From assembly GCA_016218715.1 (NCBI GenBank), contig JACRDG010000032.1, positions 372,001 to 436,000 on the forward strand: a stretch of DNA of 64,000 bases, written 5' to 3'. The position numbers and the translations under genes are program-made. Positions 1-64,000 of this stretch are shown here, piece after piece. Position 1 is the stretch's first letter. Every line of letters starts with the position of its first letter. The notes under the pieces were generated by a model that made no database searches, was not told the DNA's origin, and saw only the letters and a list, made by a program, of their open reading frames with translations. Source of the stretch: Desulfomonile tiedjei (GTDB taxonomy: Bacteria; Desulfobacterota; Desulfomonilia; Desulfomonilales; Desulfomonilaceae).

Positions 1-2
1 GG

Positions 3-1217
3 AAGACCGATCGGGAGCTGTTCAGCGCCGAAGAGTTCGATTACTCGAAAGAACTGGAAGAACGGGTCCTCGGCGGTCAGGTCCTGGAGACAGAGCAGAA
101 AATCAAGATCCGAGGCCACGGAGCAACGTGCGATTTCGTCCGGGTTCCTCTGCGTGACGCTTCCGGGAGAATCACCGGTCTGTGCGGCATTGGCAGGGAT
201 ATAACGGAGCGGCGGGAGCTTGAACGAGATATCCAGCCTGATGATGAAAGGATTGTGCTCGACCGGTACCCGTCTCCGGCCACGAAGGGCACCCTTCACC
301 AGGTCCGCCTGGCTGCCAAGGTCGACAGCATCTGCCTGTTCCTCGGCGAGAGCGGATCGGGCAAAGACTATCTTGCCCGATACCTCCACGATGTCTCCCC
401 TCGCGCCAAGGGCCCTTTCTTCGCCATCAACTGTGCTGCACTCGCGCCAGAGTTGGCAGAGTCCGAACTGTTCGGCCATGAAAGAGGGGCCTTCACCGGC
501 GCGGTTGCGCGGAAGAGAGGCCTTCTCGAACTGGCAGAGGGAGGAACGCTCCTGCTCAACGAAATCGGAGAACTTACGCCGAAATTGCAGTCGAAATTAC
601 TGACGTTTCTCGACACGAAATCGCTCACCAGAGTCGGAGCGGAGAAAAACATCAAGGTAAACGCCAGATTAGTTGCGGCGACGAACCGCAACCTCGAGGA
701 GGAGGTGGAGGCTGGGAATTTCCGCCGAGATTTGTACTATCGGCTCAGCGTGATAACCATTCACGTCCCGCCTCTGCGCGAGCGCAAGGACGATCTGCCG
801 CTTCTCGTAGGTATCCTGGTCGAGTCTCTCGCTCGGCGCTTTGGATTTCGGCAGACCCCCGCGGTTGAGCCGGAGGTTGTCCGCGCGCTGACGGATTACG
901 ACTGGCCGGGCAACATCAGAGAATTGAGAAACGTTTTGGAACGGGCACTGATCCACAGTGACGGGAGGCGGATTACCGCAGCGCAGATTGCCCTGGATAC
1001 GTCCGTGGCGACGCACGACGACTCCTCGATTTCCTTCAAGGTGCGCCTCGCCAAAGGTGTGTCCCTTCCCGAGGCTGTGAGCAGCGCGAAACGGGTGCTC
1101 GTTATGGAATGCCTTCGCCGGTCCGGAGGCAGCATAAAGGACTCAGCCCGCATGCTGGGGGTGACTCGCGACGCTCTCAACTACCTGCTGCGATCCCTGG
1201 AGATACGCCGGGATTGA
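3..1217 (+). CDS. PAS / sigma54-dependent Fis-family transcriptional activator (5' end outside window)
   Basis: The reading frame is already open at base 3, so the N-terminus lies upstream. The first ~65 residues are the end of a PAS domain, closing with the usual GIGRDITERRELE linker. An AAA+ domain follows, with Walker A GESGSGKD, the sigma54-contacting GAFTGA loop (487-504), a Walker B region and arginine-finger-type segments. The C-terminus is a Fis-type helix-turn-helix (SAKRVLVMECLRRSGGSIKD). Proteins of this class remodel sigma54 polymerase at -24/-12 promoters, and one lies 241 bp downstream of the stop. The Walker B sequence is TLLLNEIGEL where the family normally has Asp-Glu, so the Asp is replaced by Asn. 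There is no receiver domain in the visible part, so the PAS domain is the likely sensory input. Confidence 0.93.
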   Translation, partial: KTDRELFSAEEFDYSKELEERVLGGQVLETEQKIKIRGHGATCDFVRVPLRDASGRITGLCGIGRDITERRELERDIQPDDERIVLDRYPSPATKGTLHQVRLAAKVDSICLFLGESGSGKDYLARYLHDVSPRAKGPFFAINCAALAPELAESELFGHERGAFTGAVARKRGLLELAEGGTLLLNEIGELTPKLQSKLLTFLDTKSLTRVGAEKNIKVNARLVAATNRNLEEEVEAGNFRRDLYYRLSVITIHVPPLRERKDDLPLLVGILVESLARRFGFRQTPAVEPEVVRALTDYDWPGNIRELRNVLERALIHSDGRRITAAQIALDTSVATHDDSSISFKVRLAKGVSLPEAVSSAKRVLVMECLRRSGGSIKDSARMLGVTRDALNYLLRSLEIRRD

Positions 1218-1247
1218 CCTCAAGTGCGGAATGCCCTATAGTGGATG

Positions 1248-1304
1248 AGAATAATTACATACCAGATACGAAAAAATTACATACGGCAACCATATGATTA
1301 TTCT
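1248..1304. promoter_or_regulatory. AT-rich candidate upstream activating sequence with direct and inverted repeats
   Basis: Two copies of AATTACATAC lie at 1253-1262 and 1275-1284, 22 bp apart (two helical turns). They are flanked by the inverted pair AGAATAAT (1248-1255) and ATTATTCT (1297-1304). The segment sits about 155 bp upstream of the -24/-12 element at 1458-1473, a usual distance for enhancer sites of sigma54 activators. That the neighbouring activator binds here is inference. Confidence 0.4.
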
Positions 1305-1457
1305 AATGGTTTTGCGAAACTGCCTTTGCCGGCGCCGGTCATGCGCATGTTGCCCGTGGACCTCTGGTCGCCTACCGGGAACGCAAAGTCTTGACCGCGA
1401 GGGAAAAACGTAGTATTTCTAACAAGAAGAATCATTGTGGCCGAGAGGCTGCCCCGC

Positions 1458-1473
1458 GGGCACAGCATTTGCA
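1458..1473 (+). promoter_or_regulatory. sigma54 (-24/-12) promoter for the polysaccharide tyrosine kinase
   Basis: The sequence GGGCACAGCATTTGCA matches the sigma54 consensus TGGCACG-N4-TTGCW, with the invariant GG and GC dinucleotides at the correct spacing. It lies about 140 bp upstream of the tyrosine-kinase start and just downstream of a sigma54 activator gene. Confidence 0.6.
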
Positions 1474-1611
1474 TTCTCGCGGGTGAGGCCACGGGTTCGG
1501 TCCGACCTCGAATCCACGCGAGAGCGAAACCGCGATAAGCAATTTCTGTGGAGCGCCTGAATAGCACACGATGTGAATGACGTGTGCGCCCGGTCCAGGA
1601 GGGGCAAAACG

Positions 1612-3855
1612 ATGAACGACGACCATGAACGCGAGCGGCTCGTCACGAACGGTCAGACGGGAAATCCGTCGAAAAACGACCTATCCCGCGAAGGCTTCGG
1701 GGGATACAATTACCACTCTGCGGACGAAGGCTACTCCTACGGCGCGGATGACGGCAGAAATTTTCATAGCTATTTTCGCGCGATCCGCTACCGAAAATGG
1801 CTTGTCCTGGGAGTCTTTGTCACTGTAGTGGGACTGGGGTGGACGTACGCTCTCCGAACAAACCCCGTTTTCCGGTCCGAGGCGACGCTGGAAATCCAGC
1901 GGCTCTTTCCTACTTCAGCAAACCTGAACGACCTCTTCTCCTCCTTCGGCCAATTCGACCTGTATTTCCAAACCCAGGTGCTGGCGTTGCGCAGCAAAGA
2001 AGTGGCGGAATCATTCCTTGTCCGTACCAACAGATTGCCGTCGTTGCAGACCAAAGATCAAAGCGCCGGCCAGAACGGGACAAGTGCCCCCCGTCCCCTG
2101 TCCCAGGAAGAGGAAAGGGCCAGGACCTCCGCCGTCAACGGCGTCTTGTCGCGGATCTCGGTGGAACCGATCAAGGGCACCCAATTGATTCAGGTTTCGA
2201 TGAGTGCCGCGCAGGCCGGCGAAGCCCGGCAGATGTTGCAGGAGTATGTCGACGCATACATGGCGCTCAACGAACGGAAAAGAGTCGATTTTGCCGAGAA
2301 TTTGAGGTCGTTACTGCGTAAGGATTTGGAAGAGGCCGAGACTCAGCTCAGAAAGTCCGAGCAGGATCTTCAGGAATTCACCGCCAAGAACGGGATGGTC
2401 ATGCTCGACAGGCCGCACGATCAGATGGCGAGTTTTCTGAGCGGGGCAGCAAGTAACCTCCTGCGCACCACGGAAGCACGATTGAACATCGAGGCCCTGA
2501 ACAGGGCAAAGGATTCCGTCGTCGGCCCGCAGAACAGCGAGCAGTACCTGCAGAATCTAAAGACTGAGGTCGCCTCGCTCAAGTCAGAGTATGCTTCGCT
2601 GAAGGCGCTTTATTCCCCGGATTACTTCAAGCTGGTCCTCCTCCGGAGCAAAATACAAGGGCTGGAAAAGGCTGTTACGGAGCTCGAAGAGAGCACCTTG
2701 TCTTCATCCTTGGAGACAGCCAAGTCCAAGGAAGCGGTGGCGAGGGAGGCCTTTGAAAAAGAGAAGGAAGAGGCTCTGAAGAAGAGCCCGCTCTCCGCAC
2801 AATACGAGATTCTCAAGAGCATCATGACGGCAAACGGGCAGTTGTACATCACGCTCCTGCAGAAATTCCGACAGGCTGCACTGGATCCTGCAATTCTGGG
2901 GCACACGGTCAGCCTTTTCAGCCCGCCCACGTTGCCGTCTGATCCGTTGCAGACGATCCCGTACAAGCTGCTCTTTCTGATCCCCCTTCTCGGGCTTGCC
3001 GGCGGGGTCGCGGTTGCGCTGATCCTGGAGCAGCTCGACCACCGCGTGCAGACGACCGACGAACTCGAGCGAACCATGAGGGTGCCGATCCTCGGCGTGG
3101 TCCCAAAGACGGCTGCCGCCTCGAAACTCCGAGCGGTCGAATCGGACAGAGGGCCGATCGAATTCACCCCATTTCTCTTGCCCATGTCGCAGCTGGCAGA
3201 TTCCATTCGGGTCATAGAGAGCGCGGCGGAATCGATGTTCACGGCCGAGGGAGGGACGAGCGTGTGTATCTCCAGCGCTCTGCCCCTGGAGGGTAAAACC
3301 TTTGTTACGGTTTCCCTCGGCGCAGCCATGGCCACGGAGAACAAGCGGGTTCTTATCATCGACGGCGACATGCGCAGGCCGCGGGTTCAACGAATCTTCG
3401 AGGAGAAAATCGGAGGCCTTGGCCTCGGGGATCTCATGAGCGGTAAATGCGAAAAACTCGATGCGGCCGTGCGGAAATCAAGGATACCGGGACTGTTTTA
3501 CATGCCCGCCGGTTCCGCGACCGAGAATCCGGTGGCCCTGTTGAAGTCGAAGAGACTGGTCGAAGTCCTGTCTGAATGCAAGAGATACTTCGATGTCGTG
3601 CTTTTGGATGCTCCACCGCTGATCGGCATGGCGGATGCCACGATTCTGGCACGGAGCGCAGACGGGCTCATACTCGTGACGAAACAAGGGTACACGCCGG
3701 TAGAAGTGCTGCGCCGCACCCAGGAAACGGTACAGTTGAGGCGGGTGAGGTTGCTCGGCGTCGTCTTCAACATGGTTCGGCCCGAGGCCAGCGAGTACGA
3801 GTATTACAAGGTGAAATACGGCTACCGCTACTATCGCAGCAGGCATAGTGCGTAG
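1612..3855 (+). CDS. exopolysaccharide chain-length protein with bacterial tyrosine autokinase (Wzc/GumC-like BY-kinase)
   Basis: This 747-residue inner-membrane protein would control polymerisation and export of a surface polysaccharide through autophosphorylation. TM1 lies at about residues 63-81, and a long periplasmic Wzz-type coiled-coil region follows. A second TM (LLFLIPLLGLAGGVAVALI) precedes the cytoplasmic kinase. The kinase has Walker A around K562 (PLEGKT), Walker A' VLIIDGDMRRPR and Walker B VVLLDAPP. The tail is a Tyr cluster (YEYYKVKYGYRYY), the usual autophosphorylation site. ATG 1612 is preferred over GTG 1573 because AGGAGGGG (1597-1604) sits 7 nt upstream of it. No other polysaccharide gene is adjacent. 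Expression is probably sigma54-dependent. Confidence 0.93.
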   Translation: MNDDHERERLVTNGQTGNPSKNDLSREGFGGYNYHSADEGYSYGADDGRNFHSYFRAIRYRKWLVLGVFVTVVGLGWTYALRTNPVFRSEATLEIQRLFPTSANLNDLFSSFGQFDLYFQTQVLALRSKEVAESFLVRTNRLPSLQTKDQSAGQNGTSAPRPLSQEEERARTSAVNGVLSRISVEPIKGTQLIQVSMSAAQAGEARQMLQEYVDAYMALNERKRVDFAENLRSLLRKDLEEAETQLRKSEQDLQEFTAKNGMVMLDRPHDQMASFLSGAASNLLRTTEARLNIEALNRAKDSVVGPQNSEQYLQNLKTEVASLKSEYASLKALYSPDYFKLVLLRSKIQGLEKAVTELEESTLSSSLETAKSKEAVAREAFEKEKEEALKKSPLSAQYEILKSIMTANGQLYITLLQKFRQAALDPAILGHTVSLFSPPTLPSDPLQTIPYKLLFLIPLLGLAGGVAVALILEQLDHRVQTTDELERTMRVPILGVVPKTAAASKLRAVESDRGPIEFTPFLLPMSQLADSIRVIESAAESMFTAEGGTSVCISSALPLEGKTFVTVSLGAAMATENKRVLIIDGDMRRPRVQRIFEEKIGGLGLGDLMSGKCEKLDAAVRKSRIPGLFYMPAGSATENPVALLKSKRLVEVLSECKRYFDVVLLDAPPLIGMADATILARSADGLILVTKQGYTPVEVLRRTQETVQLRRVRLLGVVFNMVRPEASEYEYYKVKYGYRYYRSRHSA

Positions 3856-3905
3856 GGTCGACCGAATTCCAACACAAGAATAGATCCGACCACCCCACTT
3901 TCTGA

Positions 3906-3944
3906 GGCTGGGCACCACCATTCCGGCGTGCCCGGCCTTTTTTT
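3906..3944 (+). terminator. rho-independent terminator after the tyrosine kinase
   Basis: The arms GGCTGGGCAC (3906-3915) and GTGCCCGGCC (3928-3937) form a 10-bp stem with one G-T pair. A run of seven T follows directly (3938-3944). Confidence 0.8.
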
Positions 3945-4017
3945 GTCTTCTCTTATTGTGACGCATTCAACGCATTTGAGACGATTCCGGAAAATAGTGA
4001 TTGTTCGGCCGGAGTGC

Positions 4018-4177
4018 TGATACCAATGCGATTTCAAAAAGGTAGTATTCGAGAAGCCCATTGAGAGCTTCTCCTGGGAGGTCTCCTCTGCTACGGACGC
4101 CACAGCCTGACTGCGCTCCGGAGACCTCCCAGGAACGCCCTCAGCAGTGCGTCTTCTTTAATCGCGCATTGGTATGA
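4018..4177. repeat. MITE-like element with nested inverted repeats
   Basis: Outer inverted ends: TGATACCAATGCGATT (4018-4033) and, in reverse, 4160-4177, which carries a 2-bp GC insertion. Inside is a perfect 14-bp inverted repeat, CCTGGGAGGTCTCC (4073-4086) against 4120-4133, with a 33-nt loop. The element has no coding capacity. It lies between the terminator and the DUF3795 gene and ends about 40 bp before that gene's start codon. Confidence 0.5.
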
Positions 4178-4215
4178 GCTATACTCGGGACGTTTCGGAG
4201 AAAGGAGGAGGATCG

Positions 4216-4623
4216 ATGGATTACAGACATATGACGGCTCCGTGTGGGCTGCCGTGTTTTGAATGCCCCTTCTATTTGGCAAAGGACCAGCCTGAAATGA
4301 GGGAGCTGGTCTCCAAAGAGTTGGGAATTCCGCCGGCAGAAATAACCTGCGCGGGGTGCCGTGACGAGGGGGGAAAGTGTGCTCATCTCCCGATGCCGTG
4401 TCGTGTCTATCCGTGTGCGGAACGAAAAGGTCTACAGTTCTGTAGCGACTGCACAGACTTCCCGTGCGATTATCTCCACCCCTATCGGGATAATGCGAAA
4501 ATGTGGCATAATACCAAGGTCTTCCACCTATGTTTGATCAAGAAGATGGGCTTGGAGGAATGGGTCAAGAATAAGGCAAAAAGCGTTTGCCAGACGTATT
4601 CCTTTGAGAAGTGGAGTCTCTGA
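4216..4623 (+). CDS. DUF3795 cysteine-rich protein
   Basis: This 135-residue protein is preceded by a strong ribosome-binding site (AAGGAGGAGG) and starts at ATG 4216. Conserved features are the N-terminal motif APCGLPCFECPFY, a central CAGCRDEGGKC and a C-terminal CSDCTDFPC. That makes at least ten cysteines in pairs, typical of the DUF3795 family common in anaerobes. The pattern implies metal or Fe-S binding, but the family function is unknown. It is a single gene between the MITE-like element and the convergent hybrid kinase. Confidence 0.85.
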   Translation: MDYRHMTAPCGLPCFECPFYLAKDQPEMRELVSKELGIPPAEITCAGCRDEGGKCAHLPMPCRVYPCAERKGLQFCSDCTDFPCDYLHPYRDNAKMWHNTKVFHLCLIKKMGLEEWVKNKAKSVCQTYSFEKWSL

Positions 4624-4727
4624 ACGGCCCTGCGCCTTTTCATCGGACATTATCTGTGGCAACGGCTCCCTGAGGCTGCTGCGTAACGCAATGTCTTCCC
4701 GACAACGTGCTCCGATGCCGGCTGGTT

Positions 4728-7700
4728 TCAGGCCTTGTCCAGGACTCGACGGACCTGCTGCAGCAGCTCTTTCATCTTGAAGGGTTTGCTCACGAATCCC
4801 TTGGCCCCCGTTGCAAGGCAGTCCGTTCTGGCCGCATCCGCGGCATATCCGCTGGCCACCAGGACTCTCACCTGCGGGTCGATTCTCACCAGCTCGCCGA
4901 GACACTCACTTCCACCCATGGCGGGCATGATCAAATCGAGAACCACGAGAGCGATCTGATCTCTCTTCTGAGCGTACAAATCCAGTGCCTCCATCCCGTT
5001 GGCTGCCGTGAGGACCGTGTATCCGGATCTGCGGAGGATCCGCTCTCCCAGGTCGCGAACGAAGTCCTCATCGTCGACCAGGAGGATGGTTTCCGAACCG
5101 AATGCCGGCATTTCTCCGGCCGAGTCCGCCTCGTCTCCGGAGTCTGCCGCAATAGCCGGGAGGTAGACGTCGAACCGGGTCCCTTTGCCCACTTCACTGG
5201 AACAGGCGATGTGGCCGCCGTGCTGTCTGACGATACCATACACCATTGCCAGTCCCAGCCCTGTCCCTCGCCCCAATTCCTTCGTCGTGTAGAATGGCTC
5301 GAAGATATGATCGAGTGTCTCTCGACTCATTCCGTGACCGGTATCGGAAACCGACAGCAGGACGTAATCGCCTGGTTCCACCTCCGGATGCAGACTGCAG
5401 TAGCGATCGTCCAGAGTGACATTTGCGGTCTCCACAGCGATCGAGCCGCCTTCAGTGACCGCGTCCCGAGCATTGAGGGCCAGGTTCATGATGACCTGTT
5501 CTATTTGCGAGGGGTCAGCGTTCACTCTCTGCAGGTTATCGGCAAAGGTAAAGCGAATGTCTGTCATTCTGGGGATGGTGCGCCGCAAGAGTTGCTCCAC
5601 CGCGCCTATCCGTGCATTCAGGCTGATCGGAATGGGCTTGGATTCGACCTTTCTGCTGAAGGTGAGCAGACCCTTCACCAGTTCGGCCCCGCTGCGTGCC
5701 GCTTGCTGAATCTTCCGGAGGTCCGCGCATTCGGGATCGTCCTCGGACTTCTCCAACAGGAGCAACTCCGAATAGCCTAACGTAACCTGGAGGAGGTTGT
5801 TGAAGTCATGTGCAATGCCGCCTGCCAAGGTGCCGACGGCCTCCATTTTCTGGGCTTGCTGGAGCCGAGATTCCAACTGCCGTCGTTCAGCCTGAGCCCG
5901 CTCTCGCTCCGTGACGTCTCTGACGACGCCGACGAGATACTTCTTCCCGGCTGGGTCCACATAGAGGGACTTCTTGGTGACGATGGTATGGGTGATTCCC
6001 GTTCGGTCGGTGAAGTTCTCCTCGTTGATGTTTTCCCGCCCCGTCCTGAAGACTATTTCGTCCTTCTCCCAGAACACGTCCGCCTCTGACTTCGGGAAGA
6101 AGTCGTAGTCCGACTTCCCGATAAGCTCGTCGTGTGGATAGCCCATGAACGTGCAGTATGCGTCGTTGAGGAGTACCCATTCATGGTTTTCATTCTTGAC
6201 GAGAATGGGGTCCGCCACGGAGTTGATTATTCGGTCAAGGTAATGTTTTGCCTGTCGAAGCTCCTCTTCCGCGCGTTTGCGCTCGGTCAGGTCCACGCCA
6301 ACCCCTCGAAAGCCAACGACCTTCCCGTCTCTCTCGATGGGATTGGAATATGAGACGGTGGGGATGATCCTGCCGTCGAGTGTCTTTAGCCCGTACTCCC
6401 GCCCGATGATCTTTTCGCCTCTCAATATTCTGGCGAGATCCTCTCCGGCCGTCCCTGCGTCTTCCGGGGCAATGATCTCCAGGAGGTGGGTTCCTCTCGC
6501 GATGTGTTCCCATGTGTAGCCGGTGGTTTCCAGCGCAGCTTGATTGGCAAACGTGAAGAATCCCTCCTCGTTGGCCTCGAAAACGAACTGAGGCAACAGA
6601 TCGGCCAGATTCTTGAAACGCTTTTCACTCTCTCTTAGCTCGTCCTCCGCCTTCTTGCGTTCCGTCACATCTATAGCAAGGTGGAACTTCGCGTCGCGGC
6701 CGCTCGTCCACCTGATCATTCTGTCCGTTGCGAGGAAGTCCCGTCCCACAGTCGCGTTGTGATAATCCCACTGATACGGCTCCCCGTGCAGGCTGCAGAG
6801 CTTTTCAGTTATGCAATGCTCACACGGGCCGGGCGAGCCATGAAGTTCCTCGTAGCACTTACCGCCGACAAGCGCCTTCCCGTACAGATTCTTCGTAAAC
6901 CGATTCGTGTAAAGGATTTCATCGGTCTTCGGATCGATCACGAGAACCACTGCGTTCAGCCCTTCAAACAGGGCGAGGAGTTGTTCCTGCTCGACCCTTA
7001 AAGCCTCCTCCACCCGCTGTCGTTCGGAAATCTCGACCCGCAGTCTTTCATTCGCCTCTTTGAGGGAGGCCGTACGTTCGCCAACGTGTTTCTCGAGTTC
7101 GTCTCTGACGGTTCTCAGGTCGTCTTCCGCACTTTTCCGCCAGGTAATGTCCCGCGCGACACCGAAGATCAAGTTTTCTCGGGGTATCGGGAAACAATTC
7201 CACGAAACCCATCGATAAGTGCCATCCTTGTGCTGGCAGCGGTTTTCGAAGTAATGCAACGGTTCTCCGCCTGCCAGCATCTTGTGAGCCTCCAGAGTCT
7301 TCTCACGGTCATCAGGATGAACGAATTCGATCCGCGGGGTGCTCAATAACTCTTGTTCCGTCCACCCGAGCGTGCGAGTGAATGCAGGATTCACCTGCTT
7401 GTAACGTCCGTCCATTCCGGCAACACACAGCATGTCGAGAGACAAATTGAACAGTCGATCTCGCTCTTCTTCCGCCCTCTGGCGCTCGAGCACTATCCCC
7501 ATGCTCACGCCTAGTCCTTCGAGAAATCCGATCATCTCCGGAGTGAATCGGTCCTTGCGGGAGTCGTTGAGCTGGAGGAGCCCGATGATTTTGTGGTCCG
7601 AGCGCAACGGTATGAGTGCAACCGATTCATAGCCTTCCCCATTGCATCGGTTTCTGGTGAGGGCCTGGCGGTCTTCTTCGGAGGCGGTCGCGAGGAGTTG

Positions 7701-8162
7701 CGTGGTGCAGTTCGTCCAGAAGCTGCCCCCAGGCGTGAAGAAGGGCAAGGCCGGGTTGGTCCGTCCCTGAAGAATGTTGCCGCACATGCAGTCCAGAATG
7801 GGATAGCCCGCGGAATCGCGAAGAATTTCACCTTCCTCGGTTCTCCCGCAGAGAGAGGTTTCCGCTTCAACGAAAGCCGCTGAGAATCCCCGGGTCTCAA
7901 AATAGGGGAAATCGTCTCCGTCGCGCAGACGAATACCCACTGCCTCAAATGCCGTGAAGTCTTTCACCATCCCGATGAGTTCCCCGATCGCATCCCGAAC
8001 GGAAGCCTCCCGGCTCAAAAGCGTCAGGATTCGCAGGGCCAGGGCTTGACTCTCCTGTGCCCACTTCAATCGGCTCCGTAACGAATCCAAGTCGCTGCAA
8101 GCGGGCTCGGCCAGGTCTCGTTTCTCGGTCGTCTCGTTCTGGGTTTCGTTATCGTTCTTCAT
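4728..8162 (-). CDS. GAF-PAS(x4) hybrid histidine kinase with C-terminal receiver
   Basis: This 1144-residue sensor has no predicted membrane segment. Domains in order: GAF (~35-235); four PAS domains (~240-800) separated by short coiled coils; HisKA with the H-box [15 protein letters not shown]; HATPase_c (N-box LNARDAV, G-box [15 protein letters not shown]); and a receiver ([22 protein letters not shown]). The second PAS contains a Cys cluster around PCEHC, which could bind a metal or cluster. ATG 8162 is chosen because AGGAAA lies 8 nt upstream; the frame continues upstream without such a site. No partner regulator or HPt protein is adjacent, so the target is unknown. A terminator-like hairpin lies about 370 nt upstream. 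Confidence 0.93.
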
Positions 8163-9053
8163 GGATGGTTTCCTGACATGCTTCTGTCTCAGGCATCGTG
8201 CAGCGTCTGCGCAACTTGGTACCGGGCGGCAAGCCCAAGCTACAGAGTCACCGCTGATCCAACAAGTCCGGTGCGCCGGTCGGCGCGTTTGGGAACACCC
8301 GGGTAAGGAATGCGATGAACCCCGATGTAGTCCCCGCGTCACGTTGCTCACGGTCATCCACGGGACGGACTGCGGGTTCCGATCGGGTATCTGGTATCGG
8401 ATTATACCATACGGGTTCTACGGAAGGAAACAAGCCGTATTCCGGCAAACAAAGAAGAAACTACAGGCGGTTTTTCTCGAACGCACGATCGACGCAACGG
8501 CGGTCTCAGGCCCACCAGCGCAAGCCGCAAAAAAAATGAGAGGCGACCCGGGCCAATACCTTGAACGAGCCCGATCGCCTCTCCGGCTGCAAGAGTGCGC
8601 ACTGGAGGGGGTACCAAATTGCCAGTGCTGAATTGGGTAGGAACAAGTCTGCTGCACATATTCGGACAAGAATCATCCGATGGCAAGTCAGAAGATAATG
8701 AGATTCCGATGAGCAAACGGCTAGGGGGCTGTCGCGAAGCGTCACGCATTGAAGAACGGTTACGATCGTCGCAATCACACGGCTGGCGTACCCGTGCTGC
8801 GGGGAACGGAACAGACGCGGCGTTCGTCGAGGAAAGCTATCTTTCTGCAAAATCTTTCCCCGCGATCCCGCGTTTGATCTGCTGTGGCCGGTAAGGTAGA
8901 ATGCAGTGTCTCGGAGGGCCCGACCGCCCCGTGAAGGAGGCTGGATAGGCACTTCCGGACGGTAGGAGCCAGGATGATCGACACTCGGATGGAATTGGCC
9001 GACGACCTGTGGAAAACCGGTAGGGAAGTCGCGGTTAGAAAGGGCCGGTCAGA
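8163..9053. other. long intergenic region without a convincing gene
   Basis: This 890-bp spacer lies between two divergently transcribed genes. Short open frames occur on both strands, but none has a ribosome-binding site together with a recognisable protein pattern. The only clear structure is a minus-strand intrinsic terminator at 8529-8583. Confidence 0.5.
8529..8583 (-). terminator. minus-strand intrinsic terminator, possibly ending a small RNA or attenuating the kinase gene
   Basis: On the minus strand the arms GAGAGGCGA (8583-8575) and TCGCCTCTC (8546-8538) form a perfect 9-bp stem with an inner GGGC/GCCC pairing. A T followed by eight U residues completes it (8537-8529). No minus-strand gene lies upstream before 9053, so it does not end a recognisable coding transcript. 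Confidence 0.65.
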
Positions 9054-10742
9054 ATGAGGTCTTGCACACTTTGCATGGCGTTCTTCCTGTTCTTCGCGGT
9101 ATTCGGGAGCCCCGTCGCGGCTGAGGTAGCCCACCCATTGGCCCCTCCGGACACGTCGAGTCCGAGAGCTACGCTCAAGACGTTCCTGGACAATGGGAAT
9201 AAGGCGGTGGAAGCATTCAAGAGCGGCCACAGGACAGAGGCGAGGGCTCTCTTTGACCGTGCCGTGCGATGTTTGAACCTGGAAGAGGAACCGCCGGCTC
9301 TCCGGGAAGCCCTTGGAATCTACGCGGGCCTTTATCTGAAAGAAACCCTCGATCGTATCGAGATCCCTCCGTACGAGCAGATTCCCGACGCTGAAGCCGT
9401 CAAAATCGAAAAACTTACCAGTTGGACGGTCCCTTACACGGAGATCACTATCGGGGTCGTGAAAGACGCATCGATGGTAGAACGATTCTTCTTCACCAGC
9501 GATACGGTCAGGAGCGCTGAGAAATTTTATAATACGGTAAAGAACCTGCCTTACATGCCCGGCTCCGGCGGAGGGGCCTTCCTGGACAAATTGAGAGACT
9601 CGGGCAGCTGGATAGTCCCAAAACAATTCGTGGATTGGTTGCCGCAGTGGTCCAAGACGGAGATGTACGGCCAAGCAGTATGGCAGTGGACTGGGCTCTT
9701 TCTCTATTTTATCATTGGAATCGGAGCGGTCGTCCTCATACACAAATGGAGCGACACGCTCCTCGCGATTGTGGACAGGAAATTCGGATGGAGGCTCGAA
9801 CATACCGTGGGCGGCCTCAGCCTTCCGGTATCGCTGATCTTCTTTGCAGCGATCGGCCTCTGGCTCATGGTATACGGTCTGCACTTTCTGAATGCCGATC
9901 TGTATGTGCCGATTGCGTTGGTCTTCCTTTTCGTATCCTATCTGGGCTGGATTTGGTTGATCGGCGCGACATTCAATCGACTGTCCGATGCCTTTGTTTC
10001 ACTGGGCGGATTTGTTCGTGAAGGAATGGATGCCCAGCTTATACGGCTTGGCTTTCAAATTGTAACCGTGATCATTATCGGCGTTACGGCAATCTTTCTG
10101 GGCGCCCGTTTGGGTCTCCCGACGTACTCCCTGGTCACCGGGCTCGGTATCGGCGGCCTGGCCGTGGCGCTGGCGGGCCGGGAGGCCCTGTCAAATGTCA
10201 TCGGCACCGTCATGATCATCCTCGACCGCACGTTCAAGCTCGGCGACTATATTGTCCTCGATTCCGGCGAACGGGGCGTGGTTGCGGAGGTAGGCATTCG
10301 CAGCACTCGCATTCGAACCAGGGACGACATTCTGATATCGATTCCCAACGCGGTTATTGCCAATGCTAAAATGATCAACGAGAGCGCTCCTGTCTCAACC
10401 CACCGTATCCGCATCCCGGTGGGTGTGGCTTACGGTTCCAACCTGAAGGAGGTCGAGCGCATATTGCTCGGAGTCGCCGAACAGACTCAATTAGTCGTCC
10501 CCACTCCGGCCCCTCGAGTTCGGTTCCGACGCTTCGGCGATTCGGCCCTCGAGCTCGAGCTGTTGTGCTGGATCGATCCTCCGGAATTAAAGGGAGAAAC
10601 GACCCACCACCTGAACCGGGCTATCTACGAGGAGTTTCAGGGCAAAGGAATTGAGATACCTTTTCCACAGCGAGATGTCCATATCCTGCGAAACCAAACG
10701 GCCTCGCGTGAGAACAGCGATAATGAGTCTTCCGGCGGGTAG
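9054..10742 (+). CDS. MscS-family mechanosensitive ion channel
   Basis: The product is 562 residues. An N-terminal signal sequence ending near PVAAEVA precedes a soluble extracytoplasmic domain of about 180 residues. Transmembrane helices follow (LFLYFIIGIGAVVLI; LPVSLIFFAAIGLWLMVYG; VPIALVFLFVSYLGWIWLI). The MscS pore/beta domain core is seen in GLGIGGLAVALAGREALSN and in FKLGDYIVLDSGERGVV. MscS channels release solutes on hypo-osmotic shock. At 562 residues this is about twice the length of E. coli MscS, so it belongs to the larger multi-TM subgroup. It is followed by a repeat-rich spacer and appears monocistronic. The start has only a modest Shine-Dalgarno (AAAGGG). Confidence 0.9.
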   Translation: MRSCTLCMAFFLFFAVFGSPVAAEVAHPLAPPDTSSPRATLKTFLDNGNKAVEAFKSGHRTEARALFDRAVRCLNLEEEPPALREALGIYAGLYLKETLDRIEIPPYEQIPDAEAVKIEKLTSWTVPYTEITIGVVKDASMVERFFFTSDTVRSAEKFYNTVKNLPYMPGSGGGAFLDKLRDSGSWIVPKQFVDWLPQWSKTEMYGQAVWQWTGLFLYFIIGIGAVVLIHKWSDTLLAIVDRKFGWRLEHTVGGLSLPVSLIFFAAIGLWLMVYGLHFLNADLYVPIALVFLFVSYLGWIWLIGATFNRLSDAFVSLGGFVREGMDAQLIRLGFQIVTVIIIGVTAIFLGARLGLPTYSLVTGLGIGGLAVALAGREALSNVIGTVMIILDRTFKLGDYIVLDSGERGVVAEVGIRSTRIRTRDDILISIPNAVIANAKMINESAPVSTHRIRIPVGVAYGSNLKEVERILLGVAEQTQLVVPTPAPRVRFRRFGDSALELELLCWIDPPELKGETTHHLNRAIYEEFQGKGIEIPFPQRDVHILRNQTASRENSDNESSGG

Positions 10743-11171
10743 AGCACTACTGGACGAATACCACAGTATAATCGCGGAAGTCTGCGCAAGGTGTGGCAAG
10801 CGAATCGAACCGCACCGCTCAAGGTGAGGGCACCCATGCAAGCAGCCGGGAATCGGCCACGGGAACACCGCTGATGGAGAGGCCTGCATCCGGAAGAGCG
10901 ACCGGCAAGTTGCCGGCCCCACTGAACGACCAAGAGCAGGGACCGCATGGGAGCCACGGTGTCTGAGAAACCGATTACGCAGTAATCCTTCACGCAAGCA
11001 CGATCACGCATTTCGGGGAGCATGGAGGGACAGGCGGCGCGCCTGTCCATCAGGAAATGACAGGGAAGATGCCTCTGCCCGCCAATCCAGCACCGAAGCC
11101 TACCAAGCTACCCGAAGCAAGCCTCAGGTGTTACCCTGGCAGCGCGATTACGGCCCGAGAGGACATGATTC
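10743..11171. repeat. spacer with dispersed palindromic repeats
   Basis: Positions 10828-10924, read on the minus strand, carry a repeat beginning near GGGGCCGGCAACTTGCCGG. It is also found at 30907-30960 and 43971-44070. A hairpin GGACAGGCGGCGCGCCTGTCC-like unit lies at 11027-11048 and resembles those at 33686-33706 and 38481-38500. A motif at 10798-10824 resembles 44112-44138. No coding sequence is visible. Confidence 0.5.
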
Positions 11172-12026
11172 ATGTTCGTTGATGCTCACTGCCACATCTT
11201 CACCGATCGGATCGTCGAGAACGTGAAGGCCAAACCGGCCATGATCGAGGAATTGAAGTTGAATACGCGTGGCGCGGTCCAAAGGCTCGACCCCAGGGCC
11301 CTGGAGGAATCCGCGGAAGCGAACGCTGTGGACGTGTGCGTGTTGCTCCCCACTGCGTCACCGGAACGCATACGCTCCGAAAACGATCGATTCGTCGGGT
11401 TCAGCCGGGAATTCCCGAGGCTCCGGACCTTCGCGACCCTGCACCCGGAGATGCAGGACCTCTCCGGCGAGATCCAACGCATCTTCGACCTTGGGATCAA
11501 CGGATTCAAGTTTTCGAGCTTCTCGCAGCGCTTCGATCTGTCATCGCCGGAAGTCGAGGCCATGCTGACAGAATTGGAACGACTGGGACGCGATCGGGCC
11601 ATACCACCTGTCCTGGTGTTTGATACCTTCATCCGAGCGGATATTCATTTCGGCGCGCAACCCGATTATCTGACCACGCCTTCCAAATTGGCGGAGCTTG
11701 CCCGCCGTCATGAAGGGCTCAACGTGGTCGGCGCTCACATGGGGGGCCTGCTTGCTGACTTCGATGAACTCCGGCGGGTTCTCCTGCCTGCGCCGAATCT
11801 CTATCTGGACACTGCCAATGCAGCTCATACGCTGGAGCATGGCCAGTTTGTCGAATTGCTTCGTACGCATGGCGCTTCCCGGATTCTCTTCGGTACTGAC
11901 TGGCCCTGGTTCACTCACACAGGGGAACGTGCGCTGATCGGTTCCCTCCTGACCCAGGCCGGTTACGACTCATCAGAGCAAGCAGCGGTTTTCGGAGAAA
12001 ATGCCGAGGGACTTCTGGGACTTTGA
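11172..12026 (+). CDS. amidohydrolase-family TIM-barrel hydrolase
   Basis: This is a 284-residue protein of the amidohydrolase-2 (ACMSD-like) type. The metal-binding HxH is in VDAHCHIF (His6, His8). A later histidine lies in VVGAHMGG, and the acid in LFGTDWPW near the C-terminus. Family members hydrolyse or decarboxylate small cyclic or aromatic acids using one divalent metal. The substrate cannot be read from the sequence. The gene converges on the small exported protein at 12039 with 12 bp between stops. Its length is normal for the family. Confidence 0.85.
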   Translation: MFVDAHCHIFTDRIVENVKAKPAMIEELKLNTRGAVQRLDPRALEESAEANAVDVCVLLPTASPERIRSENDRFVGFSREFPRLRTFATLHPEMQDLSGEIQRIFDLGINGFKFSSFSQRFDLSSPEVEAMLTELERLGRDRAIPPVLVFDTFIRADIHFGAQPDYLTTPSKLAELARRHEGLNVVGAHMGGLLADFDELRRVLLPAPNLYLDTANAAHTLEHGQFVELLRTHGASRILFGTDWPWFTHTGERALIGSLLTQAGYDSSEQAAVFGENAEGLLGL

Positions 12027-12038
12027 CAGACGAGGGCC

Positions 12039-12449
12039 TCAGCGCGTCGTGGTGTAGTTGGAACAGGCTTCGAGGAGCGTTCCTCGCATTTTGATTCTCT
12101 TGTCCAGCAGCTCGTCAAACCCTTTCGTGGTCGGGTCCGTGGCGACGACCTGTTCGACGAGCTTTGGGTACGCCAGGGCATCCTCCAGGAGCGACGCCTG
12201 TTCCTTGCGGGTTACGACTTGGGTAAGCGCCTTCTGGGCCTCGGCGTACTTCTCCGCACGTCTCTCCGGCTCCTTGATCGAACCCGCAGCGTCTACCTTG
12301 GCGACATACTGCTCCAGAGCCGCACACACTTCGGCAGGCAAGGCCTTGGATAGCGGTTTCCCTCTGTCTGGAGCTTGTTGAGCTTCAACAAGCGATATCA
12401 TGCCAAGCAAGATGGCTCCCACTATCAAGCATACCGTGGTTCTCTTCAT
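12039..12449 (-). CDS. small exported hypothetical protein
   Basis: The product is 136 residues with a clear Sec signal peptide (cleavage probably after VEAQQ). The mature part is charged and mainly helical, with Cys near residues 41 and 130. GAGGA lies 6 nt before the ATG. I do not recognise the family. It lies 56 bp downstream of the RND pump gene in the same direction, so it may be cotranscribed and act in the periplasm. Confidence 0.7.
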   Translation of the reverse strand: MKRTTVCLIVGAILLGMISLVEAQQAPDRGKPLSKALPAEVCAALEQYVAKVDAAGSIKEPERRAEKYAEAQKALTQVVTRKEQASLLEDALAYPKLVEQVVATDPTTKGFDELLDKRIKMRGTLLEACSNYTTTR

Positions 12450-12505
12450 GAAAGTCCTCGTTCAAGGTGAAGATTCGAGCAGATCTTTCCCGCGCGTGCT
12501 CGCTA

Positions 12506-15500
12506 TCATTCCGCGTTTTGTGGTCGCACTGCATCAGTAGGCCGTGCGCCGCCTCTCTTGAACTTCTGCATGAGCACGTACATCGGCGGCGTGAAGAAAA
12601 CTCCCAGCATGGTGACCCCCAGCATACCGAAACAGACCGCGGTGCCGACGGCCTGCCTGCTGGCAGCACCCGCGCCCGTGGCAATCACCAGCGGAAACAC
12701 GCCGATGATGAATGCAAAAGAGGTCATGAGAATGGCCCTGAATCGGAGCTTCGCCCCCTCCACGGCAGCTTCCAGGGGAGACTTACCCTCCGCTTGCTTT
12801 TCCCGCGCGAACTCCACGACGAGGATCGCATTCTTGGCCGACAAGCCGACCAGGAGCACGAGCCCCACCTGCGTGTACAGACTGTTATCCAGGCCGCGCA
12901 GGGTCAGTCCGATAACCGCGCCCAGCGCAGCCAGAGGCACGACGGTAACGACTGCTATCGGATCGATCCAGCTCTCGTACTGGGCTGCCAGAATCATCAC
13001 CACCACCATCACCGCGAGGGCAAAGACCATGTACACTTGACCGCCGATCTGCTTCTGCTGAAAAGCCACTCCTGTCCATTCATACCCGGTGCCGGGGGGG
13101 AGGTTCGTTTCGGCCAGGCTCTCCATCGCCTGCATGGTCTGTCCCGAACTCACGCCTGGAGCACCCTGGCCTATGACGCGGATTGCGGGGAACATGTTGT
13201 ACCGATCGATCCGCAAGGGCCCTGACGCATAATTCACCTTGGCCAGCGTGCCGATGGGGACCATCTGCCCTTCCAGGTTTCTCACCTCGAGCTGCTTGAT
13301 GTCATCCGTCCGCGCCCGGTACCTTGCGTCTGCCTGGACCGTCACGTGCCAGGTCCGTCCGAATTCGTTGAAGTCATTGACGTACGAGGATCCCAGGTAC
13401 GCCTGGAGCGTGTCGAACACCGATTGCAGAGGTACCTTGAGGGTCAGCGCTTTGTCTCGATCCACATCGGCAAAAATCGTCGGCGCGGCCGGCCTGAACG
13501 TCGAGGTCAGCGCGCTCAGTTGGCCATGGGCAGTCGATTCCTTCACCATTTCGGACGCTGCCTCGTTCAAGTTCTCGAGGCCGACACCGCTTCGGTCCTC
13601 GATCCACATTTCGCTCCCCGAGGCCTGGCCGAGACCCACAATCGGCGGCAACGAGAACGGAAAGACGATGCCGTCCTGGATGTGGGAAAACTTCTCCGTC
13701 AGCTCCGCCAGAATAACTCGCTTGCTGCGCCCTTTCTTGAGGCGCTCGTCCCACGGCTGCAGTGCAGCAAAACCCGATCCCAAAGTAGCGCCGCTGCCGT
13801 CGAGGATCGAATTGCCCGGGATGACGGCAAAGTGAGCAATACCCTCCGTGGATTTGAGAATGTCCATGACCTGCTGCATGACGGCATCGGTCCGCTGAAG
13901 GGAAGCTCCATCGGGGAGCTGAGCGTTGAGCATGATCAGGCCGTCGTCTTCGTCCGGGAGGAATCCCGTAGGCACATTTGTAAAGGCGTAGTACGTCAGG
14001 CCAAGGGCCGCGGCCCATATCAGCACCATGAGCGGCACGTTGCGTACGAGAAATGCCACGATGGATGTGTAACGAGCGGTGATCTTGTCGAAGACCGCGT
14101 CGAACCCGCGGAAGAAGGCGTTCTTTTCTCCCTCGTGTGGGCGCAGCCACAACGAGCACTGGACGGGTTTCAGCGACATTGCGTTCACAGCGCTCAGCAA
14201 CGTCGTGAACGCAATGGTCAATGAGAACTGCCGGTAGAGCTGGCCCGAGATCCCGCCAAGGAATGCAGCGGGAATGAAGACCGCCATGAGAACGAGCGTG
14301 ATGCCTATGATGGCGCCGGTAATCTCATCCATCGCCCGGATGGAGGCATCTTTTGCGTTCAGCCCGTGTTGCCGCATGTTGCGGTCGACGTTTTCCACCA
14401 CCACGATCGCGTCGTCTACTACAATCCCAATGGCCAGTACCAGGCCGAAGAGGGTCAACATGTTGATGGAGAACCCCAGCAAGTACATGATGGCAAAGGC
14501 ACCGACAATCGACACCGGAACGGTGGTGGCGGGCACGAGCGTGGCTCGCCAGTCCTGAAGAAAGATGAATACCACGATGAAGACGAGGATAAACGCTATG
14601 ATGAGCGTCATCACCACTTCATGAATCGACGCCCTGACGAAATCCGAGCTTTGATAAACGATCTTGTAGTCCACCCCCTGCGGGAAGTCCCGCTTGAGGC
14701 CCTCCATGGTCCGCTGGACCTCATCAGCGACGTCCAGAGCGTTCGATCCCGGCGTCTGGTACACGATCATCGTGACCGCTGGGACCCCGTTGTAGTACGA
14801 ACGGGTATCATAGCTTTTCGCACCGAGGTCCACGCTGGCGACGTCCTTCATCCGCACGATGCTGCCGTCTTTACCGGTCTTCACGATGATGTTTTCGAAC
14901 TGCCCCACGTCGGTCAAACGACCGAGCGTGTTCACGGGGAGGTCAAAGACTTGTCCTTTGGGAGCAGGCTCCTGACCGAGCCGGCCGGCCGCGACTTGAA
15001 CGTTCTGATTCTTGAGCGCGTCGACCACATCGTTGGTGGTCAGGTCGTTGTGCTGCATACGGTTGGGGTTCAACCAACAGCGCATGCTGTAGTCCTTGGT
15101 AGGAAACATCACGACGTCGCCGACCCCATGAAGGCGGGCCACCGGGTCTTTGATGGTGGTAGTCACGTAGTTGGTCAGAAACAGGTCGTCGAACGAGCCG
15201 TCCGGGGAGTAGAGGCAGAGGACGGTAACAAAGGAGGTGGAAGCTTTCTTCGTATTGACTCCCTGGCGCTGCACTTCGGTTGGCAGTGACGACATGGCCC
15301 AGTTCACGCGGTTCTGAACCAGCACGGTGGCCATGTCGATGTCAGTGCCCAGTTCAAAGGTAACCTTCAGCGTGTACGATCCGTCGCGCGCACTCGTGCT
15401 CTGCATATAGATCATGTTTTCCACGCCGTTGACTTGCTGCTCGATGGGCGCGGCTACGGTGTCGGCCACAACCTTCGGATCGGCTCCCGGATAAGAGGCC

Positions 15501-15640
15501 GTCACCTGAACCATGGGCGGAGCTATCTGCGGAAACTGGGAAATCGGCAATGAAAAGATGGCAACTCCGCCGGCAACCATGATCAAGAGTGAGATCACAG
15601 AGGCGAGTGTTGGCCGATTGATGAAAAAGCGGCTGAACAT
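12506..15640 (-). CDS. RND efflux pump inner-membrane transporter (HAE1/AcrB family)
   Basis: At 1044 residues this is full length for AcrB/MexB proteins. The N-terminus MFSRFFINRPTLASVI is typical of HAE1 pumps. The TM4 proton-relay aspartates are present in LAIGIVVDDAIVVVEN, and the two halves of the protein repeat the RND fold. It would expel hydrophobic or amphipathic compounds using proton-motive force, as a trimer with the adaptor encoded 15 bp upstream at 15656-16837. No outer-membrane channel gene is present in the window, so a TolC-type partner must be encoded elsewhere. Confidence 0.96.
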   Translation of the reverse strand: MFSRFFINRPTLASVISLLIMVAGGVAIFSLPISQFPQIAPPMVQVTASYPGADPKVVADTVAAPIEQQVNGVENMIYMQSTSARDGSYTLKVTFELGTDIDMATVLVQNRVNWAMSSLPTEVQRQGVNTKKASTSFVTVLCLYSPDGSFDDLFLTNYVTTTIKDPVARLHGVGDVVMFPTKDYSMRCWLNPNRMQHNDLTTNDVVDALKNQNVQVAAGRLGQEPAPKGQVFDLPVNTLGRLTDVGQFENIIVKTGKDGSIVRMKDVASVDLGAKSYDTRSYYNGVPAVTMIVYQTPGSNALDVADEVQRTMEGLKRDFPQGVDYKIVYQSSDFVRASIHEVVMTLIIAFILVFIVVFIFLQDWRATLVPATTVPVSIVGAFAIMYLLGFSINMLTLFGLVLAIGIVVDDAIVVVENVDRNMRQHGLNAKDASIRAMDEITGAIIGITLVLMAVFIPAAFLGGISGQLYRQFSLTIAFTTLLSAVNAMSLKPVQCSLWLRPHEGEKNAFFRGFDAVFDKITARYTSIVAFLVRNVPLMVLIWAAALGLTYYAFTNVPTGFLPDEDDGLIMLNAQLPDGASLQRTDAVMQQVMDILKSTEGIAHFAVIPGNSILDGSGATLGSGFAALQPWDERLKKGRSKRVILAELTEKFSHIQDGIVFPFSLPPIVGLGQASGSEMWIEDRSGVGLENLNEAASEMVKESTAHGQLSALTSTFRPAAPTIFADVDRDKALTLKVPLQSVFDTLQAYLGSSYVNDFNEFGRTWHVTVQADARYRARTDDIKQLEVRNLEGQMVPIGTLAKVNYASGPLRIDRYNMFPAIRVIGQGAPGVSSGQTMQAMESLAETNLPPGTGYEWTGVAFQQKQIGGQVYMVFALAVMVVVMILAAQYESWIDPIAVVTVVPLAALGAVIGLTLRGLDNSLYTQVGLVLLVGLSAKNAILVVEFAREKQAEGKSPLEAAVEGAKLRFRAILMTSFAFIIGVFPLVIATGAGAASRQAVGTAVCFGMLGVTMLGVFFTPPMYVLMQKFKRGGARPTDAVRPQNAE

Positions 15641-15655
15641 TGCCTGTTGCCCCGT

Positions 15656-16837
15656 TTATTTGTGCTGAGTCTTTACCGGGATCGTGCTCTCGGATCGTTG
15701 TTGGGCTCCGGGGGCTGGAGTCGGATTGACGGTCGAACCAGGTCTCGCCCGCTGCGTCCCCGCGATGATGACCCGATCCGTGGCGGTGATCCCCTCCTCG
15801 ATGACCCTCATGTCGTCGACCTGCTGCCCCATTTTGATGCGCTTGTGATGCACGACGTTCCTATCGTCCACCAGCAAGAGATACCTGCCTCCCTGGTCGA
15901 ATTGCACGGCAACATCGGGCACGAGCAGGGCCTCCCGTTTTTCCACCGGCACCCGAACGCGAACGAACATGCCGGCCATCAGAGTACCGTCGGTATTCGG
16001 GAAGATCCCCCGCACCTGAATGGTTCCTGTCGAAGGATCGATCTGAGTCTGGGCAAAGTCGAGACGCCCCTCGTGCGGGAACCCGGTCTCATCCGCCAGC
16101 GCGAGAAAGACCGGAAAATTCATGGGCAAGTCGGTGGTCGGATCCCGCTTTCCCGTTCCCTTGCGCCGCACCGACAGGAGGTCGAGTTCGCTCACATTGA
16201 AGTACGCATACACAGATTCATCGTCAACCACGGTGGTCAGAAGCGTCTTCTCCGTGGCCCCGACGAGGTTGCCGACGTCAACCAGATTGCGACTGACCCT
16301 GCCGTCAATGGGAGAAGTAACCTGTGTCCATTCGAGGTTCAGATTCGCGGTGTCCAGGTTCGCTGCGGCCAGGTCAACGTCTGCCTTTGCCACGTCGCGC
16401 TCTGCTCCCTTTTTTTCCAGTTTCAGGCCGCTGATCGCCTCCTTGCTCTCGAGGGATTGTGCGATCTGCAGTTCGGTCTGGGCGAGTTTTGAATGAGCCT
16501 TCTGAGATTCGAGCTGAGCCTTGGACTGATTGACGGATGCCTGGTACTGCCTTGGATCGATCACGAACAGGAGTTCGCCTGCCTTGACCTTGGCCCGAGG
16601 AGTGAAGGTGATCTTCTCGAGGAAACCGGCCACCCTGGCCCGGATCTGGACCGATTGGAGAGCCGCGGTCGTACCGGTGTACTCCAGGTACTTGGTAACT
16701 TCCTTGCTCACCGGCAGCGCCACGGTAACCGTCGGGGGCTGGGCTGCCTTCCCGGACGGCTTGTGCTCACATGCCGAGAGGAGGCACAGGGTGACCAAAG
16801 ACAGTGCGACAATGAGAAACCGATTCAGACCACACAT
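15656..16837 (-). CDS. RND periplasmic adaptor (membrane fusion lipoprotein)
   Basis: This 393-residue AcrA/MexA-type adaptor starts with a lipoprotein signal (lipobox LLSAC). It continues with a barrel-sandwich segment (VQIRARVAGFLEKITFTPRA), an alpha-helical hairpin rich in SKAQLESQKA-type heptads, and the returning lipoyl half and beta-barrel (VTSPIDGRVSRNLVDVGNLV). It would bridge the inner-membrane pump encoded directly downstream and an outer-membrane channel. It is the first gene of the pump operon, and no dedicated regulator is adjacent. Confidence 0.95.
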   Translation of the reverse strand: MCGLNRFLIVALSLVTLCLLSACEHKPSGKAAQPPTVTVALPVSKEVTKYLEYTGTTAALQSVQIRARVAGFLEKITFTPRAKVKAGELLFVIDPRQYQASVNQSKAQLESQKAHSKLAQTELQIAQSLESKEAISGLKLEKKGAERDVAKADVDLAAANLDTANLNLEWTQVTSPIDGRVSRNLVDVGNLVGATEKTLLTTVVDDESVYAYFNVSELDLLSVRRKGTGKRDPTTDLPMNFPVFLALADETGFPHEGRLDFAQTQIDPSTGTIQVRGIFPNTDGTLMAGMFVRVRVPVEKREALLVPDVAVQFDQGGRYLLLVDDRNVVHHKRIKMGQQVDDMRVIEEGITATDRVIIAGTQRARPGSTVNPTPAPGAQQRSESTIPVKTQHK

Positions 16838-17151
16838 CGTAAAGACCCCGCTGCTGTGTCGTTCCCTGATGACGGGCGTATCCGGCTAGGCCGCAATCCG
16901 CGCGGGAGCTGCCGGCTCCTCACGGTCCGGAATCAGCGTGCCGAGTCTCGGGCAAAACGCCCGCCCCGGAGACCTGAACCCGCCAGATGAGTGACGACCC
17001 GTCGGAGGTTACCACGCCGGCACGAAGCCACTCAAGAGAAATCAGGGATCCTTTGCAGTGGTTCGATTACTGGTGGGCATCCGCGGGGGATGGACAAAGG
17101 GTCCATTAAGACCCGGTCATGACGGAAGAGTTGCCACCGCCGTCATTCAGA
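16838..17151. other. intergenic region between divergent pump and CDP-sugar operons
   Basis: This stretch holds no convincing gene. A small hairpin, GGAGCTGCCGGCTCC, lies near 16907-16921. I could not identify a good promoter for the minus-strand pump operon. Confidence 0.4.
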
Positions 17152-17180
17152 TTGACACAAAACGGGAATTCTTCTAAGAT
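17152..17180 (+). promoter_or_regulatory. sigma70-type promoter of the CDP-sugar operon
   Basis: A perfect -35 TTGACA (17152-17157), a 17-bp spacer and a -10 TAAGAT (17175-17180; 4 of 6). The predicted transcript start near 17187 gives a leader of about 36 nt. It excludes the upstream TTG at 17190 as a sensible translation start. Confidence 0.6.
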
Positions 17181-17222
17181 AGAGCGTACTTGCGATTGCA
17201 TCCGCAAAAAGGACGCACTGAA

Positions 17223-17990
17223 GTGAAAGTAGTAATCCTTGCAGGCGGCAGAGGAACACGGCTCGAAGAAGAAACGGTGAGCAAGCCCAAGCCCATGGTG
17301 GAAATTGGGGGCAAACCGATCCTCTGGCACATCATGAAGATCTACTCCGTTTACGGTTTCAACGATTTCATCATTTGCTGTGGTTACAAGGGGTACATGA
17401 TCAAGGAGTATTTCGCTCACTACTTGTTGCATCTGTCAGATGTGACGATCGATATGGTCAGGAATTGTACGGAAATCCATCAGCAGCATGTCGAACCTTG
17501 GCGAGTGACCCTGGTGGACACCGGAGAAGAAACCCAAACCGGCGGACGCCTGAAGCGGATCGCCAGCTACCTGGACGACGAAGACTTCTGCTTCACCTAT
17601 GGGGATGGCGTCGCCAATATAGACATTGCGGACCTCGTGGATTTCCACAAGGCTCAGGGGACCCTTGCAACCCTCACCGCGGTCAGTCCGCCCGGACGAT
17701 TTGGTGCAGTCGACGTCGAAAACGCGCGGATCCTCGGCTTCCATGAGAAGCCGCAAGGTGACGGCGGCAGGGTCAGCGGAGGATTCTTCGTGCTGTCTCC
17801 AAAAGTCCTCGACTATATCGAGGGAGATGGCACCATCTGGGAAAGAGAGCCTATGGAGCGGATCGCCGAGGAAGGAGAGTTCGCGGCGTACATTCACGAC
17901 GGCTTCTGGCACTGTATGGACAACTTGAGAGATCGGTTGAATCTGGAAGCGCTTTGGAGGTCCAATAAGGCCCCGTGGAAGATATGGTAG
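17223..17990 (+). CDS. rfbF: glucose-1-phosphate cytidylyltransferase
   Basis: The enzyme makes CDP-glucose from CTP and glucose-1-phosphate, the entry step to CDP-6-deoxyhexoses. It has the nucleotidyltransferase signature VVILAGGRGTRLEEET at the N-terminus, then KPKPMVEIGGKPILWHI and DDEDFCFTYGDGVANIDI. At 255 residues it is close to Salmonella RfbF. GTG 17223 is chosen as the start because AAAGGA lies 9 nt upstream and family members begin at this motif. It is the first gene of a tightly packed operon running to at least 23141. The next gene overlaps its stop codon. Confidence 0.93.
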   Translation: MKVVILAGGRGTRLEEETVSKPKPMVEIGGKPILWHIMKIYSVYGFNDFIICCGYKGYMIKEYFAHYLLHLSDVTIDMVRNCTEIHQQHVEPWRVTLVDTGEETQTGGRLKRIASYLDDEDFCFTYGDGVANIDIADLVDFHKAQGTLATLTAVSPPGRFGAVDVENARILGFHEKPQGDGGRVSGGFFVLSPKVLDYIEGDGTIWEREPMERIAEEGEFAAYIHDGFWHCMDNLRDRLNLEALWRSNKAPWKIW

Positions 17991-19060
17991 CTCCCATCCG
18001 TCACTTGAAAGGCCGGAAAATTCTCGTCACGGGACACACCGGCTTCAAGGGAGCCTGGCTCTCTTTGTGGCTTCAGATGCTGGGTGGCGAGGTCGTGGGC
18101 TATGCCCTGCCTCCCCCAACTTCCCCCAGCCTGTTCGACCTCGCTGACGTTCAGGAAGGGATGTGTTCCATCATAGGTGACATCCGTCACGCGGCTGCCC
18201 TGAGAACGGTGGTCCGACAGCACCAGCCGGAGATCATCTTTCATCTGGCCGGCCAGTCCATCGTGCGGCGTTCGTATCAAGATCCTGTTGAAACCTACGG
18301 AGTGAATGTCCTGGGGACCGTACATGTTCTGGAATGCGCCAGACTGTGTGATTCGGTGAAGTCTGTCCTCGTGATTACCAGCGACAAGTGTTATGAGAAT
18401 ACGGACCAGGGCCGGCTCTTCCGTGAAATTGACCCACTCGGCGGTCGTGACCCATACTCCAGCAGCAAGGCGTGCGCAGAATTGGTGGCCGCGGCGTACC
18501 AGAGTTCCTTCTTTTCCGAAACACCCGGCTCAACGAGGAGGGCCGGCGTTGCAACCGCAAGAGCCGGCAACGTCCTCGGCGGAGGAGATTGGGCTGAAGA
18601 CCGACTGGTCCCCGATGTCATGCGGGCATTCCTGGATGGCCGCCGGGTCTTGATTCGCAATCCCGATGCCGTACGCCCATGGCAGCACGTGCTCGACGCG
18701 TTGAACGGCTATCTTGCTTTGCTGGAGCGCATGTCCTATCATGCCGCTGAATACGCGCAGGCCTGGAATTTCGGACCCGATCGGGCCGATGCGCAGCCTG
18801 TGTCATGGGTGGTAGACCGTGTCGCGCGAATGTGGGGCCCTGAGGCAGACTGGGAGCTTGATCGAGGATTACAGCCGCAAGAAGCCTCGTCTCTGAGCCT
18901 TGACTCGTCCAAATCCAGGGAGAAACTGGACTGGACACCAAGGTTGGCGCTTGCCGAGGCTCTCCAGTGGACGGTCGACTGGTACAAAGCCTACCAACAA
19001 GGCAAAGACATGAGACAATTTACGGAAGAGCAGATAATCCGTTTTCTGGAGTTCCGGTAA
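17984..19060 (+). CDS. rfbG: CDP-glucose 4,6-dehydratase
   Basis: This extended SDR enzyme (358 residues from ATG 17984) converts CDP-glucose to CDP-4-dehydro-6-deoxyglucose. The NAD-binding motif TGHTGFKGAWLSLWL is diagnostic of RfbG. GDIRH and the catalytic YSSSKACAELV (Tyr-x3-Lys) follow. The ATG overlaps the rfbF stop (ATGGTAG), which suggests translational coupling. An in-frame GTG at 17975 is an alternative. Length and motif spacing match the family. Confidence 0.93.
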   Translation: MVAPIRHLKGRKILVTGHTGFKGAWLSLWLQMLGGEVVGYALPPPTSPSLFDLADVQEGMCSIIGDIRHAAALRTVVRQHQPEIIFHLAGQSIVRRSYQDPVETYGVNVLGTVHVLECARLCDSVKSVLVITSDKCYENTDQGRLFREIDPLGGRDPYSSSKACAELVAAAYQSSFFSETPGSTRRAGVATARAGNVLGGGDWAEDRLVPDVMRAFLDGRRVLIRNPDAVRPWQHVLDALNGYLALLERMSYHAAEYAQAWNFGPDRADAQPVSWVVDRVARMWGPEADWELDRGLQPQEASSLSLDSSKSREKLDWTPRLALAEALQWTVDWYKAYQQGKDMRQFTEEQIIRFLEFR

Positions 19061-19065
19061 GACGA

Positions 19066-20352
19066 ATGAGCGCACCAGGTTGTCGGCATTGCGGGTCGCC
19101 CCTCACGGTATCCTTCGCAGACTTGGGTGTGACGCCGCTCGCCAACTCGTACCTTCGGGAAGAAGACCTGTGCCGTATGGAGCCTTTTTACCCGCTCCAC
19201 GGGTATGTTTGCGAATCCTGCTGGCTCGTCCAGCTCATCCATACCGTGTCACCCGAGGAGCTTTTCGGCACGTACGCCTACTTTTCTTCGTACTCGGACA
19301 CCTGGCTCGGGCACGCGGAGCGCTACGCTGACGACATGGTTTCGAAAATGGGGCTGAGCGGATCGAGCCTGGTGGTGGAAATAGGGAGCAATGACGGATA
19401 CCTGCTCCAGTACTTCCTGCGTGGAGGGGTCCCCGTGCTCGGGATCGAGCCTGCGGCGAATGTGGCCGCGTCTGCTCGATCTCGCGGTATTCCGACCGTT
19501 TCCCGGTTTTTCGGCTCGGAAAGTGCGGCCGCGCTGGTCGAGGAGGGGAAGGCTGCCGATCTGATCGTCGCGAACAACGTGCTCGCCCACGTCCCCGATA
19601 TCAATGATCTTGTGCGCGGCCTGAAGCTCCTGCTCCGGACCGGCGGCGTGATATCTGTAGAATTCCCGCACCTGCTCAGGCTCATGGAAGGGAACCAGTT
19701 TGACACTATCTACCACGAGCATTTCTGCTACCTTTCGCTCATAGCGGTGGAAAGAGTGTTCCGGAACCAGGGTCTCGCGGTGTTCGACCTGGAAGAGCTT
19801 CCGACGCATGGCGGTTCCCTGCGCGTGTTCGCGGCGCGAGCCGAAGATACGGCGAGACCGATTTCCCCGCGGGTTCAGGACTTTCTGGGTCGAGAGATCG
19901 CTGCCGGCCTCACGCGGAGTGAAACCTATTCCAATTTCGCGGACCGGATAAGACGCACCAAGCGCAGGCTTCTGGGGATGCTCGTCGCTATTAAGAACGA
20001 AGGCAAGTCGATTGCCGGTTACGGGGCTCCGGCCAAAGGGAACACGCTTCTCAATTGCTGCGGGATCGGAACGGATTTCCTCGATTACACAGTGGACAGA
20101 AGCCCGCACAAGCAGGGGCGCTATTTACCCGGGACCCGCATCCCGATACATCATCCCGACAGGATCTTGGCCACGAAACCGGACTATGTCCTAATCCTCC
20201 CCTGGAACTTGAGAGATGAAATCATGGAGCGCATGGACTCCATCCGCCAATGGGGCGGGAAGTTCATCATCCCCATACCCGAACCCGAGATCCTCCAGGG
20301 ACCGGTCATTCCTGAATCAACCGCTGGAGGCCCGATTGGCGGCGATCGATGA
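19066..20352 (+). CDS. NDP-hexose C-methyltransferase (TylC3/NovU-like, zinc-containing)
   Basis: This 428-residue protein has the three-part layout of sugar C-methyltransferases. The N-terminal zinc site has cysteines in CRHCG and CESC. The central Rossmann SAM domain has VVEIGSNDGYLLQYF, and the C-terminal domain carries IAGYGAPAKGNTLLN. Relatives add a methyl group to C-3 of 4-keto-6-deoxy sugars. Since the substrate made upstream is CDP-4-dehydro-6-deoxyglucose, a CDP-3-C-methyl-6-deoxyhexose is the likely product (inference). The start is ATG 19066, 5 bp after the rfbG stop. The stop overlaps the next start (ATGA). Confidence 0.85.
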   Translation: MSAPGCRHCGSPLTVSFADLGVTPLANSYLREEDLCRMEPFYPLHGYVCESCWLVQLIHTVSPEELFGTYAYFSSYSDTWLGHAERYADDMVSKMGLSGSSLVVEIGSNDGYLLQYFLRGGVPVLGIEPAANVAASARSRGIPTVSRFFGSESAAALVEEGKAADLIVANNVLAHVPDINDLVRGLKLLLRTGGVISVEFPHLLRLMEGNQFDTIYHEHFCYLSLIAVERVFRNQGLAVFDLEELPTHGGSLRVFAARAEDTARPISPRVQDFLGREIAAGLTRSETYSNFADRIRRTKRRLLGMLVAIKNEGKSIAGYGAPAKGNTLLNCCGIGTDFLDYTVDRSPHKQGRYLPGTRIPIHHPDRILATKPDYVLILPWNLRDEIMERMDSIRQWGGKFIIPIPEPEILQGPVIPESTAGGPIGGDR

Positions 20353-20990
20353 TATTCACCGAAACCTCACTACGGGGAGCTTATGTCATCGATCTCGCAC
20401 CAGTGGCGGACGAGCGGGGGTTCTTCGCGCGAACCTTCTGTCAGCGTGAATTCAGGGCCCATGGTCTTGACGGCACGTTCGTGCAGTGCAATCTCTCGTA
20501 CAATCGAACGTGCGGCACGCTTCGCGGTATGCACTATCAGGCTGCTCCGCACGAAGAAGCGAAAGTGGTGGCGTGCCTGCGAGGCGCGGTCTACGACGCC
20601 ATCATCGATCTGCGCCCGCGCTCGCAAACCTTCCGGGCCTGGACGGCCATCGAGTTGAGCGAGCACAACAGGCGCATGCTCTATGTTCCGAAAGGCTTTG
20701 CGCACGGCTTTCAGACACTGGCCGACGACACGGAGGTGTTCTATCTCATGTCCGCATTCTACGACCCTGACTCGGCTCGCGGGGTGAGATGGGACGATCC
20801 CGCGTTCGGTATTGCATGGCCCGAAACGCTTCGGAGAATGGTGTCAGCCCGTGACGAGGCCTATCCTCTTTTCGAGGAGAAGCAGAGCGCCAATGGCTTT
20901 CATCGGCAAGAGCCTCCCGGAAAAGGCATCGCGGCGGAAGACATGACCAGAGGAGCCACCGGCAGCATCTCCAAAGAGACGGAGGACTGA
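20349..20990 (+). CDS. dTDP-4-dehydrorhamnose 3,5-epimerase-family protein (RmlC-like cupin)
   Basis: This 213-residue cupin epimerase has the RmlC signature segments RGFFARTFCQREF, GTLRGMHYQ (catalytic His) and a later FAHGFQTL. The C-terminal ~30 residues extend past the usual end of the family. With rfbF and rfbG in the operon, the substrate is probably a CDP-4-keto-6-deoxyhexose rather than a dTDP sugar. The start overlaps the preceding stop by ATGA. Confidence 0.88.
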   Translation: MIFTETSLRGAYVIDLAPVADERGFFARTFCQREFRAHGLDGTFVQCNLSYNRTCGTLRGMHYQAAPHEEAKVVACLRGAVYDAIIDLRPRSQTFRAWTAIELSEHNRRMLYVPKGFAHGFQTLADDTEVFYLMSAFYDPDSARGVRWDDPAFGIAWPETLRRMVSARDEAYPLFEEKQSANGFHRQEPPGKGIAAEDMTRGATGSISKETED

Positions 20991-20994
20991 AGCA

Positions 20995-22122
20995 ATGCCG
21001 GAGCGGGTACCGGTTTTTAAGCCTCACATACATGTGGACACCATCAAGAATCTCATGGATGCCCTTGATGTCGGTTGGCTCGGGATGGGGGCCACTACAA
21101 AGGAGTTCGAGGAACGGATAGCGGAATACCTTGGGCTCGAGGATCGGCACGTGGTGGCGGTAAACACGGGAACCTCCGCGCTTCACGCTGCTCTCGTGGT
21201 TGCGGGCGTGGGTCCGGGTGACGAAGTGATCACTCCTTCGTTCAATTATGTCGCGGATCACCAGGCGATTCTCATGGCCGGGGCTCACGTGGTGATGTGC
21301 GACATCCGAGACGACAACCTGGGAATCGACTGTGAAAAGGCGGAGGTCCTGATCGGAGCGAAAACAAAGGCGTTGATGCCTCTGCATTTCATGGGGATTC
21401 CGTGTGACCAGGCAGGCGTTTACCGGCTGGCTCAGGCTCATGGTCTGCGCATAGTCGAGGACTGCTGCCATGCGTTCGGCACGAGCATTGACGGGCGGAA
21501 ACTCGGCAGCTATGGCGATATTGCGTGTTTCAGCTTCGATCCGGTAAAAGTTATTACCTCCGTCGACGGCGGTTGCGTGGTGGCCGGCGGCGAGGCAGAG
21601 TTGAAGAAGCTGCAGCATTTCAGATTGCTGGGGGTGGACAAAGATACCACGGAGCGCTACAAGAACCGCCGCGCCTGGGATTATGACGTGGTGGCTCCCG
21701 GATGCAGGTACCATCTGAACAATATCCTCGCGAGTATCGGCGTATCTCAGATAAAGCGGGTGGACGAGTTTATCGCGTCCAGGCAAAAGGTCTGTCGATC
21801 CTACAGCGAGGCTTTTTCGCCCATAGAAGACTTGCGGGTCCCTCAGACGGATTTCGCCGAGGTTTCTCCTTTCATTTACTCGTTGCGGGTACTGAACGGG
21901 AAAAGAGAAGCTTTGATCGAGCACCTGAGAAAGCGCTCCATCGACGTTGGAATTCACTTTATTCCCGTGCATAAGCACCTGCATTTCGCAGGTTGCCGCC
22001 GGGGCGATATGACGGTGACAGAGAGTGTGGTTCGGGAAGTTCTGACATTGCCGCTGCATTCGAACATGAAGCAGGAGTTTATCGACCGGGTGATCGAAGG
22101 AGTGGTGTCGTTCTTCTCATGA
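20995..22122 (+). CDS. DegT/DnrJ/EryC1 family PLP sugar aminotransferase
   Basis: This 375-residue fold-type I PLP enzyme keeps the Schiff-base lysine in SFDPVKVITSVDGG (Lys185) and the Asp that contacts the pyridine nitrogen in VEDCCHAFG (Asp156). Together these predict transamination of a keto sugar. RfbH-type 3-dehydratases replace the lysine with histidine, so this is not RfbH despite its place beside rfbF/rfbG. It would make an amino sugar, which the GNAT enzyme at 23210 could acylate. The gap to the previous gene is 4 bp, and the glycosyltransferase start overlaps its stop. Confidence 0.9.
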   Translation: MPERVPVFKPHIHVDTIKNLMDALDVGWLGMGATTKEFEERIAEYLGLEDRHVVAVNTGTSALHAALVVAGVGPGDEVITPSFNYVADHQAILMAGAHVVMCDIRDDNLGIDCEKAEVLIGAKTKALMPLHFMGIPCDQAGVYRLAQAHGLRIVEDCCHAFGTSIDGRKLGSYGDIACFSFDPVKVITSVDGGCVVAGGEAELKKLQHFRLLGVDKDTTERYKNRRAWDYDVVAPGCRYHLNNILASIGVSQIKRVDEFIASRQKVCRSYSEAFSPIEDLRVPQTDFAEVSPFIYSLRVLNGKREALIEHLRKRSIDVGIHFIPVHKHLHFAGCRRGDMTVTESVVREVLTLPLHSNMKQEFIDRVIEGVVSFFS

Positions 22123-23141
22123 AGCGCCGGCGAGGCGCAGAGGTGTCGAGGATGAGTGTCCGGCCCGTTACCATTGCTATGCCGGTTTACAACGGAGAAC
22201 CTTTCCTCCGGGAATCGATTGGAAGCGTTCTGGCCCAGGATTTTGGCGATTTCGAGTTCGTGGTATGTGACAACTTGTCCACCGATTCCACGTGGGAGAT
22301 CTGCAACTCGTACGCGGCGAAAGATAAGCGCATAAGGTGTCACCGGAACGAGAAGAATTGGGGCGCCTTAAGAAACTTCCACCTGGCGCGTGAACTCTCT
22401 CGCTCTCCATTGTTTAAATGGCACGCTCATGATGACGTCCTCGATCCTACATTCCTCGGTAGATGCTACCGGTTCCTGACCGCTCATTCAGATTATTTGG
22501 CCTGCACGAGCTGGGTCGCGTTTATGGACGAGACTGGAACTCAGTTCCTCTCACAATATTTGGATACCAGTCTCGACTCGGCCGATCCTGTCGAGAGGTT
22601 CAAGAAGTTCTACGCCCAGGGCCGCAATGACTACGGGTACATATATGCTTTGATGAGAAAGGAAGCAACAGACCAGATACGGTTTCGGAAGGTGTGGGGT
22701 GCTGACTGGGTATTCGTGACGGAAATGATCGCGCGTGGCATGATACATCAAATTCAGGAGCCTCTCCTGTCGTTTCGTATCAGAACCAACTCCCCGGAAA
22801 GCTATGAGGAGACTAACGGCCCGGTTGCCTTATGGGGGGCCCGCAGCAGTTTTCTCGCTTTCCGTAATCTCAGGCTAAACATGGCTATTGCATCGGTCAT
22901 CGGAAACAGGTCATTGCTCCATGAAGAAAGACGGGTCGTGCGCTCTTTGTTTCGAGCAAACCTGCCGCTATACCCCGCAATATCACGAGATATCGTTGAG
23001 CTGATCTCACATTTCACCATACGGTTCCCGCGCTTGCACAATGCTTTGAGAATGGTGAAACGTCTCGTCGGCGGGTTGCTCTCGCGGCCATCATCCAGGA
23101 AACGCCCCAGGACTGTCCTCAGCGACCACGGTAACCGGTAG
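22119..23141 (+). CDS. family 2 glycosyltransferase
   Basis: The N-terminal GT-A domain has the hallmark TIAMPVYNGEPFLRESIGSV, then DNLSTDSTW and the acidic KWHAHDDVLDP motif. The C-terminal ~120 residues are more variable and basic, with no clear membrane helix. ATG 22119 overlaps the preceding stop (ATGA); an internal ATG at 22152 is an alternative. It would transfer a sugar, perhaps the modified CDP sugar made by the operon, to a lipid-linked acceptor on the inner leaflet. Confidence 0.88.
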   Translation: MKRRRGAEVSRMSVRPVTIAMPVYNGEPFLRESIGSVLAQDFGDFEFVVCDNLSTDSTWEICNSYAAKDKRIRCHRNEKNWGALRNFHLARELSRSPLFKWHAHDDVLDPTFLGRCYRFLTAHSDYLACTSWVAFMDETGTQFLSQYLDTSLDSADPVERFKKFYAQGRNDYGYIYALMRKEATDQIRFRKVWGADWVFVTEMIARGMIHQIQEPLLSFRIRTNSPESYEETNGPVALWGARSSFLAFRNLRLNMAIASVIGNRSLLHEERRVVRSLFRANLPLYPAISRDIVELISHFTIRFPRLHNALRMVKRLVGGLLSRPSSRKRPRTVLSDHGNR

Positions 23142-23209
23142 GCATGCAGTTGAAGCTCTGAAAGAGCCGCTTTACGGAGCCTTGAATCTGCTGCCCAGAG
23201 GACCAGAAT

Positions 23210-23932
23210 ATGAGTGCATTGGCACAGGTTAGGCGAATTATTGCCGATCTGAAACATCCGGCGGATTGGAACCGAATCCCACGACTGCCTGTCCTGGTGC
23301 GTCAAGAAGTGGTGGCTCTCGTGAGACCGATCCCCAGTCAGTTGAATGGGGAGGCAGATGGCGATGCGCGTCTTATGGCAGAGTGGCGCAATCTTCACAA
23401 GAGATCTTTCTTCACCTGGATTACCGCGGCGGAGCTATCAACCGCGTCCTGGCTCGATCAAAACTACTCACCCAACGATGAAGATATTCTTTTCATAGTG
23501 GAGACTCCGGCGCGAGTACCGTTCGGACACTTCGCCTTGTACAATTTCCGTGCAGCTGCCGATGTCTGCGAATTCGGCAGGGTTATTCGAGGTCGAAGTA
23601 TTGGACCGAAAGGTGGAATGACCGTTGCGGCAGCATGTCTTCTCCAATGGGCTGCATCTCGTTTGGGTGTTCGACGTTTCTTTCTGGAAGTCTTCCAAGA
23701 CAACGCGAATGCAGTTGCGTTTTACAAACGTTTGGGTTTTGTCGTTGCGAAACGTGTACCCTTGAGACGGGTGGACGATCCCGACTGCACTCGATGGGAA
23801 AAGATTCCCGAGGACGAAGCGGATGCAGGCAATGTCCATGGATATGCATTCAGAATGGAAGCGACTGCCGAGCAACTGCATTCCATCGGATGCAGGCACG
23901 GTGACACTTCACTTTTTGATTTTGTGTGCTGA
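23210..23932 (+). CDS. GNAT-family N-acetyltransferase
   Basis: This 240-residue protein has a GNAT core in its second half (GRSIGPKGGMTVAAACLLQW, then NANAVAFYKRLGF, the usual acetyl-CoA and beta-bulge region). The N-terminal ~70 residues are not part of the core fold. It lies 68 bp after the glycosyltransferase and downstream of an aminotransferase, so N-acylation of an amino sugar is plausible, as with PseH-like enzymes. Protein acetylation cannot be excluded. Confidence 0.75.
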   Translation: MSALAQVRRIIADLKHPADWNRIPRLPVLVRQEVVALVRPIPSQLNGEADGDARLMAEWRNLHKRSFFTWITAAELSTASWLDQNYSPNDEDILFIVETPARVPFGHFALYNFRAAADVCEFGRVIRGRSIGPKGGMTVAAACLLQWAASRLGVRRFFLEVFQDNANAVAFYKRLGFVVAKRVPLRRVDDPDCTRWEKIPEDEADAGNVHGYAFRMEATAEQLHSIGCRHGDTSLFDFVC

Positions 23933-23989
23933 TGGCATGCGCCCGCAATCCATGCCCTGCAACGGCGTTCGGCGCGGATCGCCGTTTCT

Positions 23990-25114
23990 TCACGGCGCCC
24001 TCTCCGGGAATACCCGATGCCTTATGCGTTTGGCAAGTCGATACAGCCAGGGCATTCTGCGAAGATAGTTCACCACGATGGCACGCGCGCGTGTCTGGCC
24101 GCGCATGAAGGGCCCGGCGGAAACTGCCTCGAGGAAATCGATCCCGGCGTTTTTGTAATGCCTGACGATGTTTCTGAAGCCCAGGTCATCAAGTTCCGGA
24201 GTGCCATAAACAAAGAGGACGTGCAGGCCGTTTTCCATGCAGGTGGTGCATATGTCCTGCGTATGCTTCAGTTTCTGCAATTCAGAAATGCTCGAGGACA
24301 GAAAACTCCCCAGGGTGAACTTACCGGCCTCATAGACCGTACAACAGTGAATGGTGTTCCCGAGGGGATCCAGAGTTATCTGGGTGTCTCGCAATTGGCA
24401 GGGCAGGTGCTTGTACCTGCGGCATATGTCGACCGCCTCTCTGATTGGGAGGGCAAACCGCTCCATGATTTCGGCGTCTGCTTCCGTCATGGTGATCTGC
24501 CCAGTATCACTTTTTGCGATCCCCGTTTCGAGATACTTCTCAAGCGGCATCAGATATGCCCAGGCCCATTGGAACGTGAAGCCGAGGTCTCGCGCGTACT
24601 GTCTCATGAGAACTTCATCATCGAGATTACCAAGGTATCGGTGGTACAGGACCTGGACGTGTGTTTCAGGCGAAGCCGTTCGCTGAGCCTCCGCCAGTGA
24701 GGCCATATTCCTCTTAACCCGTTCTATGTCTCCACCCCGGTGTGTTCTCTGGTAGACAGATTGTCTAAAGCCCGAAGTTGAGATCCGAATGGAATCGGGC
24801 TTACTACCCATAAGCGCAGTGAAGTCATAGGCAATGTTCAAATTGGAACTCAGGTCGCACCGAATCCCATGGGACTTCACAATACTGACCAACTGAGGAA
24901 GGTGAGGATGGAGGAGTGGCTCCGTCCAGTTACAGAGGAATACCGAGTCGACAACGCACTCACTTTTGGCTTTGACCAAAATTCGATCGAGAAGTTCGGC
25001 AGAGAGAATACCGCTCGCGCTTCCCGTTTTCGGTGAATTCCCGCGGGGGCACGATGGGCACCGTAAATTGCAATTCCCGACAACGTCAATCACGAAGGTG
25101 AATGCATCCGTCAT
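23990..25114 (-). CDS. radical SAM enzyme with C-terminal cysteine-rich (SPASM-like) region
   Basis: This 374-residue protein has the radical-SAM cluster motif C15-x3-C19-x2-C22 (NCNLRCPSC). A C-terminal set of cysteines (CQLRD, HCCTVY, CTTC) probably holds an auxiliary Fe-S cluster. The start is ATG 25114, with GGAAG upstream; open frame continues further but without a ribosome-binding site. Such proteins modify peptides, sugars or lipids through the 5'-deoxyadenosyl radical. The position in a polysaccharide cluster suggests a sugar or lipid substrate, which is inference. It is transcribed against its neighbours from its own promoter (25266-25294). Confidence 0.88.
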   Translation of the reverse strand: MTDAFTFVIDVVGNCNLRCPSCPRGNSPKTGSASGILSAELLDRILVKAKSECVVDSVFLCNWTEPLLHPHLPQLVSIVKSHGIRCDLSSNLNIAYDFTALMGSKPDSIRISTSGFRQSVYQRTHRGGDIERVKRNMASLAEAQRTASPETHVQVLYHRYLGNLDDEVLMRQYARDLGFTFQWAWAYLMPLEKYLETGIAKSDTGQITMTEADAEIMERFALPIREAVDICRRYKHLPCQLRDTQITLDPLGNTIHCCTVYEAGKFTLGSFLSSSISELQKLKHTQDICTTCMENGLHVLFVYGTPELDDLGFRNIVRHYKNAGIDFLEAVSAGPFMRGQTRARAIVVNYLRRMPWLYRLAKRIRHRVFPERAP

Positions 25115-25265
25115 GGTATCTTCCGGTCGGTTTGGCATGCCGCCGCCATGATTGCGAAAAGGTTCTCCTGTAAATACATCCTGACCCGGGCCTCGCAACC
25201 GTTGCCGTCCCTCGGCCACTAGTCGGCCGAACCTGCATTCATCGGCTCGACCACGAAGCCTCTTC

Positions 25266-25294
25266 AATCTAGAGCAATCCCGGGATAGTGTCAA
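25266..25294 (-). promoter_or_regulatory. sigma70-type promoter for the radical SAM gene
   Basis: On the minus strand a perfect -35 TTGACA (25294-25289), a 17-bp spacer and a -10 TAGATT (25271-25266; 4 of 6). The predicted leader is about 145 nt. Confidence 0.5.
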
Positions 25295-25439
25295 TTGTGG
25301 TCACGGCACGCGGGTCCCTCAGCCGGGACATGCCAGGAACCGGACGTCTTGCCAGGACATGAAGCAATCGCTCCCCTTCCGGTAAGACCTTGGCCCGGGC
25401 TCCTGGCAGTGCCTGAGTAATACCGACGAATCTTCGGAG

Positions 25440-25467
25440 TTGAAAACCCAACGTTTCTCTGTTAAAT
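25440..25467 (+). promoter_or_regulatory. sigma70-type promoter for the CmcI-like gene
   Basis: -35 TTGAAA (25440-25445), a 16-bp spacer and -10 TTAAAT (25462-25467). The predicted start near 25474 is followed by the ribosome-binding site GGAGGAG and ATG 25502. Confidence 0.4.
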
Positions 25468-25501
25468 CGGTGCGATGATTCTTGGAGGAGAAGCGAACGA
25501 T

Positions 25502-26230
25502 ATGCCGGATGAAGAAGCGAATGATCCGCAGAACATAGCTGCCATGGCGGGCGATGAGCGTCTGCGTCAGGTAAGGATGGAAATCTATCGGTCCATGGTG
25601 ATCTACAAGTACTCATACAATTTCACCTGGTTCGGACGGCCGATCATTCAGTGTCCTCAAGACATCGTAGCCATGCAGGAAATCATCTGGAACGTGAAAC
25701 CGGATCTGATCGTGGAGACCGGAATAGCACACGGAGGTTCACTGGTTTTCTATGCGTCGCTTCTTGAGGCCATAGGCGGTGCGGGTGAGGTGGTGGGTGT
25801 CGATATCGAGATTCGTGACCATAACCGAAAAGCCATCGAAACCCACTCAATGGCCAAGAGGATAAGAATGATCGAAGGCTCCTCGGTGGCCGACCGCGCG
25901 GTGGAGCAGGTCTACGAGGCGGCTGCCGGAAAAGAGAGGGTTCTCGTTGCACTGGACTCGAACCATACCCACGAGCATGTGCTCAAAGAACTGACCCTGT
26001 ACTCGCCGCTTGTGACCGAGGGGAGCTATCTCGTGGTCTTTGACACGATCATTGAGGACTTGCCGGATGGCCTCTTTCCTGACCGGCCGTGGTCAAAGGG
26101 GAACAACCCCAAGACCGCGGTCCGGGAATTCCTGAAGACAAATGACAGATTCGCAGTAGATCGGGACTTGGAGACAAAACTCCTCTTCACTGTCGCGCCG
26201 GAAGGCTATCTAAAGTGCATTAAGGAGTGA
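25502..26230 (+). CDS. CmcI/cephalosporin-hydroxylase-family methyltransferase
   Basis: This 242-residue class I SAM-dependent protein of the CmcI family has the motifs VETGIAHGGSLVFYASLL, VVGVDIEIR and LDSNHTHEHVLKEL. Bacterial homologues include O-methyltransferases that act on rhamnosyl residues of surface glycans. O-methylation of a sugar in the nearby polysaccharide is therefore a reasonable guess. The ATG at 25502, preceded by GGAGGAG, is preferred over the in-frame ATG at 25475. It stands alone between a divergent gene and a long spacer. Confidence 0.85.
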   Translation: MPDEEANDPQNIAAMAGDERLRQVRMEIYRSMVIYKYSYNFTWFGRPIIQCPQDIVAMQEIIWNVKPDLIVETGIAHGGSLVFYASLLEAIGGAGEVVGVDIEIRDHNRKAIETHSMAKRIRMIEGSSVADRAVEQVYEAAAGKERVLVALDSNHTHEHVLKELTLYSPLVTEGSYLVVFDTIIEDLPDGLFPDRPWSKGNNPKTAVREFLKTNDRFAVDRDLETKLLFTVAPEGYLKCIKE

Positions 26231-26654
26231 CGTCGCTGGCTCGCGCTGACGTTCCTCGCCTCAACAGCAGCGGTTCTCCCCCGGGTAGTCGCGGGCTGTC
26301 GCGACTGCGTCCCGGTTCGGGATCAACAAATGTTGGCGGCGCGGAAGGTGCCACCGGGCGGTGCTCCTCAATAAGAGTAACACGACTTCGCAGCCAGCAG
26401 GATTTGGCTTTGAGACGGTTTCCTCGTGTCCGCGTGGTAAGATACCGGCCATATCATCGGACGAGGGCGACACAAAAACTCGGGTTGACCGGGGGACCTG
26501 GGACGTGGTACGCTCAGTAACAGGAAGAATCAGGTTTTTTCGTCAACATGAGGATGTCTTTGCCTCTATCGGGTCTCGTGAGGAACTACGCCGGGGCTGT
26601 CTCTAGGCCAAAGGCACTGTCCCTGGACCGGGCAACGGACTAAAGGTCACAGTA
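26231..26654. other. intergenic region without a recognised feature
   Basis: Overlapping short open frames are present on both strands, but none has both a ribosome-binding site and protein-like composition. No convincing repeat or terminator was seen. Confidence 0.4.
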
Positions 26655-27383
26655 ATGTTAGAACCGCTGCAGGATTCCACGTTAAATCTGGCGAATTGGG
26701 AAAAGGTTGTCCTTGATCACTACGCTAGGATATGGGCCAGTGCTAGATGGAAAAAACTATTAGCGGCACCGTACTACCTCGCTATTCGTTCACTACTTGC
26801 GAAGATTGATGCCAAAGCTGGCAGATATTGTCATGGTTCAAGATATATTTCTCAGACGCACTTCGGCTTCAGCGTGGGAAAATACACATACGGTCACAGC
26901 CAATTCTGGCATGCGGGTGTTTACCTTCGGTCAATTGGCGCGTTCACGTCATTGGCACCGAATATTACGATAACAGGTATGAATCACCCCACAAGATTTA
27001 TCACGACTCATCCTTTTATCTACTACAAGAGCCGTGGATTTGTCGAACAAGACAGAGAAGGATTGGTTCCAAGCTGCAAGAACCGAGGAGTAACTATTGG
27101 AAATGATGTTTGGATCGGTCAGAATGTTGTCATCCTCCCTTCGATCAGAATCGATGATGGTGTCATCATTGGGGCTGGATCAGTAGTCACAAGAGATTGC
27201 CCGCCCTATGCAATTGTTTCTGGCAATCCAGCGAAAGTGGTAACGTTCCGATTTAGGCCGGATCAAATTGAGACCCTACTCAGAATTAAATGGTGGGAGT
27301 GGGAAGACAACAGGATAAGATGTAATATCAAATACTTCACCGACGTGGATGAGTTCCTAAATAGATTTGGGGATCCAGGATGA
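26655..27383 (+). CDS. left-handed beta-helix (hexapeptide repeat) acyltransferase
   Basis: This 242-residue protein resembles CatB/Vat-type acetyltransferases. The C-terminal half has hexapeptide turns (GVTIGNDVWIGQNVVILPSI, then IIGAGSVVTRDCPPYAIVSG and NPAKVV). The N-terminal ~75 residues are an extra helical segment. Such enzymes O- or N-acetylate sugars or antibiotics; a glycan substrate fits the location. The gene is visibly richer in A+T and in AT-ending codons than its neighbours, which suggests recent acquisition. Confidence 0.85.
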   Translation: MLEPLQDSTLNLANWEKVVLDHYARIWASARWKKLLAAPYYLAIRSLLAKIDAKAGRYCHGSRYISQTHFGFSVGKYTYGHSQFWHAGVYLRSIGAFTSLAPNITITGMNHPTRFITTHPFIYYKSRGFVEQDREGLVPSCKNRGVTIGNDVWIGQNVVILPSIRIDDGVIIGAGSVVTRDCPPYAIVSGNPAKVVTFRFRPDQIETLLRIKWWEWEDNRIRCNIKYFTDVDEFLNRFGDPG

Positions 27384-27483
27384 CCTTTCGGTCTCGGAGA
27401 CTCTGTTCATGGTCCACCCTCCCAACGGATCTTCGCTCATCTCTATAGATGAACGTAGAGCCCCAAGGGTTCGCCCTTTTTCG

Positions 27484-29520
27484 TCAGTGCGGGCGGAGGG
27501 ACGCATGGCTCCCGGGAAAGACCTCGGTAAAATGCGACAGGCTTGCGTCGGTGAAGGTGAGGTGGACCATGAGAGATTTTGCGTCAATAAATTTCCAACT
27601 CGGCCGCATAGGTATCTCGAAAAGCTTCCCTTCCGGATAGCTTCGTACCACCCGCATGTCCTTCTCCGTGAATCGGAAAGCGCCTGCCTGCTTCAGCGTC
27701 CGGCAATTTGTCCATCTGCCGCTCACGCAGATATCGTGGTACGGATATCCGACGGGTATCCCCGTGTACACCCAGAGCCTGTCCACGGCAACTCCCTCGA
27801 TTTTCTGGTTGTCCGCCTCCAGATCGGCCACTCTCCCCAGGACCGCATAGCCCGCTCCCTTGAACTGGCCCGCGTACTGGAGAAAGAATGCCTGCCGACG
27901 CTGGACCGTCGGCTTCGAGCCAACCATCCGTCGCAGGACCGGCCCTTCGGACGCAACAAATTCGGCCTTGTACCCTAAGAATTCACTGCACAGATGGCTG
28001 CCGGTGCTGAAGCGGTAATGGTGCGTCGAGCCGGGTTTCCGATATTCGGAAAACGCCTCTTCAACAAGCATGTTCCCCAGCTTTCGGTCCGGTGAGAAAC
28101 CGGCAGGCTGCACCATCTGGAGCGTCAGACCTGCGTGCATGCGAAAGAAAGCCGGCGTGTTCCAACTTCGAAGCGGGTAGCCGCACAGCACGTAAGAACC
28201 CTGGGGCACGAACCGCATCAGATCGGAGTGAAGCGCGTCCTCCAGCAGCTTCCGGTGAAAATGCTCCGCGTAGTTGTACTCGTGAATTACCGTTCTATTG
28301 GTCATGTAGTTGATACCACACACAACGATCCCCGCGGCGACGATCACGACCACGACGAGCTGCCGGACGGCCCCGCTGAATCGGCCCGCGCCCTGGTACG
28401 CCGCGGCAATCGCAGCGAGAGCTACCATCATCAGGCCGAAACTCGATACGTAGACCGGCAAATAGCCCAAGCCCCATTGCAGTTCACGCTGGTACTTCGC
28501 GGACAGCGTCACGATCAATGCCGGCAATAGCCAGAAACCCGTTCCCAGAACGAGCAGCGCCTTGATTGCATCGTGCCTTCGGTCTCGACCGCCAAGTCTG
28601 GAGCAGTCAGAGGCGAGCAGCCAGAGAATCGCCCACGCAACGCACATCACTGCCACATCGTTCGCGAAGTAGCTCCGTGCGAATTCGACCTCGGCTGCCC
28701 AGGATTCGAAGGCAGCGAAATAACTCAGCGGCACTGCGGCAAAGGCCTGTTTCAGGAAAGCCCAGAGCCATGCTTGCGGGGCAAAGTTGAGACTGGTTCC
28801 CTCGTAATGCGGAGCGAACTCTGCCCGCACGAACAGCATGATCCCCAGATTCACCACAGCCACGAGAAAGAACGGGGCGGTGGTCGCAGCCACTTTGCGC
28901 AGCGCCCTTCTTCCGAAATGCAGGTACGCCACTACGCCGTGCATGATCCAAAACGCGTAGAACGCCTCATACACCAGCAAGCAGCCAGCCCAACTCGCGA
29001 TGCTCAGGCCGAGAAAGACGGGTCGAGGGCTTCTCAGATAATGAACGAGAAGAATCAGCGATGCCAGGATGAGCGAGAACTCCACTTGCATGAGGAAATA
29101 GTAGGACATCACCGGGTCGTGATACGAGCGCAACTGAATGAACAGAGGCGGGAGTAACGCGGCCATTAAAGCCCAAGATCTCGAACCAGTGACGAGGCGC
29201 ACAAAATAACCGAAAAGTACAATATTGGCTACGACAAAGAGAACTGTGGCCGCCTTGTACAGATACTGATCCAAATAGTAAAAGACCGGGAAATAGTAGA
29301 CGACCAGCGGATACCAGCGGCCGCTGTGTATGTAGTCCACCACTGTGTTCCAGCAGACTTCCCCAAGGCTCATTTTCGACAGGAGACACAAGCCGCGCAG
29401 GGTCGATTCGCACCACGCGTCATCGCCCAGATAGGGGCTCTCCAAGACTGGCAAGAGACTGATAGCATTGACGAGAACAACCAGAAGCGCCACATACACG
29501 TGCAACCTGGGGCTGGACAT
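27484..29520 (-). CDS. polytopic membrane protein, probable GT-C-type glycosyltransferase
   Basis: The product is 678 residues with about 11-12 predicted membrane helices over the first ~430 residues, then a soluble C-terminal domain of ~230 residues. The first periplasmic loop carries an acidic pair in SPYLGDDAW. GT-C enzymes use such a pair to bind a polyprenyl-phosphate sugar. This layout is that of dolichol/undecaprenyl-phosphate-dependent transferases and related lipid A or arabinosyl-type enzymes. The family assignment is by architecture only. It is the last gene of the polysaccharide region and is transcribed against the preceding acyltransferase. Confidence 0.7.
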   Translation of the reverse strand: MSSPRLHVYVALLVVLVNAISLLPVLESPYLGDDAWCESTLRGLCLLSKMSLGEVCWNTVVDYIHSGRWYPLVVYYFPVFYYLDQYLYKAATVLFVVANIVLFGYFVRLVTGSRSWALMAALLPPLFIQLRSYHDPVMSYYFLMQVEFSLILASLILLVHYLRSPRPVFLGLSIASWAGCLLVYEAFYAFWIMHGVVAYLHFGRRALRKVAATTAPFFLVAVVNLGIMLFVRAEFAPHYEGTSLNFAPQAWLWAFLKQAFAAVPLSYFAAFESWAAEVEFARSYFANDVAVMCVAWAILWLLASDCSRLGGRDRRHDAIKALLVLGTGFWLLPALIVTLSAKYQRELQWGLGYLPVYVSSFGLMMVALAAIAAAYQGAGRFSGAVRQLVVVVIVAAGIVVCGINYMTNRTVIHEYNYAEHFHRKLLEDALHSDLMRFVPQGSYVLCGYPLRSWNTPAFFRMHAGLTLQMVQPAGFSPDRKLGNMLVEEAFSEYRKPGSTHHYRFSTGSHLCSEFLGYKAEFVASEGPVLRRMVGSKPTVQRRQAFFLQYAGQFKGAGYAVLGRVADLEADNQKIEGVAVDRLWVYTGIPVGYPYHDICVSGRWTNCRTLKQAGAFRFTEKDMRVVRSYPEGKLFEIPMRPSWKFIDAKSLMVHLTFTDASLSHFTEVFPGSHASLRPH

Positions 29521-29901
29521 CCGAGAGATTCCTCCACCTCGTCGCTGGGGGCGGCATTTGGTTGTCGCACAATAGATGCCGCAGCATACTTCACCCGCTC
29601 CTCTCGGTCAAGGCCAATCTTGGGGCTCAGTAAGCTTTCGACATCGTGACAATCGGCAAGCGCTTGATAATGACCTCCGATATGGTACAATATCTAGGTA
29701 GAGGATTATCACATCTCTTTGTGGCCGCGGGTCACCGTTGGTGCAACGAGGCCGGCACTTCGGATCGAGTCTCGGTGATCGCTTTGCGATGTTCCCTTGC
29801 TTGGGCCGGCCGCAGACAGGAATGGTAACCATTCTCCGGGACAAACACAGTCCCCCGGAATGACGATGGAGACGACCACCCGGAATAGAAAGGGCGGTGT
29901 C
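29521..29901. other. upstream region of the 77-residue protein gene
   Basis: No convincing gene is seen here. The stretch contains a predicted plus-strand promoter at 29664-29691, which would give a leader of about 200 nt. Confidence 0.35.
29664..29691 (+). promoter_or_regulatory. sigma70-type promoter
   Basis: -35 TTGATA (29664-29669), a 16-bp spacer and -10 TACAAT (29686-29691), five of six matches in each box. The nearest downstream gene starts at 29902. Confidence 0.45.
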
Positions 29902-30135
29902 ATGGGCTCATCTTTCCAGATCGTATTGACAGGGATCCAGTTTCGGCAAGACCGGCAGGGCGTCAGGGACAACTTGGCGAAGCTGTTCAAGTGCGAGCCG
30001 GAGCGTATCGAGCAGTTGTTAGCCAGTGCTCCCGTAGCAATCAAGAGCCGCGTGAGCATGGAAATGGCCCTGAAGTACCAGCAGGCAATCCAGAAGGCCG
30101 GTGCGGAGTGCATCGTGAAGGCCTGCGACGAATAG
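29902..30135 (+). CDS. small alpha/beta protein of unknown function
   Basis: The product is 77 residues. The start is ATG 29902 with AAAGGG upstream; open frame continues upstream but without a site. The pattern is a short strand (FQIVLTGI), then VRDNLAKLFKCEPERIEQLL, then IKSRVSMEMALKYQQAIQKA and a last strand (ECIVKACDE). From memory this resembles a module attached to the N-terminus of some membrane proteins in proteobacteria; here it stands alone. No function can be assigned. Confidence 0.65.
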   Translation: MGSSFQIVLTGIQFRQDRQGVRDNLAKLFKCEPERIEQLLASAPVAIKSRVSMEMALKYQQAIQKAGAECIVKACDE

Positions 30136-30245
30136 ACCCGAGAGTTCTGCTGGCTCGCCGGTCGTGCAGCGTGGACCGGGAGCGACGGGGCTTGCAAGGC
30201 CTGCCACCAGGTCCCCTGCCGTCAGAACGCCGACGTGGGGAAGAA

Positions 30246-30773
30246 TCAGTATTCGATCCCCTCCATTGCCGGAATCCCTTGGTCAAACGGGTGCTTGATC
30301 TTTTTCATCTCGAGAACGAGGTCGGCGCGTCTCACGATCTCCGGCTGGGCGTATCGTCCCGTGAGGAGCAGTTCCATCCCTTCCGGTTTCGCATCGATAA
30401 ACTCCAGCACATCCTTGACGTCAATGAGGCCCATGGAAACGGCCACATTGATCTCGTCGAGTACGATCACACCATAATCTCCGCTAAGCATTGCCGTTCG
30501 GGCCTCCTGGAGAGCCTGTTGTGCGAGGAGCCTATCTCGTGCCTCCCCGCCGCTCTTCCGGATGAATCCCTTCCTTCCCATGGGTTTAATGGTGAGCAGT
30601 GGTGCGACGGCCTCTGCAGAGAAGTGTTCGCCGGATGTGTGTGGCGCCTTAAGAAACTGAACCATAAAGACGCGGAGCCCTCGGTCGACGGCTCGCAATG
30701 CCAGGCCGAGGGCTGCGGTGGTCTTGCCTTTGCCCTCGCCCGTAATGACTTGAATCGTGCCTGTTTCGTTCAT
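30246..30773 (-). CDS. cobO: cob(I)yrinic acid a,c-diamide adenosyltransferase
   Basis: This 175-residue CobA/CobO/BtuR-type enzyme adenosylates cob(I)alamin precursors with ATP. It has the P-loop GEGKGKTTAALGLALRA at the N-terminus and the acidic strand YGVIVLDEINVAVSMGL. The C-terminal RRADLVLEMKKIKHPFDQGI is also typical. Length matches the family. No other cobalamin gene is in the window, so it probably serves salvage or feeds B12-dependent enzymes encoded elsewhere. Confidence 0.93.
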   Translation of the reverse strand: MNETGTIQVITGEGKGKTTAALGLALRAVDRGLRVFMVQFLKAPHTSGEHFSAEAVAPLLTIKPMGRKGFIRKSGGEARDRLLAQQALQEARTAMLSGDYGVIVLDEINVAVSMGLIDVKDVLEFIDAKPEGMELLLTGRYAQPEIVRRADLVLEMKKIKHPFDQGIPAMEGIEY

Positions 30774-31209
30774 CTGGGCCTACAGCAAGGATGTTGAACA
30801 TCGTTATATATGAGCGCATCAAGAGTGTCAATCGAGTCCCCTTCCTGATTACCCGGTACCGCAAACACGGTGTCCTGACTCTGGGTCCGTGTCCAGGGTG
30901 GTTCAATGGGGCCGGCATCTTTTCGGTGGCCGAACCCAGGTTGCTTGTATGGGTACCACTTCTGGGCAAGTCAGCAGTGGCACTCTGACCCGCGGGTTCG
31001 TGAAGGGGAGGAAGCATACTCGACCGTATTTGTGAAACGCAGCACTCAGCGCGGCCGTTGCTCTCGCGCGGGTGTTAAGGGCCTTGAAGGACACAGCGAT
31101 CGTGTGTTAATCCTGATCGGAGTCGTGGGTGCCCGGGTCATCCGACTCTTCTGCTGGGCCCGGCCGTATCCGCCACAAAGAATCCACTGCGTACGAGGGA
31201 GTTCTCTGT
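30774..31209. repeat. repeat-bearing spacer
   Basis: Positions 30907-30960 hold a shortened copy of the repeat at 43971-44070, sharing the GGGGCCGGCATCTT start and the GTATGGGTACCA end. Positions 31022-31048 hold CCGTATTTGTGAAACGCAGC, a unit also seen at 38723-38765. No gene is visible. Confidence 0.45.
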
Positions 31210-31782
31210 ATGAAAATAGTAGCCATCCTGGGCAGTCCGCGAGCGAAGAGTAACAGCACCGCGCTAGCTCGGACTATTCTGCATCAGGCCGCGGAGCAGG
31301 GCGCGGAAACTCAAGAGTTTCTGCTCAACAAACTGGAATTCAAGGGGTGCCAGGGTTGCGAGACCTGCAAGACCAAGCTCGACCACTGCGTTGTGAAGGA
31401 CGAGCTTGGCCCTGTTCTGGAGGCTGTCAAGGCGGCCGACGCGGTGATCCTGGCATCACCGAACTACTTCGGAGAGGTGTCCGGGCAATTCAAGTCCTTT
31501 TTCGACCGGACCTATTCCTGGCTCAATCCGGATTTCAGCAGCCGGCTGATTCCGGGAAAGGCTTCGGTCTTTGTGTTTGCACAGGGGCAACCCAGCCTGG
31601 ACATGTATAGGGACGTGCACGCACGCTACGAAATGTGGCTCAAGCGCTTCGGCTTCGCCCGGAACTACCTGCTGCGCATGAACGGCCCGCGTGCCGCCGA
31701 CTCCGTGTCTCAAAGGCCGGATTTGGTCGGTCAGGCGGAAGAGATCGCGCACGAGCTTATAGGCGGATCGAAGCAGGCTTGA
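31210..31782 (+). CDS. NAD(P)H/FMN-dependent flavodoxin-fold reductase with cysteine motif
   Basis: This 190-residue flavodoxin-like protein has the FMN phosphate loop GSPRAKSNSTALA after the first strand. A second motif, SPNYFGEVSGQFKSFFDRTY, is typical of NADPH-dependent FMN reductases and iron-sulfur flavoproteins. A compact Cys motif (GCQGCETCKTKLDHC) sits where iron-sulfur flavoproteins bind a cluster. It probably carries out low-potential redox chemistry in an anaerobe. ATG 31210 has GAGGGAG 8 nt upstream. Confidence 0.88.
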   Translation: MKIVAILGSPRAKSNSTALARTILHQAAEQGAETQEFLLNKLEFKGCQGCETCKTKLDHCVVKDELGPVLEAVKAADAVILASPNYFGEVSGQFKSFFDRTYSWLNPDFSSRLIPGKASVFVFAQGQPSLDMYRDVHARYEMWLKRFGFARNYLLRMNGPRAADSVSQRPDLVGQAEEIAHELIGGSKQA

Positions 31783-31914
31783 GACCCGGTTCCGCACCTT
31801 GGGAAACGCGCGCACTTATGGACGCCGCATCGGCCCCATGCCTACTCCTTTGAACCGGCAAAGGACCGATGCCCCGTGAATTCATGTTGTTGTGCGTCGA
31901 GCCCCGGGGCTGTG

Positions 31915-32175
31915 CTACCGGGCACACCACCCGCCCCGGCGGTGGCAGCGCCAAGGCTTCATCCACCTGCATCTCACCCCGCGATACGTCTGCCAACAAC
32001 AATAGCACGAAGGATCCCACCGTGCGAATTGGACCGGTGCGCTCGACGCGTCGGGACCATCGAACGTCGTCACTGCAACTTCTCCATTGTTCACAAAGGA
32101 AAGAGGAGCGGCATGAGCCACTCCAAGCAGAGCGAGGCCCAGGATCGCAAGTGCCAGTACGATGACTTTTTTCAC
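31915..32175 (-). CDS. small secreted Trp/Cys-rich protein
   Basis: The product is 86 residues starting at GTG 32175, directly after GGGGGAGG. A classical signal peptide with Ala-x-Ala cleavage (GVAHA-AP) leaves a mature peptide of ~64 residues. The last 35 contain six cysteines and four tryptophans together with many arginines (CYCCWQTYRGVRCRW). The composition suggests a disulfide-stabilised or metal-binding envelope peptide. I do not recognise a family. Confidence 0.7.
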   Translation of the reverse strand: MKKVIVLALAILGLALLGVAHAAPLSFVNNGEVAVTTFDGPDASSAPVQFARWDPSCYCCWQTYRGVRCRWMKPWRCHRRGGWCAR

Positions 32176-32664
32176 GTGTTCCTCCCCCGGTTGGCAGCAT
32201 CATCTGGTGCAGCCGGTTGTTCATCGTAGGTTGGACGAAGAGAAAACCGCTTTGTTAAGTTGCCTTTGAGAATGAGGAATCGCCACTGCTCGCCGGAACC
32301 TTGCCTGCCCATCTGCCGGCCTGCCGCACCCGGCGAAACCTCCGAATCGCCGCGAGCGCCGTGCCGACAGCAGGCTGCGGCGGCAATCTTCCTTCATGAC
32401 CCTGCCGTCAAATTTCAGTCTACGGTATTGGCAACACCCCGTCAATCACTGTCTTGGCTCGCTCGCAGGCGCAGCGCAACCAAGCCACTGCTCAGACTCT
32501 TGACGCACGGGACCATGGTGAGGTACGCTGGGAAAGCGGTGGAGAACCCGCCTGGCGCATTTCACCTTCATGCAACAGGACGACGTTGAATATGGCGGGT
32601 AATCGTTCACCGGGCGAACCACGTTCAGGCGTTGAGGCGTGGCGAGAGATTACACCGAGGGAGT
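32176..32664. other. intergenic region without a recognised feature
   Basis: The two neighbours are transcribed divergently from here. No gene, terminator or strong promoter was found. A weak TTGACG box at 32497 lacks a matching -10. Confidence 0.35.
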
Positions 32665-33114
32665 ATGAAGACACTAGTAAACCCTTACAGAGACGGAGGT
32701 TGCTTCTTTTGCGGCTCCGCGAATCTTCAGGGACTGAGACTGACTTTCCAGGAAACGGAAACCGAACCGAACGAGCTAGTGTGCCGATGGGTGCCTTCCC
32801 CGGTTTACAAGGGCTTCGGGACGGTGCTGCACGGAGGGATCCAGAGCGGCTTGTTTGACGAGATCATGGGTTGGACTACCCTGCATCTCACTCGCGAGGT
32901 CGCGGTCACCGCGTCCCTCGATGTGAAGTTTGTCAGGCCGCTCCATGTTGACCAGCAAATAGAGGTCCGATGCCGCATAGAGTCGCGGAATGGAGCCAGA
33001 GTCAATCTGGCGGCCGAAATTAAGAACAGCAAAGGCGAAATTTGTACAACAGCGACAGGGACCTATGTCATCATGACCCGTGAACGGTTCAAACGCGCGG
33101 TGGGTGAAGAGTAG
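32665..33114 (+). CDS. PaaI-type hotdog thioesterase
   Basis: This 149-residue single-hotdog protein has the N-terminal CFFCGSANLQGLRL (a CxxC motif common in this subgroup). The active-site segment GTVLHGGIQSGLFDEIMGW has the HGG and acidic residue of PaaI thioesterases. It would hydrolyse short or aromatic acyl-CoA thioesters. ATG 32665 has GAGG 4 nt upstream. It lies 88 bp before the NifX-like gene and may be cotranscribed with it. Confidence 0.87.
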   Translation: MKTLVNPYRDGGCFFCGSANLQGLRLTFQETETEPNELVCRWVPSPVYKGFGTVLHGGIQSGLFDEIMGWTTLHLTREVAVTASLDVKFVRPLHVDQQIEVRCRIESRNGARVNLAAEIKNSKGEICTTATGTYVIMTRERFKRAVGEE

Positions 33115-33202
33115 GCCCTTACCGAGGTCCAAGCTGAAACGGCGGGCCGTCCGATGTGGAAGCCTGGCCTGCCGCTCAAACTGTCGAAAGAGGAGATTAC
33201 CC

Positions 33203-33586
33203 ATGATAGTCTGTTTTCCCGCTGAAATATTACAAGGCATCAACAGCACGGTGTACGGGCATTTCGGTTCAGCTCCGGGCTTTGTCATCGTCAATACCGA
33301 GGATATGAGTTTGAAGGAGATTCAAAACGGCGACCAGCACCATGCTCACGGCATGTGCCAACCGTTGAAAGCTTTGGGCGGACAGAAAGTCGATGCGGTC
33401 GTCGTGGCGGCCATAGGTATGGGAGCATTGATGGGCCTCCAGGCTCAGGGCGTTCGGGTGTACCGGGCCGTCGAGGGGACGGTGCGCGAGAACGTCGACC
33501 TCATGCAACGGGGAGTACTCCCGCAGTTCGAGGCCAAGTTCACGTGTGCCGGTCACGCTGGCGGGGGATGCGCAGGCCACCACTAG
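33203..33586 (+). CDS. dinitrogenase iron-molybdenum cofactor (NifX/NafY-like) domain protein
   Basis: This 127-residue protein starts at ATG 33203 behind AGAGGAGA. The fold signature is STVYGHFGSAPGFVIVNTED followed by HGMCQPLKALGG and VVAAIGMGALMGL. The C-terminus is His/Cys-rich (CAGHAGGGCAGHH), likely for metal binding. Stand-alone proteins of this family are common in anaerobes and are thought to carry metal clusters. Nothing here ties it to nitrogen fixation. Confidence 0.88.
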   Translation: MIVCFPAEILQGINSTVYGHFGSAPGFVIVNTEDMSLKEIQNGDQHHAHGMCQPLKALGGQKVDAVVVAAIGMGALMGLQAQGVRVYRAVEGTVRENVDLMQRGVLPQFEAKFTCAGHAGGGCAGHH

Positions 33587-33804
33587 GCACTATTGTTACC
33601 GCATCGAGCTGTTATACTGGCGGAAAAGACCTTTTGCCGATAGGGACATTCTAGGCAGGTCTCGATCCGGGGTGGGGATTGGTGGGACAGGCATCTTGCC
33701 TGTCCTTTCTTCATGGACAGTCCCGGGAACCGAGGGACTGCCCGGCCCTGCTCCCTGAAATTCATGACCGAACTTGCGAAAAGAAGCACGAAGGAGCGCC
33801 TGAC
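33587..33804. repeat. hairpin and dispersed repeat unit upstream of the CoA-disulfide reductase
   Basis: A perfect 9-bp hairpin with loop TCT occupies 33686-33706 (GGACAGGCA and its complement). Positions 33754-33789 match 38511-38546 at 33 of 36 bases in the same orientation, and each copy follows a similar hairpin. Confidence 0.6.
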
Positions 33805-35502
33805 ATGCAGATCAAGCTTGTCATCATCGGCGGCGTGGCAGGTGGGGCCACGGCTGCAGCGAGAGCCCGCAGGCTGAACGAACATGCGGAAATCATTCTC
33901 TTCGAGCGCGGGGAGCACATCTCCTTCGCAAACTGTGGGCTCCCTTACTACATCGGCGGAGTCATTGCGGAACGCAAGAACCTCTTGATCACCACCAAGA
34001 AAGCCTTTTCGAAACGCTATCGCATAGATGTGCGCATCAATGCTGAAGTCGTGGCCATCGATAGGCCGAACAAAGAGTTAGTCGTCCGAAACCTTGTTTC
34101 AGGGGAACAATACCGAGAATCTTACGATAAGATCATTCTCGCTCCTGGAGCGGAACCTATCAGACCCCCGATACCGGGAATCGACCTGGACGGGATCTTT
34201 CACCTCCGAGACATCCCCGACTCGGACCGCATCAAGGCGATGCTCGACCAGGGGAAGCCCGAGACGGCCGTAGTGGTCGGCGGTGGTTTCATCGGCCTGG
34301 AAATGGCGGAAAACCTGGTAGGTCGCGGGGTGAAGACCACGGTCGTCGAAATGGCCGAACAGGTCATGACGCCCCTGGACCCTGAAGTGGCGGCCATGGT
34401 TCATGCCCATCTGAAGGAGAACGGCGTAATCCTCGAACTGGGTCAGCGGGTGGAATCCTTCCGCCGGGACCACGGCAGCCTCGTGGTCGCGACGGGGCAG
34501 GGCAAGGAACTCCCGTGCGATATGATCGTCTCAGCCATTGGGGTGAAGCCGGAGAACAAACTTGCCAAGGCGGGAGGTCTCGAATTGGGACCGCGAGGTC
34601 ATATCCGGGTTGATGCGGCTATGAGGACTTCGGATCCGGACATCTACGCGGTGGGAGACGCCGTGGAGATCAGGGACCTGGTTACCGGTTTGCCCGCCAC
34701 AGTCGCGCTGGCCGGCCCCGCGAACAAGCAGGGGAGAATCGCCGCCGACAACGTCATGGGTCGGAAATCGCTTTACAACGGGGTCCTCGGGTCATCGATC
34801 GTGAAAGTCTTCAAGCTGAGCGTCGCGGGAACGGGCGCCAATGAGAAGACCCTCGTGAAACACGGGATTCCTTACCGAGTAAGTTATACGCACTCCGGTT
34901 CACACGCCTCCTATTATCCGGGAGCGGCGCCGATGGCGATCAAGCTGATCTTTTCTCCCGAAGAAGGGAGGATTCTGGGCGCTCAGATTGTCGGAGAGGA
35001 AGGAGTGGACAAGCGGATAGACATTGTGGCTACCGCGATCCACGGTGGCATGACCGTCTTCGACCTCGAGGAGTTGGAACTGGCCTATGCCCCGCCGTAC
35101 TCATCGGCAAAGGACCCGATCAACATGGCGGGATTTGTGTCCGCCAATATCGTGAAGGGGGACGCGGAGGCAGTCCAGTGGCACGAGTATCCGGAACTCC
35201 GCAAGCGAGGCGCTGTGCTTGTGGATCTGCGGTCCAAGAAAGAAATCGAAGCAGCGGGAAGCATACCGGGGGCTCTGCACATTCCCCTGGACGAACTGAG
35301 GGACTCGCTCGAGAGCCTCGATAAAGAAAAGGAGCACATCCTCTTTTGCGCTGTCGGCATGCGAGGTTATCTGGCTCATCGAATCCTGAGGCAAAACGGG
35401 TTGAGGTCGTGGAACCTGAGTGGTGGTTACCGAACGTTTATCGCCGCCAGGGAAGAGATCATGCGAGAGTCCCCGGACGAGGAACTCTGGCTCAGCGAGT
35501 AG
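33805..35502 (+). CDS. CoA-disulfide reductase / polysulfide reductase with C-terminal rhodanese domain
   Basis: The product is 565 residues. The N-terminal FAD motif is GGVAGGATAAARARR. The redox cysteine (Cys44) lies in SFANCGLPYY, as in CoA-disulfide reductases, and a second nucleotide motif is VVVGGGFIGLEMAENLVGRG. After ~residue 450 comes a rhodanese domain with active-site Cys515 in FCAVGMRG. Fusions of this type reduce CoA disulfide or CoA-persulfide/polysulfide using NAD(P)H. They occur in sulfur-metabolising anaerobes. The start is ATG 33805 with AAGGAG 8 nt upstream. Confidence 0.93.
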   Translation: MQIKLVIIGGVAGGATAAARARRLNEHAEIILFERGEHISFANCGLPYYIGGVIAERKNLLITTKKAFSKRYRIDVRINAEVVAIDRPNKELVVRNLVSGEQYRESYDKIILAPGAEPIRPPIPGIDLDGIFHLRDIPDSDRIKAMLDQGKPETAVVVGGGFIGLEMAENLVGRGVKTTVVEMAEQVMTPLDPEVAAMVHAHLKENGVILELGQRVESFRRDHGSLVVATGQGKELPCDMIVSAIGVKPENKLAKAGGLELGPRGHIRVDAAMRTSDPDIYAVGDAVEIRDLVTGLPATVALAGPANKQGRIAADNVMGRKSLYNGVLGSSIVKVFKLSVAGTGANEKTLVKHGIPYRVSYTHSGSHASYYPGAAPMAIKLIFSPEEGRILGAQIVGEEGVDKRIDIVATAIHGGMTVFDLEELELAYAPPYSSAKDPINMAGFVSANIVKGDAEAVQWHEYPELRKRGAVLVDLRSKKEIEAAGSIPGALHIPLDELRDSLESLDKEKEHILFCAVGMRGYLAHRILRQNGLRSWNLSGGYRTFIAAREEIMRESPDEELWLSE

Positions 35503-35546
35503 CACCGGGCACTGCGGCGACACCAAGTCGCAATCCCAAAAGCAAA

Positions 35547-35586
35547 GCTGGAGAGACCTTCTTTGGGCAAAGCGGGTCTCCCCAGC
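35547..35586. terminator. inverted repeat, probable weak terminator
   Basis: GCTGGAGAGACC (35547-35558) pairs with GGTCTCCCCAGC (35575-35586), 11 of 12 positions. Only a short T-rich stretch follows (TTATTT). It lies between the convergent ends of the reductase gene and the gene at 35612. Confidence 0.5.
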
Positions 35587-35611
35587 TTATTTCGTTGAAA
35601 CTGAATCGGTA

Positions 35612-36073
35612 TTATCCGGCAGACTCGGGGATCGCCGAAGGGGGCTGGCGTTTCGTCAATCCTTTCGACCTCAAGAGCTGCAACCGCTTCTTGACCGCCT
35701 CTTTGTTCCGATCCGTGAGTAGGTCAGCAATTTCACGGTTGCTCATCGGCACGGTCAGAACAACCAGGTCTTCCCTCAGCGTCCAGGCTTTGGGCGAGGT
35801 ATTCCTCTTGAGACCCATAAGGACCTTCAGCTCCTTGGAGTTGAACTGTCGCAGCAGCGAATGACTCTCTCTGATCTGGTCGAGGCGCCGTTTCAACGCC
35901 GCGTCGACAGGCGGGGGCGGAACGTAGTAATTATCGTCGGGCTCGAACTCAGTGGCCGGTTCCCCCTCGAGCCACGTTTCGAAATCCTTGTCATCGGCCC
36001 ACCACGGCTCGTCGAGACTCGTTCGAGCAGCCTCCGTCTTAATCCTTTTCCCTTTGCGTTCTTTGTTACCCAC
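35612..36073 (-). CDS. hypothetical protein with C-terminal winged-helix-like segment
   Basis: The product is 153 residues, starting at GTG 36073 behind AGAGGGA. The N-terminal half is acidic and probably disordered. The C-terminal ~50 residues (VPMSNREIADLLTDRNKEAV, then KRLQLLRSKGL) look like a helix-turn-helix in which one helix ends in the RLQLLRSKGL pattern common to winged-helix regulators. Its target is unknown. I do not recognise the full-length family. Confidence 0.6.
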   Translation of the reverse strand: MGNKERKGKRIKTEAARTSLDEPWWADDKDFETWLEGEPATEFEPDDNYYVPPPPVDAALKRRLDQIRESHSLLRQFNSKELKVLMGLKRNTSPKAWTLREDLVVLTVPMSNREIADLLTDRNKEAVKKRLQLLRSKGLTKRQPPSAIPESAG

Positions 36074-36358
36074 AGCGTCCCTCTCTTCCCTTCCGTGTTA
36101 GTGAAGTAGCTTCGAGGAAACACTGTGTCAAGCCAAAATGTTCACAAAGAAGCACCTGACCTAACCTCGCGTATCATTAATTTCGGCATCTGGGGCCGTT
36201 GAGCAGCCATGATCAGGATTCATTAAGAGGGGCAAAAAAAATCGTGCCCGCAATAATGCTATAGGACGCTCGCAGAGCCACTCGGCCGACACTTCGGGTG
36301 CAAGAATCCGCGCCGTTCAAGACCGTTCATCATCGAGGCCCCGCGACTCGGATGCCCG

Positions 36359-37024
36359 TCACCACCAGGACTGCCCCAAAGGTGGCGAGGAAACAGACCG
36401 AGAGGGCGGAGTCCGAAAAAATTCCGTGGTCTTCTCTTTCAACCGATCGTACGGGTCACGAGCCGCCTCGGGGGAGTTGCCCGATCGGTGTGCCGCGGCC
36501 ACCGCAGCTCCGTGCGCAGGTACATCCACAGGGTTGCGCACGCGGATCACCATTCCGGAGCTTACATCGACAACAGCCCTGTCCCGAACCGCCGGCGGAG
36601 CGATACCCGGCGCATTTGACGCGCTCTCAGCACCTTGGGCCGCAGTCCGCTGGACGGAGGGCCTCTGTGCCCGCTCCTTTCGTTGAGCGGGTTGCCCGCG
36701 AAATCCCTGGGCATTGCGATTTGGAGAGGTCGCGACGGAGGGTTGCGTCACCGTGTTCGCCTGACCGTCCTTGCCGATGGTACTGACCGTGAGTGTGTAC
36801 GGTCCTCCACTATGGCCTTGCTGGGCCTGCACTGGAGCCGGCTCCTGATTGGCCGGGGCCGGAACCATGCCGTACTGGCTCCCATAAGCATTCGCACCTG
36901 AAAAATAGCTCGGTCCTTCCGACCAGAAGGAAGGGCCACATCACCCGGCTCCGACAATGCGAGGAGTCGCAAACATCAGAAGCGCCAAGACAAGACACAC
37001 CGCTCCAGGCCTGTTGAAGGTCAT
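36359..37024 (-). CDS. secreted proline/alanine-rich protein interrupted by an in-frame TGA after the signal peptide
   Basis: On the minus strand ATG 37024, 5 nt after a GAGG ribosome-binding site, begins a good signal peptide (AVCLVLALLMFATPRIVGAG). The next codon, 28, is TGA (36943-36941). The same frame then continues for 193 residues without a stop. It begins CGPSFWSEGPSYFSGANAYG and ends GQSWW, with a low-complexity middle rich in Pro, Ala and Gln. Just after the TGA is a hairpin, CCTTCC-TTCTGGTC-GGAAGG. Three readings remain open: a nonsense mutation (pseudogene), selenocysteine insertion, or a sequencing error. No homologue is recognised. The shorter frame from the internal Met at 36868 lacks a signal peptide and is a poor start. 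Confidence 0.5.
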
Positions 37025-37176
37025 TTCCGCCTCATTGAGAAGGTTGTCTAAGCTAATGGTTCACAGCGGATTCTACATGGATGCGGCCCATTTGTCATTC
37101 TTTTTTTCGGTCAGCCGATGACGCCAGGACTGGTGCAGGACTCGGCCACCGAGAACCCATCGCCTCCCGCAGCGGT

Positions 37177-38430
37177 TCAGTCGGTCTGGTCTTTGTCCAA
37201 TTTGATTCTGAAGAATTTTCGCTTTCCGACCTGAACCAGTTGCTCCCGAGCTCCGATCCGGATCTCTTGCACCGGATCTCCGACGCGCACGTTGTCTATT
37301 TTGACTGCGCCGTCGTTGAGCAGTCTCCTCGCCTCGGAGGTCGACTTCGCAGTCAGCTTGGCCACCAGTTTGTCAGCGGGGAACGTCGCCTCCTTCAATA
37401 CCCACAACGGGGCATCCTCAGGGGTTTCTTTTCGCTGAACTATCCGCTCGAAGTGATCTTCCGCGGCGACGGCCGCCTCTTTACTGTGGTATTCCGCGAC
37501 GATACTCCTTGCGAGAGACTTCTTGATCTGCATCGGATGCAGCGGATCCATGAGATCCTGGTGCTTTTCCACCTCCGCAAGCGCCCGCTCGTAACGATCC
37601 ACCTCGGCCTGTTCCACATCCGTGAGGAGCGTGAAGTACTTCACGATAAGAAAGTCCTGGATCGACATGGTCTTTCCGAACATCTCTTCGGGGACATCGT
37701 CCACGGCGATGTAGTTTCTCGCGGTCTTGCTCATCTTCTTGGATCCGTCAAGCCCTTCGATGAGCGGGGTCATGATCACCACCTGCGGTGGTTGGCCGAA
37801 CTGGGCCTGGAGGTCCCGGCCGGCAAGAAGGTTGAATTTCTGGTCGGTCCCTCCCAGTTCGACGTGACACTTCAGCGCCACGCTGTCGTACCCCTGCATG
37901 AGCGGGTACAGAAACTCGCTTATGCTGATCGGGCTCCCCTCCCGGTATCTCTTCTCAAAATCGTTTCGTTCCAGCATCCTGGCTACGGTGGACCGGTACG
38001 CCAGGTCCAGGGCATCGGCGAAGTCCATGGAATCGAACCATTCGCCGTTGTTACGCATTTCGGTCTTTTCCTCGTCCAGGATCTTAAAGACCTGTTTCTT
38101 GAAATGCTTGGCGTGCTCCCAGACTTGTTCCTTGGTAAGCCTCACTCTCGCCTCGCTGCGCTCTGTCGGGTCGCCGATGCGGGCGGTGAAGTCGCCGACG
38201 AGGAAGATCGAAGTGTGGCCGAGTTCCTGAAAATGTCTCAGCTTGCGAATCGTGACCATGTGACCGAGGTGTATGTCCGCGGCGGTAGGGTCCACTCCGA
38301 GCTTTATGCGCAGCGGTTCCTTCTTTTTCAGACTCCAGCGGACCCGGTCGCTCATTTCATCTTGATGGATGATTTCTTCCACGCCCCGCATGATTCTCTT
38401 CATTTGGGTCTCAACGTCGGGAAACGACAT
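37177..38430 (-). CDS. tyrS: tyrosyl-tRNA synthetase
   Basis: The product is 417 residues. This class I enzyme charges tRNA-Tyr. It has the HIGH-type motif HLGH (in DIHLGHMVTI), the KMSKS-type loop GSKKMSKTARN, and a C-terminal S4 RNA-binding domain (TSEARRLLNDGAVKIDNVRV). The spacing places it in the TyrZ-like subgroup. ATG 38430 is preferred (AAAGGTGA upstream); a GTG 9 nt earlier is possible. No T-box leader was recognised. The upstream spacer is full of dispersed repeats. Confidence 0.96.
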   Translation of the reverse strand: MSFPDVETQMKRIMRGVEEIIHQDEMSDRVRWSLKKKEPLRIKLGVDPTAADIHLGHMVTIRKLRHFQELGHTSIFLVGDFTARIGDPTERSEARVRLTKEQVWEHAKHFKKQVFKILDEEKTEMRNNGEWFDSMDFADALDLAYRSTVARMLERNDFEKRYREGSPISISEFLYPLMQGYDSVALKCHVELGGTDQKFNLLAGRDLQAQFGQPPQVVIMTPLIEGLDGSKKMSKTARNYIAVDDVPEEMFGKTMSIQDFLIVKYFTLLTDVEQAEVDRYERALAEVEKHQDLMDPLHPMQIKKSLARSIVAEYHSKEAAVAAEDHFERIVQRKETPEDAPLWVLKEATFPADKLVAKLTAKSTSEARRLLNDGAVKIDNVRVGDPVQEIRIGAREQLVQVGKRKFFRIKLDKDQTD

Positions 38431-38439
38431 CCCTGTCAC

Positions 38440-38929
38440 CTTTCATGATTCTTTGGTAGCGGCTTCAGGAAACGCAGAGAGGCAGGCACCTTGCCTATCC
38501 GGCCGTGTTTCCTGAAATTCGTGACCGACCTTGCGAAAAGCAGCACTTAGTGCTCGGTTGCGCAAATGCGGTAATGTTGAAGCAGGAGATCGCGGCAGCG
38601 GCTCCAGCTTCTGCACTGTAGGGGAGGGCCCCCACGCCCGCCCTGGGCAAGCACAGAGGCCTGGCCTTACCCGTATTCCCCGACCGTGGGCAGCAGTTCC
38701 ACATCTCCCAATGCAGCACGGTATTTGTGAATCGCGTATAGTGCTGAATTTCACAAATACGGTGTCTTCCTCAGGGTCCCGTTCCCGGGTTTTTCAGTGG
38801 GCCGGCCTCTTGCCGGCCGTTCCCAGGAAAGATCTGCCCACCGAGATCGGAAGCATCCGAAGAAGCGACCGAATTTACGCATCCAGGGTGCGTGGACTCC
38901 CGAACTGTTTCTGGAGGGAGCGGGCGTCG
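38440..38929. repeat. cluster of dispersed palindromic repeats upstream of tyrS
   Basis: Contents in order: a hairpin-like GGCAGGCACCTTGCCTATCC (38481-38500); a 36-bp unit (38511-38546) nearly identical to 33754-33789; an 11-bp inverted pair, GTATTTGTGAA (38727-38737) and TTCACAAATAC (about 38751-38761); and GGGCCGGCCTCTTGCCGGCC (38800-38819). No gene is visible. Confidence 0.6.
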
Positions 38930-39232
38930 CTACCAGCGCGAGCGTCCCGGTCCACCATCTTGTTGTCCACCTCCCGGACCGGTTTTCGGGCGAGCCTCGT
39001 TGATTCTGAGCGTGCGGCCATGAAAGTCTTTGGAATCCAGTTCCTCTATGGCCCGGAGGCCCTCGTCGCGGTCGGCCATCTCGACGAAACCAAATCCCCG
39101 AGATCGGCCGGTCGCATGGTCCGAAATGATCTTTGCCGAGGTCACCGGGCCATACCCCTCAAACAGCTCCTTTAGTTGTTCTTCGTTGGCTTCGAAGGAC
39201 AGGTTTCCAACATAGATGTTGATACCGTTCAT
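38930..39232 (-). CDS. RRM-type RNA-binding protein
   Basis: This 100-residue protein is one RNA recognition motif with RNP2 (IYVGNL) and RNP1 (RGFGFVEM), followed by a short Gly/Gln-rich tail. AAAAGGAGC lies 8 nt upstream of ATG 39232. Small single-RRM proteins of this kind in bacteria are often cold- or stress-induced RNA chaperones. It has its own promoter and a leader of about 205 nt. Confidence 0.95.
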   Translation of the reverse strand: MNGINIYVGNLSFEANEEQLKELFEGYGPVTSAKIISDHATGRSRGFGFVEMADRDEGLRAIEELDSKDFHGRTLRINEARPKTGPGGGQQDGGPGRSRW

Positions 39233-39653
39233 GCTCTGCTCCTTTTGAAAAAAACACCCTTCTGCAGTGCGCACAAGAGCGGGCTGACGGACGCGAATCC
39301 GCCGTTATCACGTACTATGAATGCTGGAAGATTGGGGAAGACTTTGACCGCGGGCACGAGGCACATGATTCTCTTCGATTAGTCTTGCATCACGCCCGTG
39401 GTCCTGGTCGGCCGGGGGGAAAATACATGATGCGTTCAGCGTTACCTATATCCGAACCATCAGGCCGTGTCAAGCGGCGCACGCCCCGAAATGCACAGCA
39501 GGTGCTCAAAGAAGTATCCGACTAGGGAGATCCCGCTGGTAGGACGGTCCCGCGCCGCGCTGGATTGCCGCGATTGAACGATAGAAGTAATCTGCGGGGA
39601 AGGGCTTTACACAAAGAAGTTCTCTCCAGGTAACTACGGATCGCGACTTGGTA
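39233..39653. other. leader and promoter region of the RRM gene
   Basis: No open frame here looks real. The stretch is best explained as the minus-strand 5' untranslated leader of the RRM gene (about 39233-39438) plus its promoter at 39445-39473. Nothing else was identified between there and the ankyrin gene's stop at 39654. Confidence 0.5.
39445..39473 (-). promoter_or_regulatory. sigma70 promoter of the RRM gene
   Basis: On the minus strand a perfect -35 TTGACA (39473-39468), a 17-bp spacer and a -10 TATAGG (39450-39445). The predicted transcript begins near 39438, about 205 nt before the start codon. Confidence 0.6.
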
Positions 39654-41387
39654 TTAGTGCCGTCCCAAGGCGCCGATTCCGGTTCTGCCGTGCTCCTTGA
39701 GCACTCTCACTATGTCTCTGCGGACCTTCAACGGTACGAACGCCTTTGTGGCGCCCGGCGAGTAGGCTCGGCTGAGCGCTGTCGCGCCGTTCTTGTTACG
39801 CGTGGTTATGTCGGCCCCACTATCGAGCAGCAGGTTCACGACCTCGAGGTGCCCCATTTCTGCGGCGAGCATGAGAGGGGTGTTCCCGTCCTCATCGGTT
39901 GCGTTCAGATTTACGCCGCTCTGTACCTGCGATTGAACGAGATCCATCTGTCCGTTCCTCGCCGCCTCCAGGAGAGCGCCCGATCCCTTATCTTTTTCGT
40001 AGCCCGCAAGCAGTGAGACTATCTTTTCATGGCCCGTCTCCCGAGCAAGGAGGAGAGCGGTCGCACCCCGATCGTCCTTCAGATTCGGGTTCGCTCCGTA
40101 TTTGAGAAGCAGCGTCGCTGCCGCATCACGCCCCTCGGTCGCTGCGTGCATCAGCGCCGTGACGCCTTCCTTGTCGCGACTGTTGGGATCCACTCCGCTC
40201 TGCAAGAGCCGGTTCAGCTCTGGAATGTCCTCGCGTTTCACCGCCTCGACCAACTCGCTTGGGGGTTGCTGACGGGCAACGGTTTCTTTCTGCTCTCTCT
40301 GTTCGTCGGAAGACTGACGCGTCGGCGCTGGTTCGGCCGCCACCGGGGTCGAGGAATGCGTGGGAGGGACAGAGGCCTGTGTCCGGTCAGGCGGCTCCAA
40401 GGCAGGTTGTGCCGGGGCAGCGGACGTCCTTCCCTCGTCCTGTGGGGGGGTGGCAGCGGGCGGCTCAGGCGCAGCATCTTCCGGCTTTTCCGGAAGGGCG
40501 GCGACGACCTCTCCCTGGGCGGCGATCTTCTCCGGTTGTTTCACGGCGTCTTCGGGTTTCGTCGAAGCCGGAAGCTCGTCCGCGCTCTGCTTGGTGGTGC
40601 TCGTGTCAGGCTCAACCCGTGCGGATGCCATCGATTCCGTCTCCGGGGACAGCGCGCCCGGCGAGCGTTTCAGCCCATCTGGTGTCTTGAGCGCCGGCTC
40701 CGGCGGTTTCCGCGCTTTGGCAACTTGCGAGCGAGGGGCGGGTGGAGGTGGTGCGGGTTCACCCGGAAAGGGTATGAGTTCCAGGTAGAAGCCGATCCCC
40801 GCTGCGATCACTACCACCGCAACCAGTGATGCTGTTGCAAGGAGGAACGCTCGCCTGCCACCCCGCGGCGCTTTCGGTGCGGCGGGCGGTTCAGGGAGAG
40901 GTGTCTCTTCCTGTGCGTCGAGATCCGGCTCGGACCCCATATCCAATTCGATGTCAGCCTCTTCCTGAAACCGAGGCCCTCCCGGGTAGGGTGGAAGCGA
41001 AATCTGGCCATCCCAGGGATTTTCTGGTTCCTGAGGTTCCTGCACCGTTGCCTGTTCCTCAGGAGTCCGCTGGGGCTGGTCCGTCGGTTCACCGGTCTCC
41101 GCGCCCTCGCGACCGTAGCCGCACTTGGGGCAGGGGGCCTGGTCAAAGACTTTCGACGCGCCGCAGACGGGACAGATGGCGCCCAATTCCTGGGTAGCCG
41201 CCCACACCGGTACTGTCTGGTCTGCGACCAGGTCAGCAGGGCGAAGTTGGCCGCGTTCCAGCAGCTTGGTAAACATCGCGTCGAGCTGCTTGCGAGACAG
41301 GCGGTATTTCTCCATCAGTTCGGAGTCACCCTGTCCCGATGTTACATCTTTCACAAATTCATCGACACTTATCTTGCGCTTTGCCAT
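39654..41387 (-). CDS. single-pass membrane protein with zinc ribbon and ankyrin repeats
   Basis: The product is 577 residues. Residues 6-50 form a helical module (DEFVKDVTSGQGDSELMEKY) that recurs in the protein at 58413-58949. A zinc ribbon follows (CPVCGA near 70, CPKCG near 87), then a long acidic, proline-rich region. One TM helix (FLLATASLVAVVVIAAGIGF, ~180-200) and another Pro/Ala/Glu-rich linker precede five or so ankyrin repeats (~385-560; e.g. VDPNSRDKEGVTALMHAATE). Ankyrin repeats mediate protein binding. The topology, with ankyrins outside the membrane or in the cytosol, cannot be fixed from sequence. It is monocistronic. Confidence 0.85.
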   Translation of the reverse strand: MAKRKISVDEFVKDVTSGQGDSELMEKYRLSRKQLDAMFTKLLERGQLRPADLVADQTVPVWAATQELGAICPVCGASKVFDQAPCPKCGYGREGAETGEPTDQPQRTPEEQATVQEPQEPENPWDGQISLPPYPGGPRFQEEADIELDMGSEPDLDAQEETPLPEPPAAPKAPRGGRRAFLLATASLVAVVVIAAGIGFYLELIPFPGEPAPPPPAPRSQVAKARKPPEPALKTPDGLKRSPGALSPETESMASARVEPDTSTTKQSADELPASTKPEDAVKQPEKIAAQGEVVAALPEKPEDAAPEPPAATPPQDEGRTSAAPAQPALEPPDRTQASVPPTHSSTPVAAEPAPTRQSSDEQREQKETVARQQPPSELVEAVKREDIPELNRLLQSGVDPNSRDKEGVTALMHAATEGRDAAATLLLKYGANPNLKDDRGATALLLARETGHEKIVSLLAGYEKDKGSGALLEAARNGQMDLVQSQVQSGVNLNATDEDGNTPLMLAAEMGHLEVVNLLLDSGADITTRNKNGATALSRAYSPGATKAFVPLKVRRDIVRVLKEHGRTGIGALGRH

Positions 41388-41644
41388 AACCGATCCGCCG
41401 TCCGATGCCGAGATGCGGTGGAAGTCTTGGGGGTGACGGGAGGTATCGATTTCCTCGTCGCCGGTTGGTCGATGAAATCGTTAGCACCGAGTCATCCTCG
41501 GTGGTAATGACCAAACCAATCCCTCCCGACTAGCTGTCGCTCCGAGTGTCTCATGCTACCAGGGTCCGCGCAAAAGAGTCAACCAAGAAGGGAACCCCCT
41601 TGCCTGCGAGCGGCACCGGCCGTGAGTTGTGGCCGCGGACGCGA

Positions 41645-43549
41645 TCACGGCAATGGGCTTGGGCCCTTTTCCGCAACGAACGCAATACTTGCCGATGAGG
41701 CCACCACGATGACCGAACCGATGTTGTGAACGATCGCGCCCATGACCGGGGAGAGGATGCCCCAGCCACCCGCCAGGATCGCGACCACATTGAAGAGCAA
41801 TCCGAACGCGATGTTCCACTTGATCGTCCGAAGCGTTTTCCTCCCCAACTCGATGAGAAAGGGGATCTTCGAGATATCATCGTGCATCAAGGCCACGTCT
41901 GCGGTTTCAAGCGCCACATCGGTTCCGGCCGCTCCCATAGCAATGCCGACGTTGGCTGTGGCAAGAGCGGGGGCATCATTGATTCCGTCGCCCACGAACA
42001 GCACAGTCTTGCCGGAGGCCTGAAAATCGCGGATGGTCCCGAGCTTGTCTTGAGGCTTCTGTTCGGACCATGCATCGGTGAGGCCGACCTCCTGTGCCAC
42101 GAGGTGAACCGACCGCCCGTGATCTCCCGAGAGGATCCCGACACGCTGGATTCCCAAGGATTTCAGGCGTCGCACCGTTTCTCGGGCTGACGGCCGGACG
42201 GGGTCGGAGACACTCATGACTCCGAGCGGTTGGCGATCCTCGTACACCACCAACGGCGTTTCCCCCTTTTCTTTGAAAACCTCTATCTGCTGCCGCAGAG
42301 CGGGAGGTAACTCCAGGGTGCCGCCGCCGATGTAGGCGCTTCCTACTTCGACCAGTCTTCCGTCGACGCAGGCTCGAACTCCCAGGCCGATTTCCGTTAC
42401 CATCTCCTCTGCCCTGGAGAGCGTCACTCTGGCGTACAAGGCGGCCTTGAGCACAGCCCGGGCCAAGGGATGGGTGCTGTCTTGCTCAACCGACGCTGCG
42501 CACGAGAGCACCTTTCGCTTTCCAACACCGTCGATCGGCAGGATTGTCCCAATACGTGGCTGGCCCGCTGTCAAGGTTCCGGTCTTGTCGAACAAGACCA
42601 CGTCGGTCCGGCCGGCCTCTTCAAGAAACCGCCCGCCTTTTACCAGAATGCCCGATCCGGCGGCTCGTCCTATTGCAGCAACGATGGCCGTGGGTGCTGC
42701 CAATATAAGGGCACAGGGGCAGCCGACGATCAGGACGGTCACCGCGCGGCTCACCTCCCCGGTGAGTAACCATGCTACCCCGGAGCAGACGAGAATCGTT
42801 GGAGTGAACCATGCGGCGTACCGATCCACCAGACTGATGGCGCGCGGCTTGAAGCTCTCCGCGGCAGAGACCAGCCTGATGACCTTGCCGAGCGTCGTGT
42901 CTTCACCGAGGAATTGTGCCTCGATTTCGATGACGCCGTTCTGATTCAACGTTCCGGCATAGACCGCGTCCCCTGAGGCTTTCTGTTTCGGAATAGGCTC
43001 TCCTGTCATGGAGGATTCGTCTACCGCGGTAACCCCTGCGACCACCGTCGCGTCGACAGGAATGCGCTCGCCCGGCCTTACGAGAAGAATGTCACCGACC
43101 TTTACGGCTTTGACCGGGACGGTCTGCGGCTTGCCGTCGACCAGCAGCGTCGCCTCTTCCGGTGCGAGGTTCATGAGGGACTGGATAGCCCGCTGGGCAG
43201 CGCCGCTCGTGATCCGCTCGATGAGCGACCCCAGCACCATGACGAAACTCACCACTACCGCAGTCGAGAATTCTCCTAAGAGTATGCTCGCGATCAGGGC
43301 AAGACTGACGAGTTCGTCCACATTGACCCGCCGCTGCACCAGACCCCTCATTGCGCCCCACACGATAGGCAACCCGTTGACGGCGAGGGACGCCAGCATG
43401 AGAGCCAACCCCAACGTGGTTTGTCCCTCATGCTTCAAGTCCCAGAGATAGCCGGCAAGGCCGAGCAATCCGCCGAGACCTACCCGGTAGATGTCCTTCG
43501 ACCGAGACAGTTCGTGGTAAACCCCGAGATGACCGAAACGACCGATCAT
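41645..43549 (-). CDS. P1B-type heavy-metal ATPase, probable Cu(I) exporter
   Basis: The product is 634 residues. It has the phosphorylation motif FDKTGTLTAGQP, the hinge GDGINDAPAL, the metal-domain STHPLARAV and the membrane CPC motif in VGCPCALILAAP, which marks a soft-metal transporter. No N-terminal heavy-metal-binding (CxxC) domain is present; the protein starts almost directly at the first helices. The start is ATG 43549 with GAGG upstream, 8 bp after the csoR-like gene. The Cu(I)-type ligands of the regulator support copper, but the last membrane helix (IVHNIGSVIVV) is not a textbook CopA sequence. Confidence 0.92.
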   Translation of the reverse strand: MIGRFGHLGVYHELSRSKDIYRVGLGGLLGLAGYLWDLKHEGQTTLGLALMLASLAVNGLPIVWGAMRGLVQRRVNVDELVSLALIASILLGEFSTAVVVSFVMVLGSLIERITSGAAQRAIQSLMNLAPEEATLLVDGKPQTVPVKAVKVGDILLVRPGERIPVDATVVAGVTAVDESSMTGEPIPKQKASGDAVYAGTLNQNGVIEIEAQFLGEDTTLGKVIRLVSAAESFKPRAISLVDRYAAWFTPTILVCSGVAWLLTGEVSRAVTVLIVGCPCALILAAPTAIVAAIGRAAGSGILVKGGRFLEEAGRTDVVLFDKTGTLTAGQPRIGTILPIDGVGKRKVLSCAASVEQDSTHPLARAVLKAALYARVTLSRAEEMVTEIGLGVRACVDGRLVEVGSAYIGGGTLELPPALRQQIEVFKEKGETPLVVYEDRQPLGVMSVSDPVRPSARETVRRLKSLGIQRVGILSGDHGRSVHLVAQEVGLTDAWSEQKPQDKLGTIRDFQASGKTVLFVGDGINDAPALATANVGIAMGAAGTDVALETADVALMHDDISKIPFLIELGRKTLRTIKWNIAFGLLFNVVAILAGGWGILSPVMGAIVHNIGSVIVVASSASIAFVAEKGPSPLP

Positions 43550-43557
43550 GGCGACCT

Positions 43558-43833
43558 CTATTTGGTGAACTTGAAAAAGATGTCCGTGACCTCGCGGATC
43601 AGCCGTTGGTGGTCCGTATCGTTTCGGATGGCCTTGGAGACGCATCCCTTCAGGTGATCCTCCAGCAGCACCATGCCCAAAGAGCGCATCGCTCCGACCG
43701 TAGCGGCGATCTGCTTGAGAACGTCCATACATTCGCGGTCGTCCTCCACCATCTTGCGAATGCCTTTGACTTGACCGTCGATGCGACTGATCCGGTCGAT
43801 GAGTTTCTTATGGTCGTCCCCGCAGAGTGCCAT
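43558..43833 (-). CDS. csoR: CsoR/RcnR-family metal-sensing repressor
   Basis: This 91-residue all-helical DUF156 repressor has Cys35, His60 and Cys64 in the CsoR positions (x-C-H-C fingerprint). That set matches Cu(I) sensors rather than the Ni/Co sensor RcnR, which uses more histidines. It is the first gene of a two-gene operon with the P1B ATPase. The start has GGAGG 7 nt upstream. It would release the promoter at 43867-43894 on binding Cu(I). Confidence 0.9.
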   Translation of the reverse strand: MALCGDDHKKLIDRISRIDGQVKGIRKMVEDDRECMDVLKQIAATVGAMRSLGMVLLEDHLKGCVSKAIRNDTDHQRLIREVTDIFFKFTK

Positions 43834-43848
43834 GCGAGCCTCCGGTTC

Positions 43849-43894
43849 ATACCTATACCTAGTATGAGTATATCCCCGCTGACAAGGACGTCAA
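43849..43894 (-). promoter_or_regulatory. csoR-ATPase promoter with overlapping palindromic operator
   Basis: On the minus strand: -35 TTGACG (43894-43889), a 16-bp spacer and -10 TATACT (43872-43867). Immediately downstream lies the palindromic ATACTAGGTAT with a further GGTAT repeat (43849-43865). It overlaps the predicted transcript start, where a repressor would block initiation. Confidence 0.5.
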
Positions 43895-44245
43895 GCGCGT
43901 TGCTTCCGCCTGGCAATCCTTTTCGTAAGTATTGGGTCTCGCCTGGATTTCTTGCTCTTGGCTGTTGAGTAGGGCCGGCATCTTGCCGGCCACTCTTTCG
44001 GAACCAATTCTCCCGTCGTCGCCGTTCCGGTGACCGAATCCCGGCTGCAGGCATGGGTGCGACCAATGGCACCCGAACCGTCCGCACTAGGTGCAGCCTT
44101 CGTAGGGTGCGATGAGCGAAGTAAACCGCACCGTTCGAGGTCTGGCACAATGACCGACAGGATGCCGGTCCCACCGACCGGCCAGGAGCCGGAACCCCGC
44201 AGGAGACACCGAATTTGTGCAAAGAGGGTTCTCGGCAGGAGACCG
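43895..44245. repeat. long copy of a dispersed palindromic repeat
   Basis: Positions 43971-44070 run from GGGCCGGCATCTTGCCGGCC to GCAGGCATGGGTGCGACC. They match, reverse-complemented, 10924-10828, and in a shortened form 30907-30960. Positions 44104-44140 carry GGTGCGATGAGCGAAGTAAA, a palindromic GGTGCG/CGCACC unit. No gene is seen. Confidence 0.55.
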
Positions 44246-45940
44246 CTATCTGAGCGCTTTCTTGTCTACCTTCCCCACCACGGTCAGGGGAAGCTCATCC
44301 ACCACCTCGATAATCCTGGGGACCTTGTAGGGGGAAAAGTTTTCCCGGGCAAACGCGAGGACCTCTGCCTTCAGTTCCTCGCGGTTCCGATCCTTATGCG
44401 ACAGACTTGGCTGGAAAACGAGCTTGACCAGGTCCGTGCCCGGTCTCTTGGGATTCGGCACGCCAACGATCGCACAGAATTCGATGGCAGGGTGTTCGTG
44501 CAGCTTTTCTTCCACTTCTCTGGAAAAGACCTTAAATCCGCCGACGTTGAGCATGTCCTTGGTCCGGTCGACGATGGTGAAGAAGCCATCCTCGTCCATA
44601 CGTGCCACATCGCCGGTATGGAGCCAGGCTTCGCCGTCGTGGTTTCTTATGGCGAGAGCGGTTTCCTCGGGTTTGTTCAGGTACTCTTTCATGACCTGCG
44701 GGCCGGAGACGATCAGCTCGCCTTCCTCGCCTATCGGGACCTGTCGCGTTCCCGTCTCGATGTCCACAAGTCTCACTCGCGTGTTAGAAATCGGTACTCC
44801 TACGGTACCGATCTTTTTCTTTCCTCGTCGCGGGTTCATGGTGATGATGGGGCTGGTCTCGGTCATTCCGTAGACTTCCAGGACCTTTCCTTGGCCGACG
44901 ACACTCTCCAGCTCCTTGATCGATTCGGCCGGGAAGGGTGAAGCGCCGGACAAACAGAAACTGAGCCGCGAGAAATCGAGTTCACGGAAGTCAGGCGTCT
45001 CAAGAAGCATCATATAGAGCGATGGGACGTTCACCAGCATCGTCGGTCTATATTTGGCCATTTCCTGGACAATGTGCTTGGTATCCCTCGGGTTGGGGAT
45101 CAGGATTTGGGCGCTTCCCATCAACACTGCGGCCAGAGACAGGGCAAGCCCGGCCAGATGAAACATGGGAAAACCCGACAGCAGGACCTCTTTGCCGTAC
45201 TCGGGTGCTATCCAGACCTTTATCTGCTCGAGATTTGCCGACATGTTGCGGTGGGTGAGGATCGTTCCTTTGGGCAGGCCGGTCGTTCCACCGGTATATT
45301 GAATGAGACAATGTTCTTCAGGGGAGACTGCCACGCCCGGTTCACGGTCGGGGGAGGCGGAGAGGAGCTTCATGAAGTCCAGGACGCGTTTGCCTGCAAC
45401 GGGGACGAGCTGCCCGTGGGGAACCTTCTTGAGAAGTCTGGCAAGGAACCGCTTGATCCATGGCAGAAAGTCGACGATGCCGGTCCCCACTATGATCTTC
45501 AGATCAGGGAGCTGATCGGCCACGCCTGCGAGGCGGTGTTGGAGGATCGCATCTACGGTAACCACTGCCTTGGCCCTGCAATCGGCCAACTGGTACGCCA
45601 GCTCCCGCGGGGTGAGTAATGGCGACAGGCCGGAACTGGCACAGCCCGCCTTCAGAATCCCGATTTGCGCGACCAGATACTGGGGGATATTGGGAAGATT
45701 CACGCCAACCACGTCGCCACGCGCGCACCCCAACTCGATGAGCGCATTGGCAAATCTGTTCGCCTGGCCCATCAGCTGCCGGTACGTCGCAGTCAGCCCG
45801 TGAAAATGGTAAGCAGGCCTGTCCGGATACTGGGCCGCAATCCGATCGAACTGATCGATGAGCGCAGCGTCCGGGACCTCTATCTCGGCGTTGATGCCGG
45901 GATCGTACAACTTCAACCACGGCCTGTCGTCGTAGATCAT
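44246..45940 (-). CDS. acyl-CoA synthetase (AMP-forming, FadD-like)
   Basis: This 564-residue ANL-superfamily ligase activates a carboxylic acid as its CoA thioester. It has the phosphate loop YTGGTTGLPKG, the adenine motif YGMTETSPI, the hinge TGDVARMDEDG and the catalytic C-terminal lysine in LTVVGKVDKKALR. Substrate (long-chain, branched or aromatic) is not readable. It is the last gene of the operon starting at 54817, 37 bp after the hydrolase, and would supply the acyl-CoA for the upstream enzymes. Confidence 0.93.
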   Translation of the reverse strand: MIYDDRPWLKLYDPGINAEIEVPDAALIDQFDRIAAQYPDRPAYHFHGLTATYRQLMGQANRFANALIELGCARGDVVGVNLPNIPQYLVAQIGILKAGCASSGLSPLLTPRELAYQLADCRAKAVVTVDAILQHRLAGVADQLPDLKIIVGTGIVDFLPWIKRFLARLLKKVPHGQLVPVAGKRVLDFMKLLSASPDREPGVAVSPEEHCLIQYTGGTTGLPKGTILTHRNMSANLEQIKVWIAPEYGKEVLLSGFPMFHLAGLALSLAAVLMGSAQILIPNPRDTKHIVQEMAKYRPTMLVNVPSLYMMLLETPDFRELDFSRLSFCLSGASPFPAESIKELESVVGQGKVLEVYGMTETSPIITMNPRRGKKKIGTVGVPISNTRVRLVDIETGTRQVPIGEEGELIVSGPQVMKEYLNKPEETALAIRNHDGEAWLHTGDVARMDEDGFFTIVDRTKDMLNVGGFKVFSREVEEKLHEHPAIEFCAIVGVPNPKRPGTDLVKLVFQPSLSHKDRNREELKAEVLAFARENFSPYKVPRIIEVVDELPLTVVGKVDKKALR

Positions 45941-45977
45941 CCGAGCCCCCTCACGACCGATATGATGGTGTCAGGTC

Positions 45978-46883
45978 CTACGTGCAGTGTTCATTCTTCG
46001 ACAGCCATTCCCGGATTTCTTCGATGACCGGGCCGGCGTTCCGCACCCACTGGAAATGCCCGATCCGGCCCGCAGCCACGTCTCCGGGCAGGAGATGGCA
46101 GTAAGTGAGCGGAGCGCGCTCCATCTTCTTGCAGAGGTTGCGTACGGCCCGTTTCGGTGCGAACCAGTCGTCTTCTAAGGAGATCGCCAGGACCGGTATC
46201 GAGAGCTGCCTGAGCAGCGTTTCAAAGTCATGGGGACTTCCGGCCACGTTGTAGACACCCGTCAGGGCTTCTCTCGACCAATCCCTGATGACTCCCTTGG
46301 ACTCGGAACCACCGAATCCGATGATATTACCGGGAAAGTAACCGAGTATGCCCGCGATCCACCTGGCCAGTTGCGTCCCGAAGAGAACCCCGACGTTTGA
46401 GGGGAAATCCCAGCCGCGATAGAAGACCGAGCACGCAGCCACGAGGATGAGGCCGTCCACCTCTCCGGGATTGGCGCTCGCGTACAGGGTCCCGAGTTGG
46501 CCTCCGAGGCTGTGGCCCAACAAATAGAGCGGGTTGGCGGGGAATCGACCGCGCACCCGGGCAACGATCGCGGGCATCTCGTAATGAACGATCTCGTGAT
46601 AGCCGAACCGGGAGGACCGCGACGCGCGAACCGAGCTGCATCCGTTGCCTCTCAGATCGGCAGTAACCACCTGGAATCCCTGAGCAACACACGCCAGGGC
46701 GAGCGGTTCATAGTACTGTGCGGTTACCCCCATGGCAGGAATGCAGATGAGCACCGGGGGGGTCGCTTCCGAAGAACCGGCGAAAACCGTCACACAGGAA
46801 GTGGCTCCGTCAGCAGCGGTGACGGACAGCGTTTCCGTGTGTATCTCAGGTACGGGGCGTTCCATGATCCTACCAGAACGCAT
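45978..46883 (-). CDS. alpha/beta hydrolase
   Basis: This 301-residue serine hydrolase has the nucleophile elbow LLGHSLGGQLG, an acid in SLEDDWFAPK and a terminal histidine in GRIGHFQW, giving a full Ser-Asp-His triad. It has no signal peptide. It lies 9 bp after the acyl-CoA dehydrogenase gene, so a thioesterase, esterase or C-C hydrolase role in the same pathway is likely. The start is ATG 46883 or the in-frame ATG 46865; neither has a strong ribosome-binding site, consistent with coupling. Confidence 0.85.
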   Translation of the reverse strand: MRSGRIMERPVPEIHTETLSVTAADGATSCVTVFAGSSEATPPVLICIPAMGVTAQYYEPLALACVAQGFQVVTADLRGNGCSSVRASRSSRFGYHEIVHYEMPAIVARVRGRFPANPLYLLGHSLGGQLGTLYASANPGEVDGLILVAACSVFYRGWDFPSNVGVLFGTQLARWIAGILGYFPGNIIGFGGSESKGVIRDWSREALTGVYNVAGSPHDFETLLRQLSIPVLAISLEDDWFAPKRAVRNLCKKMERAPLTYCHLLPGDVAAGRIGHFQWVRNAGPVIEEIREWLSKNEHCT

Positions 46884-46892
46884 GCACAGCGT

Positions 46893-48035
46893 CTACAGGC
46901 CCATGAATTTTGCAGCGATCCCTTTCATGATTTCGTTGGTTCCCGCGAAGATCTGCATCACTCGGACATCCCGCCACGCTCGGGCGATGGGATATTCCTC
47001 GCAGTAGCCGTATCCGCCGTGAAGCTGGAGGCATTGATCCGCGACCCTCGTGGCCATCTCGCTGGTCCAGTACTTGGCCATGGAGACCTCTACCACGATA
47101 TTCTTCCCCTCCATGTGGTCCACAACGAGCTTGTCCAAGAAGGTGCGGCCGAGTTTGATCTCCGTGGCCATCTCCACCAGCTTGAACTGGGTATTCTGGA
47201 ACTTGGAGATCGGCCTGCCGAATGCGATGCGTTCCTTGCAATACTTTATGGTCATCTCGAGCATCAACTCGGCGGCAGGGACCGCGCCGATGGCAACCAG
47301 GAGTCGCTCCTGCTGGAGCTTGTCCATGAGCATCAGGAAACCGGATCCCTTCTGGCCGAGCCGGTTGGCCTTGGGAATGCGGCAGTCGTTGAAAAAGAGC
47401 TCCGCGGTATCCTGGCTGTGCCACCCTATCTTCTTGAGTTTTCTGCCCTTGTCAAATCCGGGCGTCCCTGCCTCCACGACGTAGAGGTCGATGGCTCGAT
47501 GCTGCTCGGGGACACTCGGGTCGCGCGCGGCAAGCACGAGCAGGTCGCATAGGATCCCGTTACTGATAAAGGTTTTCTGGCCGTTGATGACCACATCATC
47601 CCCGTCCTCGACCGCGGTAGTCCGCATCGATGCCAGATCGCTCCCCGCGTTGGGCTCGGTCATGCCGATCGCGGTGATGAGGTCACCGGAAACGCATCCG
47701 GGCAGGTACTTCTGTTTCAGTTCTTCCGAGCCGAACGACGCGATGTACGGAACGACCACGTCGCTGTGCAGCGGGACCGCGAGGCCAGAGTGCCTCGTCC
47801 GGGTTAGTTCTTCGCACAGGATCACGGAATAGAGGAAATCCGCGCCGAGTCCTCCGTATTCCTCCGGCAGCCACATGCAGAGGAAGCCCTGTTCCCCCAT
47901 CTTTTTCCAGATGCTCCTCGGGACGATGCCGGCTTCTTCCCATTCGTCCACGTAGGGGGTGACTTCTTTTTCGAAAAATTTCCTCAGCGCCTGCCTGAAG
48001 ATCCGGTGCTCCTCGGTGTACTGGATGATATCCAT
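46893..48035 (-). CDS. acyl-CoA dehydrogenase
   Basis: This 380-residue flavoenzyme oxidises acyl-CoA to 2-enoyl-CoA and passes electrons to ETF. It has the three-domain ACAD pattern: GMTEPNAGSDLASMRTTA (FAD/substrate loop), HGGYGYCEEYPIARAWRD (containing a candidate catalytic Glu) and the C-terminal QIFAGTNEIMKGIAAK. The start is ATG 48035 with AAGGA 8 nt upstream. It lies 10 bp after the thiolase gene. No ETF genes are in the window. Confidence 0.93.
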   Translation of the reverse strand: MDIIQYTEEHRIFRQALRKFFEKEVTPYVDEWEEAGIVPRSIWKKMGEQGFLCMWLPEEYGGLGADFLYSVILCEELTRTRHSGLAVPLHSDVVVPYIASFGSEELKQKYLPGCVSGDLITAIGMTEPNAGSDLASMRTTAVEDGDDVVINGQKTFISNGILCDLLVLAARDPSVPEQHRAIDLYVVEAGTPGFDKGRKLKKIGWHSQDTAELFFNDCRIPKANRLGQKGSGFLMLMDKLQQERLLVAIGAVPAAELMLEMTIKYCKERIAFGRPISKFQNTQFKLVEMATEIKLGRTFLDKLVVDHMEGKNIVVEVSMAKYWTSEMATRVADQCLQLHGGYGYCEEYPIARAWRDVRVMQIFAGTNEIMKGIAAKFMGL

Positions 48036-48045
48036 GGTGCCGTCC

Positions 48046-49254
48046 TTACTCGTATTTTCCAACAATGGCAATGCTGCAGACATTCATGAACGGGACCCCG
48101 CCAAGATTGTGGGTCATGCCCAACCTCGGGTTGGGGATCTGGCGTTCGCCGGCCCGGCCGTGGAGTTGGAGATACATCTCATACAGCATCCGCAGGCCGG
48201 AAGCGCCGATGGGATGGCCGAAGCACTTCAACCCGCCGTCCACCTGAGCGGGCACGCCTCCACCGTCCCGGTCGTAGAAACCGTCCAAAGCGTCGCGAAC
48301 CGCTTTTCCCCGCTCGGAGATATGGAGATCCTCGTACGTGACCAGCTCGGTGATGGAAAAGCAGTCGTGCAGTTCCATCATACTGATCTCATTCCGCGGA
48401 TCTTTGACCCCTGCCTCTTCGTACGCCCTGATGCTCGCTTGCGACGTGGTGAGGAAGTGATCGCCGTCCCAGCGGTTGAAGCCCATCTCTTCTCCACTGC
48501 TCAAGGCCAACTGGAGCGCCTTGACCGAGACGAAATCCTTCTTCCCCATTTCCTTGGCCCGTTCCACCGTGGTGACGATCGCGCAGGCAGCACCATCGCT
48601 GACGCCACAGCAGTCGAAAAGCCCCAGCGGATGCGCAATGATCGGCGCGGCAAGCACCTGGTCCATCGTCACCGGTTTCCGCAAGTGCGCCTTCGGATTC
48701 AGAGCGCCATTGGCGTGGCTCTTCACCGACACGTGGGCGATGGCACGCTTGAGTTCCTCATCGGGAATCCGGTACTTTGCAGCGTACGCGGTGGCAAGCT
48801 GCGCGAAAGCGCCGGGAGCGGTAATGTTAGGCCACCAGAGCCAGCTCAAGGAGCCCCAGCTCGACCCCGGGTTGGGGAGACCACCGTACCCGGTATCCTT
48901 GAGCTTTTCGACTCCCATGGCGAGGCAGATGTCGTATGCGCCTGAAGCCACCGCATACACCGCGCCGCGGAACGATTCCGTGCCGCTGGCGCAGAAGTTC
49001 TCGACTCGGGTTACCGGAATCAGCGGCAGGCGGAGCGTCATGGAGAGCGGCAGACCGCTCTTTCCCACATTCACCTCATCCATGCAGGTGCCGAGCCATG
49101 CGGCCTGAATTTCGGCCGTCTCGATCCCCGCGTCGCCCAGGCACTCGGTGAACGCCTCCACCATAAGCTCTTCGGCTCCCATGTCCCACCGCTCACCGAA
49201 GCGGCTGCACCCCATGCCGATTATCGCAACCTTGTCTCGTATTCCTGTAGCCAT
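48046..49254 (-). CDS. thiolase-superfamily protein of the SCP-x/archaeal type
   Basis: The product is 402 residues. The acyl-accepting cysteine lies in VENFCASGTESFRG and the catalytic histidine in CFGHPIGASGLRM. The canonical second-cysteine motif of biosynthetic thiolases is replaced by HNLGGVPFMNVCS. This is the layout of SCP-x, archaeal acetoacetyl-CoA thiolases and the thiolase-like aldolases of steroid degradation. These work with a DUF35 partner, and a DUF35 domain is encoded in the next gene upstream. The start is ATG 49254 with GAGGA upstream. The gap to that gene is 14 bp. Confidence 0.92.
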   Translation of the reverse strand: MATGIRDKVAIIGMGCSRFGERWDMGAEELMVEAFTECLGDAGIETAEIQAAWLGTCMDEVNVGKSGLPLSMTLRLPLIPVTRVENFCASGTESFRGAVYAVASGAYDICLAMGVEKLKDTGYGGLPNPGSSWGSLSWLWWPNITAPGAFAQLATAYAAKYRIPDEELKRAIAHVSVKSHANGALNPKAHLRKPVTMDQVLAAPIIAHPLGLFDCCGVSDGAACAIVTTVERAKEMGKKDFVSVKALQLALSSGEEMGFNRWDGDHFLTTSQASIRAYEEAGVKDPRNEISMMELHDCFSITELVTYEDLHISERGKAVRDALDGFYDRDGGGVPAQVDGGLKCFGHPIGASGLRMLYEMYLQLHGRAGERQIPNPRLGMTHNLGGVPFMNVCSIAIVGKYE

Positions 49255-49268
49255 GGTCAACCGTCCTC

Positions 49269-52001
49269 TCAGAACTTGAACAGCTTCTCGATGAGCTGAG
49301 ATTTCATCAGGTCGCCCTCTATCTTGAGCTTGCCTGAGGTGAACGCCTGCATCGCGTTGAGCTTGCGTTGAATCAATGCCAGAAAATCCTCATCGGACAT
49401 GACGATTGTCGTGGTGGGTTTCTCGTGCACCCCTTGAGCCACCTCACAAGCGCCGTCCTTGATCTGCACGTACCACTCGCCTCCACCCGGACCCGTGATG
49501 CGGTACTGGAACACCACGTCCACACCGGCTGCCTTGTCTGCCTGGAAGGCCGCGGGCATCCGATCGAAGACGCTCTTGGCAGTCGGGGTTCCGCTGGGAG
49601 CCGCTGCCTCCGCGGGTTTGGGACTAAAAGCTCCCACCATCTCGGCCAGGGCGGGGTTCAATCCACCGTACTCTTTTGCTCCGGTCAGGTCGTTGATGGC
49701 GCTCCACTGCTGATGGATCTGCTCCGGTGTCGGTGGGGTCTTGCCGTCGCCTACCACCGCGCCCGGTCCGGTGAGCACCGCGGCCCGATTGAAGCACCCC
49801 ATGCCTGCATTCACGATCATGCCCGTTTCCGTGCAGTCCTCCGAGGTGAGGTACAACACCAGCGGCGCGACGAATTCGGGCTTCAACTTCTCCAGGAGGT
49901 CCGGCGGCAGGATGTCCTCAGTGAGTCTCGTTGCGGCAATGGGAGCGACCGCGTTCACCTTGATGTTGTACTTCTCTCCCTCGAGCTTGAGCGCGTTCAT
50001 GAAGCCGACCAACCCCATCTTGGCCGCGGAGTAGTTCGTCTGGCCGAAATTGCCGTACAACCCGGCCGCGGACGTCGTAACGATGATGCGGCCGTAACCG
50101 TTGGCTCGCATGCTCGCAAACGCGGCCCGGGTGACGTGGTATGCACCGTCAAGATGCACGGAACGAACTGCCTGCCATTCCGGCGATTCCATCTTGACCA
50201 GGGTCTTGTCTCTGAGAATGCCGGCATTGTTGATCAGAATGTCCACCCTGCCGAATGATTCCAGTGCCTTGTCGATAATGGCCTGGCCCCCTTCCGGAGT
50301 AGCCACCGAATCGTAGGTCGCCACGGCCTCTCCGCCGAGGGTCTTGATCTCCTCCACTACCTTGTCCGCTGCGCTGGTAGACCCTCCGCCCGAGCCGTCC
50401 CGGGCTCCGCCAAGGTCGTTCACCACCACCTGTGCGCCCCGTTTTGCCAGCTCGAGTGCATAGACTCGGCCCAAACCCGCGCCCGCTCCAGTGACGACAG
50501 CGACCTTGCCGTCAAATCGGATCTGCCGCTCCGACGGCTTGGCCTCGGGCTTCTTCCCTTCGGGGACCGCTTTCCAGAAGTAGCTGGTGAAACCCCTCTC
50601 CGTGTCCGTCAAGCGCTTCCTGAAGGAGAGGCTGACCGGCTGGCCCACGTATACGTCGCCCAGCTCGCAGTCGGTGAAGTCGGCCATAAAGCGGCCGCCC
50701 CCCTCGAACTGCACCATCCCGTACACCGCTGGCGGGTCCACCGATACCGCGAGAAGATCGCCGGTGAAGCTCTTGACCGTCGCTGGGACCTCCGAGAATT
50801 CGTGCTCCTCCTGAGTTCCCACCGACCGGCAGTCGGGATTGACGCAGACGTCCATCTGAGGGAATTGCGGTGTGCCGCACTGAGTGCACTTGCCGCCGAC
50901 CATTCCCGTGAGCATCTTGCGCTTGCGCCAGAGCACGGTCATGGCCGTCTGGGATGGGAATTCGGCCCTGATCCCCATTTCCGTTTCGATGAGGTTACGG
51001 AATTTCAGGAACTTCGCGTAATTGTCCGTTGTCTTCTTTTTCGCCAGGGACCCGTTCACGCCGAGCCTTCGGGGGAGGCTTAGGATGTTCTCGGTCACCT
51101 GGAAGTACAGGGCGTCGCATCCCTGGCCGAATCCCGCCATCAAGAGGCGGTCGCCGGGTTTCGCCTCTTCCAGGGCCTGGACGAACATGGCGAGCGGATG
51201 AGCCGCTCCGGTCTCGCCGCAAACCTCGTGGAGGTTGTCCGCGACCTTTTCAGGCCCGGCACCGAGCTTTGCCGCGATTTTCCTGTGCTCGGCCTTGAAA
51301 AAACAGGGGAAGATCAGCTTGTCCACATCGTTCATCGACAGGGAAAGCTTGTTGAACAGGCCTGAGATCGCCTCGGGGATGATTTTCGAGTACCCTTCGT
51401 CCCGGACCCACCGCTCTTCCCACATGTAATCGTACGATCTCCGGTCGCCTCGATAATGATCGACGAAGTCGTACGCAACCGAGTAGGAGCCCTTGAACTC
51501 CGCGATGACGTCGGTGGCGCCGACCAGCAGCGAAGCAGCCCCGTCGCCGAACCACATTTCGTAAAAGTACGCTGCCTTGGCCTCGCGCCTATCCGAGGCA
51601 GTGACGAGGGCGCTCTTTACGTCACCTTGCCCTACTGCGGAGAGTGCGGTGATCAGGCCGGTGGTTCCGGCTCGAAGGCTGGACGTGAGATCGCTCGCGA
51701 TTATATTGTCCTTCAGGTTCAGGGCGGTTTTGACGATGCCCGCGTTGAGGCGGTCGGAAAACGGGAGCGTGGTGGCGCAGAGATAGATCGCGTCTACGGC
51801 CCGCTTGTCCCGGCCGCGGAGGCAATCCTGGGACGCGGCCACGGCCATGGTGATGCTGTCTTCATCCCAGTTGCAGAACGACCGCTCCCCCTGGGCCACC
51901 ATGACGATGGCAGGCGCAAACCAGCCCATGTTCTGATAAATGGCCATACGGTTGAGTCGTAATCTCGGGATGTACCCGCCGTACGAAGTGATGCCGATCA
52001 T
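49269..52001 (-). CDS. four-domain fusion: HMG-CoA-synthase fold, DUF35 zinc ribbon/OB, SDR dehydrogenase, SCP2
   Basis: The product is 910 residues. Residues 1-345: HMG-CoA synthase-like thiolase fold (SYGGYIPRLRLNRMAIYQ, then GERSFCNWDEDSITMAVAAS, then FGDGAASLLVG). Residues 370-470: DUF35 with a four-Cys ribbon (Cys372, 375, 386, 391) and an OB-fold. Residues 497-745: MFE-2-like SDR with TGAGAGLG (504-511), VNDLGGARDGSGGGS and catalytic Ser644, Tyr657, Lys661. Residues 805-910: SCP2 sterol-carrier domain, ending LIEKLFKF. The usual catalytic cysteine of HMG-CoA synthase (ACKAGT-type motif) is absent; the aligned segment is SSLRAGT. It probably assembles with the thiolase encoded next, as the archaeal thiolase/HMGCS/DUF35 complex does. 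The start is ATG 52001 with AGGAGAG upstream. Confidence 0.9.
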   Translation of the reverse strand: MIGITSYGGYIPRLRLNRMAIYQNMGWFAPAIVMVAQGERSFCNWDEDSITMAVAASQDCLRGRDKRAVDAIYLCATTLPFSDRLNAGIVKTALNLKDNIIASDLTSSLRAGTTGLITALSAVGQGDVKSALVTASDRREAKAAYFYEMWFGDGAASLLVGATDVIAEFKGSYSVAYDFVDHYRGDRRSYDYMWEERWVRDEGYSKIIPEAISGLFNKLSLSMNDVDKLIFPCFFKAEHRKIAAKLGAGPEKVADNLHEVCGETGAAHPLAMFVQALEEAKPGDRLLMAGFGQGCDALYFQVTENILSLPRRLGVNGSLAKKKTTDNYAKFLKFRNLIETEMGIRAEFPSQTAMTVLWRKRKMLTGMVGGKCTQCGTPQFPQMDVCVNPDCRSVGTQEEHEFSEVPATVKSFTGDLLAVSVDPPAVYGMVQFEGGGRFMADFTDCELGDVYVGQPVSLSFRKRLTDTERGFTSYFWKAVPEGKKPEAKPSERQIRFDGKVAVVTGAGAGLGRVYALELAKRGAQVVVNDLGGARDGSGGGSTSAADKVVEEIKTLGGEAVATYDSVATPEGGQAIIDKALESFGRVDILINNAGILRDKTLVKMESPEWQAVRSVHLDGAYHVTRAAFASMRANGYGRIIVTTSAAGLYGNFGQTNYSAAKMGLVGFMNALKLEGEKYNIKVNAVAPIAATRLTEDILPPDLLEKLKPEFVAPLVLYLTSEDCTETGMIVNAGMGCFNRAAVLTGPGAVVGDGKTPPTPEQIHQQWSAINDLTGAKEYGGLNPALAEMVGAFSPKPAEAAAPSGTPTAKSVFDRMPAAFQADKAAGVDVVFQYRITGPGGGEWYVQIKDGACEVAQGVHEKPTTTIVMSDEDFLALIQRKLNAMQAFTSGKLKIEGDLMKSQLIEKLFKF

Positions 52002-52022
52002 GGTTTGCTCTCCTGTGGTGCG

Positions 52023-54149
52023 TCAGAACTTGAAGAGTTTCTCGATAAGCTGCGATTTCACCAGATCACCCTGGACCTTCAATTTGCCGGACGTGAAGGC
52101 TTTCATCGCGTTCAGTTTGCCGCCGATCAGATCCAGGAAATCGTCCTCGGACATGAGAATGGTCGTTGTCGGGTGCGCATGCGTTCCTACTTCGGATTGG
52201 CAGACGCCGTCCTTGACCGTTACGCACCAGTCGCCGCCTCCGGGGCCAGATATCTGGAACTGGAAAACCACGTCCACCCCGGCGGCCTTGTCCGCAAGGA
52301 ACGCCTCGGTGATGCGGTCGAACACCCCCTTCACGGTAAGTTTCTTCGCGGGAGCGGCAGGCTTATCCGCCTTGGGGGTCAGTGCGTCGAGCATCGCACC
52401 GAGCGCTTCGGTCGCGCTGTGGAACTCCTTTGCGTCGTCCAGGGAGGTGATTTGCTTTATGCCGGCCAGCACTTCCTCCGGGGTGGGGACCGCTGTCCCG
52501 CTCCCGATGGCCGCGCCGGAGCCGGTGACCACTGCCGCGCGACTGTAATAGCCCATGCCTGCGTTGTAGATTGCCCCGTTCACCGGGCACTGCTCCGAGC
52601 ACAGGTAGAGCACCATGGGCGCGACAAATTCCGGCTGCAGTTTCGCCTGGAGGTCTTGCGGCAACAGATCTTCGGTAAGTCGCGTGGTGGCGACAGGCGC
52701 AATCGCGTTGACTTTGATGTTGTGCTTCTCACCCTCCAGCTTGAGAGTGTTCATGAAACCGACGAGCCCCATCTTGGCCGCTGAATAGTTGGTCTGCCCG
52801 AAATTTCCGTACAGGCCGGCCGCCGACGTGGTCACGATGACCCGGCCGTACCGGTTCTCACGCATCCGAAGCAGCGCGGGGCGGGTGACGTTGTACGCTC
52901 CATCCAGGTGCACGGCCAGGACAGCGTCCCATTGAGCCGGTTCCATCTTGGCCAGGGTCTTGTCCCGCAGTATCCCTGCATTGTTGATGAGGATGTCGAT
53001 GCGGCCGAAGGTTTCCACGGCCTGGTTCACGATCGCTTCTCCCCCTTCGGGCGTGGACACCGAGTCGTAATTGGCCACCGCCTCGCCACCCAGAGCCCTG
53101 ATCTCCTCGACCACCTTGTCCGCGGGGCTGGCCGAACCACCCCCCGAGCCGTCTCTCGCGCCGCCCAAATCGTTGACCACCACCCTGGCCCCGCGCCTGG
53201 CCAGCTCGAGGGCGTAAGTCCGGCCCAATCCGGCACCGGCTCCGGTGACCACGGCGACCTGCTCGTCAAAGCGGATACCGCCCCTGCGCGAGCGTTTTTC
53301 CATCTCATCCCGGCTGAGCCACTCCACAATGCCGCGATCGATCACCACCTCGCCGGTTTCGGCGTTGATGGTGCGGAAGAGCGCCGTGCCCTCTTCGATC
53401 TTCCAGATCTGGGTCTTGAAGGGTATGCCGGGATAGAGAGTCTTCGAGAAACGGTTGCGGAAGCGCTTTATCCGTTCCGGCTCGCCCGGAAACAGGTGTT
53501 TGATCACCGCGCGGCACGCATACCCGTGGGTGCAGAGCCCGTGCATGATCGGTTTGTCGAAGCCGCTGGCCCGCGCGAAATCAGGGTCCACATGGAGCGC
53601 GAAGATGTCTCCGCTCATCCGGTACAGCAGCGGCTGGTCGGGAGACGACACCCCTTCTTCTTCGAAGTCCGGAGGGCGATCCGGGAATTCCAGCGTCTCT
53701 TTGGGAGCGTCCTGGCCGCCGAACCCTCCATCGCGCCGGCAGAACAGCGTAAAGTTGTTGGTGAAGAGCTTCTGCCCGTTGGAGTGGTACGTGTCCGCCT
53801 CGGCCACAACCAGGGCCCCCTTGTCCGCACCCTTGTCATAGATGTGGGTGATGGTCCCTTCAGTAGTGAGCTTCCCCTCCACCGGAATGGGATTGTGGAA
53901 GATGATCTCCTGCTCGCCGTGGAGAATCCCCGCGAGGTTCGCCTCGGAACTGAGACCCACCTCCGCGAGGAACTCGAAGATCGCGGCAATAGAGAAGCTG
54001 GGAATTACCTTGAGCCGGTTTTCGTAACAGTAGTCGAGTTCGTCGAAGCCCGCGCCCACCCCCAGTGCGTAGAGAACCACATCCTTCCACGTGTACTCCC
54101 TGGTGACCGGGCCGATCTTCTTGCCGATGGCTTGCAGGTTAAGGGCCAT
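52023..54149 (-). CDS. multifunctional beta-oxidation protein: MaoC-type hydratase, SDR dehydrogenase, SCP2
   Basis: The product is 708 residues. Residues 1-285 are a double-hotdog enoyl-CoA hydratase-2 with the catalytic Asp181 and His186 in YRMSGDIFALHVDPDFARA and GFDKPIMHGLC. Residues 294-545 are an SDR (TGAGAGLG, NDLGGARDGSGGGS, SAAGLYGNFGQTNYSAAK). Residues ~600-708 are SCP2. The parts are those of eukaryotic peroxisomal MFE-2, which runs SDR-hydratase-SCP2; here hydratase precedes SDR. It would hydrate 2-enoyl-CoA to the (3R)-hydroxyacyl-CoA and oxidise it. The SDR-SCP2 portion is nearly the same as that of the next gene. GGGAGGG precedes the ATG. Confidence 0.94.
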   Translation of the reverse strand: MALNLQAIGKKIGPVTREYTWKDVVLYALGVGAGFDELDYCYENRLKVIPSFSIAAIFEFLAEVGLSSEANLAGILHGEQEIIFHNPIPVEGKLTTEGTITHIYDKGADKGALVVAEADTYHSNGQKLFTNNFTLFCRRDGGFGGQDAPKETLEFPDRPPDFEEEGVSSPDQPLLYRMSGDIFALHVDPDFARASGFDKPIMHGLCTHGYACRAVIKHLFPGEPERIKRFRNRFSKTLYPGIPFKTQIWKIEEGTALFRTINAETGEVVIDRGIVEWLSRDEMEKRSRRGGIRFDEQVAVVTGAGAGLGRTYALELARRGARVVVNDLGGARDGSGGGSASPADKVVEEIRALGGEAVANYDSVSTPEGGEAIVNQAVETFGRIDILINNAGILRDKTLAKMEPAQWDAVLAVHLDGAYNVTRPALLRMRENRYGRVIVTTSAAGLYGNFGQTNYSAAKMGLVGFMNTLKLEGEKHNIKVNAIAPVATTRLTEDLLPQDLQAKLQPEFVAPMVLYLCSEQCPVNGAIYNAGMGYYSRAAVVTGSGAAIGSGTAVPTPEEVLAGIKQITSLDDAKEFHSATEALGAMLDALTPKADKPAAPAKKLTVKGVFDRITEAFLADKAAGVDVVFQFQISGPGGGDWCVTVKDGVCQSEVGTHAHPTTTILMSEDDFLDLIGGKLNAMKAFTSGKLKVQGDLVKSQLIEKLFKF

Positions 54150-54181
54150 AGCGTCCCTCCCTCATGACTGATTTGCTACCG

Positions 54182-54817
54182 CTATTCCGCTGCGTCTGAG
54201 CTCACGAACGCGGGGATAAGCATGAACTTGAGCGTTTCCTGGACCATTGCGATATAGGGTTCTCGGGCCATCTTGAGCATCCCCCTGAAGAATTCCTCGC
54301 CTGAAACGAAGTGATGGATGGAGTTCATCATCGCGAGGATTCTCATGCTGACGTGGTTGGAGACCTGGCGTTTGTCTCGGGCCAGCCCCATGGAGCGAGC
54401 GATGTCGGAGATGATTTCAGGGACTTGAAAGTCGAGAACCGCTTCGTCCCGGGTCTTGGCGAAATACCTGAAGAGGACCAGGTTGGAGATCTCGGGGTGC
54501 TCGAAGAGGTAAGCGCTGGTCATGTCGATCGCGATATCCATGCGACGATCGAGTGGAAGGCCGTGGATGACCCCTTCGACTTGACCCAGCAATTGCTTGA
54601 GGTCGTGGTTGATATCGAGGATGACCGCCTCGTACAGGTCCCCCTTCTCTCCCCAGTGGTAGTAGAGGGTGGAAATGTCCACGCCGACCTCTTCCGCGAT
54701 CATGCGCGTGGTCGCGCCGTGGAAACCGTATTCCCCGAAGACGCGGCGGGCCGTATTCAGGATACGAGCCTTCATGGAGTCAGGGTCTTTGCGGGCCTTT
54801 TCGAGGGGAGAGGCCAT
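54182..54817 (-). CDS. TetR-family transcriptional regulator
   Basis: The product is 211 residues. The N-terminal helix-turn-helix (ILNTARRVFGEYGFHGATTR, then IAEEVGVDISTLYYHWGEKG) is typical of TetR regulators. The C-terminal ligand domain resembles those that sense acyl-CoAs. It is the first gene of the operon, 32 bp before the multifunctional enzyme. A perfect palindrome lies 22 bp upstream of its start. It probably represses the operon until an acyl-CoA intermediate accumulates. Confidence 0.92.
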   Translation of the reverse strand: MASPLEKARKDPDSMKARILNTARRVFGEYGFHGATTRMIAEEVGVDISTLYYHWGEKGDLYEAVILDINHDLKQLLGQVEGVIHGLPLDRRMDIAIDMTSAYLFEHPEISNLVLFRYFAKTRDEAVLDFQVPEIISDIARSMGLARDKRQVSNHVSMRILAMMNSIHHFVSGEEFFRGMLKMAREPYIAMVQETLKFMLIPAFVSSDAAE

Positions 54818-54838
54818 GGGGTGCTTCCATCGAATTGT

Positions 54839-54854
54839 TCCATCAGTTGATGGA
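54839..54854. promoter_or_regulatory. palindromic operator, probably for the TetR regulator
   Basis: TCCATCAGTTGATGGA is a perfect 7-2-7 inverted repeat about 22 bp upstream of the tetR start. A -35-like TTGACT lies at about 54881-54886 on the minus strand, though the matching -10 is poor. Confidence 0.5.
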
Positions 54855-54908
54855 GACGATGCACCAAGAATTCCGGCGAGTCAAGAATTTTCTCCGACTC
54901 TCATCCGG

Positions 54909-57062
54909 TCAGTTCTCGGCTGTGCCTTGTGATCTTTCCAGGCTCTGCACCACGTGACCGACTGCCAAACGCTTCCATTCGGGATACTCCGAAAAAGCCT
55001 CTGAGTTGTAGACCGCTCTTATCCTTTCTTCGTACTGGCCGACATTCAACATGCTCCACAGATTCTTCAAACCAGTGGAGACGATTGGCTGTGATGAGCC
55101 TGGATGTAAGTCTTTGGTGAAGAAACATGCCACCGTTTCCACCAACGTGTCGTCCTGACCCATGAGCAGGTCGATGCACGCCTCCAAGGTTTCGCGCTCG
55201 GGCCATTCGGACCAGTACGTGAGAATTTCCCCGAGATACGGATGATTCGCCAGGTTCCGATTCTCAGCAATACGAAAAAGCCTCTGGGCCATGAGTCGTT
55301 GTGCTCCATTGAGAGAAAAATTGTCTATCGACATTCTTCTCAGGAAGCTTTCAGGAGGGTGCTGATCCTGCCACGCGTCCCCGGGTCTGTTTATCTGTAG
55401 ATCGGAAAGAAGGCAGACGACCTGCCCAATGTCAGCCTCTGGGTTCTCAACAATCTCGTGCAGCAGTCGCTTTCTAGCTTCAAAGCTATTGAGACCATTG
55501 ATCAGTGCCCAGAATAAACTACTGCGCTGTGCCTCCTCAGCTAGGTTCCCGGAAGTGAAGAGGATTCTTACCAAAGATCGAATTTGGTCCTCTGAAAGAC
55601 TTCCATTCTCGCATACTGCCTCTATTTCGAGCCAAAAAATGCGCAGGCGTCCCTTTCCGTGCAATTCACCCAACCTCCTGGAGAGCTGCTCAGGATCTGA
55701 GGCACACGCGAGTATCTCCTCTAGCTCCTCTTGCCCAAAATCAGTTGGTTCCAACGATAGCTTGAAGTACCTGTTAAAGAAACTGGGATGGCAGATCCGT
55801 TTCTCGGCACGCCAATTGACGCGTTCGTGTCGGCCGACTTCAGTTCCACCATATGCAGCTGCAAGTTCTGGGAACAGGGTTTTGAGCGCGTCCCTTATTG
55901 TGTCTTTGGCAATCTCGCTCAATTCAGGAATCCTGCTATCCCAATTCTCTTTGATAGCTTGGTTGGCTTGTAGCTCCCGCTTCTCGTCTCGAAAGGCAGT
56001 GGATATATTCCAGGTGCGAATTCTGAGCTCGACTAGCGTCTCAAAATTCTTACGAATTTCGTCATAAAGATGAGGAAACCGAATCTGGATTGCGGTCAGG
56101 TAAATGAAATCGCGGAGGTTCACATCATCTTTCATGAGTCCCCATCCGAACCGGAATGTGTTGAGAAAGCGCAGGACGTCTCTGAAATTCCTGAAGAAAA
56201 TATCCAGGTGGTCTGTATATATCTCTTCCCAAGCCCTGGCGTCCCATTTGTCCTTGGTGATGTCTTTGAGGGCCTTCCTGAGAAACTCTTTGAGCTTCGA
56301 TGGGTCGGGATCGGGAATGTCAAGCGGTACGTTGACGACCTTTTCCAGGTACCGTTCTCCTATGTCTCCTTGGACTTTTGAGAGGGCATTGAGGACGACA
56401 TTCTTGTCGAAAGCAAGGACGTAAACGATGTTCTTAAAATCTGCTAGAGACTTGACTAGCTGGAAGACCTGCCTGATCTCTGTGTTGTTTAACCTGTCGA
56501 CATCATCAATTATGATTATTATCCTCCGAGATTGTCCTTCCAGCAGCCCATTGAGTTCTTCTTTCAAGGTGGTGAGGTCCTCAGATCGTTCCTTGCCAAA
56601 GGTCTCGAGAGCGTCTCCACCCGACTCCAGTACCTGCTTTAGCAGTTCCGCGGCACTCTTTACGCCTGGAATTAATTCCAGAGGACGCAGGAACTTGGCA
56701 TATTTCTTAAGCTTCTCGCCGAAGTCCTTGACTTGGTTGCCTAGGTCACTGCGATTGAGAACGGTGGACAAGTGAGCGAAGAATTGGCTTATCAGTTGAT
56801 TCTGATCGGAAAAATTCCATGGATTGAAGCGGCAAACAATGGGCCTCGCTTCCGGCGGACTCTTCCGGGATAGCTTTTCGATGTAACCGGTCATCATGTT
56901 AAGGATCGAGGTCTTTCCACAGCCCCAGTTGCCATTGAGGGCAAGCACAAGGCTGCTAGTCGGCTTGTATCGGCGAATAGTCATCGCGACCGATCGTGCG
57001 AAACCCGCTCTTCCGAGTGCGTCATCCCTAGTCGATTGTATGGGCTGGTCAGGGTTGAACAT
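54909..57062 (-). CDS. KAP-family P-loop NTPase
   Basis: The product is 717 residues. The P-loop GNWGCGKTSILNMM, the conserved VCRFNPWNFSDQNQLISQFF after it and Walker B RIIIIIDDVDRLNN define the KAP family. The usual helical insertion between Walker A and B is present, but no clear TM pair is seen. The C-terminal ~300 residues are helical and unassigned. KAP proteins are widely and patchily distributed, and several prokaryotic ones lie in defence islands. No nuclease or other defence gene is adjacent here. Its codon use is more AT-rich than the neighbouring operon, suggesting transfer. GGAG precedes ATG 57062. Confidence 0.88.
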   Translation of the reverse strand: MFNPDQPIQSTRDDALGRAGFARSVAMTIRRYKPTSSLVLALNGNWGCGKTSILNMMTGYIEKLSRKSPPEARPIVCRFNPWNFSDQNQLISQFFAHLSTVLNRSDLGNQVKDFGEKLKKYAKFLRPLELIPGVKSAAELLKQVLESGGDALETFGKERSEDLTTLKEELNGLLEGQSRRIIIIIDDVDRLNNTEIRQVFQLVKSLADFKNIVYVLAFDKNVVLNALSKVQGDIGERYLEKVVNVPLDIPDPDPSKLKEFLRKALKDITKDKWDARAWEEIYTDHLDIFFRNFRDVLRFLNTFRFGWGLMKDDVNLRDFIYLTAIQIRFPHLYDEIRKNFETLVELRIRTWNISTAFRDEKRELQANQAIKENWDSRIPELSEIAKDTIRDALKTLFPELAAAYGGTEVGRHERVNWRAEKRICHPSFFNRYFKLSLEPTDFGQEELEEILACASDPEQLSRRLGELHGKGRLRIFWLEIEAVCENGSLSEDQIRSLVRILFTSGNLAEEAQRSSLFWALINGLNSFEARKRLLHEIVENPEADIGQVVCLLSDLQINRPGDAWQDQHPPESFLRRMSIDNFSLNGAQRLMAQRLFRIAENRNLANHPYLGEILTYWSEWPERETLEACIDLLMGQDDTLVETVACFFTKDLHPGSSQPIVSTGLKNLWSMLNVGQYEERIRAVYNSEAFSEYPEWKRLAVGHVVQSLERSQGTAEN

Positions 57063-57209
57063 GAGCTTTCTCCAACATTATGGCACCATTCGAGACCGTG
57101 TGCAGAATCGACAAGAGCCTTTTATCGTCGGTAACCATTCCAGATTCCTGATTGCGCGAGAGGTAACAGAAGCGGAGCAACTTGGCAAGGGACTTCTTTA
57201 AAACTCCGG

Positions 57210-57420
57210 GAATGCGCTAAAGAGCGGTTCCCGACCGCGCTCGGAAGGACGAGGCCTCCTGCGGGTCGTCTGCCATTTTGATAGAAATTGGGCGAACCAG
57301 GGTCGTCACCGCGGCGAAGGCAGGGGTCCAGGACATGTTGAATCCCGCGAGACGCGGGACTGGATTCCGGCCTCCGCCGGAATGACGGACAAAGAGGACC
57401 CTGTCTTGGGGCCAAGCTGA
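57210..57420. repeat. dispersed repeat with two palindromes
   Basis: On the minus strand this reads TCCGTCATTCCGGCGGAGGC, the common bacterial dispersed-repeat start. It contains the palindromes CCGGCGGAGGCCGG (about 57370-57383) and CCCGCGTCTCGCGGG (about 57346-57360). It has no coding capacity. Confidence 0.6.
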
Positions 57421-57574
57421 GCACTCAAGCGTCCCGCCGAGGTGCATGCTTACGCTGTCGGCAGGGTGGCCCCGACGTTATACGTCTGGGTCCCGCAGCG
57501 ACAGGAGGTGTTGGCGGCTTACAGAAAACTATTTGTAGCGTCGCCACCCGGACGCGGTAGCGTTCGGGCCACCC

Positions 57575-57777
57575 GCGCCCCAGAGGGGCGCACCGGGAAT
57601 AGCCACGGGTTTCAACCCGTGGAATGAGGCGTCCGACCAAGGTACGAACACGACCCTGAAAGGGTCGACCAATTCCGAAATCGGTGGACCCCTTCAGGGT
57701 CCGCGTGTAGTGGGTTGTGCGCTTGCATTTCGTGGGTTGAAACCCACGGCTACTCACAGTATGCCCCTTCGGGGCAT
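57575..57777. repeat. array of six different perfect hairpins
   Basis: Within 203 bp lie six short perfect hairpins with 2-5-nt loops: GCGCCCC/GGGGCGC (57575-57591), CCACGGGTT/AACCCGTGG (57603-57622), CGACCCT/AGGGTCG (57651-57667), GGACCC/GGGTCC (57686-57702), CGTGGGTT/AACCCACG (57731-57748) and ATGCCCC/GGGGCAT (57761-57777). The second and fifth are related in sequence, as are the third and fourth. No open frame is convincing. Confidence 0.75.
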
Positions 57778-57910
57778 TCCCGAGAGCGTTCAGCGGCCGA
57801 GACACGCGAAGCAGATTCCGTTGCTTCCATCACATAGGTGGATAGTTCCGCGGTCAGCGTCCAGAATCTGCCAGATCTTTCCCCGCGAGCTTGCGCAACG
57901 CGGCCCCCAA

Positions 57911-58096
57911 TCAGAACGTCTCGCACATATCCAAATGCCCGTCGCGGCACATGCAGCTCGATCCTTTGGGGCAGCAGCCGGCAACAGAGTCGTTGACGCA
58001 CATTTCGCATTGGTAATAGTTCAGGGGACAGCCGGTCAGTTTGCTCATGGGGACCGGCTTTCTCGATTTCGATTGGGAAGAGGATTGCTCGTCCAT
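57911..58096 (-). CDS. small cysteine-rich protein
   Basis: The product is 61 residues, starting at ATG 58096 with the strong ribosome-binding site AGGAG 8 nt upstream. After a polar, Ser/Lys-rich start there are nine cysteines in 35 residues (PLNYYQCEMC, GCCPKGSSCMC, MCETF). The spacing suggests binding of zinc or an Fe-S cluster. It has no signal peptide. I recognise no family. It lies downstream of the hairpin array and has no operon partner. Confidence 0.65.
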   Translation of the reverse strand: MDEQSSSQSKSRKPVPMSKLTGCPLNYYQCEMCVNDSVAGCCPKGSSCMCRDGHLDMCETF

Positions 58097-58230
58097 TTCA
58101 CTTCTCCTCTCAGCATTTCAGCAGATTGAAGTCACCAGCGCGCTTCCTTTATGATAGTCATTTTCCAGGGACGCGCGGGTGCAATAGCGTAAGCGCACTG
58201 CCAGTTCTGGCTGGTCCCTCAGGGGGAATC

Positions 58231-58380
58231 ATGAGCGCGAAAGGGGTCTTCATTGGGACTTCGGGCTGGACCCACGACGACTGGGCAGGGGTCTTCTACC
58301 CGAAGGAAGTCCGGGGCGCAGATCGCCTCACCTACTACGCGACCCGCTTCGACAAGGTGGAGGTCAATGCCACATCTCCC
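58231..58380 (+). pseudogene. truncated DUF72 protein gene (N-terminal remnant)
   Basis: From ATG 58231 the frame encodes about 47 residues of a typical DUF72 N-terminus (GVFIGTSGWTHDDWAGVFYP, then TYYATRFDKVEVNAT). The match then stops abruptly. The remaining codons run into sequence antisense to the gene at 58413 and do not resemble the family, whose members are about 240 residues. This is the 5' relic of a gene cut by a deletion or rearrangement. Confidence 0.75.
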
Positions 58381-58412
58381 GGTACGGGTGCCTCCGATGC
58401 GGTGGATCTCTT

Positions 58413-58949
58413 CTACATGCCGGTACTGATGGTCAGGCGCTGGACCAGGTCGCGCAGACCTCCCATGTCGCTTTTTGAAATCTTGATTATCTCCCATCCG
58501 GCGACATATTCACCGAAGGCATCTCTTCTCTTGATCCAGCGACAGGTAGCTTCGAGCACGATGGGGGGCTGAATGGTGAATACATCGGAGCGTATGAGGA
58601 AGGTCCGAACCTCGCCAACTCTCGTGGTTATGCCGGCGACCTGCAGCCCCTTTTCATTGATGTCGTTGACGATCCCCTTGATGGACAGATTGGTGGCATC
58701 GTGCACGTGAACTGAGAAAAGGGTGTACCCTCGTGGGAGAACACGTTTCTGACTGACATGAGCCTGCAAGAACTTCTGGCGTTCTTCGACCTCGGCGTGC
58801 TTCAACGCTTTCGCCTCTTGGAGCTTCTTCAGGATGGTCATCAGCTCCGTGGGAGAAATCTGATACTTCTCCATGATCGGGATATCACCCATGCCGGACT
58901 GGATGTCCTTCAGAATCTCGCCGGTATTGATGGTTCGTCGTTCGGTCAT
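58413..58949 (-). CDS. PilZ-like protein with N-terminal MEKY helical module
   Basis: The product is 178 residues, starting at ATG 58949 with GGAAGG upstream. Residues 11-50 (EILKDIQSGMGDIPIMEKYQ) match residues 10-49 of the ankyrin protein at 39654-41387. The C-terminal ~110 residues look like a PilZ domain: an RxxxR in RVLPR, then VNDINEKGLQVAG, where PilZ proteins have D/N-x-S-x-x-G. If so, it binds cyclic di-GMP, though Asn replaces the usual Ser. Such proteins control motility or polysaccharide output. It appears to stand alone, beside a DUF72 relic. Confidence 0.7.
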   Translation of the reverse strand: MTERRTINTGEILKDIQSGMGDIPIMEKYQISPTELMTILKKLQEAKALKHAEVEERQKFLQAHVSQKRVLPRGYTLFSVHVHDATNLSIKGIVNDINEKGLQVAGITTRVGEVRTFLIRSDVFTIQPPIVLEATCRWIKRRDAFGEYVAGWEIIKISKSDMGGLRDLVQRLTISTGM

Positions 58950-59053
58950 TCCAACCTTCCCCCTCCACCGCTGAATCAGGGACACCGGGATGTTACCACG
59001 GACCGGCCTCGATGCAAAGCGTTATGGTGCAGACGTTCTTCACGCGGGGCGCT

Positions 59054-59200
59054 CTAGCTCGTATCAGATTCGCTTTCTTCTCTCTTCCGAGCCCGGCGCT
59101 TGAGCCATTCTCCGCCAATCAGACCGGCAAGGGCCGCGATGACGGGAAACACCACAAACACCACGATGACTATTGCTGCTATTACCTTCAAGACGGTCAT
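59054..59200 (-). CDS. 48-residue single-pass membrane protein
   Basis: ATG 59200 is preceded by AAAGG at 7 nt. The product begins MTVLKVIAAIVIVVFVVFPV with one strong hydrophobic helix, then GLIGGEW, and ends in a highly charged basic-acidic tail (KRRARKREESESDTS). Topology would place the charged tail in the cytoplasm. It lies between the PilZ-like gene and the hybrid kinase in the same orientation. Function is unknown. Confidence 0.6.
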   Translation of the reverse strand: MTVLKVIAAIVIVVFVVFPVIAALAGLIGGEWLKRRARKREESESDTS

Positions 59201-59256
59201 TCACGAACCTTTCGTTTGCCGGCCAATCACTCGATATTATAGGCGCATCAGCATGT

Positions 59257-61539
59257 TTAGTGTGCGTCAAGAATCTCGCGCACCTTTCTCGCCAGGTCGT
59301 TCAAATTGAAGGGCTTCTGCATGAAATGCAAACCTTTGTCGAGAACCCCGTGATGCACTATGAAATTCTCCGTGTACCCGGATACGTACAGGACCTTGAG
59401 GTCGGGACGTTGGGAGGACAGAGCGTCGAACAGGCGTCGTCCGTCCATTTGGGGCAGAACCACGTCGGTCAGCAAGAGGTCGATCGGTCCCTGGTGAGTG
59501 TTGCAAATCTCTATCGCTACCCCGGGATCGGGCGCCGAGAGGGTTCGATACCCAAGGATTTCCAGTGCCTCGCAAGCAAGTTTCCGCACGATTTCCTCGT
59601 CTTCTACCACGAGCACGGTCTCGTTTCCACGTGGCCTCGATCCGGGTTTCCATGTTTGAACGGGGGCGTCCTTCAATGCTTCTGTCCGAGGGAGATAGAC
59701 CTTAAATGTGGTGCCTCGGCCCAGTTCGCTGTACACGCTGATATGCCCTTGATGCTGCTTGACGATACCGTACACCGTGGCCAGTCCCAGCCCGGTCCCA
59801 ACACCCTTTTCTTTCGTGGTGAAGAATGGCTCGAAGATTCTGGTAAGCGTTCGCGAGTCCATGCCCTGCCCATCGTCACTGACTGCGAACATCACGTACG
59901 GTCCGGGCCTCACTTCCGGGTGTATCCGACAATAGGCATCGTCCAGGAAGGCATTGCTCGTTTCGATCGTCAATTTGCCTCTGTCGGGCATGGCGTCCCT
60001 GGCGTTGACCGCCAGATTCATCACGATCTGCTGTATCTGCACGGGATCGACCTGAACCATACCCGCAGCCGTGTCCAAGACGGTTTCGAGTTCGATGTGT
60101 TCACCGATGAGCCTCTTCAACAGCTTCTCCATATCGCCAATGATCCCGTTCAGGGAGGTAACCCTTACGTCCAGCACTTGCTTGCGGCTGAAGGCGAGGA
60201 GCTGTCGCGTCAGACCGGCCGCCTTCTCGGAGGCGCGAGTGATCTGAAGCAACCGTTCTTGGCATGGCCCTTCCTGAGGCAGATCGTTTGACAGCAAGTT
60301 TGCGTACCCGATCACAGCCGTGAGGATGTTGTTGAAATCGTGGGCGAGGCCACCGGCCAATTGTCCGATGGCCTCCATTTTGGCTGACTGGCGCAACTGC
60401 TCCTCAAGAAGCTTTCGCTGAGTGATGTCGGACAACACCACCAGCATCCCCGCTGGGGCTCCTGCGTGGTCGTGATAGCGCGACGCACTCACGCTGACCT
60501 CCAGGACCCGCCCGTCTTTGGTGTACCGTTTCGTCTCGAAACCGCTGCGAGGAATCCCGTCCTGAATAAGGCGCTGGATGGTGGCCAGTGAGACTTCTCG
60601 CTCCGAATCCGGGACAAACGGTATCCGTTCCCCTGCAATCTCATTGAGGTTCCATCCGAAAAGCCTCGTGAACGAGTCATTCACGTATTGGGCCCTGCCC
60701 TCCATGTCGTAAATCACGACTGCATCGGGAGAGGAATCCAGAAGGGATCGGTAAAGCTCTCGCTGCCCTTTCGATTCCTCGTACAGGTTCCTGTACTTTT
60801 GCTCGCTTACCCACAGCTCCTCTTGCGCCCTCACTCGCTCGGATACATCCATGATGGCTGAAATGAGACCTTTGTTCCCGCTGTTCTTCGGCAGAAGGCC
60901 GACCAGCAATACGCCATGAAAAAAGGAGCCATCCTGGCGTCGGAATCGCGCTTGAGTCTCGAAGGGGGTGCCGGAGGTCACGCTCGTCTTGAACAGTGCC
61001 AAAACCCTTTTATACTCCTCCTGTGAAGAGTAGAAGTCCCGGGTCCTTTGGCCCAAGCATTCCGCTTCGCTCCTGTAGCCGAACATCCGCAGCATAGCCG
61101 GGTTCGTCCACCTGACGATTCCGCCTTGGACATGGGTAATTGCCGTGGGTGAAGCAGAAAGGATGGTTCTGAGCATCTGTTCGCTCTTCCGCAACGCTCC
61201 TTCGGCCAGTTCGCGTTCGCGGACCTCTTGTTGCAGCCTTTCTCGAGAATCTCTGATGCTCTCGAACAGGGGGCGAATCGCGAGGATTCCCAGGAACATC
61301 AAGAGAGAGACGGCAAAGGCGATCAACTCGTTGGACAGGTTGGCCATGTCCAGCGGTCGCTCTGCGGGGAACCAGTAGAACGATATGAGCCTTCGACCAG
61401 CCATGAGGATCAGCGCTGTCGAGATGAGAAGCCAGGCCATTTGTTTGCCGGTGACTCGAATCAGCCTCAAAGAGAGCAGAGCAGCTCCTGCTTGGAGAAA
61501 AACGGCCGATCCCACTACCACATCCAGTGCTTCCTGCAT
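59257..61539 (-). CDS. membrane-bound PAS hybrid histidine kinase with C-terminal receiver
   Basis: The product is 760 residues. Three N-terminal hydrophobic helices (~10-110) precede a coiled coil and two PAS domains (~118-235 and ~265-380). HisKA has AIGQLAGGLAHDFNNI, HATPase_c has LAVNARDAMPD, DDGQGM and GTGLGLATV, and the receiver has LVVEDEEIV, LLTDVVLPQMDG and QKPF. The layout is the same as the last part of the kinase at 4728. Phosphate probably moves to the fused receiver, and the downstream target is unknown. GAGGATAA lies 3 nt before ATG 61539. Confidence 0.93.
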   Translation of the reverse strand: MQEALDVVVGSAVFLQAGAALLSLRLIRVTGKQMAWLLISTALILMAGRRLISFYWFPAERPLDMANLSNELIAFAVSLLMFLGILAIRPLFESIRDSRERLQQEVRERELAEGALRKSEQMLRTILSASPTAITHVQGGIVRWTNPAMLRMFGYRSEAECLGQRTRDFYSSQEEYKRVLALFKTSVTSGTPFETQARFRRQDGSFFHGVLLVGLLPKNSGNKGLISAIMDVSERVRAQEELWVSEQKYRNLYEESKGQRELYRSLLDSSPDAVVIYDMEGRAQYVNDSFTRLFGWNLNEIAGERIPFVPDSEREVSLATIQRLIQDGIPRSGFETKRYTKDGRVLEVSVSASRYHDHAGAPAGMLVVLSDITQRKLLEEQLRQSAKMEAIGQLAGGLAHDFNNILTAVIGYANLLSNDLPQEGPCQERLLQITRASEKAAGLTRQLLAFSRKQVLDVRVTSLNGIIGDMEKLLKRLIGEHIELETVLDTAAGMVQVDPVQIQQIVMNLAVNARDAMPDRGKLTIETSNAFLDDAYCRIHPEVRPGPYVMFAVSDDGQGMDSRTLTRIFEPFFTTKEKGVGTGLGLATVYGIVKQHQGHISVYSELGRGTTFKVYLPRTEALKDAPVQTWKPGSRPRGNETVLVVEDEEIVRKLACEALEILGYRTLSAPDPGVAIEICNTHQGPIDLLLTDVVLPQMDGRRLFDALSSQRPDLKVLYVSGYTENFIVHHGVLDKGLHFMQKPFNLNDLARKVREILDAH

Positions 61540-61636
61540 CGTTTATCCTCGTGGATCGCCGCAGCAGGTCTTCCTGCCGCGACAATCATTACTCCTGTGC
61601 AATTGCCGGGGTGCTCTCCCATCGTGGTGACGCTCT

Positions 61637-62128
61637 TTATTTCTCCCGAATCCGCTTCACCCATTCCGGCACCGACGCGTCAGGAACACAATCTCCGGAG
61701 GGAATGTAAGGCTTCAGGTCAACTATGGGGGTACCATCGAAGGCATCGATCCGGTCCACTGTAATTCTGTTGTGTTCGACAGATCCGATTCTGCAAACGG
61801 AAAATCCTATCAGATTCGGCCGGAACGGTGAACGCGTGGCAAACACTCCCGTTAGCGGATTTGTCGTGTCACCGCGGGGGTGAACTCTGAGGACCGTTCG
61901 TCTGTCGGGTGAGTCGTTCCGATCGAACCAGTAGAACACCATAACATGAGAAAACTGCTCCAGGCCTAACAAGGCATCTCGAAAACGGGGAAAGATTTCG
62001 AGCACGGTCGTCTGTTGGTTCTTGACCACCCGTCCCACGGGTTGCATGGAATAGCTTTCAGCCATGGCCTGCGGAGCACACCCCAAAAGAGCGAGGACGA
62101 TAAAGAGCGCGTAAAAGCGCTGCCTCAT
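61637..62128 (-). CDS. exported TrmO/TsaA-fold protein
   Basis: The product is 163 residues. A signal peptide with a possible lipobox (ALLGC) or AMA-ES cleavage site precedes a complete TrmO-like core: MQPVGRVV, LEQFSHVMVFYWF, GVFATRSPFRPNLIGFSVC, DAFDGTPIVDLKPYIPSGD. Cytoplasmic TrmO methylates t6A37 in tRNA using SAM. With export to the periplasm that reaction is not possible, so the fold must serve another role, or the signal-like segment acts only as an anchor. The start ATG is preceded by GGGGAGG. It diverges from the PAS kinase at 62416. Confidence 0.85.
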   Translation of the reverse strand: MRQRFYALFIVLALLGCAPQAMAESYSMQPVGRVVKNQQTTVLEIFPRFRDALLGLEQFSHVMVFYWFDRNDSPDRRTVLRVHPRGDTTNPLTGVFATRSPFRPNLIGFSVCRIGSVEHNRITVDRIDAFDGTPIVDLKPYIPSGDCVPDASVPEWVKRIREK

Positions 62129-62415
62129 TGGTAACCTCCCCTCGTGATTCCGATGGGTTGGGTTTGTCCCGGCGAACGGTTACCATCACGGTTCATCGTA
62201 TTCCTTTCCGCGAAAAAAGGGAATGACATGGCCGCCAGTACGTTTCACGACGTCCCGCAAGTGATCTTATCAGATACCCATGCCGAGTCGCGGCTCTTTT
62301 TCTCGGGAGCGGCTCAAGAGTTCTCGTGCTCGGTCCTTCCTTGTGGTATCATAGAATTGTTACTTCCTTGTCTTTTGCCTCGGTTTCGTGCCCAGCCTTT
62401 CCGCAGGAGGCCCGG
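62129..62415. other. divergent intergenic region
   Basis: The short spacer contains the ribosome-binding sites of both divergent genes. A -10-like TATCAT near 62346 lacks a good -35. No other feature is visible. Confidence 0.35.
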
Positions 62416-64000
62416 ATGAACCAGCAAGGCAAGACCAAAGAGCAACTCATCGAAGAACTGCGCGAGTTGCACAGGCGCACTGCAGTACTTGAGTCTTGTC
62501 TCGCAGCATTGAACCACGACACAGGACTGCCCACGGGGGGACCGAGTCCGAGGGAAACAGGCGCTCCCGGCGCTCAAGCGCGGATGCGTGGTACGACTGA
62601 GCTGGCCGAAGCCAACGGGCTCGTGAAAGCTGAAACAGAAGAACGGAAGCAGGCGGAAACCGCTCTGGGGCTGTCAGAAGAGACGTATCGCCGTCTGGTT
62701 GAGAACATCAACGATGTGATCTTTTCTCTGGATGTCCAGGGACGTTTCACCTACATCAGTCCGGTCATAGAGCGTTTTGCTCACTATGACGTAAGCGAAG
62801 TCATTGGCCAGCCGTTTTATCGCTTTGTGCACCCGGACGATCTTGACATCGTGTGGGAAAAGTTCAAACAAACCCTGGCCGGCAATCTGGAAGCACACGA
62901 ATTCCGAGTATTCGCTAAGGACGGTTCCCTGATCCACGTGCGGACCTCCAGCCGCCCGTTATGGGAGGGGAGCCGACTTGTCGGCCTGACAGGGGTCATG
63001 GCTGATATCACGGAACGTAAGAAAGCGGAAGAGGCCCTCTGGGAAAGCGAGAGCAATCTGCGCACCCTGATGGACCTCATGCCGGATCCGTTGGTCGTCT
63101 ACGATCCTCAAGGCTGTGTCACCTACGTTAATGACGCCTTCGTGAAAACCTACGGCTGGTCCCAGGACGAACTCCTCGGCACTCGCATCGACTTCGTTCC
63201 CCCTGAGGAGGCGGAGAAGACCAGGGCTGCTTGGGAGAGAACCATGCGTCGAGAGCCGATCCTGTTCGAGACTAGGCGGTTCACAAAGGACAGGAAGCTC
63301 CTGGATATCGAGGCGACTACTGCTGTGCTGCTCGACCAGCAAGGCAACCACCAGGCCAGCATTGTGATCCACCGGGACGTGACCGATCGCAAGCGAGCGG
63401 AAGAGAGGTTGCGCAAGGCGAATGCAGAGCTGGAATCCTTCAGCTATTCCGTCTCGCACGACCTCCGGGCACCGCTGCGCGGGATAGACGGATGGAGCCT
63501 GGCGCTCCTGGAGGACTGTGCGGACCAGCTCGACGAGCGGGGGCGAAAGCACCTTGAACGCGTCAGGTCGGAAACTCAGCGCATGGGAAAGCTCATTGAC
63601 GACCTGCTGGAACTTTCCCGGGTGACGCGCGCGGACATGCGACGTGAGGAGGCGGACCTTTCCTCTCTGGTGCGCTCAATCGCCGCTCGCCTCAAAGACG
63701 CCGAGCCCGACCGCCAGGTGGACTTCGTTATTCAACCCGGATTGACGGTACATGGGGATGCCAGGTTGCTTGAGATCCTGCTGGGCAATCTCTTCGACAA
63801 TGCATGGAAGTTCACCGGAAAGCATGCCTCCGCGCGAATCGAATTCGGTCGGACAGAAACGGAAGGGCAAACAACCTATTTTGTTCGCGACGATGGGGCC
63901 GGCTTTGACATGGCTTACGCGAGAAAGCTCTTCGGTGCATTTCAACGCATGCACAAAACGTCTGAGTTTCCCGGGACCGGCGTAGGTTTGGCTACCGTTC
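62416..64000 (+). CDS. PAS-PAS histidine kinase (3' end outside window)
   Basis: The frame is open from ATG 62416 (AGGAGG 5 nt upstream) to the window edge, 528 complete codons. An N-terminal coiled coil is followed by two PAS domains (~95-205 and ~220-330), then HisKA with SYSVSHDLRAPLRGI and HATPase_c with LFDNAWKFTGK, DDGAGFDM and GTGVGLATV at the very end. The H-box and FGAFQRMH segment are typical of soluble, phytochrome-like kinases. A receiver or stop must lie just outside. No membrane helix is seen. Confidence 0.93.
   Translation, partial: MNQQGKTKEQLIEELRELHRRTAVLESCLAALNHDTGLPTGGPSPRETGAPGAQARMRGTTELAEANGLVKAETEERKQAETALGLSEETYRRLVENINDVIFSLDVQGRFTYISPVIERFAHYDVSEVIGQPFYRFVHPDDLDIVWEKFKQTLAGNLEAHEFRVFAKDGSLIHVRTSSRPLWEGSRLVGLTGVMADITERKKAEEALWESESNLRTLMDLMPDPLVVYDPQGCVTYVNDAFVKTYGWSQDELLGTRIDFVPPEEAEKTRAAWERTMRREPILFETRRFTKDRKLLDIEATTAVLLDQQGNHQASIVIHRDVTDRKRAEERLRKANAELESFSYSVSHDLRAPLRGIDGWSLALLEDCADQLDERGRKHLERVRSETQRMGKLIDDLLELSRVTRADMRREEADLSSLVRSIAARLKDAEPDRQVDFVIQPGLTVHGDARLLEILLGNLFDNAWKFTGKHASARIEFGRTETEGQTTYFVRDDGAGFDMAYARKLFGAFQRMHKTSEFPGTGVGLATV

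What the first reader, a model, noticed from the sequence alone, without database searches (positions are those of the whole stretch)
36359..37024. In-frame TGA directly after a signal peptide, followed by a hairpin with a GG loop
Seen: GAGG site, ATG 37024, a good signal peptide, TGA at codon 28, then the same frame open for 193 codons starting CGPSFW. A hairpin CCTTCC/GGAAGG begins 6 nt after the TGA, with GGTC in its loop 17-20 nt downstream. Known: bacterial SECIS elements are hairpins just 3' of UGA with G in the apical loop. Inference: either a selenoprotein candidate at the mature N-terminus or a recent nonsense mutation.
Basis: partly seen in the sequence, partly recalled or inferred. 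Interest (0 to 1): 0.6.

Follow-up and report, generated by a model that had tools for sequence, protein, structure and literature searches.

The report
New secreted selenoprotein family, undescribed
The apparent stop codon just after the signal peptide is present in the related gene of seven bacterial genera, next to the RNA hairpin that marks selenocysteine, so this is very probably a real but so far unnamed exported selenium protein rather than a broken gene.

Summary
In detail: ATG 37024 (GAGG site), signal peptide, TGA at codon 28 (36941-36943), then 193 open codons. The selenoprotein reading is strongly supported; the nonsense-mutation reading is rejected. The genome encodes tRNA-Sec (anticodon TCA), SelA and SelB, plus formate dehydrogenases with an internal TGA. 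Homologues in six other genera of the same family (Desulfomonilaceae-like, inferred from named loci) all have TGA at exactly this codon. Six of the seven form a clear orthologue set: signal peptide, G/A-U-C, FWxEGPSYF-like block, C-terminal LGxxW. The seventh is short and divergent. No cysteine version was found. Downstream codons often differ synonymously, so translation passes the TGA. A hairpin with a GG loop lies 16-22 nt after the TGA in all seven, keeps 94% of pairs and has double-sided changes; it shares its apical sequence (TCT-GG..-AGA) with the formate dehydrogenase SECIS of the same genome. No Pfam, NCBIfam or convincing PDB relative was found, and the 2026 catalogue of 119 prokaryotic selenoprotein families lists nothing that matches. 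The mature protein is predicted disordered, with Sec-Cys near its N-terminus. Its biochemical role (redox or metal binding in the envelope) is inference only.

The parts
37070..37098 (-). promoter-like site ATGACA-17-TAGAAT in the gap after tyrS; a TGACA element lies upstream of the start in all seven homologues
   Evidence: (10 of 12 matches); consensus match only
37030..37033 (-). GAGG ribosome-binding site, 5 nt before the ATG
   Evidence: GAGG at a similar place before the start in all seven homologues
36944..37024 (-). signal peptide, codons 1-27, ending ...VGAG; likely signal peptidase I cut at VGA|G (inferred)
36941..36943 (-). TGA, codon 28, read as selenocysteine
   Evidence: TGA in all seven homologues; Sec machinery
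36914..36931 (-). bacterial SECIS-like hairpin TCCTTCT-GGTC-GGAAGGA; loop starts 16 nt after the TGA
   Evidence: resembles the fdhA SECIS of the same genome
36359..36940 (-). rest of the mature protein: CGPSFWSEGPSYF block, low-complexity middle, C-terminal PLGQSWW, stop TGA
37177..38439 (-). upstream neighbour tyrS (tyrosyl-tRNA synthetase); not part of the system; syntenic in five genera; its own stop is TGA, so TGA is a normal stop in this genome
35612..36073 (-). downstream neighbour, winged-helix HTH protein; also near the homologue in G005, G006 and G010; not part of the system

Best explanation
It is a gene for a new family of exported selenoproteins. SelB carrying Sec-tRNA(Sec) binds the GG-loop hairpin that starts about 10 nt after UGA codon 28, and the ribosome inserts selenocysteine there and reads on to the stop at 36359 (decoding inferred from conservation and machinery, not shown by experiment). 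The signal peptide then sends the chain across the inner membrane. After cleavage near VGA|G the mature protein begins with a short Gly-Sec-Cys-Gly segment, followed by an aromatic block and a disordered Pro/Gln/Ser-rich tail ending in LGxxW. The adjacent selenol and thiol near the N-terminus most likely form the working site, as a selenenylsulfide redox pair or a soft-metal ligand in the periplasm or on the cell surface. This last step is inference, with perhaps 0.4 confidence for redox and 0.3 for metal binding; the confidence given below is for the selenoprotein reading.
For: TGA occupies the same alignment column in all seven homologues from seven genera (found). Five are syntenic behind tyrS. 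Protein-level conservation continues directly after the TGA: 56 synonymous against 117 non-synonymous codon differences in the first 19 columns, and LGxxW at the C-terminus in six. tRNA-Sec 71.3 bits with anticodon TCA, SelB 384 bits, SelA 590 bits. Formate dehydrogenase in the same genome has an internal TGA and a SECIS with the same apical TCT-GG-AGA core. Hairpin: 93.9% of pair cells standard against at most 63% when slid; two pairs with double-sided changes; covariation score reached by 0 of 500 shuffles. Loops start with GG or TGG, 16-22 nt from the TGA, within the published bSECIS limits of 16-37 nt spacing, 3-9 nt loop and a G in its first two positions (PMC13188914). Synonymous-codon shuffles: combined p 0.0016, treating sequences as independent.
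Against: No protein or selenium data. The hairpin on its own is modest: the synonymous-shuffle p is 0.02-0.33 per sequence, and folding the window and G006 segments gave z-scores near zero. No cysteine homologue exists to show a catalytic cysteine at this place. The G003 member is short and divergent, with U-A-G-C instead of U-C-G. The molecular role is unknown; the structure model has mean pLDDT 54.
Confidence: 0.92

Rival explanations
1. Recent nonsense mutation or sequencing error in an ordinary gene for an exported protein.
For: A single genome alone would look like this.
Against: The same TGA stands in seven genera, in separately assembled genomes, with coding constraint after it.
Confidence: 0.01
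2. The TGA is a true stop: a 27-residue secreted leader, with a separate downstream protein started at an internal codon such as ATG 36868.
For: An ATG-started ORF of 169 aa exists downstream.
Against: The best conserved protein block (FWxEGPSYF and its variants) lies directly after the TGA and before that start codon, in frame with the signal peptide, in all six clear homologues. A downstream start would lose export and that block.
Confidence: 0.03
3. Read-through of TGA with an ordinary amino acid (Trp, Cys or other) by a suppressor or near-cognate tRNA, without selenium.
For: Read-through would also keep the frame conserved.
Against: Nearby genes end in TGA, so TGA is a normal stop. The only anticodon-TCA tRNA seen is tRNA-Sec, although the whole genome could not be scanned with ARAGORN. 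The SECIS-like hairpin covaries. No homologue uses a sense codon.
Confidence: 0.04

Closest known systems
Formate dehydrogenase alpha subunit (FdhA, TIGR01553) of the same genome
   Same: In-frame TGA with a downstream hairpin; apical core TCT-GG..-AGA shared. Works like it at the level of decoding.
   Different: Unrelated protein; Sec in a molybdopterin enzyme followed by His, not in a disordered exported chain.
Hypothetical protein DG, NF049953 (motif GUxG; deep-Sep paper PMC12013277; Table 1 of PMC13188914)
   Same: Short Sec motif GUxG fits Gly-Sec-Cys-Gly on paper; also from a sulfate-reducing bacterium group.
   Different: The NF049953 model gives no match to this locus, and no NCBIfam model matches any of the five members scanned at E up to 10.
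Proteins with an adjacent Cys-Sec pair (SaoC, KCU-star, MbdU; motif CU in Table 1 of PMC13188914)
   Same: Vicinal selenol and thiol.
   Different: Order reversed (U then C), placed right after a signal peptide, no sequence match to any NCBIfam model.

Membership tests
Bacterial selenoprotein gene | In-frame TGA conserved among homologues, as TGA or Cys | tested here: met
   TGA in 7 of 7
Bacterial selenoprotein gene | Genome encodes tRNA-Sec, SelA, SelB | tested here: met
   (selD not searched)
Bacterial selenoprotein gene | bSECIS: loop 3-9 nt with a G in its first two positions, stem 4-16 bp, 16-37 nt from the TGA | tested here: met
   Geometry met in all seven
Bacterial selenoprotein gene | bSECIS minimum free energy at most -7.5 kcal/mol | tested here: met
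   Local folds of the five first members -12 to -14 kcal/mol; the contiguous core stem alone is -4.6 to -11.8, with the window at -7.4 and G008 weakest
Bacterial selenoprotein gene | Cysteine-containing homologues (usual, not obligatory) | tested here: not met
   None by the A1 profile in 395 phylum and 42 class genomes, nor by an exact motif in the GTDB genome contigs
Bacterial selenoprotein gene | Selenium present in the protein | not testable with these tools
   needs 75Se or mass spectrometry
Hypothetical protein DG (NF049953) | Match to the curated family model | tested here: not met
   no match at this locus
Any named Pfam or NCBIfam family | Match to a family model | tested here: not met

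The most novel reading that the evidence does not exclude
A selenium-only family, with no cysteine form, in which selenocysteine sits within the first few residues of a mature, disordered exported protein and uses the free N-terminus, Se and S together as a metal or redox hook.
Probability: 0.2. Interest if true: 0.75.

Novelty: new member of a known kind. Interest (0 to 1): 0.6.

Why it matters
Standard gene callers end this gene at the TGA, so the whole family is likely missing or mis-annotated in public genomes. It adds an undescribed selenoprotein family that appears to exist only in the Sec form. It also puts selenocysteine near the mature N-terminus of an exported, disordered protein, which I did not find among the families of the 2026 catalogue, and so poses a testable question about what selenium does in the envelope of Desulfomonile-type bacteria.

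Tried and rejected
First scan of genome contigs with peptide patterns found no relative. The pattern UCGPxFW over 395 phylum genomes gave 47 hits; of the loci that could be read, only the window and G006 are real, and the others lack a signal peptide or an open frame. L097, an alphaproteobacterial exact match, is chance. The ribonuclease U2 hits in PDB (E 0.035) look like composition matches. RNA folding z-scores of the 54-nt segments were uninformative. The AlphaFold model is mostly below pLDDT 60, so no fold search was run. Rfam gave nothing relevant. The RND efflux operon next to the G003 gene fits general drug-efflux models better than the heavy-metal model and reaches no permease cut-off, so it does not show a metal role. 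Haft and Tolstoy 2025 was not held and could not be read.

Full report
Observation. The sequence reads as described. On the minus strand a GAGG site and ATG at 37024 open a 27-codon signal peptide, TGA follows at 36943-36941, and the same frame runs 193 more codons to a stop at 36359. The hairpin letters are also as described.

Selenium machinery. The window's genome (G000, 5.55 Mb, 124 contigs) has one tRNA-Sec above the Rfam cut-off (71.3 bits; ARAGORN anticodon TCA), selB (384 bits) and selA (590 bits). All 18 genomes of its family have selA. It also has formate dehydrogenases with an internal TGA. TGA is otherwise a normal stop: tyrS and other neighbours end in TGA.

Homologues. A protein search found one relative in another genus, and that relative has TGA at the same place. 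Reading the DNA behind tyrS in relatives gave three more, and a profile search over the class gave two further ones elsewhere in the genome. The seven, in seven genera, read: G000 VGAG-U-CGPSFWSEGPSYF; G006 AEGG-U-CGPTFWEEGPSYF; G001 EPGG-U-CGPAFWTEGVKYF; G005 SGAA-U-CDFAFWAEGPSYF; G010 AVAG-U-CGVGSAFWDEGPSFF; G008 SGAG-U-CGIGTGSWSGGMGF; G003 AEAG-U-AGCFPSWSGG (short, tentative). Six end in LGxxW. No homologue has a sense codon there. Two are named in the GTDB contigs: G006 is a deltaproteobacterial MAG and G001 a MAG named Desulfomonile tiedjei, which places the group near Desulfomonilaceae. Searches over 395 phylum genomes and an exact motif in the GTDB genome collection found no real member outside this family.

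Coding after the TGA. In the 19 columns after the TGA, 56 of 173 differing codon pairs among the six clear homologues are synonymous. The first conserved block lies before the downstream ATG. Hence translation passes the TGA.

Hairpin. All seven have a contiguous stem of 5-8 pairs whose 4-6 nt loop starts with GG or TGG, 16-22 nt after the TGA. Two members carry a two-codon insertion before it, which moves the hairpin but keeps it. On the alignment, 93.9% of cells pair, two pairs show changes on both sides, and no shuffle of 500 reaches the covariation score; slid versions fall to 43-63%. The G003 row takes part in one of the double-sided changes. Against synonymous recoding the stability is better than expected only in combination (p 0.0016), and 4% of all TGAs in the window have as stable a hairpin. 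So the hairpin is supporting, not primary, evidence. Its apical core (TCT-GG..-AGA) is that of the fdhA SECIS in the same genomes, which the same SelB must read.

Known or not. No Pfam or NCBIfam model matches and no solved structure is convincing. The 2026 review lists 119 families and subfamilies (PMC13188914). The entry whose motif resembles ours most, GUxG of protein DG (PMC12013277), belongs to a model that does not match here. I found no paper joining Desulfomonile and selenoproteins in the held library; most subscription papers are not held.

Function. The mature protein is probably exported by the Sec route; no twin-arginine motif is visible. AlphaFold gives a disordered chain with only the signal helix and a weak beta hairpin. 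With a Sec-Cys pair within a few residues of the new N-terminus, a redox pair or soft-metal ligand is the likeliest role. That is inference from chemistry, not evidence. A TGACA promoter-like element upstream of all seven, including the two that are not behind tyrS, suggests that the gene has its own promoter.

Noticed in passing
window 37070-37098, and upstream of the start in L061, L062, L064, L065, L130, L131: A TGACA (-35-like) element is present upstream of all seven homologues, in two flavours (AAAAAAxAATGACAAA-like and CTTGACAAACTCG-like), even where the gene is not behind tyrS; possibly a shared promoter or regulator site.
   Followed up: partly
L131:5907-6179 and 6547-13238: The short divergent TGA member of G003 (U-A-G-C motif) lies upstream of a TolC/adaptor/RND efflux gene cluster.
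   Followed up: partly
window 35612-36073: A winged-helix HTH gene accompanies the selenoprotein gene in several genera and stays beside tyrS in G003, where the selenoprotein gene is elsewhere.
   Followed up: no
window 41645-43833: Heavy-metal P-type ATPase with a CsoR/RcnR-type repressor gene, a few kilobases upstream of tyrS; no link to the finding shown.
   Followed up: no
window 51199 (+) and 62060 (-): Two other in-frame TGAs pass the ORF and G-loop hairpin filter but have no signal peptide or recognisable protein; likely chance.
   Followed up: no
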